NCBI GenBank assembly: GCA_002707525.1
Contig: PAND01000016.1
Location: 1 to 32,924 of the forward strand
Direction: 5' to 3'
DNA from: Flavobacteriales bacterium
Lineage (GTDB): Bacteria > Bacteroidota > Bacteroidia > Flavobacteriales > Schleiferiaceae
Length of the DNA stretch: 32,924 nt
In this document: positions 1-32,924 of the stretch, piece after piece
How positions within the stretch are numbered: position 1 is the first letter of the stretch
Layout of the letters: each line of letters begins with the position of its first letter
Position numbers and translations under genes: made by a program
The notes under the pieces: generated by a model
Databases searched by the model: none
What the model was told of the DNA's origin: nothing
The model's input: the letters and a program-made list of their open reading frames with translations, nothing else

Positions 1-364
<364 letters not shown>

Positions 365-423
365 AGACGAAGACTTTATATGTTCATATACCAATGTGTT
401 AACGCATTTAAACTTATTTAAAG

Positions 424-533
<110 letters not shown>

Positions 534-538
534 TTCAG

Positions 539-569
539 GCCCAATCTAGTTATAGATTGGGCTTTTTTT
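539..569 (+). terminator. Intrinsic terminator of the rRNA operon
   Basis: A perfect 10-bp stem, GCCCAATCTA (539-548) with TAGATTGGGC (553-562), has a 4-nt loop and is followed by seven T (563-569). An outer repeat, TTTCAGGC (533-540) with GCCTGAAA (572-579), overlaps the inner stem by two bases. On the minus strand the hairpin has no comparable U-tract, so it mainly serves the rRNA operon. Confidence 0.93.
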
Positions 570-583
570 ATGCCTGAAAGTAC

Positions 584-2041
584 TTATTCAATACGCTGAA
601 AAAGATCGATATAAAATCGGCATAAATCATTGTAAGCATCTACATGAATTCGTTCATTGATACCGTGTATTCTAGGTAGATCCTCCTTGGTAAGTGGAAT
701 AGGCAGGAACCTAAAGATCTGTTCGCTCAATCCATCAAAGTTTTTTGAATCCGTTCCGCCCAAGGTGAGATAAGGACTAATCAATGTGTTTGGAAAGATT
801 GATTTGATACTCTGTCCCAGGGTAATAAAGTCCTCGCTGTCGTAGGAAGAAGAGCCGGTAGGACCACTGCCATAGTCGTTGTACCATTGAACAGTACCAC
901 CAAATTTCGTAGCCCGTTTTGAATAAGCATGTACTATATCATCAATAGAATAGCTAGGAAGAATTCGGGTATTACAGACTACGCGCGAGGAAGATGGTAC
1001 AACATTGTCTTTAATGCCTGCACCAACCATTGTGGCTACGGCGGTATTGGTAGTCAGTGCCCTTCCGGTTGACGAATTTTGATACGAGCGAAGAATTAGC
1101 GAATTGGTAAGAGGCCTCATTCCAAAGGCCCATTTTAGGCCAAAAGACATTTCAGGTGCAAGGTGGTCCATGAAACCTTGAAGCGGTGCGGTAAATTCAG
1201 GACTGAAAATGGGGTTGTCATTCAGAGAGGAAATGAAAGCAGATGCACTTAATATTGCATTTTCTTTTTCAGGCATGCTGCTGTGCCCTCCAGCTTGTTC
1301 AAAATTGACTTCTACACTTATATAGCCTTTTTCTGCAATTCCAATAAGGGCGATTGGTGTATGCTCTAATCCAGGTACAGAACCAATCGAAATGGTGCCC
1401 GCCTCATCAAATATTGTTCTAAAGGAGAGTTTCTGTTCGCGGCAGCGCTCTGCTGCAATACCTGCACCATGGGTCCCGCCAATTTCTTCATCTTGACCAA
1501 AACAGAAGTAATAGTTGTGCGTTGGTCGCCACCCGCTCGCAAGCATTGATTCTAAGGCCTCTAGTATTCCAAAGGCAGAAGCTTTGTCATCAAGTGCACC
1601 CCTGCCGTAAATAAAATTATCTACGACTTCTCCTGTAAATGGATCTGCCTCCCAGTCTTTTATGGTTTTGGGGTCTACAGGGACTACATCAAGGTGAGAA
1701 ATGAAGAGCATGTTGTCTGCTTTAGTAGAAGAGCCCTCTAGTTTCATCCATAAAGTATGGGTGCTAATCGTATCTATTGATAATTTTGAAAAAACCAACG
1801 GAAAAGAACTTTTGAGGTGGTCAAAAAGTCCTTCGAACGCAGCGCTATCTATCATTAGCGGTACTTGAGAAATAGTTTTATAGGATAGTCCTTTTGCGAA
1901 AATTGAAACCGCATCACCTCTTATTTCGAAATTGGTTGTCTCCGTTGCAGGTAAGTACTTGTCTTGAATACTTTCTAAACGGAGTACTGGAAGTGTTGCG
2001 ATTAAAACTATTACAATTAATGTGATGATGGTCTTCTTCAT
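584..2041 (-). CDS. M20 family metallopeptidase (PM20D1/carboxypeptidase S type)
   Basis: 485-residue zinc hydrolase with one hydrophobic N-terminal segment (about residues 4-20), so probably membrane-anchored or exported. The M20 metal and catalytic motifs are in order: SHLDVVP (H116), GRGALDDK (bridging D151), QDEEIGG (general base and ligand E185/E186), FDEAG (D212), the dimerisation-domain motif GGHSSMP (251-257), GGTDSKNF, and the C-terminal IHGINERI, whose His is the last zinc ligand. The family includes yeast carboxypeptidase S and animal PM20D1, which makes and hydrolyses N-acyl amino acids. Substrate is not determined by the sequence: a peptide or an N-acyl amino acid is likely. It stands alone, converging on the rRNA operon and divergent from the gene at 2091. 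Start at the first ATG, followed directly by MKKTII. Confidence 0.9.
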   Translation of the reverse strand: MKKTIITLIVIVLIATLPVLRLESIQDKYLPATETTNFEIRGDAVSIFAKGLSYKTISQVPLMIDSAAFEGLFDHLKSSFPLVFSKLSIDTISTHTLWMKLEGSSTKADNMLFISHLDVVPVDPKTIKDWEADPFTGEVVDNFIYGRGALDDKASAFGILEALESMLASGWRPTHNYYFCFGQDEEIGGTHGAGIAAERCREQKLSFRTIFDEAGTISIGSVPGLEHTPIALIGIAEKGYISVEVNFEQAGGHSSMPEKENAILSASAFISSLNDNPIFSPEFTAPLQGFMDHLAPEMSFGLKWAFGMRPLTNSLILRSYQNSSTGRALTTNTAVATMVGAGIKDNVVPSSSRVVCNTRILPSYSIDDIVHAYSKRATKFGGTVQWYNDYGSGPTGSSSYDSEDFITLGQSIKSIFPNTLISPYLTLGGTDSKNFDGLSEQIFRFLPIPLTKEDLPRIHGINERIHVDAYNDLCRFYIDLFQRIE

Positions 2042-2090
2042 ATACTTATACTTGATGCACGCTTTGTAACTTAGCTTAAAATACGAATAG

Positions 2091-2528
2091 ATGTATATAG
2101 GATTACTACACTTACACCACTGGATGCCATTTTTATGGTTACTTCTAATTCTCGTGGTACTCGTCCAGAACTTTTTAGTTTGGAAATCGGACCGTGAATT
2201 TACCGCCAGTCTTAAAAGACAAAATACAATTACATTAATACTTACTCATATTCAAGTAACCGTTGGGTTAGTCATGCTCGTAGGATTTAATTTGGATGTG
2301 TTTTCTGACATGGGGATTCTAATGGGAGACACCGCAACGCGTTTCAAGTATGTAGAGCATCCAACAACCATGTTGCTCGGTGCAGTTCTGATCACTATAG
2401 GAAATGCTAAAAGTAAGCGTCAAGAAAATGATAAGAATAAGGCTAAAACAGTAGTAGTTTGGTTTGGAATTGGACTGTTATTAATTGCTTTAAGATTCCC
2501 CTGGGAAGCTTTCTTGCAAGGAGCTTAA
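2091..2528 (+). CDS. Small four-helix membrane protein (often annotated cytochrome B)
   Basis: 145 residues with about four hydrophobic segments (roughly 8-30, 46-66, 88-104 and 121-140). Histidines sit near membrane faces: HLHH (7-10), TH (52-53) and EH (89-90). The pattern matches a Bacteroidota family commonly labelled cytochrome B, but no heme motif proves heme binding; treat the name as provisional. It is first in a probable three-gene run with hflX (14-nt gap) and maeB (12-nt gap). The 49-bp space to the divergent peptidase gene must hold both promoters; I find no clean TAnnTTTG box there. Confidence 0.8.
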   Translation: MYIGLLHLHHWMPFLWLLLILVVLVQNFLVWKSDREFTASLKRQNTITLILTHIQVTVGLVMLVGFNLDVFSDMGILMGDTATRFKYVEHPTTMLLGAVLITIGNAKSKRQENDKNKAKTVVVWFGIGLLLIALRFPWEAFLQGA

Positions 2529-2542
2529 GAGAAGGTTTTTGA

Positions 2543-3736
2543 ATGTTAGAAGTTAAAAAGAAAAGAACTTCTGAGAGGGAGCGGTGTGTTCTAGTAGCCA
2601 TAGTAAATAAGCAACAAGACGAGGTTAAGGCGCTGGAATATTTAGAAGAATTGCGCTTTTTGGCTGATACCGCCGGAGCAGATACCCTACACATGTTCAC
2701 TCAGAAATTGGCGCAACCCAATCCTAAAACGTTTCTAGGAAGAGGAAAGATGGAAGATATTCTTGGCTTCGTAAAGGCTGAAAATATAGATATGGTTGTT
2801 TTTGATGATGAATTGACACCGTCCCAACTCAAGAATATTGAGGCATTGATGGAGGTGAAAGTAATGGATCGTACCAACCTTATTTTAGATATTTTTGCCG
2901 CCCGTACACAGACTAGCTATGCTAGAACACAAGTTGAATTGGCTCAATATCAATACTTACTGCCAAGATTGACCAGAATGTGGACACACCTTGAAAGACA
3001 AAAAGGGGGTATTGGTATGCGAGGACCTGGGGAAACGCAGATAGAGACAGACCGTCGTATTATACAGCAGAAAATATCACTTTTAAAAAAGAAGCTGCAA
3101 AAAATTGATGTGCAAATGAGCACGCAGCGCAGTAATAGAGGAAAGCTGACTAGAGTTGCCTTGGTAGGGTATACGAACGTAGGTAAAAGTACATTATTGA
3201 ATGTTTTGTGCAAGACAGATGTATTGGCAGAGAATAAGCTATTTGCTACATTGGATACTACGGTGAGAAAAATCAATATTGACAATTTGCCCTTATTGTT
3301 GACGGATACGGTAGGATTTATCCGCAAGCTACCTACTCAATTGGTAGAAAGTTTTAAATCGACCCTTGATGAAGTTAGAGAGGCTGACGTATTGATGCAC
3401 GTTGTGGATATTTCTCATCCAAATTTTTTAGAGCATATTGAGAGTGTCAATAGCATTTTACAGGAGATAGACAGTTTGGATAAGCCGACTATTATGGTAT
3501 TCAACAAAATTGATGCATTCACTTATGAGGAGGCAGATGAATTCGATCTAGAATTGACACCAAGAAATTATGATCTCAATCACTGGAAAAACAGTTGGAT
3601 AAATAAGATTGGTGAGCGAGCTGTTTTCATTTCTGCACAGGATAGAAAAAATATAGATGAATTAAGGCCTACCCTTTACAGAGTGGCATCAGAAATACAT
3701 GCATCAAGGTTTCCATTCAATTCCTTCTTGTACTAA
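2543..3736 (+). CDS. hflX: GTPase HflX (ribosome-splitting)
   Basis: 397-residue cytosolic GTPase that binds the 50S subunit and 70S ribosomes and splits stalled ribosomes. The N-terminal HflX domain carries the glycine-rich TFLGRGKMED (63-72). The linker has the family signature RGPGETQIETDRR (160-172). The G domain shows G1 GYTNVGKS (209-216), G3 DTVG (255-258), G4 NKID (321-324) and G5 SA (364-365). Length is within the family's range. Start is the ATG at 2543, giving MLEVKKKRTS; no Shine-Dalgarno sequence is visible. It lies between the small membrane protein gene and maeB with short gaps, so co-transcription is likely, though no functional link is obvious. Confidence 0.96.
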   Translation: MLEVKKKRTSERERCVLVAIVNKQQDEVKALEYLEELRFLADTAGADTLHMFTQKLAQPNPKTFLGRGKMEDILGFVKAENIDMVVFDDELTPSQLKNIEALMEVKVMDRTNLILDIFAARTQTSYARTQVELAQYQYLLPRLTRMWTHLERQKGGIGMRGPGETQIETDRRIIQQKISLLKKKLQKIDVQMSTQRSNRGKLTRVALVGYTNVGKSTLLNVLCKTDVLAENKLFATLDTTVRKINIDNLPLLLTDTVGFIRKLPTQLVESFKSTLDEVREADVLMHVVDISHPNFLEHIESVNSILQEIDSLDKPTIMVFNKIDAFTYEEADEFDLELTPRNYDLNHWKNSWINKIGERAVFISAQDRKNIDELRPTLYRVASEIHASRFPFNSFLY

Positions 3737-3748
3737 AGTATAAATCAC

Positions 3749-6019
3749 ATGAGTCAAAGACCAATTCGCAAAACGGATACACTTAAATACCATAAGGAGC
3801 CAAAGCCCGGAAAAATTGAAGTCATCCCAACGAAACCGTCAAATTCGCAGAGAGACTTGAGTATTGCCTATTCACCGGGTGTTGCAGAACCGTGTAAGGA
3901 GATTGCTGAAAATCCTGAAGAGGTGTATAATTATACCGCTAAAGGCAATTTAGTAGCAGTAATTTCCAACGGTACGGCAGTTTTAGGATTGGGAGATATA
4001 GGTCCGGAGGCTTCCAAACCAGTGATGGAGGGAAAGGGCGTTCTCTTTAAAATATTTGCGGATATTGATGTCTTTGATCTGGAATTAGATGCAGCTGATC
4101 CTGATAAGTTCATTGATACCGTAAAAGCTGTTGCCCCAACATTTGGAGGTATTAATCTGGAGGACATCAAAGCTCCCGACTGTTTTTACATTGAAAAGCG
4201 TCTAAAAGAGGAACTTAATATTCCTATCATGCACGATGATCAACACGGCACGGCAATAATAACTGCTGCGGCGCTGTTGAATGCTTTAGAGATTTCTGAA
4301 AAAGAGATCGCTAAGATTAAAGTGGTGTTTAACGGTGCAGGGGCATCTGCCATATCATGTGCCAAATTATACTTGAGTCTTGGAGTCAAACCGCAAAACC
4401 TTTTTATGTGTGACTCAAAGGGTTTAATAACTACTTGTCGCGAAGAGTTAACACCTGAGAAGCAGATTTTTGCAAAAGAACATAAGCCAGCGGAATTAGC
4501 GGAATTAATGAAGGATGCAGACGTCTTTGTGGGCTTGTCAAAAGGAGGCATAGTAAGCAAGGAAATGATTACTTCCATGGCTCCTAGTCCAATTGTATTT
4601 GCATTGGCGAATCCAGATCCGGAGATTACCTATAAAAATGCCATTTCGGCCCGTAAGGACATTATAATGGCCACCGGTAGAAGTGATAATCCCAATCAAG
4701 TGAACAATGTTCTTGGCTTCCCTTTTATTTTCCGAGGTGCTCTAGACGTTCGTGCGACTGCTATTAATGAAGAAATGAAACTGGCAGCTGTGCGTTCCAT
4801 AGCAGAATTGACAAAGGAGCCTGTTCCTGAATTAGTGAATTTAGCCTATGGCGAAAGCAACTTAACCTTTGGACCTACCTATATTATACCCAAGCCGTTT
4901 GATCCACGTTTAATTACTACAGTGGCACCAGCAGTTGCAAAAGCGGCAATGGAAAGTGGTGTTGCCAAGTCCCCAATAAAAGATTGGGACCGTTATAACA
5001 CAACTTTAAGTGATCGATTAGGTAGAGATGATAAGTTTATCAGATTACTTAATGAGAACGCCTCTCAGAAGCCACAGCGAATTGTATTTACAGAGGGTGA
5101 CCAATACCGAATTCTGAAAGCTGCAGAAATTTTAATCAACGGGGGAACTGCAGTCCCTGTACTACTCGGGCCAAAAGCGCGAATTGAGAATTTGATTGAA
5201 GAATATCAATTAGAGTTATCCGGCGCAGAGATTATTGATGTTATCGCAGACACAGAGGGTCGCGAAGAATTTGCTCAGAAGCTATATGACATGCGTATGC
5301 GCAGAGGTTGGACCTTGGCGGAATGTAAAAGTAAAATCAAGCAGCGAGATTACTATGGCAATATGATGCTGAAGGAGGGAAAAGTGGATGCTCTAATAAG
5401 CGGATTGACCGTAAAGTACCCTACGGCTTTAAGACCAATCTTAAGAATTATTGGTACCGAAAAGGGTATTCGGAAGGCGGCGGGCATGTATACCCTTCTC
5501 ACTAAACGTGGTCCCATGTTTTTTGCAGATACTACTATTAATCTTGATCCCGCTGTAGAGGATATCGTGCAGATTGTATTGAATGTTGCCGACACGGTTC
5601 GTAGAACCAATATAGTGCCTAAGGTTGCACTGTTGAGCTATTCAAATTTTGGGTCAAGTAATGGACCAGACGCCCGAAAAATGGCCCAGGCCAGTAGTAT
5701 CCTTCGGAAAGAATACCCAGAATTAATTGTGGATGGTGAGGTTCAGGCAAATTTTGCACTCAATCCAGAATTACTCAAGGAGAGTTTCCCATTTTCAGAT
5801 TTAGTGGGTCATAAGGCCAATGTATTCATCTTTCCAAATCTAGCTGCAGGGAACATATCTTATAAAATGCTACAGAGTTTTGGCGCTGCCGAAGCCATAG
5901 GTCCAATGCTCATTGGTACTCAGAATAGTGCTCATGTATTGCAATTAGGCGCATCTGTTCGTGAAATCGTAAATATGGCCACTTTAGCGGCGGTGGATGC
6001 TCGTACTAGAAAAGCGTAG
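3749..6019 (+). CDS. maeB: NADP-dependent malic enzyme with C-terminal phosphotransacetylase-like domain
   Basis: 756 residues, the usual length of MaeB-type fusions. The malic enzyme domain (about 1-425) decarboxylates malate to pyruvate, giving NADPH. It shows the family's HDDQHGTA motif and the dinucleotide-binding segment VFNGAGASA. The phosphotransacetylase-like domain (about 430-756), starting near [13 protein letters not shown], is normally a regulatory module that senses acetyl-CoA rather than an active enzyme. Last in the run with hflX (12-nt gap); it converges on the cyclase-family gene with only 11 nt between the two stop codons and no visible terminator. Confidence 0.96.
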
Positions 6020-6030
6020 ATGTAACTACT

Positions 6031-6789
6031 CTATTTGGTGGAAGACAAATTATACAAGAGAGGTCTTGAGGGTGCAGCGTCGTTTTCAATTGGTGCTACT
6101 TGCAAGTTTAAAAGGTAATTTCCCGGTTGCACATAATCCGGTATATGTGCCAACTCCGTGATTGTCCTATTTAAGGAGGATTCTGGGGTTGCCCCCCAAA
6201 AAGTTCTATGACAAGCCAATGCTCCACCGTCTTCCTCCTGATCTACACTAGGCTGATCAATTATGATATGATCAATGCCTTCATTTCTTAGGAAGTTTCC
6301 AATTTCCGCATCTAGATAGGGCCAATTAGAATGACTATAATTGCGTTGCAGATTGGCATCTCCGCAGTCCGTTTTAAGTATCACGGATTGAATCCCATTT
6401 GTACCACCGTATTCTTTCGCCTCTAACCAAGCTTTCATGAATCTATCAAGACTTACTTTTCCATTGGTAACCTCTGGGTAAAGTACCAAGGCAAGGGTAA
6501 AGGGCTCTTTAAAATATTGATTGATGGAATGTCTAGTCTTTGAAATATGGCCGGCAGTTTCCGTATGAGTACAATGAGCATGCGGGTTGAAGTCAATAGA
6601 GAAAAAATTCATGTTTCCCCCTAATTCAATTGAGCCTTTCCAATCGCCCAAAATCACCGGCGAAAATTTTGGTGCATCTATATACCAAGCACGTGCGGTT
6701 TCCGTTACCGCCATACTTAGATCGGCATACGGTTTATTTAAATCTATCTCGTAAGAAATACCATTGAATTCAACTGTAGTCTTCATCAT
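6031..6789 (-). CDS. Cyclase family metal-dependent hydrolase (kynurenine formamidase-like)
   Basis: About 252 residues. The family metal-binding motif appears as HAHCTHTETAGHI, the counterpart of the canonical HxGTHxDxPxH; the Asp is Glu here, a version I recall from Bacteroidota members. The family includes arylformamidases and other amide or lactone hydrolases, so the substrate cannot be named. Start: ATG at 6789 (6786 also possible); an upstream TTG would give a longer form. The start lies about 20 bp inside the end of hemW, so translation is probably coupled. No other kynurenine-pathway gene is in the window. Confidence 0.82.
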   Translation of the reverse strand: MMKTTVEFNGISYEIDLNKPYADLSMAVTETARAWYIDAPKFSPVILGDWKGSIELGGNMNFFSIDFNPHAHCTHTETAGHISKTRHSINQYFKEPFTLALVLYPEVTNGKVSLDRFMKAWLEAKEYGGTNGIQSVILKTDCGDANLQRNYSHSNWPYLDAEIGNFLRNEGIDHIIIDQPSVDQEEDGGALACHRTFWGATPESSLNRTITELAHIPDYVQPGNYLLNLQVAPIENDAAPSRPLLYNLSSTK

Positions 6790-7918
6790 GATCAATCATT
6801 AAACTGGCGATAATTGAATCACTAGTCATCCATTTCTCAGGTAAAATACGGAACCCATTTGGCATAGGGTGAATTATTCCCCTATTAAATCCGCCTTCTA
6901 CATTGTTTTTTAGTTGCTTTAATGCTGGATTATTTACATCCATTTGTGGCAAATCAAAATTAAATCTAAACCCTTCAGCGGTGCGCAGCCGAACGATGAG
7001 TCGTTCATTAATTTGTTCGGCTATGCTAAGTCTCTCCTCTGTAATAGTGCTCCCTTTGAGATACAAGTTATTGTTACTGATATTCCAAAATCGTCGTTTT
7101 CCGTCAAAGGAATGCGCACCTGGACCAATACCTAAATAGGGCTGGTAAGACCAATAATGTTGGTTATGAATACTTTGGGATTCCATCTTGGAAAAACTAG
7201 ATAATTCATAATGTTCGTACTTGTTCTTTCTTGCCCACTCTATCAAATAGGTGTATTGAGATAGTATTCCATCGTCGCTTGGAAGGATAATTTTTCCACT
7301 TTCTACTTGATGTTTTAACACGGTGCCATGTTCTACGGTTAAGCTATAGCAGCTCATATGAGGAGGATTAAACTGTAGGATATTTTCAAGATTTTCTTGC
7401 CATGATTTTAGAGTAGATCCTGGCATGCCGTATATGAGGTCTATAGAATAATTTTCAAAGGCACTATTGCATATGAATTCTAAAGCTCGTTTTGATTCTT
7501 TAGCATTATGGGCCCGATTGCTAATTTGTAGCTCATCATGGTGAAAGCTTTGAATCCCAACACTTAATCTGTTGATTCCTGCAGAAAACCAGTGGCTCAA
7601 GTTCATTGGTGTGATGTCATCTGGGTTGGCTTCTAGGGTAATCTCTATATTGTTTTTATACCATTTAAAATGCTTCTTTACTTTTTGAATAAATCTTTGG
7701 ATTTGCTCAGGGCCTAATAAGCTTGGGGTTCCGCCACCAAAGTAAATACTGCTAATTTGAGTGTTTTTCCAAGGAGCTTTCTTACTCTGTTGTTCTAGCT
7801 CATCAAACATGGACTTAAGCACCAGTTCTTTGGTGTTTAAATTTGTAGAAAAGTGAAAATCACAATAGGTGCAAGCCTGTTTGCAGTAAGGAATATGAAA
7901 ATAGATGCTGCTATTCAT
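6770..7918 (-). CDS. hemW: Radical SAM heme chaperone HemW
   Basis: 382 residues. The radical-SAM cluster motif is CKQACTYC (C12, C16, C19) followed by DF, the HemW form; true coproporphyrinogen dehydrogenase HemN carries a different sequence after its cysteines. FGGGTPSLL (about 60-68) is the SAM-binding glycine motif. The C-terminal HemN_C-type region follows. HemW-type proteins bind heme and pass it to membrane hemoproteins; the older label was oxygen-independent coproporphyrinogen oxidase. The start codon shares one base with the stop of the upstream histidine kinase (TAATG), and the 3' end overlaps the cyclase-family gene, so the three genes form one translationally coupled unit. Confidence 0.92.
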   Translation of the reverse strand: MNSSIYFHIPYCKQACTYCDFHFSTNLNTKELVLKSMFDELEQQSKKAPWKNTQISSIYFGGGTPSLLGPEQIQRFIQKVKKHFKWYKNNIEITLEANPDDITPMNLSHWFSAGINRLSVGIQSFHHDELQISNRAHNAKESKRALEFICNSAFENYSIDLIYGMPGSTLKSWQENLENILQFNPPHMSCYSLTVEHGTVLKHQVESGKIILPSDDGILSQYTYLIEWARKNKYEHYELSSFSKMESQSIHNQHYWSYQPYLGIGPGAHSFDGKRRFWNISNNNLYLKGSTITEERLSIAEQINERLIVRLRTAEGFRFNFDLPQMDVNNPALKQLKNNVEGGFNRGIIHPMPNGFRILPEKWMTSDSIIASLMIDHDEDYS

Positions 7919-9072
7919 TATAGAATAGAAGGTAGGGTGATCTTGAAGGTAGCGCCCTGATTAGCATTACTTTCTACAAGTGAAATTGAGCCATTGTGGT
8001 AATCAATTACTATTCTCTTTGCCAAACTCAAGCCTAGACCCCAGCCTCTACTTTTTGTGCTATATCCAGGATTGAATATCCTTCTTTGAATCTTGTTTGG
8101 TATGCCTTTTCCATTGTCTTTAACCAATATGACAATGTTGGTACCAATAAGTTGGGCATCAATATCAATTGAGCCATTACCTTGAATAGCGTCAGTAGCA
8201 TTAGTGATTAAATTTTCTAACACCCAGGAAATAAGTTGCGGATTGTGCATTCCTTGTAGGTCAGCGGCGATACAAGAAGAAAGCTGAATATTTTTGCCTA
8301 ACCGATTCATCATGTAATCAATTGCATTCTCAAGGGTTTCGGTAATGTCTTGATGAGTCATCTCCGGTTGTGACCCTATCTTACTGAACCGCTCTGTGAT
8401 TGAGGTTAGCCTATCCACATCGCGCTCCATTTCACTGAAGGCAACCTCTGTGGGGTATTTGTCTTTCAGAAATGTAATCCAACCTAACAACGCACTTAGA
8501 GGTGTTCCTATTTGATGTGCCGTTTCTCTAGCCATTCCCGTCCAAACCTTATTTTGCTCACTTCTTCTTGCATTAGAGAACGCCATGTAGCTAATGAGCA
8601 TATAGACTGAAATAACCCCAAGAAGAAGAAGCGGATATATCCTTAATTTATTTAATAAGGAGGAACCTTTGTAGTATAAATAATTCGTCTTTCCATCTAA
8701 ATAGGGGTTCTCAAGCATTTGACCGCTTTCCTTGAACTCTTCTAATTTTCTTTTTAAGTACCTCTCAGGATTGGATTCTGGTACGTTTAAGTTGCGGTGA
8801 GCAATGATATCGCCGTTGTCATTTACAAGTAATACAGGAATAGTCTTATTGTCTTGTATGATTTGCGAATAAAATGCAAGATCGGTATCGTCTTGGGATA
8901 AGAAAACAGCTTCCACAGCTTTTGCCCAAAGTACTATTTTCCGTTCCTCTTCGGCCCGTAATTCCTTGAGGAACGTTTCTGTATATAATAACGATACAAT
9001 GCCTATAATTACTCCAAAGAGTATAAGCGCTGCTTTCCACCATTGTTTACCTGTATATACATCCCATTTCAT
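7918..9072 (-). CDS. Membrane sensor histidine kinase without a neighbouring response regulator
   Basis: 384 residues. Two membrane segments (about 13-30 and 144-164) flank an extracytoplasmic region of about 110 residues, giving a small periplasmic sensor with no family I recognise. The H-box is ETAHQIGTPLS (H186). The ATPase domain shows the N-box NLITNATDAI (N291), G1 DNGKGIP (319-325) and G2 GWGLGLSLA (343-351). No receiver-domain partner gene lies in the window. It is first in the hemW operon, overlapping it by one base. A possible -7 box, TAGATTAG (one mismatch to TAnnTTTG), ends 4 nt before the ATG. Confidence 0.92.
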   Translation of the reverse strand: MKWDVYTGKQWWKAALILFGVIIGIVSLLYTETFLKELRAEEERKIVLWAKAVEAVFLSQDDTDLAFYSQIIQDNKTIPVLLVNDNGDIIAHRNLNVPESNPERYLKRKLEEFKESGQMLENPYLDGKTNYLYYKGSSLLNKLRIYPLLLLGVISVYMLISYMAFSNARRSEQNKVWTGMARETAHQIGTPLSALLGWITFLKDKYPTEVAFSEMERDVDRLTSITERFSKIGSQPEMTHQDITETLENAIDYMMNRLGKNIQLSSCIAADLQGMHNPQLISWVLENLITNATDAIQGNGSIDIDAQLIGTNIVILVKDNGKGIPNKIQRRIFNPGYSTKSRGWGLGLSLAKRIVIDYHNGSISLVESNANQGATFKITLPSIL

Positions 9073-9097
9073 GCCTCTAATCTAGTGGTTTCTTTGC

Positions 9098-9105
9098 TAC
9101 CTTTG
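9098..9105 (+). promoter_or_regulatory. Bacteroidota -7 promoter box TACCTTTG
   Basis: Exact match to TAnnTTTG. It ends 4 nt before the ATG at 9110, so transcription would begin at or next to the start codon. No TTG is seen at the usual -33 distance. Confidence 0.6.
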
Positions 9106-9109
9106 TGTC

Positions 9110-9832
9110 ATGCCTAATAGCCTGGTAATTATTCCAACATATAACGAAATTGAAAACATCGAAAAGATGTTGGATACCGTGATGTCATTGGAACGTCCTT
9201 TTGATGTGCTTATTGTTGACGACGGTTCTCCAGATGGTACCGCAGAAAAAGTGCGCGAAAAAATGTCTCAGTACAAAGGGCGTATTCACATGGAGGAGCG
9301 TACTGGGAAACTGGGTTTAGGTACCGCTTATATCCATGGATTTAAATGGGCCTTAGCGCGGGATTACGACTATATTTTTGAAATGGATTGTGATTTTTCA
9401 CACAACCCTGAGGATCTGCCTAGATTACAAGAAGCTTGTGAGCAAGGGGCGGGAGTTGCTATTGGTTCCCGCTACGTAAGGGGCGTAAATGTGGTTAACT
9501 GGCCTATGAGTAGAGTCTTGCTCAGCTATTTTGCAAGTGTATATGTACGCTTCATTACCGGTATGCCTATTCAAGATTCTACTGCTGGCTTTAAGTGTTA
9601 CAGACGCTCTACTTTGGAGTCTATTGATTTTTCTCAAATTCAATTTGTTGGGTATGCTTTTCAAATAGAAATGAAATTTACAGCATGGCGAAAAGGAATA
9701 GAAGTCGTCGAAGTTCCTGTAATTTTTACCGATCGTACCAAAGGTGAAAGTAAAATGTCCGGTGGTATAATCAAAGAAGCCATTTTTGGCGTTATCAAGT
9801 TGAAACTACGAAGTTTCTTTACCAAAGCTTAA
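9110..9832 (+). CDS. Polyprenol monophosphomannose synthase (GT2 glycosyltransferase)
   Basis: 240 residues, a short GT-A enzyme without membrane helices, as in bacterial Ppm1 and archaeal or eukaryotic dolichol-phosphate-mannose synthase catalytic subunits. It moves mannose from GDP-mannose to a polyprenyl phosphate. Visible are IPTYNEIENI at the N-terminus, the nucleotide-binding DDGSPDGT (37-44), the metal-binding DCD (93-95) within EMDCDFSHNP, and the C-terminal TKGESKMSGG characteristic of this branch. The lipid-linked mannose would feed protein O-mannosylation or another envelope glycan; no acceptor transferase is in the window. It is followed after 16 nt by pyrC. Confidence 0.9.
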   Translation: MPNSLVIIPTYNEIENIEKMLDTVMSLERPFDVLIVDDGSPDGTAEKVREKMSQYKGRIHMEERTGKLGLGTAYIHGFKWALARDYDYIFEMDCDFSHNPEDLPRLQEACEQGAGVAIGSRYVRGVNVVNWPMSRVLLSYFASVYVRFITGMPIQDSTAGFKCYRRSTLESIDFSQIQFVGYAFQIEMKFTAWRKGIEVVEVPVIFTDRTKGESKMSGGIIKEAIFGVIKLKLRSFFTKA

Positions 9833-9848
9833 TCGCACCCTAAACCAT

Positions 9849-11192
9849 ATGAACAAGTCCTACTTGATTAAAAATGCCCGCATTGTAAATGAGGGTAAAG
9901 TTGTCGAAAATGACCTATTAATCGAAGAAGGTAAAATCACTAAAGTTGATTCAAGCATTGGACCGAAATCTGCCAGTATAAATGTCATAGATGCTGAGGG
10001 TAAATACTTGATTCCCGGAATTATTGATGATCAGGTGCATTTTAGAGAGCCAGGCCTCACGCATAAAGGAAATATCTATTCTGAAAGTCGGGCCGCTGTA
10101 GCCGGCGGAATTACAAGCTATATGGAGCAGCCAAATACGAAGCCTGCCGCGACCACGATAGCGGAATTAGAAAAAAAATATGCACGTGCTTCCAAGGTGT
10201 CTTTAGCCAACTACAGCTTTAATATGGGTGCTACCAACGACAATTTGGAAGAACTCAAGAAAGTGAGTAAGCAAGACGTTGCTGGGATTAAAGTGTTTAT
10301 GGGATCTTCCACGGGAAATATGCTTGTTGACCAACAAAAAACGTTAGAAGGAATCTTTCAATTGGATCATCAGTTAATTACCCATTGCGAAGACGAACAA
10401 ACCATTCGCGCCAATTTAGACAGGGCCAAGGCACAATATGGTGAGGATATACCAATGTCTATGCATCCGGTTATCCGCAGTGAAGAGGCGTGCTACTTAA
10501 GTTCAAGTACGGCGGTAAAATTGGCCAAGAAATACAATGCTAAATTGCATGTGTTTCATATTTCCACTGCGAAAGAAACCGAATTGTTTTCCAACAAAAA
10601 GGCGTTGGGTTCAAAGCGAATAACTTCAGAGGTATGTGTACACCATTTATGGTTTGACGACAGTCAATATGAAACCAAAGGTTCCCACATAAAGTGGAAT
10701 CCCGCTGTGAAAAAAGCAGATGATAAGGAGGGACTATGGAAGGCACTTCTTGACGGACGCATAGATGTAGTGGCTACAGATCATGCGCCGCATACATTGA
10801 AAGAAAAGAATAACAAATACCTTGAGGCACCTTCGGGAGGTCCAATGGTTCAACATGCCCTTACAGCCATGATGGAGCGCGTTCATGACGGAACGTGGGC
10901 TATTGAAACAATGATTGAAAAAATGTGCCATAACCCGGCAATTCTATTTAATGTGGAAGGGCGCGGTTTTATTCGTGAGGGATATCACGCAGATTTGGTT
11001 TTGCTTGAGCCAAATAGACCTTGGAAAGTAAGTAAGGATAATATTTTATACCAATGCGGATGGTCGCCTCTAGAAGGAACGGTCATGAAAAGTAAGGTGA
11101 CACATACATTTGTCAATGGTCATCTTGCGTATAAAGACGGTCAATTTGATGAAAGTCAGCTAGGAAAACGATTGATGTTTAACAGGCAATAA
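9849..11192 (+). CDS. pyrC: Dihydroorotase (pyrimidine synthesis)
   Basis: 447 residues, amidohydrolase superfamily, closing carbamoyl-aspartate to dihydroorotate. The zinc motif reads DDQVHFREPGLTHKG (60-74): the first His of the usual HxH is Gln (Q62), which I recall as typical of Bacteroidota dihydroorotases, so not a defect. MEQPNT follows, and the catalytic VATDHAPHT is near residue 310. No other pyr gene is nearby. The stop overlaps the next gene's start by one base (TAATG). Confidence 0.94.
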   Translation: MNKSYLIKNARIVNEGKVVENDLLIEEGKITKVDSSIGPKSASINVIDAEGKYLIPGIIDDQVHFREPGLTHKGNIYSESRAAVAGGITSYMEQPNTKPAATTIAELEKKYARASKVSLANYSFNMGATNDNLEELKKVSKQDVAGIKVFMGSSTGNMLVDQQKTLEGIFQLDHQLITHCEDEQTIRANLDRAKAQYGEDIPMSMHPVIRSEEACYLSSSTAVKLAKKYNAKLHVFHISTAKETELFSNKKALGSKRITSEVCVHHLWFDDSQYETKGSHIKWNPAVKKADDKEGLWKALLDGRIDVVATDHAPHTLKEKNNKYLEAPSGGPMVQHALTAMMERVHDGTWAIETMIEKMCHNPAILFNVEGRGFIREGYHADLVLLEPNRPWKVSKDNILYQCGWSPLEGTVMKSKVTHTFVNGHLAYKDGQFDESQLGKRLMFNRQ

Positions 11193-11551
11193 TGAGAAAG
11201 TTTGGAATCATAGCGCTCCTTTTTGTGACATCCTGCGGTGAAAATGAAACTCAGGTGCCTTCGGAAGTTATTTCGGTTGAACAGATGATACCAATCCTAG
11301 TGGACGTTCATATTGTGGAGGGCGCAAGAAACGGGACTTTGATTTTAGGGGACACTAATGATATTGAAGACTACTATGCTAAAATCTACGAGAAATACAA
11401 TATTTCTGAAGAGAAATTCAAACGTAGTTTTTCATTTTATAATGGTGAGCCGGAACTCTTTATCCCTATTTATGAAAAGGTTTTAGATTCACTCAAAGCA
11501 AACGGTGCGGTCCTTGCAAGAAAAGGAATTCAATCAACCAAAGAACAATGA
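11192..11551 (+). CDS. DUF4296 lipoprotein
   Basis: 119 residues. A short hydrophobic signal ends in a lipobox, LFVTSC (Cys about residue 15), so the mature protein is probably lipid-anchored. The rest matches the Bacteroidota-specific DUF4296 pattern: an EQMIPILVDVHIVEG helix near the start and a YEKYNISEEKFKRSFSFY segment. Function unknown. It overlaps pyrC by one base and the next gene by four (ATGA), so the three are translationally coupled. Confidence 0.85.
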   Translation: MRKFGIIALLFVTSCGENETQVPSEVISVEQMIPILVDVHIVEGARNGTLILGDTNDIEDYYAKIYEKYNISEEKFKRSFSFYNGEPELFIPIYEKVLDSLKANGAVLARKGIQSTKEQ

Positions 11552-11967
11552 TACGTATAGCTTTTTCATTATTGTTTGCGTTTGCCGCGAATACCTGCAT
11601 AGGACAAAGCCATAGCATAGCCATGCAATTTAAAGGCGTCTCCGAATATCCTGCTCGTATAGCGTACGAGGTTTTGAATTCTGATGCAAAAGCCATAACT
11701 GCGGGCTATGTTGAGGTTCAGGAGAAGCAAACGGTCTATGAAATACTTGTTGATGTTGGTGAACAATTCGCTGTACAGATTTATGAAGATGCCAATCGTA
11801 ATTCAATTTTAGATAGAGGGTTCTTCACGCAGCCGTTGGAAAAATATGCTTTTAGTAACGATGCTTGGCAGGCATTATCCAAACCAGACGTAGATGAAAT
11901 GCTCGTGCAAAAAACTGGTAAAAAAACGCGCTTGACTTTTACATTGAAGTCAGTCACAGATTTTTAA
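11548..11967 (+). CDS. DUF2141 exported protein
   Basis: 139 residues with a signal peptide ending near CIGQS (about residue 20). The DUF2141 core is recognisable: QIYEDANRNSILDRGFF, then EKYAFSNDAW and a final beta strand. Homologs are small secreted proteins of unknown role with a predicted beta-sandwich fold. Its TAA stop overlaps the stop of the convergent alpha/beta hydrolase, so the two coding regions share four bases and no terminator fits between them. Confidence 0.82.
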   Translation: MIRIAFSLLFAFAANTCIGQSHSIAMQFKGVSEYPARIAYEVLNSDAKAITAGYVEVQEKQTVYEILVDVGEQFAVQIYEDANRNSILDRGFFTQPLEKYAFSNDAWQALSKPDVDEMLVQKTGKKTRLTFTLKSVTDF

Positions 11968-12740
11968 AGTTCCTTGAGGAAATCTTGGATACAAGATGCA
12001 AATTCCTCTCGTGCCTCTGCATGCACCCAGTGCCCAGCTTTGTCTATTTTTTGAATAGTTGCGTTTGGGAAATGCTCGTAAATCTTAGATTCATCCTCTT
12101 CCTCTATGTATCCACTTTGTCCGCCTGCTACAAAAAGAGTAGGACCGTCAAAATAGCCGAATTCCAGTGCTTCACCAACATTAGGTAATTCAGATTCAAG
12201 TCCACTTAAATTGAATCGCCAGGCCAAATCTTCTTTGGTCTTCCAAAAAAGGCTTTTCATAAAGAATTGGATAATACCTGAATTACTTAATGTTTTGCTC
12301 AATATTATTTCCACACTTTTCCTGCTTTTAGCGGTCGTGAAATCAACACTTTTCATTGCAGCTATGAAGGTGTCATGATGAATCGGGTAGGACTTAGGAG
12401 CAATATCTACAACAATTAAAGCATCTATCAATTGTGGATTGCGTACAGAAAAATTCATAACTGTTTTTCCTCCCATACTATGGCCTAGAAGCACCACGTC
12501 TGTAAGGCGGTGATCTGCAATGTATTGTTCTAAATCGGCAGCTAGAGCATCATAGTTATGCATCTGCATGTGAGGACTGCGCCCATGATTTCTTTGGTCT
12601 ACAGCGTGAACCTCCCATCCATTACTCGCTATCATTTTTGCGTGAGTTGTCCAGTTGTCACCCATGCCAAACAATCCGTGCAGGATAATAAGAGGCCGGC
12701 CCTGACCGTAAATTTTTGAAAAGAGCGGTACTACTTCCAT
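11964..12740 (-). CDS. Alpha/beta hydrolase (YbfF-like esterase)
   Basis: 258 residues from the ATG at 12740; the longer reading from a TTG at 12758 is less likely. Oxyanion-side [10 protein letters not shown] (21-30), [10 protein letters not shown], the nucleophile elbow GHSMGG (Ser88), and the C-terminal KAGHWVH with the catalytic His. This is the esterase group of E. coli YbfF. The start lies 10 bp inside pdxJ, so the two are coupled, a pairing I recall in related genomes. Substrate unknown. Confidence 0.88.
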
Positions 12741-13471
12741 TCTGTTGGGTTCAGACAATTGAGGTATTGTTGAATGGCATTTTGTAACCCTAAGTAGAGT
12801 GCATCTGCGATTAATGCATGTCCAATGCTTACTTCATCCAAATAACCGTACAATTCTTTTCCAAAAAAAGACAAGTTTTCTAGATTAAGATCATGTCCGG
12901 CATTTACGCCTAAGCCAATTGATTTAGCATATTCTGCCGCTTGAAGATAGGGTTCAATGGCCTGTGAAGCATTCTCAGAATACCTCAAGGCATATTCTTC
13001 AGTGTACAATTCTATGCGGTCAGCACCTACTTTTTTAGCACCTTCTATAAACTCTAGATTTGTTTCAATGAATATACTCGTTCGAATTCCAGCCTGTTTG
13101 AAGACGGCTATGACCTCTTTGAGTAGGCTTTCGTTCTCAATGGTGTTCCAGCCAGCATCTGAAGTCAGAACACCCGGAGGATCCGGAACGAGTGTTACTT
13201 GTTTTGGTTTGTTTTGCAGTACAAGATCCATAAATGCAGGGTTAGGATACCCCTCAATATTAAATTCAGTGGTCACTGCGGGGGCTAATTCGGCTATATC
13301 GGAATAGCGAATGTGCCGTTGATCCGGTCTTGGATGAACCGTAATGCCTTGAGCACCAAATTTTTCACAATCAAGTGCGGTTTTTAATACGTTAGGAACA
13401 TCTCCACCACGAGCGTTTCGCAAAGTGGCTATTTTATTGATGTTAACACTGAGTTTTGTGGGTTCGTTCAT
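12731..13471 (-). CDS. pdxJ: Pyridoxine 5'-phosphate synthase
   Basis: 246 residues, the family's usual length, from the ATG at 13471 giving [21 protein letters not shown] longer reading from 13522 would overlap the divergent CBS gene and adds 17 unconserved residues. It joins 1-deoxyxylulose 5-phosphate and 3-amino-1-hydroxyacetone 1-phosphate in vitamin B6 synthesis. Conserved stretches: [15 protein letters not shown] (about 9-23), HPRPDQRHI and [12 protein letters not shown] perfect -7 box lies 5 nt upstream of the ATG on its strand. Confidence 0.94.
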
Positions 13472-13476
13472 GGGTA

Positions 13477-13484
13477 CAAAGCTA
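13477..13484 (-). promoter_or_regulatory. Bacteroidota -7 box TAGCTTTG for pdxJ
   Basis: Read on the minus strand this is TAGCTTTG, exact for TAnnTTTG, with 5 nt (TACCC) to the pdxJ ATG. It supports the shorter pdxJ start and implies an almost absent leader. No TTG lies 17-23 nt upstream. Confidence 0.6.
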
Positions 13485-13495
13485 AAGAAAAGGCC

Positions 13496-13503
13496 TATGT
13501 TTG
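13496..13503 (+). promoter_or_regulatory. Bacteroidota -7 box TATGTTTG for the CBS-nadK-bamA cluster
   Basis: Exact TAnnTTTG, 7 nt before the ATG at 13511. It is 11 nt from the oppositely directed pdxJ box, so the two polymerase footprints must overlap. No clear -33 TTG. Confidence 0.6.
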
Positions 13504-13510
13504 TTAAAGA

Positions 13511-14176
13511 ATGAAGAAACAATCCATACAGCTAGAACCCTTTGCGCCTCTGGGTCTGGAAACCAGTATCGTTGAAGCCATTGATAGAATGGATGAAATG
13601 AAGGTCAGTGATTTCCCAGTGGTCAATGCTGAAGGTGTATACATGGGTCTTGTAAGTGAAGATGCTTTATTGGAATTTGGTGACGATAGTGCTCCTTTAT
13701 CCAAAGTACTGAACCCTGCTAATGCTCATTTTGTTTCCCCAGAAGCCCATTACTTTGACATATTAGCGGTTGTAGTAAACTACAGGTTAACTTCATTGCC
13801 TATTGTTGATGCAAATGGCCAATACAAGAGTGCTTACCTATTGTCAGATGTCTTTGAGTTCTTTAGAGATTCTCCAACGCTGCTTCAGGTTGGTGCGATC
13901 TTGACCTTGAGCGTGGATCAAGCGCAATATTCCATGATTACCATTTCAAATGCCGTTGAGCAGAATGATGCGAAGATATTAGGTCTTTGGATGCTGACCC
14001 CTGATGTATCCAATGAAGTTAAATTAGTCATTAAACTCAATGTAGAAAACAGTACTTCTGTGGTGCAAAGTCTTGAGCGTTATGGTTATCGTTTAGACGG
14101 TATTTTTGGAGATGCTACCTTTGAGCTGGATTATCAAGAACGATACAACCATTTAATGAATTACCTAAAGTACTGA
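13511..14176 (+). CDS. CBS domain protein heading the envelope cluster
   Basis: 221 residues. Two CBS repeats occupy about residues 10-120 (segments [20 protein letters not shown] and [17 protein letters not shown]); such pairs usually bind adenosine nucleotides such as AMP, ATP or SAM. The remaining 100 residues look like an ACT-like alpha/beta region ([19 protein letters not shown] and onward), but this is a shape guess. No enzyme domain is attached. The stop shares a base with the nadK start (TGATG), so it is probably a regulator translated with NAD kinase. The gene order is conserved in the phylum. Confidence 0.86.
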
Positions 14177-15066
14177 TGAGAATCGCTCTATTTGGCCGTG
14201 AGCCCAAGACTCAGAATCTACCTTACATAGAGGTTGTGCTTGAAAAACTCATGGAGGAGGGTGTTCAGATAGGGGTATACAGCCCGTTGAAAGATGCGGT
14301 GGAACAAATCAAACAGGAGGAGTTTGAAAACCTAGATTACGTGGTTTACGCCAATGACGAAGAGCTTAAGGATTTTGACCCTGACTTTTTAATCAGCTTA
14401 GGAGGAGACGGGACAATATTGGAAGCTACTGTTTTAATTCAAAGTAAAGACATCCCGATTTTAGGAGTTAACATGGGCCGATTAGGCTTTTTGGCAAATG
14501 TTGCAAAAAGCAATGTTGAAAGTTCTCTGGACGCACTTTTTACAGGTCGTTTTCAATTGGATTTTAGAACCCTACTTCAAGTTAAAACTTCGTGCAACAA
14601 ATTATTGAAGCCCAATTTTGCTTTGAATGAAATTACCATTGCACGCAAAGAGACCACGAGTATGATCACCGTCCATACTTATTTGAACGGCAATTACCTC
14701 AATAGTTATTGGGCAGATGGACTCATTGTTAGCACCCCAACGGGTTCAACAGGATATAGTTTGAGTTGTGGAGGGCCCATAATTATGCCTAACAGCGATA
14801 ATTTTGTGTTGACACCTATTGCACCTCACAATTTAACTATGAGGCCTTTCGTTATCAACGATAGCAATACCTTGAGAATGCAGGTAGAGAGTCGTGAGAA
14901 TGAATTTTTAGCTTCACTGGACAGCCGAATGCACAGTTTTACCTCTGATACGGAGTTACTCATTCAAAAGGCTGATTTTAGAATTGCTTTAGTTCAGACG
15001 GAACTACAAGATTTTCCTTCAACTATGCGAAATAAACTAAGCTGGGGACGCGACCATAGAAACTAA
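14176..15066 (+). CDS. nadK: NAD kinase
   Basis: 296 residues. It phosphorylates NAD to NADP using ATP. LGGDGT (75-80) is the family's catalytic GGDG motif, followed by GVNMGRLGFLA, NEITIARKET and the second motif TPTGSTGYSLSCGGP that binds NAD. Coupled by one-base overlaps to the CBS gene before it and the DUF6089 gene after it (TAATG). Confidence 0.95.
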   Translation: MRIALFGREPKTQNLPYIEVVLEKLMEEGVQIGVYSPLKDAVEQIKQEEFENLDYVVYANDEELKDFDPDFLISLGGDGTILEATVLIQSKDIPILGVNMGRLGFLANVAKSNVESSLDALFTGRFQLDFRTLLQVKTSCNKLLKPNFALNEITIARKETTSMITVHTYLNGNYLNSYWADGLIVSTPTGSTGYSLSCGGPIIMPNSDNFVLTPIAPHNLTMRPFVINDSNTLRMQVESRENEFLASLDSRMHSFTSDTELLIQKADFRIALVQTELQDFPSTMRNKLSWGRDHRN

Positions 15067-15890
15067 TGAAACGTAAAATAATTTTCATTTTAATGCTAAC
15101 CTTCTCTATAGGAGTTCGCGCTCAATACTATGAATTGGGCTTTGGAGGAGGGGGAACTCTTTTTCACGGTGACGTAGGTGCAGTGGCATTTAATGCAGAA
15201 GGTTTTAGAGGTTTGCTGCCCAACCAGCCCGTAGGGACAATAACCTTAAGACGCCAATTTAATTGGCATTGGAGTACGCGGTTCAATTTTTCAAGAGGAT
15301 ACATAGGTAGTAGTGATTCTTGGGCAAAAGACGATTTTAAAAGTAATAGAGATATTGACTTTCGGACAGAGATCAATGAATTTGCCATAATGACGGAATT
15401 CAACTTTTGGCCATATGCAACAGGAAGTAAGAAAAAACAGAGTTTTTACATCTTTAGTGGAATTGGTTTGACAGGATACAATCCTCAAGGTCTCTACAAT
15501 GATCAATGGGTAGACCTACGGCCCTTGGGCACTGAGGGTCAGCAGACAGATTTATCTAGTCAGCTCTTTTATGGTACTACAACTTTAACTGTTCCTATGG
15601 GCATAGGTTTAAGAAAATCATTGGGCAAAGATATAAGCATGACAGCGGAAATCGGCTGGCGAAGCTACGGTTCGGATTACTTGGACGATACTTCCGGCGA
15701 TTATGTGGATGCATCGGAACTTGCCGAAGAGAGAAATATAATGGCCGCCTATTTTGCAAATCCAGGTAGTGTGCCTTTTACAAACGGACTGGCAAGAGGT
15801 AATGCTAATACAAAGGATTGGTCTATTTTTGCCGGAGTAACTTTATTTTATAATCTGAATCCACGCAATGAACGCTGTCGCGAATTCTAA
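15066..15890 (+). CDS. DUF6089 exported beta-barrel-like protein
   Basis: 274 residues with a signal peptide (MKRKIIFILMLTFSIGVRAQ). The mature N-terminus, YYELGFGGGGTLFHGDVG, is the hallmark of the DUF6089 family, which sits before uppS in many Bacteroidota. Alternating aromatic strands (WHWSTRFNFSRGYIG, FAIMTEFNFWPY, IFAGVTLFYNLNP) suggest a small outer-membrane barrel. Function unknown; its constant place beside uppS and bamA points to outer-membrane biogenesis. Its 3' end overlaps uppS by 23 bp. Confidence 0.86.
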   Translation: MKRKIIFILMLTFSIGVRAQYYELGFGGGGTLFHGDVGAVAFNAEGFRGLLPNQPVGTITLRRQFNWHWSTRFNFSRGYIGSSDSWAKDDFKSNRDIDFRTEINEFAIMTEFNFWPYATGSKKKQSFYIFSGIGLTGYNPQGLYNDQWVDLRPLGTEGQQTDLSSQLFYGTTTLTVPMGIGLRKSLGKDISMTAEIGWRSYGSDYLDDTSGDYVDASELAEERNIMAAYFANPGSVPFTNGLARGNANTKDWSIFAGVTLFYNLNPRNERCREF

Positions 15891-16653
15891 GGTTTATATA
15901 GCTAAAAGACTTGAAGTAGGTCTTGACCCAAGTAACATGCCTAATCACATTGCTGTAATTATGGATGGGAATGGTCGTTGGGCGAAAAAACAAGGGTTTA
16001 TGACGCGCGTGCGTGGTCATGAAGTAGGTGTAGAAGCTTTAAGGCGAATAACCACAGCATGCGCAGAGCTGGGCTTAGGTTACTTAACTGTGTATGCATT
16101 TTCCACCGAAAACTGGAATAGACCAAAAGCGGAAGTAGACGGTCTCATGAATATTCTAATGAACGCATTAGAGAAAGAGTTACCTGTCCTGCAGAAGAAC
16201 AATGTGCGTCTTAATGCAATAGGGAATATTGACTCTTTGCCCGCAAAAGCAAATAAAAAGTTAATCTCTGTAATTAATGCCACATCCAGTAATGATGGAT
16301 TAACTTTGACCCTTGCATTGAGCTACGGCTCACAGGACGAAATGGTTCAAGCTATTCGCAAAGTCGCTAAACAGGTGGCAGCAGGTGACTTGAGTCCAGA
16401 AAGTATTACAGAAGAGCACATTGAGCAACACTTATTTACAGCAGGCATGCCACATCCAGACCTTCTAGTACGTACTTCGGGAGAGCAAAGAATAAGTAAC
16501 TACTTGCTGTGGCAATTGGCCTATGCAGAGTTTTACTTTACTCCAGTCCTCTGGCCTGATTTTGATGCGGAAGGTTTATACGAAGCCATTGCTACTTTTC
16601 AAAAAAGAGAACGTCGTTTTGGACAGACCTCAGAACAGCTAACTGTGAAGTAA
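15868..16653 (+). CDS. uppS: Isoprenyl transferase (undecaprenyl diphosphate synthase)
   Basis: 261 residues. It extends farnesyl diphosphate with isopentenyl diphosphate to the C55 carrier lipid used for peptidoglycan and surface glycans. IMDGNGRWAKKQG (31-43) holds the catalytic Asp33; RGHEVGVEALRR, YAFSTENWNRP and the C-terminal DLLVRTSGEQRISNYLLWQ are all intact. The ATG at 15868 lies inside the DUF6089 gene; a shorter start at 15937 would leave the enzyme almost directly at its first motif, so the longer start is kept. Confidence 0.95.
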   Translation: MNAVANSKVYIAKRLEVGLDPSNMPNHIAVIMDGNGRWAKKQGFMTRVRGHEVGVEALRRITTACAELGLGYLTVYAFSTENWNRPKAEVDGLMNILMNALEKELPVLQKNNVRLNAIGNIDSLPAKANKKLISVINATSSNDGLTLTLALSYGSQDEMVQAIRKVAKQVAAGDLSPESITEEHIEQHLFTAGMPHPDLLVRTSGEQRISNYLLWQLAYAEFYFTPVLWPDFDAEGLYEAIATFQKRERRFGQTSEQLTVK

Positions 16654-16657
16654 AAAC

Positions 16658-19126
16658 ATGAAGAATATATTTTTGGCCATTCTACTGTCCGTCATTACCT
16701 CATTTGCGGCCAAAGCTCAAGTCATAACAGGCGATGATTTCAATTTAATTCCAGGAATTAACTATGAGTTAGCCGGTATCACGGTTTCAGGCGCCGGTTC
16801 TTTAGATCCAAATGTGGTCATTATGCTCACTAATCTTCGCGTTGGTGATGACATTCAGTTTCCAGATCAGAAAATTTCCGATGCTATTCGCACGCTTTGG
16901 CGTCAAAAGCTCTTTGAAGATATCACCTTTAAGGTGGTCAACAAAACAGGTAAGAAGGTATACCTAGATATTCAATTAGTGGCGCTTCCAAAATTGAGCA
17001 AGTACTATATGACCGGACTTAAGAAGGTTTGGAAAGACGATATACGAGAAGACTTGGATCTTAGAGCGGGTAAAGTTGTCAATGAAAACCTCAAGGTGAT
17101 GAGCCGCAATAAAATCAAAAAGTATTTCTATGAAAAGGGATATTTAAATGCGGAAGTTGAAGTTTTAGAAAAGATAGATACGACATACAATAACGCTGTT
17201 ATCTTGGGGTTCAAGATTCAACCGGGTAGTCGTGTCAAAATTGCATCTATTGTTTTTACGGGCAATGCTGCGGTAAGTGAAAAGGTGCTGCGTAAAGCCA
17301 TGAAGAACACCAAAGTAAAGGGGAAAGCTTTACTGAAAGCATCCAAGCTGAAGAAAAAAGAATACAAAGAGGATTTACGTGCAATAGTGGCCAAATACAA
17401 TACACTTGGATATCGTGACGCCCGCATAATAAATGACACAGTTTACAGCCCGTCTGATGAGCTTGTTGAAATTGAAATCAACATTGAAGAAGGACGAAAA
17501 TATTATTTTGGGGACATTAGTTTCATTGGAAACACCAAGTATGAGACGGAACTTCTTTCGTCTATCCTTCGAATTAATCGAGGTGATATTTATGATTCTC
17601 AGGAATTGACAGAACGTGTGAGCTTTGATCCAAATGGTAATGACGTTGCTTCCATTTATTTAAACAACGGATACCTTTTTTCGCAGGTTGTACCCATTGA
17701 AAAAAGCGTAAATAAGGACACTATAGATATTGAGATACGAATACAAGAAGGACGTCAAGCAACCATTCGCAAAGTAAGTATTAGTGGAAACGAACGCACC
17801 AATGATCACGTCATTTACCGTGAGCTTAGAACCAAACCAGGTGATTTGTTTTCCAAGGCAATGATTCAACGTACCATACGTGAACTTTCTCAATTAGGGT
17901 ATTTTGATCAGCAGCAAATAGGTGTGAATCCAGTACCTGATCCGCAGACGGGAACCGTAGACTTAGAATATTCAGTTGTGGAAAGATCTACATCTCAATT
18001 GGAATTGCAGGGGGGCTGGGGTGCCGGCCGAGTGGTAGGAACACTTGGTTTGAATTTCAATAACTTTTCCGCTCGAAATATTAAAAATAAGCGCTCTTGG
18101 CAGCCATTACCAACGGGAGATGGTCAAACGATTAACATAAGAGCGCAATCTAACGGCCTTTATTTTCAGAGTTATAATGCATCTTTCACTGAGCCTTGGC
18201 TAGGAGGTAGAAAACCAAATAGTTTCACTGCTACGGTCTATCATAACGTTCAATCTAATGGTGTTGAAAGGTCTAACGTAAATCGTCAAAGCCTCTACAT
18301 CACTGGAGTAAATTTTGGATTGGGTCAGCGACTCAAGTGGCCAGACGATTACTTTACGTTGTACCAAGGGATAGAGTTCAGAAGATTCAATTTAGATAAT
18401 TATCCAACAGGCTTTTTGAACTACAGCAAGGGCATCTCAAATAATGTCAATTACAAGTTTACTTTGGGCAGAAATAATACGGATGTTCCTATTTTTCCAA
18501 CACGCGGTTCACAGATTAATTTTGCCGCAGAGATCACTCCGCCGTTCAGCCTGTTCAGCGATATTGACTACAAAAACATTTCTTCTGAAGAGCGCTTTAG
18601 GTTGGTGGAATATCATAAATGGAAGCTTAATGCGGATTGGTTTGCACCAATCACCTCCAAGTTTGTGATTAGAACTCACGGGGAGTTTGGATTTTTAGGG
18701 AGCTATAATAAAGACTTGGGACTTCCTCCATTTGAAAGATTTTATGTGGGAGGCGACGGCTTGACCAACTTTGTAATTGACGGCCGAGAGATCATTGGAC
18801 TTCGCGGGTACCAAAACAATTCTATAACGCCTGCAGGTGGCGGTGCATTGTACAACAAGTATATTCTTGAAGCTCGATATATCATTGCCAATACCCCTAG
18901 TGCACAGGTGTTTCCATTAGTATTCTTAGAAGCTGGAAATAATTATGATAATTTTTGGGATTACCGCGCGTTTAATCTCAAGAGAAGTGCAGGTGCCGGA
19001 ATACGAATTTTTATGCCAATGTTTGGTTTAATGGGAGTGGATATAGGTTATGGTTTTGATCCTGAACCTACAGGCGTTACTTCTAGTGGCTGGCAAACGC
19101 ACTTTATCATTGGTCAACAGTTCTAA
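16658..19126 (+). CDS. bamA: Outer membrane protein assembly factor BamA
   Basis: 822 residues with a signal peptide ending at AKAQ (about 21). POTRA repeats fill about residues 30-445 (for example ITVSGAGSLDPNVV, IVFTGNAAVSEKVL, ISFIGNTKYETELL and VSISGNERTNDHVI), then a 16-strand barrel of about 370 residues ending in an aromatic residue (HFIIGQQF), the usual signal for barrel insertion. GLRGYQNNSITPAGGG is the conserved GLRGY loop. BamA is the essential insertase for outer-membrane barrels. It follows uppS after 4 nt and precedes two OmpH/Skp genes. Confidence 0.96.
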   Translation: MKNIFLAILLSVITSFAAKAQVITGDDFNLIPGINYELAGITVSGAGSLDPNVVIMLTNLRVGDDIQFPDQKISDAIRTLWRQKLFEDITFKVVNKTGKKVYLDIQLVALPKLSKYYMTGLKKVWKDDIREDLDLRAGKVVNENLKVMSRNKIKKYFYEKGYLNAEVEVLEKIDTTYNNAVILGFKIQPGSRVKIASIVFTGNAAVSEKVLRKAMKNTKVKGKALLKASKLKKKEYKEDLRAIVAKYNTLGYRDARIINDTVYSPSDELVEIEINIEEGRKYYFGDISFIGNTKYETELLSSILRINRGDIYDSQELTERVSFDPNGNDVASIYLNNGYLFSQVVPIEKSVNKDTIDIEIRIQEGRQATIRKVSISGNERTNDHVIYRELRTKPGDLFSKAMIQRTIRELSQLGYFDQQQIGVNPVPDPQTGTVDLEYSVVERSTSQLELQGGWGAGRVVGTLGLNFNNFSARNIKNKRSWQPLPTGDGQTINIRAQSNGLYFQSYNASFTEPWLGGRKPNSFTATVYHNVQSNGVERSNVNRQSLYITGVNFGLGQRLKWPDDYFTLYQGIEFRRFNLDNYPTGFLNYSKGISNNVNYKFTLGRNNTDVPIFPTRGSQINFAAEITPPFSLFSDIDYKNISSEERFRLVEYHKWKLNADWFAPITSKFVIRTHGEFGFLGSYNKDLGLPPFERFYVGGDGLTNFVIDGREIIGLRGYQNNSITPAGGGALYNKYILEARYIIANTPSAQVFPLVFLEAGNNYDNFWDYRAFNLKRSAGAGIRIFMPMFGLMGVDIGYGFDPEPTGVTSSGWQTHFIIGQQF

Positions 19127-19133
19127 AATTAGC

Positions 19134-19141
19134 TACCTTCG
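19134..19141 (+). promoter_or_regulatory. Possible -7 box TACCTTCG for the ompH pair
   Basis: One mismatch to TAnnTTTG, 5 nt before the ATG at 19147, with TTG at 19110-19112 (21-nt spacing), within the phylum's usual range. It suggests an internal promoter that could express the chaperones apart from bamA. Confidence 0.4.
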
Positions 19142-19146
19142 CCGCA

Positions 19147-19656
19147 ATGAAGTTTAAAGTACTTTTAATCGTATTCACCTTTTTCATTAGTAGCTCTGCT
19201 TTTGCGCAGCGCTATGGCGTTGTGGATACAGATTATATACTGAAAAGCTTGCCAGAATATGCCCAGGCAAAAAGTCAGGTAGATAAATTGAGCGAGCAGT
19301 GGTCTGGTGAGGTTAGTGCCATGCAAAGCGAATTGGAAAGTTTAAAAGACGCTCTTGATGCAGAGCGTATTTTGCTCTCACCTGAAAAACTGGAAAAAAG
19401 ACAGAAGGGAATTTTAGACCAACAAGCAGAGGTTCTAGCTCTTCAGCAGAAATACTTTGGACCTACCGGTGAACTTTTTATAAAGCGGAATCAGTTAGTT
19501 CAGCCCATTCAAGATAAAGTTTTTGGTGCGGTACAAACAGTAGCAATAAAACGTAAATTAGAATTGGTCCTTGATAAAAGCGCTCAAAGTGGAGTGCTCT
19601 ATGTGGATAAAGAAAAGGACTACAGTGACGAAGTTTTAAATAGTATAAAGCAATAA
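19147..19656 (+). CDS. OmpH/Skp family periplasmic chaperone, first copy
   Basis: 169 residues with a signal peptide ending at AFAQ (about 21). The mature start RYGVVDTDYILKSLPEYAQA is the OmpH pattern, followed by long coiled-coil helices (about 40-115), as in the tentacles of trimeric Skp, and a C-terminal beta strand region (LELVLDKSAQSGVLYVD). Skp carries unfolded outer-membrane proteins to BamA, which fits the gene order. It is 20 nt after bamA and 11 nt before the second copy of identical length. Confidence 0.9.
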   Translation: MKFKVLLIVFTFFISSSAFAQRYGVVDTDYILKSLPEYAQAKSQVDKLSEQWSGEVSAMQSELESLKDALDAERILLSPEKLEKRQKGILDQQAEVLALQQKYFGPTGELFIKRNQLVQPIQDKVFGAVQTVAIKRKLELVLDKSAQSGVLYVDKEKDYSDEVLNSIKQ

Positions 19657-19667
19657 ATACAATAGAA

Positions 19668-20177
19668 ATGAAGAGAGTTTTACTCGTATTTGCCCTGACA
19701 ATCGGCTTTGCTGCAACCGCTGTTGCACAGCAAAAAATTGGTCATATTGATGTTGAGGAATTAGTAGCTGTAATGCCTGAGACACAAACGGCAAACGCTG
19801 AAATCCAGAAGTACCAAGAACAGCTTGAAGGTGATTCTCAAGCTATGCAGGAGGAGTACATGACAAAAATGCAAAACGCACAGGCAAACGTGGATACGTG
19901 GACTCAGTTGCGTCTTCAAAAAGAGCAAGAAGAGCTTGAGGCGATGGGCCAGCGCATTATGCAATTCAATCAAAGTGCGCAGCAAGAGCTTCAAAGAAAG
20001 CAAATGGATTTAATGTTACCAATCATTGAGAAAGCGCAGGAGGCCATTAACACTGTTGCTAAATCAAATAGCTTCACTTACATCCTAGATTCATCTACAG
20101 GAAAGGCAGTTGTGGTTTTCTTAGATAACGGAGAGGATATCATGCCGCTCGTAAAAGCGGAGTTAGGTATCCAATAA
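19668..20177 (+). CDS. OmpH/Skp family periplasmic chaperone, second copy
   Basis: 169 residues with a signal peptide ending at AVAQ (about 21). IGHIDVEELVAVMPETQTAN matches the OmpH start, and the helices (about 45-120) are markedly Gln- and Glu-rich (QKYQEQLEGDSQAMQEEY, LQKEQEELEAMGQR). It has diverged well away from the first copy in sequence, so an old duplication with possibly different clients or a mixed trimer is likely. A strong terminator follows, closing the bamA transcript. Confidence 0.9.
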   Translation: MKRVLLVFALTIGFAATAVAQQKIGHIDVEELVAVMPETQTANAEIQKYQEQLEGDSQAMQEEYMTKMQNAQANVDTWTQLRLQKEQEELEAMGQRIMQFNQSAQQELQRKQMDLMLPIIEKAQEAINTVAKSNSFTYILDSSTGKAVVVFLDNGEDIMPLVKAELGIQ

Positions 20178-20198
20178 TTGGATTTCAAAACGTTTAGA

Positions 20199-20233
20199 AA
20201 ACCCCTTGCTAGCTATGCCGGCAAGGGGTTTTT
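20199..20233 (+). terminator. Intrinsic terminator after the ompH pair
   Basis: An 11-bp stem, AAACCCCTTGC (20199-20209) with GCAAGGGGTTT (20221-20231), has an 11-nt loop and a T-run to 20233. It separates the bamA-ompH genes from murI, which therefore needs its own promoter or read-through. Confidence 0.88.
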
Positions 20234-20260
20234 ATGGCTTTAAATAGAGAAGTAAAGTAA

Positions 20261-21034
20261 ATGAAAGGCGTTCAAAAGATAGGGTTGTTTGATAGTGGAC
20301 TTGGCGGTCTCACGGTGTTGAGCGCGTTGAATAAAGTCCTTCCTGGTGTGCCAAAAGTCTATTATGGAGACACGCTCCATCTTCCATATGGTGATAAGAG
20401 CGATAGAGCCATTCAAGGTTATAGTATAAAAATTGTCCAATTCCTTAAAGACCAAGGTTGTGACCTTATCGTGATTGCCTGCAATAGTGCGAGCGCCTCT
20501 GCAGGGAAAGAGCTTGAAAGTCGTTTTCCTGAATTGACATTTATCAATGTCATTGACCCCGTTGTGGACTATTTGGCTCAACTAGGAATAAATAGAGTAG
20601 GCCTTCTAGGCACGCGCGCTACAGTTCGAAGTGAAGCCTATTCATTGAAGCTCGCACAAAAGAATAGCGAAGTTGCACTCTATGCATTGGCGACTCCATT
20701 ATTGGTGCCACTCATAGAGGATGGTTTTTTAGGAACAGGGATTGATTCAGATGTTCTGGCTCATTATCTAAATGATTCAACATTGGACGGTATTCAAGCT
20801 CTAGTTCCAGGATGCACACACTACCCATTATTAAAAAAAACTGCTACAGCCATATTAAAAGAAGTTCTTTGGATTGATGCTCCAAACATTGTAGCAGAAG
20901 AGGTAGCAAAGCATTGGAATAGCAATGAAATTGCTGAAGACACATTCTACCTGAGTGATCGTACAGACAATTTTTTAACCATGGCTAAGAAAACATTTCA
21001 AATAGATGCTTACTGGGAATTGGTTCGCTTATAG
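20261..21034 (+). CDS. murI: Glutamate racemase
   Basis: 257 residues. It makes D-glutamate for peptidoglycan. GLFDSGLGGLTVL (8-20) with D11/S12, YYGDTLHLPYGDKS (35-48), the first catalytic cysteine in ACNSASA (C74) and the second in PGCTHYPLL (C185, H187) are all present. Length is close to the norm. It lies just after the terminator at 20199-20233; the 27-nt leader shows no clear -7 box. Confidence 0.95.
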   Translation: MKGVQKIGLFDSGLGGLTVLSALNKVLPGVPKVYYGDTLHLPYGDKSDRAIQGYSIKIVQFLKDQGCDLIVIACNSASASAGKELESRFPELTFINVIDPVVDYLAQLGINRVGLLGTRATVRSEAYSLKLAQKNSEVALYALATPLLVPLIEDGFLGTGIDSDVLAHYLNDSTLDGIQALVPGCTHYPLLKKTATAILKEVLWIDAPNIVAEEVAKHWNSNEIAEDTFYLSDRTDNFLTMAKKTFQIDAYWELVRL

Positions 21035-21088
21035 GAGTGATTTCTTCATCCGCTTTTTGTAACTTATGGGGGAACCAACACCCTAGAA

Positions 21089-22432
21089 ATGCCATCACAA
21101 CCGCCGCAAACCACCGCTCCTACTATTGAAGACATATGGAAGTATCTAGAAGCTGTAGACGCGGAAGAACTACTAAGTAGTCTTGATTTTCCTTTGGTAC
21201 CTCAGGGATCCTATTCTCGTCTACCGCTCCTCACAGAGCCATTTGAAGTAACTGCAATTAAATGGCCCTCTTACTCTAAAAGTGCAATACATAAACACGA
21301 CGGTTTTTTTGGAGCGGTTCGCGTACTTTCTGGAAAAATAATCAATCGTGCATACAGACATGAATTACATGTGTTAAAGGAGATTGAGGTTACCGAATTT
21401 ACCACTGGTGGAATTGTAGAAGAGCCTGACGGTACCATACATTTATTGGAGAACCCATTAAAAACCCCTAGTATTAGTTTACATGTTTATTATCCTACAA
21501 TAACATCCTTTGAAGACATGCGGCTGTATAATATTGAGGAAAGGGCCATTGGCGTTTTGGGAAGCGGAGCTCAAGGCGCCTCATGGAAGAGTGAAGTTTC
21601 TGGCCATTTTAAGCGAATTCAAGAAAACGCATTTAAGTATTCTGGTATAGGAGAAACGGATAGTCATTATATCAGCCCGATTGTACCAAAACCCGCTAAA
21701 AATGAAATACTTGACGAATTGAGCGGCTATTACAACGAGCAAGCAAAAGTGTATGATGGGAATGACTTGAATATTAAATGGAGAAAAGACTATACTGAAG
21801 GAGTAAATAGAATCATTGCCGTGGAGCTCATGAAGCTTGACATTCAAGATTACATGGCATTGTGCTGTGGTACTGGCAGAAGACCAATAGAAATTCGAGA
21901 TTTGACCGGTAAGAATTTTGAAATTTATGGAGTTGATATTAGTGAAAAGATGATTCAAGAAAGTAATGCACGGGGACTAAGGACAAAGCTCGGTGACATT
22001 ACAAGTTTAGAGTTTGACTTTGATCAAAACTACGATTGTATTACTTACCTCTATGCCTTTGGTCATCTTACGTGCCGCAGCGATCGAGTTGAAGTATTAA
22101 AAAAATGCAAGAGCCACTTAAATTCTGGCGGCGTATTTTTTGCAGACTTATTCTGCGTTAGAAATGTCTTTGAATGGGGAGATGAAATTCAGCGAATTCA
22201 TGCGAAGTATAGGTTGGAGGAACAAGGATACGAGCCCGGAGATGTTTTCTATAAAAGATCAGAAGGCGAGCATCGAGCATTTCTTCATTATTTCACTCGC
22301 GAGGAAATAGTCGATTTATTCCAAGAGGCTGGTTTTGAGCATATAGAGATTCATAAAATCGGATACACACAACGGTCGGGACAACTTCACGACACCTCAG
22401 ATGAGGGTATGTATTGGGTAAAAGCTTGCTGA
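21089..22432 (+). CDS. Cysteine dioxygenase-like cupin fused to a SAM methyltransferase
   Basis: 447 residues in two domains. Residues about 15-140 are a thiol-dioxygenase cupin: YSR with R44 (the equivalent of the Arg that binds cysteine's carboxylate), HKH (H68, H70) in AIHKHDGFFGAVRVLSGKI, Gly75 where mammals have the crosslinking Cys, EPDGTIHLLEN (third iron ligand H118), and SLHVYYP (S130, H132, Y134), the cysteine dioxygenase Ser-His-Tyr set. Residues about 205-447 are a class I methyltransferase: ALCCGTGRRP (257-266, a Gly of the usual DxGCGTG lost to Cys), acidic YGVDIS (D283) and LGDITSLEF (D303). Likely substrate is cysteine or another small thiol, and the methyl acceptor is unknown. 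Cytosolic, no signal peptide. I do not recognise this architecture as a named enzyme. Confidence 0.85.
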   Translation: MPSQPPQTTAPTIEDIWKYLEAVDAEELLSSLDFPLVPQGSYSRLPLLTEPFEVTAIKWPSYSKSAIHKHDGFFGAVRVLSGKIINRAYRHELHVLKEIEVTEFTTGGIVEEPDGTIHLLENPLKTPSISLHVYYPTITSFEDMRLYNIEERAIGVLGSGAQGASWKSEVSGHFKRIQENAFKYSGIGETDSHYISPIVPKPAKNEILDELSGYYNEQAKVYDGNDLNIKWRKDYTEGVNRIIAVELMKLDIQDYMALCCGTGRRPIEIRDLTGKNFEIYGVDISEKMIQESNARGLRTKLGDITSLEFDFDQNYDCITYLYAFGHLTCRSDRVEVLKKCKSHLNSGGVFFADLFCVRNVFEWGDEIQRIHAKYRLEEQGYEPGDVFYKRSEGEHRAFLHYFTREEIVDLFQEAGFEHIEIHKIGYTQRSGQLHDTSDEGMYWVKAC

Positions 22433-22433
22433 A

Positions 22434-22787
22434 TTAACGGGCATTCCCCCAACGGTACATCCAAGAACTAATTGTTGAAATTAAGAAGCTAAATAGAATT
22501 GCTGTCCAAGTACTTTTAACGTGCAGTCCATCAAGCCATTGATCAGCAATACCAATAATTATCGCATTGATAATCAGAAGAAATAAACCTAAACTGAAGA
22601 TGGTGATGGGAATAGTAACTAGGATTAACAGCGGTTTCAGTGTTGAATTAAGTAAGCCTAAAACCAAGGCAATACCAATGGCTGAGGTAAAGCTGTCAAT
22701 TTGAACCCCAGGCAGTAACCAGCCGGCTACAAAGACAGACAACGAAGAAATGATCAAACGCGTTACGAGGCTTTTATTTTGTTTCAT
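22434..22787 (-). CDS. Phage-holin-family small membrane protein
   Basis: 117 residues from the ATG at 22787 (MKQNKSLVTRL); the open frame extends upstream to 22886 but that part overlaps the aminopeptidase gene and lacks conservation. Four hydrophobic segments (about 10-24, 35-48, 50-78 and 93-110). The pattern SLSVFVAGWLLPGVQIDSF and GLLNSTLKPLLILVTIPI belongs to the family labelled phage holin family (superfamily IV), a chromosomal membrane protein whose role is unknown; nothing phage-like is nearby. It ends 1 nt from the stop of the dioxygenase-methyltransferase gene on the other strand. Confidence 0.85.
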   Translation of the reverse strand: MKQNKSLVTRLIISSLSVFVAGWLLPGVQIDSFTSAIGIALVLGLLNSTLKPLLILVTIPITIFSLGLFLLIINAIIIGIADQWLDGLHVKSTWTAILFSFLISTISSWMYRWGNAR

Positions 22788-22821
22788 TTGAGGTAACTTG
22801 GTTGCATTAGAACTATTGAAA

Positions 22822-24780
22822 ATGAAAGTACGTTTTTCCTTCCTTACATCTTTAATGCTAGTGCTAATATTCTCAGCATGTAGCAATGAAGAAATTCCTC
22901 AAAAGTCAACCCCTTCTCTATCAGGTAAAGTGGTTGAACTAGCAGATACTTCTGTTCGAGCCGAGCTCTTTGAAGATCCCCATAGTTATTCACGAGAAAA
23001 TGCTAAAGTGACCCATTTGAATTGGGAGGCATTTATAGATTTTGACACTAAGATTATTTCAGCTACTGCAGAATGGGTATTGTCTACTGAGCATTCGGAT
23101 ACCGTAGTATTTGACGTGAAAGATTTAGAAATTGAAAAGGTTTTAGTTGACGGTGAGTCTTCAGTTTGGTCCTTAGAAGGAAATGATGAATTGTTGGGTT
23201 CTGCCTTGGTAGTTCCCGCGGGAGGTGCACAGATAATTGGTATTCAGTACAAAACATCACCAGAGGCTGAAGCGCTGCAATGGTATCCCGCGGAATTGAC
23301 TCAAGGAAAAAGACAACCCTTTTTGTTTACGCAGAGTCAAGCAATATTGGCGCGTACTTGGATTCCTTGTCAAGATAGGCCGGGTGTGAGATTTACCTAT
23401 GATGCAACAGTACAAGTTCCAAAGGAAACGTTAGCGCTTATGAGTGCATCAAATCCCACTCAGAGGAATGAACAAGGAATCTATGAATTTAGTATGCCTC
23501 AACCTATTCCGTCTTATCTGTTGGCACTTGGAGTAGGTGATCTAGCATTTATTCCAATAGGTGAGCGTTCTGGAGTTTATGCAGAGCCAGAAATGGTACG
23601 AAATGCCGCCTATGAATTTGCGCAAACGGAGGAGATGATAAATGATGCTGAAGAAATGTACGGTCCCTATTATTGGGGCAGGTACGATATGCTTGTTCTT
23701 CCTCCTTCATTCCCATTTGGAGGAATGGAAAACCCCAGATTAACCTTTTTAACACCCACTGTCATTGTTGGTGATCAGAGTTTAGTAAGTCTTATTGCAC
23801 ACGAATTGGCGCACAGTTGGAGTGGCAATTTAGTTACCAATGCTACTTGGAACGACTTCTGGATCAATGAGGGGTTTACGGTATACTTTGAAATGCGAAT
23901 CATGGAAAAGTTATATGGTGTAGAATTCGCGAACATGCTAGAGGCTTTGAGTTATGATGACCTGCAGAAAGAACTCGCGGTCATGCTGGAAGATAATGTA
24001 GAAGCCACAAGCTTGAAACAAGATTTAAAAGGTAAAAACCCGGACGATGGTGTTACGGCAATTGCCTACGATAAAGGCTTTCATTTCTTAAGATTGTGTG
24101 AGAATACGGTGGGACGCAACAAGTGGGACAAATTTCTGAAGTCGTACTTTGATAAGTACAAGTTTAAAACTATGGTTACTGAGGTATTCTTGCAAGAATT
24201 AGCAGGGGTGCTTTCTCAAGGCCAATGGGACAGCATAGGTGTTGAGCAGTGGGTTTACGGCACAGGATTGCCGCTGAACTGTCCTTTTCCAATATCTAAT
24301 CGATTTGTTGTAGTGGACAATGCGGTTAGAATGATGCTTTCCGCAGATCCTGAAGCAGAGGATGTGCAATCTATGGTTTACTTGCCGCAAGAAACTACCA
24401 TTCGTTGGACTACTCAAGAATGGTTGAGATATATAAGAGGGTTAGAAGATGGAGAGGCTACAGAAGGACATTATGCGCTCGCAGATGGTAATTACGGATT
24501 TAGCGAAAGTCCTAATCCTGAAATCATTGCAGCATGGTATTCAGCAATATTGAAAACGGGCTTTGAAGGCTATGATTCATCTGTTTATACTGAAAAAGTA
24601 GAGCGCTTTTTAGGAAGTGTTGGTCGCAGGAAATTCATAGTACCTATGTATCAAAGCATGCTTCAGGGTGATATGAAAAGAAAAGAGTGGGCAAAGAAAA
24701 TTTATATGGATTCCCGTGCATCTTATCATCCTTTAGCGCAGGGAACACTGGATGATCTTTTTTCTGAGACTATGGAATAA
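22822..24780 (+). CDS. M1 family aminopeptidase lipoprotein (leukotriene A4 hydrolase-like)
   Basis: 652 residues from the ATG at 22822; the TTG-start reading from 22798 is rejected because the shorter form opens with a proper lipoprotein signal, MKVRFSFLTSLMLVLIFSAC, with Cys20. The M1 exopeptidase loop GGMEN (300-304), zinc site HELAH (H327, E328, H331) and the third ligand E350 in NEGFTVYFE are intact. The C-terminal helical domain matches the leukotriene A4 hydrolase-type C-terminus. It trims N-terminal residues from peptides in the periplasm or at the cell surface. Its 3' end overlaps the convergent AsmA-like gene by 11 bp. Confidence 0.92.
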   Translation: MKVRFSFLTSLMLVLIFSACSNEEIPQKSTPSLSGKVVELADTSVRAELFEDPHSYSRENAKVTHLNWEAFIDFDTKIISATAEWVLSTEHSDTVVFDVKDLEIEKVLVDGESSVWSLEGNDELLGSALVVPAGGAQIIGIQYKTSPEAEALQWYPAELTQGKRQPFLFTQSQAILARTWIPCQDRPGVRFTYDATVQVPKETLALMSASNPTQRNEQGIYEFSMPQPIPSYLLALGVGDLAFIPIGERSGVYAEPEMVRNAAYEFAQTEEMINDAEEMYGPYYWGRYDMLVLPPSFPFGGMENPRLTFLTPTVIVGDQSLVSLIAHELAHSWSGNLVTNATWNDFWINEGFTVYFEMRIMEKLYGVEFANMLEALSYDDLQKELAVMLEDNVEATSLKQDLKGKNPDDGVTAIAYDKGFHFLRLCENTVGRNKWDKFLKSYFDKYKFKTMVTEVFLQELAGVLSQGQWDSIGVEQWVYGTGLPLNCPFPISNRFVVVDNAVRMMLSADPEAEDVQSMVYLPQETTIRWTTQEWLRYIRGLEDGEATEGHYALADGNYGFSESPNPEIIAAWYSAILKTGFEGYDSSVYTEKVERFLGSVGRRKFIVPMYQSMLQGDMKRKEWAKKIYMDSRASYHPLAQGTLDDLFSETME

Positions 24781-27169
24781 TTTGAATATTTAAGCTGTCC
24801 GATTCAGGCCAAAGTAATTCAAAGCTTCCTTTGTTTAAGTCGTTTTCTTCGCCATCATTCTCATCGCGCTGAAACAGCGTTTTTAGGTCTTCCTTCTCTT
24901 GCTTTAGGCTAGATTTTAATGAGGTGCGTATTTGTTTCTTGTCCAAACTAATACACGGGTCTTCTAGATTGCATCCAACAAGAAGTCTCATGTAGGGTTG
25001 GTTTTCCGTCTCCGCTTCCGCAACCCATTCGCCTAGATCTCTATTTGAGTTTTTCCCTCGGACGGCTAAATCTTTCAGACCAATTCGGATACTGTACTCT
25101 ATAGCATCTGTTTCTAGATTTTGCCAGCCATTTACCCCAAAATTAATAGCACTATTATTCACTTGGGTTTCCGGCACAATCAAAGTGTCTCCACGAATTT
25201 GAAAAGGGCCTTTGAGGTAGGGGAATTCAATTTTAGAGAGTTCATTTCTATCAACAAAGGAACTTAACTCTTGAAGAGGGCTATAATTACGAAGGGAACC
25301 GTTGCGAACCTCTGCTTCAACATCAATTATTGTCTTTTGTGATTGCACCTGCCATTCAGAATCAAAATAAAAAGTCATTTCAGCAGTAGCGTTTGCGCTT
25401 CCTTTGAGATTGCTTTCGTCCAAATCTTCAATATCAAAGCTGTTAAAACTTTTGAGTAAACGGTCTAATTCAATGGCGTTACAAGAGGCTGTGCTCCAAA
25501 ATCTGCTACCTTCTTTTTCTTCCGCTAGCGACCAATTTCCCATGAATGTGCCTCCACAACCATCAATTCGCATGTCTCGTCCAAGGAGTTTAGTCCTTCG
25601 GTTATAAACTACACCGCGCAGACCTTGGCCATTAAATTCCCCAAGATGTAATTGATCTACATAGAGGTCTACTTGGAAATCAAAACCAAAATCATCTTCG
25701 GCATCATTACTATCTTCAAATTCCCAAAAGAGCAGCGGATCAGCATCTATAATTGGACTTTCTAATCGTAAAATTATTTGCGGTCTTCCATCCAAAGCAT
25801 TTTTCACTAAACCTGTTGCAACGGCATTATTGGGTCCACTTTTCAAAAAACAGCGCTCTACTTTAATATCATTTTCTACTACAATGAGTTCGGCTTCAAC
25901 TTTTTCAAAACGTATAGTACTTTCACTAATCCCGAAGCTAACCTCTTTTAATTGAAGATTACCTTCAAAGGAAGTTTGACCTAAAGGGTTAAAATGTTCC
26001 CAAGAATCAAATTGCTGTCTCACAAGAAGGTTATTCCCACTCCAAAAGCCCATTGGATTCGTTAAACTTTCCACATCTACAAGGGCAAAAAGCTCGCTTA
26101 GATTCGAGCCGCCTGCTAGTTGGGCATGAAGCTCAGGTTGCTTTCCGCTGAGCAGTGCGCTACCTGTTAGCTCTCCGGTGGACGTTTTAAGTGAAATGGT
26201 ATCAATGTTGATACTAGGCACGTCATTCCAATGAACCTTGATGCTAGAAGAGAAATCTGAAATAGCGATGCCTTTATAGTGAAAGGCACTTTTTGAGGGC
26301 TGAAGCTGAATCTCCCAGTTTTCATAGCTTCCCTCCCATTGTACAGTACTTTTTAACTCGTCTAGTTGTATATCTTCTGCTGTTAATAGCGGAAGGCTTC
26401 TTATTAGCGGAAGCAGATTTCCCCTCTCTAGATCTAAATTGCCTCCTACTTGGTTTAACTCCCCTGATAGCGCTAGACCATTAATTTTCATATCTGTAGT
26501 AGTCAACTTCCATAAAAGATCATCACCTGTAAAGTCAAACGAACCGTTGAGATGTCCGTCATTTATCCATGTGTCACCATCTAAATTCAATATATTATGG
26601 ATTAAATCTGCCTGACCACGTAGAGCAATAGAATCACTGATAGTGCCGGATAGTAGTGCGCTTTTCGCATAGCTTGAATAGCCGATTCCTTCCTTGGGTG
26701 CCTCATATTCTATATGTAGATCCACAAATTGGACTTGTGATAATTCGAGACTCTTGGATGCGCCTTCATGTTCATTTTCAATAAGTTCCCAATTGGTCAC
26801 TGCTCCATTATCAAATAAAAGCAAACTGCCATCTGCGAGGCTTAATTCTTCAACAATGTATTCTCCCTGAATTACAGAAAACAGATTCATACCAAGCCCT
26901 ACATATTGAGCTTTGAGCAGAAATTGGTCTTTGCGCAAGGGATCCTCAATACTCACGTTTTTCAGGGCAATACGCACTCTTGGGAACCCGCCTATTAGAT
27001 CTAGGTCAATATGTTCTACAGAAACTGGTGCTTTAAGCTGTTCGTTGATTTTCTTAATTCCACCTGCAATGATAGCTTCTTGTTGAGTGTATAAATATCC
27101 GGCTGCGCCTCCTAGAAGAAGCATATTGAGCCCGAAGACTATACCAAGAACTTTAAATGCCTTATGCAT
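24770..27169 (-). CDS. AsmA-like family protein
   Basis: 799 residues with one N-terminal membrane anchor (about 8-28) and a long periplasmic beta-rich body. PVSVEHIDLDLIGGFPRVRI (50-69) is the typical AsmA N-terminal motif, and the last third carries the AsmA C-terminal-like region (EVRNGSLRNYSPLQELSSF and following, about 635-655). Relatives (AsmA, TamB, YhdP) form bridges that carry phospholipid to the outer membrane. It starts 4 nt after the RluB-like gene on the same strand, probably one transcript. Confidence 0.84.
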   Translation of the reverse strand: MHKAFKVLGIVFGLNMLLLGGAAGYLYTQQEAIIAGGIKKINEQLKAPVSVEHIDLDLIGGFPRVRIALKNVSIEDPLRKDQFLLKAQYVGLGMNLFSVIQGEYIVEELSLADGSLLLFDNGAVTNWELIENEHEGASKSLELSQVQFVDLHIEYEAPKEGIGYSSYAKSALLSGTISDSIALRGQADLIHNILNLDGDTWINDGHLNGSFDFTGDDLLWKLTTTDMKINGLALSGELNQVGGNLDLERGNLLPLIRSLPLLTAEDIQLDELKSTVQWEGSYENWEIQLQPSKSAFHYKGIAISDFSSSIKVHWNDVPSINIDTISLKTSTGELTGSALLSGKQPELHAQLAGGSNLSELFALVDVESLTNPMGFWSGNNLLVRQQFDSWEHFNPLGQTSFEGNLQLKEVSFGISESTIRFEKVEAELIVVENDIKVERCFLKSGPNNAVATGLVKNALDGRPQIILRLESPIIDADPLLFWEFEDSNDAEDDFGFDFQVDLYVDQLHLGEFNGQGLRGVVYNRRTKLLGRDMRIDGCGGTFMGNWSLAEEKEGSRFWSTASCNAIELDRLLKSFNSFDIEDLDESNLKGSANATAEMTFYFDSEWQVQSQKTIIDVEAEVRNGSLRNYSPLQELSSFVDRNELSKIEFPYLKGPFQIRGDTLIVPETQVNNSAINFGVNGWQNLETDAIEYSIRIGLKDLAVRGKNSNRDLGEWVAEAETENQPYMRLLVGCNLEDPCISLDKKQIRTSLKSSLKQEKEDLKTLFQRDENDGEENDLNKGSFELLWPESDSLNIQIIP

Positions 27170-27173
27170 TTGC

Positions 27174-28073
27174 TTATCGCATTTTTAAGAAGCCGACCTC
27201 TTTGGAATCAAGGTGTCTGTATTGACCTCTGTTTAATCTTTTTTTAGTTAATCCTGCGAAAGAAACCCGATCCAACTGTTCAACCTCAAATCCGTAATGG
27301 GCAAAAAGTCTACGAACAATTCGAGGTTTATTAACATGAATACGCATGCCAATTTCACGCTTGTTTTTATCGTCCGTAAAATTGATTTCTTCCACAGGTA
27401 CAGGGCCTTCTTCTAAAACAGTTCCTGCCGCAATGGTGTCCAATTCCTTTTTACTTAACGGTTTATCTAGCACAATATGATAAATGTTTGCGGCACTGTT
27501 AACTCCTTTGGTTAAACGCTTAGCCGTATCGGCATCATTTGTTAGAAGTAGCACCCCTGTGCTTCCGCGTTCCATTTGACCTACGGGATAGATTCGTTCT
27601 TTACATGCGTTCCCTGCAAGCTCAAAAACTGTTTTGCGCGCTTTTGGATCATCCATGGATGCGAGAAACCCTTTAGGTTTGTTTAAGAGTACATAACGCA
27701 TTTTATCCGTCTTGAGCGTGGTGCCGTTGTATTTGATAACATCCTCTGGTTTCACTTTGTAACCCATGGATGTGACCACTTTATTATTAACGGATACAAG
27801 CCCTGCACCAATTAAATCATCTGCTTCGCGACGCGAACATATACCCGCATTAGATAAGTACTTGTTCAGACGTATGCTATCACTTGAACCGCTTAATTGT
27901 TCTGCCGTTTTACTGCGAACGCCACGGAACTTTTTGACAGGACGAGCGCCGTGAATAGGACGGTCATCACCTGCTTCTCTGTCCCAAGTTTTCTTTGGTC
28001 CACTAGCGAATCTATTTTTGTCCTCTGACTTTCCCTTACGTGGTCCTTTACTTTGTGGTCTACTGTTGCGCAT
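27174..28073 (-). CDS. RsuA/RluB-type pseudouridine synthase with altered active site
   Basis: 299 residues. A basic disordered tail (1-65, rich in Arg, Lys, Gly), an S4 RNA-binding domain (IRLNKYLSNAGICSRREADD, 67-86) and the catalytic domain. In this family the catalytic Asp lies in a GRLD motif; here the site reads YPVGQMERGSTGVLLLTND (162-180), so Arg-Leu-Asp is Gln-Met-Glu with E168 in the Asp place. The downstream RQVRR motif is RIVRR (251-255). The fold signatures (LLNKPKGFLAS, 129-139) are kept. It may be inactive or act only in RNA binding; another RluB copy may exist outside the window. A perfect -7 box lies 17 nt upstream. Confidence 0.88.
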   Translation of the reverse strand: MRNSRPQSKGPRKGKSEDKNRFASGPKKTWDREAGDDRPIHGARPVKKFRGVRSKTAEQLSGSSDSIRLNKYLSNAGICSRREADDLIGAGLVSVNNKVVTSMGYKVKPEDVIKYNGTTLKTDKMRYVLLNKPKGFLASMDDPKARKTVFELAGNACKERIYPVGQMERGSTGVLLLTNDADTAKRLTKGVNSAANIYHIVLDKPLSKKELDTIAAGTVLEEGPVPVEEINFTDDKNKREIGMRIHVNKPRIVRRLFAHYGFEVEQLDRVSFAGLTKKRLNRGQYRHLDSKEVGFLKMR

Positions 28074-28090
28074 GGCAGAAATAATTTCAG

Positions 28091-28098
28091 CAAAGTTA
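28091..28098 (-). promoter_or_regulatory. Bacteroidota -7 box TAACTTTG for the RluB-like/AsmA-like genes
   Basis: On the minus strand, exact TAnnTTTG, 17 nt before the ATG at 28073, giving a leader of about 10-12 nt. No -33 TTG at normal spacing. Confidence 0.55.
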
Positions 28099-28140
28099 CT
28101 TCAGTTCTAGGCCATTACTGCTTATTTTCTTGGTGAATGA

Positions 28141-28461
28141 CTAACATTCAATAGGAAATAGTTGAGGCACTAAACTTTCGCCGAAATAATAGAAGAGGAG
28201 GAGCTGCCATTCAAGGCAATGGTGCTGTGCCATAAGAGGTCCAGCTTCCTTAAGAATTCGCTGCATCTGTCCGCGAGAAATGAGCTCGCATGGAAGCTCC
28301 TCGTTCTTCCGGTACTTTACTTCAATAATCACAAGGATATTTTCTTTTCGAGCAACTACGTCAATTTGTGTTCTTGATTTACGATAATTCTCGTAGAGAA
28401 TTTCATAGCCTTTATTTTGAATGTACGCAGCAGCATGTTGCTCATAAAGTTGATAATCCAT
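28141..28461 (-). CDS. YraN/UPF0102-like nuclease-fold protein
   Basis: 106 residues from the ATG at 28461 (MDYQLYEQHAAAYIQ); a TTG two codons upstream is ignored. The YraN pattern is clear: a start with AAAYIQNKGYEILYENYR, then TQIDVVA (31-37) and VIIEVKYR (44-51), the Asp34, Glu47, Lys49 of the restriction-endonuclease-like fold. The usual GEIDLIA has Gln (Q32) in place of Glu, and Gly is Thr. Function of the family is uncertain. Between an LD-carboxypeptidase and the RluB-like gene, on the same strand. Confidence 0.82.
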   Translation of the reverse strand: MDYQLYEQHAAAYIQNKGYEILYENYRKSRTQIDVVARKENILVIIEVKYRKNEELPCELISRGQMQRILKEAGPLMAQHHCLEWQLLLFYYFGESLVPQLFPIEC

Positions 28462-28464
28462 ACA

Positions 28465-28472
28465 CAAAGATT
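28465..28472 (-). promoter_or_regulatory. Possible -7 box AATCTTTG for the YraN-like gene
   Basis: One mismatch to TAnnTTTG on the minus strand, only 3 nt before the ATG at 28461. Weak on its own; it fits the pattern seen at other starts in this window. Confidence 0.35.
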
Positions 28473-28523
28473 CCTAAGCGGACTGCCAGAGAACAAGTAT
28501 TGTGAGCAAGAATTAATTATGAA

Positions 28524-29405
28524 CTATAGTTTAAATTCAATTTGATTTTTATTTACTTCTGCGGAACTGCCAATGACCAAGGGGAATTGTTGTGAAGTAT
28601 GTCCAAAAGGTAAATTAGTAAGCACAGGAATGCTCAGCTCATCAAAGTATTTTCTCAACGTTTTTTCCACCTCTGTACCCCAAGGAATGTCGTGGTCATG
28701 AATATCTGAAAACTGACCCAACAAAACCCCTCTCAATCCTTTGAAAGCACCTTGGCGCTTGAGAGACAATAACATTCGATCAAGGTGGTAATGGTATTCA
28801 TCTAAATCTTCAAGCAGTAAGATGGCATTTTTTAAGGAAGGAAGTGAAGGTGTGCCGTAAATACTGAATATAACGCTGAGGTTGCCTCCAATAAGAGTGC
28901 CTCTACAGTGCCCGTGATCTTCTTTAAGTTCCAAAGGTTGTGGACCGTGGGAAAGCACCCGGAATGTATCATTCAAGTGATCATTGGTAGTATTTTCAAA
29001 GCTAATGGGCATGGCAGCATGCACTGTTGGAATATCGTGTTGATGTGCATGAAGCAAAAAGGTAGTAAAGTCAGAAAAGCCGACTAACCATTTGGGATGT
29101 TTCTTAAGAGATGACCAATCAACAGCATCTACAATGTCTGCACTTCCATACCCTCCGCGTACATTCCAAATGGCCTTAATACCCTTGTGATCAATGAGCT
29201 TGTTAAATGATTGAATACGCTGAGCTATGGAACCTGCTACTTGGCCTTCACGAAAAAGAATGTCGTCCTCAAAGTGAACCCTGAATCCTGCTTTTTCAAT
29301 AAACTCAGTGGCTGTATCTATCATTTCTTGAGTGGCAAATCGAGCTGTGGCACTCAGTCCTATCAAATCGCCGGGCTTTAAAAAAGCAGGAATTCTTTGT
29401 TTCAT
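28524..29405 (-). CDS. LD-carboxypeptidase (S66 family)
   Basis: 293 residues from the ATG at 29405 (MKQRIPAFLKPGDLIG). Serine peptidase that removes the terminal D-Ala from murein tetrapeptides during cell-wall recycling, or an MccF-like relative that cuts microcin amide bonds. Visible: VRGGYGSADIV (82-92), the nucleophile in GFSDFT (S111), LLLEDLDEYHYHLDRML with E199, and LPFGHTSQQFPLVIG with H269, completing the Ser-Glu-His triad. No signal peptide, so cytosolic. Divergent from metG, 65 bp apart. Confidence 0.92.
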   Translation of the reverse strand: MKQRIPAFLKPGDLIGLSATARFATQEMIDTATEFIEKAGFRVHFEDDILFREGQVAGSIAQRIQSFNKLIDHKGIKAIWNVRGGYGSADIVDAVDWSSLKKHPKWLVGFSDFTTFLLHAHQHDIPTVHAAMPISFENTTNDHLNDTFRVLSHGPQPLELKEDHGHCRGTLIGGNLSVIFSIYGTPSLPSLKNAILLLEDLDEYHYHLDRMLLSLKRQGAFKGLRGVLLGQFSDIHDHDIPWGTEVEKTLRKYFDELSIPVLTNLPFGHTSQQFPLVIGSSAEVNKNQIEFKL

Positions 29406-29409
29406 ACTT

Positions 29410-29417
29410 GAAAAATA
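29410..29417 (-). promoter_or_regulatory. Possible -7 box TATTTTTC for the LD-carboxypeptidase
   Basis: One mismatch to TAnnTTTG on the minus strand, 4 nt before the ATG at 29405. It lies opposite the metG promoter region. Confidence 0.35.
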
Positions 29418-29433
29418 GCACATAAAACCTTGT

Positions 29434-29441
29434 TATCTTTA
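29434..29441 (+). promoter_or_regulatory. Possible -7 box TATCTTTA for metG
   Basis: One mismatch to TAnnTTTG, with TTG at 29408-29410 (23-nt spacing). Transcription would begin near 29447, leaving a leader of about 24 nt before the metG ATG. Confidence 0.45.
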
Positions 29442-29470
29442 CGCTAGCATTTTTAAGCTACACATTCTTG

Positions 29471-31522
29471 ATGAGTACAAACAAAAAAATCATGGTGACG
29501 GCAGCTTTGCCGTATGCCAACGGTCCCATTCACATTGGTCACTTGGCCGGCTGCTACTTGCCGTCGGACATCTATGTGCGCTACATGCGAATGCGGGGGC
29601 GTGATGTAAAGTTTGTTTGCGGCTCAGACGAGCATGGAGTGCCAATCACCATAAAGGCTAAAAATGAGGGCATTACTCCTCAAGAGGTGGTAGATCGTTA
29701 CCATAAAATGATGGGTAGCGCTTTTGAAGAATTCGGAATCAGCTTTGATCATTACAGCCGAACTTCTAGTGAGCAGCATCACAAAAATGCTAAGGAGTTC
29801 TTCATGAACCTGCACCAAAAGGGGGCCTTAGAAGCAAAAGATACCCAGCAATATTATGATCCTGAGGTAGGTCAGTTTTTGGCCGATAGGTATATTACAG
29901 GTACCTGTCCTAAATGCGGACATGAGGAAGCTTATGGAGACCAATGCGAGAAATGTGGTTCTTCGCTCAGTCCTACAGAATTGATTCAACCAAAAAGTGC
30001 GCTCAGCGGGGCAAAGCCAGAATTGCGTAATACTACCAATTGGTTTTTACCGTTGGATAAGTTAAGTGGAGAGTTACGTGCTTTTTTGGAGAGTCGTGAA
30101 AATTGGAAGCCCAATGTTCTTGGACAATGCATGAGCTGGCTTAATTCCGGTGACGGTCTGCAGCCAAGGGCTATGACCCGTGACCTGAATTGGGGAGTTC
30201 CTGTACCCATAGAAGATGCGGAGGGAAAAGTCATGTATGTATGGTTTGATGCACCAATTGGATATATCAGCGCGACTCAAGAATTATTGCCAAACGATTG
30301 GGAGTCCTATTGGAAAGGTGATGATGCGGAAATAGTGCATTTTATTGGCAAAGACAACATTGTTTTTCACTGCATTATTTTTCCTGCTATGCTGCAGCAG
30401 CACGGTGGATATGCCCTGCCTAAGCAGGTGCCGGCAAACGAATTCCTCAATTTAGAGGGACGCAAGCTCAGTACCTCTAAAAACTGGGCAGTATGGCTTC
30501 ATGAGTACCTTGAAGATTTTCCTGGACAGCAGGATGTGCTGCGCTATGTATTGACTGCTACCATGCCAGAAACTAAGGATAATGACTTCACCTGGGCTGA
30601 TTTCCAGCAACGCAATAACAGCGAGCTTGTGGCAGGATTTGGAAACTTTGTAAACAGAGTAATGGTATTGACTCACAAATACTACGGTGGTGTTGTTCAA
30701 TCTCCAGGAGTACTGACTGATGCAGATTGTGAAGCATTAGCGACCATGTCACAATATGGCCGCCGCATAGCTAAGAGTTTGGAAGAATTCAAATTCAGAG
30801 AAGCCATTGGTGAGGCCATGAATCTAGCCCGGCTTGGTAACAAGTACCTTCAGGATCAAGAGCCATGGAAGGTGTACAAGCAAGATACTGAAAGGGCAGG
30901 AGCAATTTTGTTTGTTGCCACTCAAATAACAGCTGTACTCAGTATTGTGTTTGAGCCGTTTTTACCACAGACGTCTGCCACACTGCGTTCTATGCTTGCT
31001 ATGAATGGCACACCAAATTGGGAAGAAACAAACAAAGAAAACATAGTTGCGGATGGTACACAGCTAGGTGAGGCAGAATTACTATTTGCAAAAATAGAAG
31101 ATGCCCAAGTTGAGCAGCAGCGCGCAAAATTGGAAGCAAACATTCAAATAAAACAGGAGGAAGACGTGGAAAATCAAAAACGCGAACCACAAAAAGAGAA
31201 CATCACATTTGATCAATTTATGGAAATGGATCTACGCGTAGGGACTATCCTAGAGGCAGAGCGTGTTCCAAAAGCAGACCGACTACTAAAATTCACAGTA
31301 GATACAGGATTAGATAAGCGCACTATTGTCAGCGGTATTGCTTTACAGTTTACTCCGGAAGAAATGGTTGGCAAGAAGGTAACGGTGCTTATGAATTTGC
31401 CTCCACGTAAGATTCGCGGTGTAATTAGCCAAGGAATGTTACTTATGGCAGAGGATAGCAGCGGTTCTTTACGATTAATGACACCTGAAAACGGCGCTGA
31501 AAGTGGTTCGGTTATAGGATAA
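29471..31522 (+). CDS. metG: Methionine-tRNA ligase with C-terminal tRNA-binding domain
   Basis: 683 residues from the ATG at 29471 ([18 protein letters not shown]); the TTG codon just upstream is not used. Class I synthetase: HIGH (21-24), zinc knuckle with four Cys (C146, C149, C159, C162), and KLSTS as the KMSKS loop. The catalytic and anticodon-binding parts end near 550; a charged linker leads to a C-terminal EMAP/Trbp111 domain (about 575-683) with [20 protein letters not shown] and [15 protein letters not shown]. tRNA-Arg follows the stop by 5 nt. Confidence 0.97.
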
Positions 31523-31527
31523 ATATT

Positions 31528-31600
31528 GGCTCCGTAGTTCAACGAATAGAATGCAGGTTTCCGGAACCTGAGATAAGGGTTTGATTCCCTTCGGAGCTAC
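31528..31600 (+). tRNA. tRNA-Arg (anticodon CCG)
   Basis: Folded by hand: acceptor GGCTCCG (31528-31534) with CGGAGCT (31592-31598), the outermost pair a G-U; D-arm GTTC/GAAT; anticodon stem CAGGT/ACCTG with loop TTCCGGA, giving CCG; T-arm AAGGG/CCCTT with loop TTTGATT. CCA is not encoded. It decodes CGG. It begins 5 nt after the metG stop and ends at the terminator, so it appears to be cut from the metG transcript. Confidence 0.95.
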
Positions 31601-31629
31601 AAAAGCCCGCGCCATAGGCGCGGGCTTTT
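31601..31629. terminator. Bidirectional intrinsic terminator
   Basis: A perfect 13-bp inverted repeat, AAAAGCCCGCGCC (31601-31613) and GGCGCGGGCTTTT (31617-31629), has a 3-nt loop (ATA). The T-run on either strand lets it end both the metG-tRNA transcript and the cold-shock transcript, whose stop is 7 nt away. Confidence 0.93.
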
Positions 31630-31635
31630 CATTTA

Positions 31636-31827
31636 TTAAAGTGCTAATTCCACATTTACAGCACTCTTGCCTTTTTCTCCGTCATCCAAATCGAATGTCA
31701 CCGCATCTCCTTGGGTGATTTGGTGTTTGAGCCCACTGATGTGAACGTGGTATTCATTAGCTTCCCCATCTTCTTTAATGAAGCCAAAGCCTTTGTCAAT
31801 GTTATAGAATTTTACAGTTCCTTTCAT
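31636..31827 (-). CDS. Cold-shock domain protein
   Basis: 63 residues, a single cold-shock OB fold that binds single-stranded RNA or DNA. RNP1 is KGFGFI (12-17). RNP2 reads EYHVHISGL (25-33): the aromatic Phe usual before VH is His27, so RNA stacking at that point would differ. The ATG lies 1 nt after the stop of the T9SS protein gene on the same strand, leaving no room for a promoter between them; a promoter must lie within that gene or upstream of it. Confidence 0.92.
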   Translation of the reverse strand: MKGTVKFYNIDKGFGFIKEDGEANEYHVHISGLKHQITQGDAVTFDLDDGEKGKSAVNVELAL

Positions 31828-31828
31828 G

Positions 31829-32854
31829 TTAATGTGTAATAAGCCATCTTAATATTTGAGAAGATGTTTGGTCCTTAATGTGCACGAAGTAAGTTCCTGG
31901 AGCCAATACTGGCAAAGGCTCTTTATCCCCATGGCTTACCCATTGATGAACTAATTTTCCTTCTAAAGAATAAATAAGTATGTGACTTTCATGTTCTAAT
32001 TCTATAAGTGCTTGACCATGACTTGGATTGGGATACAACAACACTTGCTGTTTACTGTTTTCTTGAGTATGCATCTGTGCTGGGCTGTATATATTGAGCA
32101 TAACATTCACGTTCTTATAACTCACAGCTCCTGAACTATCTATGGTGAGTGTGTCGCAATATGTATCTGTACATGTGCTAACAAAATTAGAGTTTTGAGC
32201 TACGGCCGTGACAGTGACACATAGCGCATATGTGCCCGCTTGGGTGTAAATATGAGTGGGAAATTGACCTGTATCTGAACCTCCGTCTCCAAAATCCCAT
32301 AAATAGGAAACGTTTCCAAATTGGTTATAAATGGAATCCACTGTTGAGGTGTTATACACCACCACTTGACCCAAAGTAGTCAATACAGTATCAAACATAT
32401 AGGCTGCTTTACATCCTAAGGTTGTTCCACCGCCGGAACCACCTCCACCGGAACCGCCTCCGCCAGAGCCTCCTCCACCGTTACCGCCTCCTGATCCTGA
32501 ATTAGACCCGCAAATCACAAAGGACTGTGTGACCACGATTACACCACCAATGGCATTGGGGCTATACGCAATGGATACGTTTTGATGTGAATTAGAACAG
32601 GAGTCAAAAACTGAAATTGTGAGCGATCCTACAGTGCCTAATTGCAGCGTATCATTGAACATACCGTTTACATCTGTATATACAATGTATGCATTGACCC
32701 CCCCATTGGAATTGGAGTCAATGATATGCACTGGATAGTTAGAAATCCCATTTCCTGAGCTGTCAATTACAGATCCGTTTACTATTCCTGGAGTACCCTG
32801 ACCAAACGCCCAAATACTTGTTAATGTGAATAATAGAGAGTAAATATTTTTCAT
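31829..32854 (-). CDS. T9SS-secreted PKD-domain protein with Gly-Ser linker
   Basis: 341 residues from the ATG at 32854 (MKNIYSLLFT), which gives a signal peptide ending near AFGQ (19); the reading from 32890 adds 12 unlikely residues. Parts: a carboxypeptidase-regulatory-like beta domain (about 23-85, IVNGSVIDSSGNGISNYPVH), a glycine-rich linker (120-143) with three perfect GGGGS units (126-140), a PKD domain (about 160-218, YLWDFGDGGSDTG), and a C-terminal type IX sorting domain (about 272-341, LLYPNPSHG to TYFVHIKD). It is exported across the outer membrane by T9SS and probably surface-anchored or released. No enzyme domain is visible. Confidence 0.88.
   Translation of the reverse strand: MKNIYSLLFTLTSIWAFGQGTPGIVNGSVIDSSGNGISNYPVHIIDSNSNGGVNAYIVYTDVNGMFNDTLQLGTVGSLTISVFDSCSNSHQNVSIAYSPNAIGGVIVVTQSFVICGSNSGSGGGNGGGGSGGGGSGGGGSGGGTTLGCKAAYMFDTVLTTLGQVVVYNTSTVDSIYNQFGNVSYLWDFGDGGSDTGQFPTHIYTQAGTYALCVTVTAVAQNSNFVSTCTDTYCDTLTIDSSGAVSYKNVNVMLNIYSPAQMHTQENSKQQVLLYPNPSHGQALIELEHESHILIYSLEGKLVHQWVSHGDKEPLPVLAPGTYFVHIKDQTSSQILRWLITH
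32435..32479 (-). repeat. GGGGS-coding tandem repeat, three units
   Basis: Three 15-bp units encode residues 126-140 of the T9SS protein. The units use different glycine and serine codons, so the peptide is repeated more exactly than the DNA, which speaks against recent slippage or an assembly error. Confidence 0.85.
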
Positions 32855-32924
32855 GTCGGCAATTTGACTAAAAATACACTTGAATATCAAGACTTAAATG
32901 CTTAAGTGAGTGAAATGTTAATCT
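32855..32924. other. Right-edge intergenic sequence
   Basis: 70 AT-rich bases upstream of the T9SS gene. A weak -7-like TATTTTTA (one mismatch) is on the minus strand near 32867-32876. I see no other gene or structure. Confidence 0.4.

What the first reader, a model, noticed from the sequence alone, without database searches (positions are those of the whole stretch)
21089..22432. Cysteine dioxygenase-type cupin fused to a SAM methyltransferase: candidate new thiol-modifying enzyme
Seen: the N-terminal domain keeps the three iron ligands (H68, H70, H118), the carboxylate-binding Arg (R44), the Ser-His-Tyr set (S130, H132, Y134) and bacterial Gly75 in place of the crosslinking Cys, so it reads as an active thiol dioxygenase. 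The C-terminal domain keeps a SAM motif (CCGTGR) and D283. Known: cysteine dioxygenase makes cysteine sulfinate, precursor of hypotaurine, taurine and sulfonate metabolites. Inference: the fused methyltransferase may methylate the sulfinate, or a product made from it, channelled within one protein, giving an N-, O- or S-methylated sulfur metabolite such as an osmolyte or lipid head-group precursor. The gene has no pathway neighbours.
Basis: partly seen in the sequence, partly recalled or inferred. Interest (0 to 1): 0.72.

Follow-up and report, generated by a model that had tools for sequence, protein, structure and literature searches.

The report
Cysteine dioxygenase fused to a methyltransferase
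Some uncultured Bacteroidota carry a rare single-gene enzyme that joins a cysteine-oxidising domain to a methyl-transferring domain, an architecture that seems to have arisen twice and whose product is still unknown.

Summary
The 447-aa ORF at 21089-22432 is a two-domain protein with all cited residues in place: an Arg-type cysteine dioxygenase (CDO) domain, then a class I SAM methyltransferase (MT). Eight genomes carry it, 36-95% identical to each other. Both domains are under purifying selection and AlphaFold2 folds the chain well (pTM 0.83). It is a single-gene presence/absence trait: in 17 genus relatives the flanking murI and holin-like genes lie 5-53 bp apart. I saw no repeated pathway neighbours. 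A second CDO-MT fusion family exists in another order; trees reject one clade for both (p-AU 3e-5 CDO, 0.017 MT), so the pairing probably arose twice. I favour cysteine to cysteine sulfinate, then N-methylation, since the best MT hit with a named reaction is glycine/sarcosine N-methyltransferase; the acceptor is inference. Literature searches showed no description. A new variant of known domains, with its chemistry open.

The parts
21089..22432 (+). CDO-MT fusion gene, 447 aa
   Evidence: eight genomes carry it
21089..21538 (+). Arg-type thiol (cysteine) dioxygenase cupin domain, aa 1-150
   Evidence: phmmer to 3eqe/4qm8 2e-8; Foldseek 4qm9_A rank 1, TM 0.79 by target length
21218..21220 (+). 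R44, predicted carboxylate-binding Arg
   Evidence: 7 of 7 full CDO rows; role from PMC8050391 passages
21290..21298 (+). H68-x-H70, predicted iron ligands
21440..21442 (+). H118, predicted third iron ligand
21476..21490 (+). S130-x-H132-x-Y134, the Ser-His-Tyr set
   Evidence: H132 and Y134 7 of 7, position 130 Ser 3 / Thr 4
21539..21703 (+). linker, aa 151-205, predicted beta strands and PKP motif; 10 of 54 scored columns invariant
21704..22429 (+). class I SAM-dependent methyltransferase domain, aa 206-447
21863..21883 (+). SAM motif I CCGTGRR, aa 259-265
   Evidence: G261-R265 8 of 8 rows
20261..21034 (+). Asp/Glu racemase family gene (read as murI), left border of the insertion site
   Evidence: Pfam; empty sites
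22434..22886 (-). Phage_holin_4_2 family membrane protein, right border of the insertion site
   Evidence: Pfam; empty sites

Best explanation
A bifunctional enzyme in one chain. Step 1 (well supported by family): the N-terminal Fe(II) cupin binds a small alpha-amino thiol, most likely L-cysteine, through thiolate, amine and the R44-carboxylate contact, and adds O2 to give the sulfinate, cysteine sulfinic acid. Step 2 (inferred): the C-terminal SAM methyltransferase methylates that product, most likely on its amino group (one to three times), giving N-methylated cysteine sulfinate, a zwitterionic sulfur metabolite. Fusion would keep the sulfinate from other enzymes. The gene works alone, as a single-gene trait that some relatives have and others lack.
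For: CDO active site complete and Arg-type, 7 of 7 full rows; nearest solved fold the Cys-bound Bacillus enzyme 4qm9. MT profile: among PDB hits with a named reaction the best is glycine/sarcosine N-methyltransferase (1.5e-10), with phosphoethanolamine N-MT at 2.3e-8; 1wzn and 1y8c rank higher but are named only as methyltransferases. Foldseek of the MT model puts GSMT entries at ranks 2, 3, 8, 10, 12 and 39 of the 50 shown. Ortholog L026 matches the NCBIfam GlySarMtaseBact model at 7.5e-7, though far below its cut-off. Purifying selection on both domains. A second fusion of the same two domain types, not one clade with this one, argues that the two reactions belong together.
Against: No substrate was tested. 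The MT resemblance is fold-level (GSMT rows 18-20% identity) and the same lists hold C-methyltransferases (PsmD, SeMT) and DhpI, which I recall as an O-MT, and the window protein's best NCBIfam hits are UbiE/MenG models. In the printed alignment the RNYD stretch of GSMT, whose Arg I recall as the carboxylate binder of glycine N-MTs, has its Arg opposite F355, so that contact is not conserved. At the 24 MT positions compared, the two fusion types share little beyond the GTG motif and D283, so they need not do the same thing. A close group of standalone CDOs and two members of the second fusion clade lack an MT, so the MT is dispensable for some relatives.
Confidence: 0.35

Rival explanations
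1. Sulfinate S- (or O-) methylation: the MT alkylates the freshly made sulfinate, giving S-methylcysteine sulfone (or a sulfinate ester) from cysteine and SAM in one protein.
For: Sulfinates are good soft nucleophiles (chemical knowledge). It would explain well why an MT is fused to this oxygenase in particular, probably twice.
Against: I know of no enzyme family that does this; a search for six phrases naming it or its product found 0 papers. The MT's nearest structures with a named reaction are N-MTs.
Confidence: 0.13
2. Methylation first: the MT N-methylates cysteine (or another amino thiol) and the CDO then oxidises the methylated thiol.
For: Same residues and same fold evidence as the best explanation; order cannot be read from sequence.
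Against: Mammalian CDO binds cysteine to iron through thiolate and neutral amine (PMC8050391 passages), which N-methylation would disturb.
Confidence: 0.12
3. The CDO substrate is another thiol (homocysteine, a dipeptide, an N-terminal Cys) and the MT acts on its product or on a different molecule.
For: The MT has no equivalog match: the NCBIfam hits of the window protein and of L026 all lie far below their cut-offs. The CDO scores below the Pfam cut-off in the window protein.
Against: R44, the contact to a free alpha-carboxylate, is kept in 7 of 7 rows.
Confidence: 0.2
4. The domains are joined only for co-expression or regulation (for example a thiol/O2-responsive cupin setting MT activity) and share no metabolite.
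For: No channel could be tested; some relatives manage with the CDO alone.
Against: The predicted iron ligands and the Ser/Thr-His-Tyr set are kept, and a linker with invariant residues joins the domains down to about 37% identity.
Confidence: 0.1

Closest known systems
Bacterial Arg-type cysteine dioxygenase, Bacillus subtilis YubC (PDB 3eqe, 4qm8, 4qm9)
   Same: Fold; in the printed alignment the three His, the Arg, the Gly at position 75 and the Ser-His-Tyr set line up
   Different: The solved chains are 171-173 aa, a single domain, with no linker and no methyltransferase
Glycine/sarcosine N-methyltransferase, Methanohalophilus (PDB 5gwx, 5h02, 5hij)
   Same: Best hit with a named reaction by profile and among the best by fold
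   Different: About 20% identity; its RNYD stretch is not kept; not fused to an oxygenase
Second CDO-MT fusion family found here (L039/L075-L080, 543-594 aa)
   Same: Same order of domains, three His ligands and Arg kept in 6 of 6, class I MT
   Different: About 60 aa more between the CDO Tyr and the GTG motif; not one clade with the window protein in either domain; 2 of 6 lie beside thioredoxin, Sulf_transp, DUF6691 and porin genes
CDO / cysteine sulfinate decarboxylase fusions of algae and CDO-CSAD operons of cyanobacteria (recalled; searches did not show them)
   Same: A CDO joined to the enzyme that uses its product
   Different: The partner there is a PLP decarboxylase making hypotaurine, not a methyltransferase
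OvoA / EgtB-EgtD sulfur enzymes (recalled)
   Same: Iron-dependent sulfur oxidation linked to SAM methylation of an amino acid derivative
   Different: Another fold for the oxygenase (recalled); the OvoA C-terminal model matches ortholog L026 only weakly, 23.1 against a cut-off of 170 bits

Membership tests
Cysteine dioxygenase type I (PF05995) | Passes the curated profile cut-off | tested here: inconclusive
   Window protein 19.8 bits, cut-off 23; orthologs L024, L026, L027 pass with 38.5-42.4
Cysteine dioxygenase type I (PF05995) | Three-His iron site | tested here: met
   H68, H70, H118 in 7 of 7 rows
Cysteine dioxygenase type I (PF05995) | Arg-type carboxylate contact (cysteine rather than 3-mercaptopropionate) | tested here: met
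   R44 in 7 of 7 rows; rule from PMC8050391 passages
Cysteine dioxygenase type I (PF05995) | CDO fold | tested here: met
   Foldseek rank 1 is 4qm9_A, E 1.1e-12, TM 0.79 by target length, on a model of pLDDT 87.6
Cysteine dioxygenase type I (PF05995) | Turns L-cysteine into cysteine sulfinate | not testable with these tools
   needs purified protein
Class I SAM-dependent methyltransferase | Rossmann-like fold and GxG SAM motif | tested here: met
   Methyltransf_25 46.4 bits, cut-off 27; G261-T-G263 8 of 8, D/E283 8 of 8; MT-only model pLDDT 90.8
Glycine/sarcosine N-methyltransferase | Passes the family's curated cut-off | tested here: not met
   Ortholog L026 29 bits, cut-off 350; the family is not among the 17 listed for the window protein at E up to 1
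Glycine/sarcosine N-methyltransferase | Arg of the RNYD stretch | tested here: not met
   opposite F355 in the printed alignment; the role of that Arg is recalled

The most novel reading that the evidence does not exclude
The protein is a one-polypeptide route from cysteine to a methylated sulfinate metabolite that no described pathway makes: in the boldest form a sulfinate S-methyltransferase producing S-methylcysteine sulfone, in the milder form the first dedicated cysteine sulfinate N-methyltransferase. Nature would have arrived at the same pairing twice in Bacteroidota.
Probability: 0.4. Interest if true: 0.75.

Novelty: new variant of a known kind. Interest (0 to 1): 0.5.

Why it matters
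Cysteine oxidation to sulfinate is an entry to taurine and other sulfonates (general knowledge). An enzyme that methylates a sulfinate, or its amino group, would add a branch to that chemistry and could make a zwitterionic solute. That the same two domain types were probably joined at least twice makes a shared purpose likely and gives two separate proteins with which to test it. The assay is simple: one soluble protein, cheap substrates and mass spectrometry.

Tried and rejected
Rejected: frameshift or assembly chimera (eight separate assemblies; shared flanks in the genus). Rejected: a Gln-type (3-mercaptopropionate) dioxygenase, since R44 is kept. Rejected, with reserve: one ancestral fusion for all CDO-MT proteins. 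The reserves: treekit printed long-branch cautions for both trees; the group was named after the proteins were seen; the MT result (p 0.0165) is the weaker and its comparison rows are only the MTs that earlier searches returned; and in the CDO tree the window type is not resolved as a clade apart from the standalone CDOs L040 and L089-L094, so loss of an MT in those is not excluded. Rows dropped before the trees: L034 (same score as L033) and, from the CDO tree, L023 (CDO end missing). No sign of a plasmid or viral carrier: plasmids and phages gave no match at 1e-5 (no positive control run), viral contigs none confirmed; of the 50 viral folds listed most are methyltransferases or capping enzymes by name, one is a cupin and one a CDO, none is named as both.

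Led nowhere: plasmid tblastn with the second-type protein, a standalone CDO and the window's CDO part (no match); a cysteine sulfinate decarboxylase in the own genome (the one Pyridoxal_deC match, L097, is nearest to tyrosine decarboxylase MfnA at 153 bits against a cut-off of 299); the HvrF lead (listing only); the nucleocidin paper, where a dioxygenase-like Orf(-3) and the methyltransferases are separate proteins (PMC10946740, passages); taurine and N-methyltaurine searches (listings and abstract starts only).

Not possible: measuring the distance between the two active sites; searching genomes of other phyla, beyond the one genome-contig scan, whose two peptide patterns would miss divergent fusions.

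Full report
What is there. The ORF at 21089-22432 (+) codes for 447 aa. Residues 11-148 match the Bacillus subtilis cysteine dioxygenase structures 3eqe and 4qm8 at about 2e-8 by phmmer, and a profile of eight orthologs matches them at 1.9e-18. Residues 258-348 are a SAM methyltransferase domain (Methyltransf_25, 6.6e-12). Against Pfam CDO_I the window protein itself scores just under the gathering cut-off (19.8 against 23 bits), while the three orthologs scanned pass it (38.5, 41.4 and 42.4 bits). AlphaFold2 with the eight-row alignment gives pLDDT 87.6 and pTM 0.83 for the whole chain. Foldseek then puts the Cys-bound Bacillus CDO first, with a mix of methyltransferases behind it. The tool gives no coordinates, so whether the two sites face each other remains open.

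Where else it occurs. One scan of genome contigs (84,980 species) with two peptide patterns found 99 stretches, of which 7 loci encode a relative. Three are 82, 86 and 54% identical (the last cut at its 5' end); by identity and contig they are the genomes G003, G012 and G024 of the window's genus. With the window that is 8 genomes; L025 and L027 are 94% identical. Genome searches: 4 of 25 genomes of the genus, the window's included. Of 395 genomes of the order, 12 matched at 1e-20: 5 are the fusion, 6 a CDO alone and 1 a methyltransferase alone. Of 395 genomes drawn from the phylum only the window's own matched at 1e-20. So the architecture is rare and patchy. Genus genomes are 58-100% complete, so some absences may be gaps; among those at least 90% complete and little contaminated it is 2 of 11.

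Genetic setting. In the genus the gene sits between an Asp/Glu racemase family gene (read as murI) and a Phage_holin_4_2 protein followed by an M1 peptidase (families). Of the 21 of 25 genus genomes with a murI match, three (G000, G003, G012) have the fusion between murI and the holin-like gene. Seventeen have the two genes 5-53 bp apart, measured between alignment ends, with no fusion match, and one (L053) has murI followed by the peptidase without a holin-like match and without the fusion. The fourth carrier, G024, had no murI match but by reading has the holin-like gene and the peptidase on the other side. The gene is therefore a single-gene presence/absence trait. Whether it was gained in some or lost in others was not decided. 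G+C is ordinary (40.4% against 41.1% for the window). In the other four carriers (L024-L027) the flanks differ from those of the genus; L025 and L027 share flanks with each other; apart from that I saw no repeated neighbour, reading the starts of the ORFs. In L026 a PALP/CBS-domain enzyme, which I would read as a cystathionine beta-synthase, lies about 3.7 kb upstream; one case, which I treat as coincidence.

Selection. Against L022 and L021, dN/dS is 0.071 and 0.087 over the whole gene, 0.085 and 0.121 in the CDO part (aa 1-150), 0.135 and 0.134 in the linker and 0.050 and 0.060 in the methyltransferase (dS is 0.9-1.5, so the ratios are rough). Across eight rows, 30 of 111 scored CDO columns (aa 40-150), 10 of 54 linker columns and 52 of 241 MT columns are invariant. 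Neither domain is decaying.

The active sites. In the seven rows that cover the whole CDO domain, Y42, R44, H68, H70, G75, H118, H132 and Y134 are invariant and position 130 is Ser (3) or Thr (4). The Arg at this place marks Arg-type enzymes; Gln-type enzymes such as 3-mercaptopropionate dioxygenase use an Arg elsewhere (PMC8050391, passages). The MT keeps G261-T-G-R-R265 in 8 of 8 rows and an acid at 283 in 8 of 8; the acid usual at 257 is kept in only 2 of 8. Other invariant MT residues include R232, Y235, Y322, G325, H326, D353, N359, E362, W363, Y388 and H400, none of which I can tie to a known acceptor.

Which methyltransferase. With the MT-only alignment, the best PDB sequence hits with a named reaction are glycine/sarcosine N-MT (1.5e-10) and phosphoethanolamine N-MT (2.3e-8). 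1wzn and 1y8c rank above, and HvrF and others lie between, without a reaction in their names. With the MT-only model (pLDDT 90.8) Foldseek ranks 1y8c first, then GSMT entries at 2 and 3; the 50 rows shown also hold TylM1, CypM, CcbJ, CalS10 and ToxA, most of which I recall as N-MTs, and the C-MTs PsmD and SeMT and the O-MT (recalled) DhpI. This leans to N-methylation without proving it. The protein is not a glycine N-MT by the tests made: the curated model's cut-off is not met and the RNYD stretch is not kept.

A second fusion. A Pfam CDO_I search of 395 phylum genomes gave 9 with a match, two of them in long frames: the window's (463) and L039 (566), which reads as CDO plus MT, 551 aa. Of 248 genomes of that genome's order, 9 matched at 1e-20, 6 as full fusions and 3 as CDO alone. 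In a tree of 29 CDO domains the window type groups with standalone CDOs of another family of its order (95/93), the second type with other standalone CDOs (100/98). Holding all fusions together is rejected for the CDO (p-AU 3.3e-5) and, less strongly, for the MT (p-AU 0.0165, 29 rows). Both trees carry long-branch warnings, the test was made after the groups were seen, and the window type is not resolved apart from its standalone neighbours. So CDO and SAM-MT were probably joined at least twice. At column 75 the second type reads Trp or Tyr in the alignment, with a Gly one place on. Thioredoxin, a Sulf_transp protein, a DUF6691 protein and a porin lie next to the gene in 4 of the 9 loci examined, two fusions (L075, L077) and two CDO-alone (L072, L073); they were not found in the other five, one of which (L076) begins near a contig end (families from L039/L075). 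None of them was found near the window type in the loci compared. That ties the second type, not the first, to sulfur transport.

How it most likely works. Shown: two intact-looking domains in one conserved chain. From family knowledge: Fe(II), O2 and cysteine give cysteine sulfinate. Inferred: SAM-dependent methylation of that product, most likely at nitrogen. I give the full chain 0.35, and methylation of the sulfinate at any atom 0.48 (0.35 + 0.13); the novel case is set at 0.4 because such a product might already be described somewhere I could not see. The other rivals (methylation first, another thiol, mere co-regulation) are listed with what would refute them.

Literature. Searches for the fusion (listings and abstract starts: 25 of 496, 11 of 12 and 1 of 1 papers listed) and for sulfinate methylation by name (0 papers) showed no description; the library holds only openly licensed papers, so this is not proof of absence. 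N,N,N-trimethyltaurine is treated with taurine as an osmolyte in the abstract start of PMC5762795; I saw no enzyme for it.

Noticed in passing
L039 1351-3006; L075 5055-6710; L076-L080: A second family of CDO-MT fusions (543-594 aa) in another order of the class, not one clade with the window protein.
   Followed up: partly
L072 4804-8544, L073 4766-8447, L075 1929-6710, L077 4141-9493: A repeated cluster: CDO or CDO-MT, thioredoxin, Sulf_transp protein, DUF6691 protein and Porin_O_P, which suggests a sulfur uptake and thiol oxidation unit.
   Followed up: partly
L089-L094 (e.g. L090 4821-5402): Standalone CDO-like proteins of about 191-212 aa, in 6 of 6 loci between the same two genes by reading; L094 has Gln in place of the carboxylate Arg and Val in place of the Gly.
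   Followed up: partly
L033, L035, L036, L037: Standalone Bacteroidota CDOs with Cys at the column of the window's Gly75, the place of the mammalian crosslinking Cys (4 of 4).
   Followed up: no
window 22434-22886 and 22798-24780: Listed with TTG starts, the holin-like gene and the M1 peptidase overlap on opposite strands; in L022 both frames start later and do not overlap.
   Followed up: no
L097 1240-2499: The window's genome has one Pyridoxal_deC match, nearest to MfnA but far below its cut-off; its substrate is open and could in principle be a sulfinate amino acid.
   Followed up: partly
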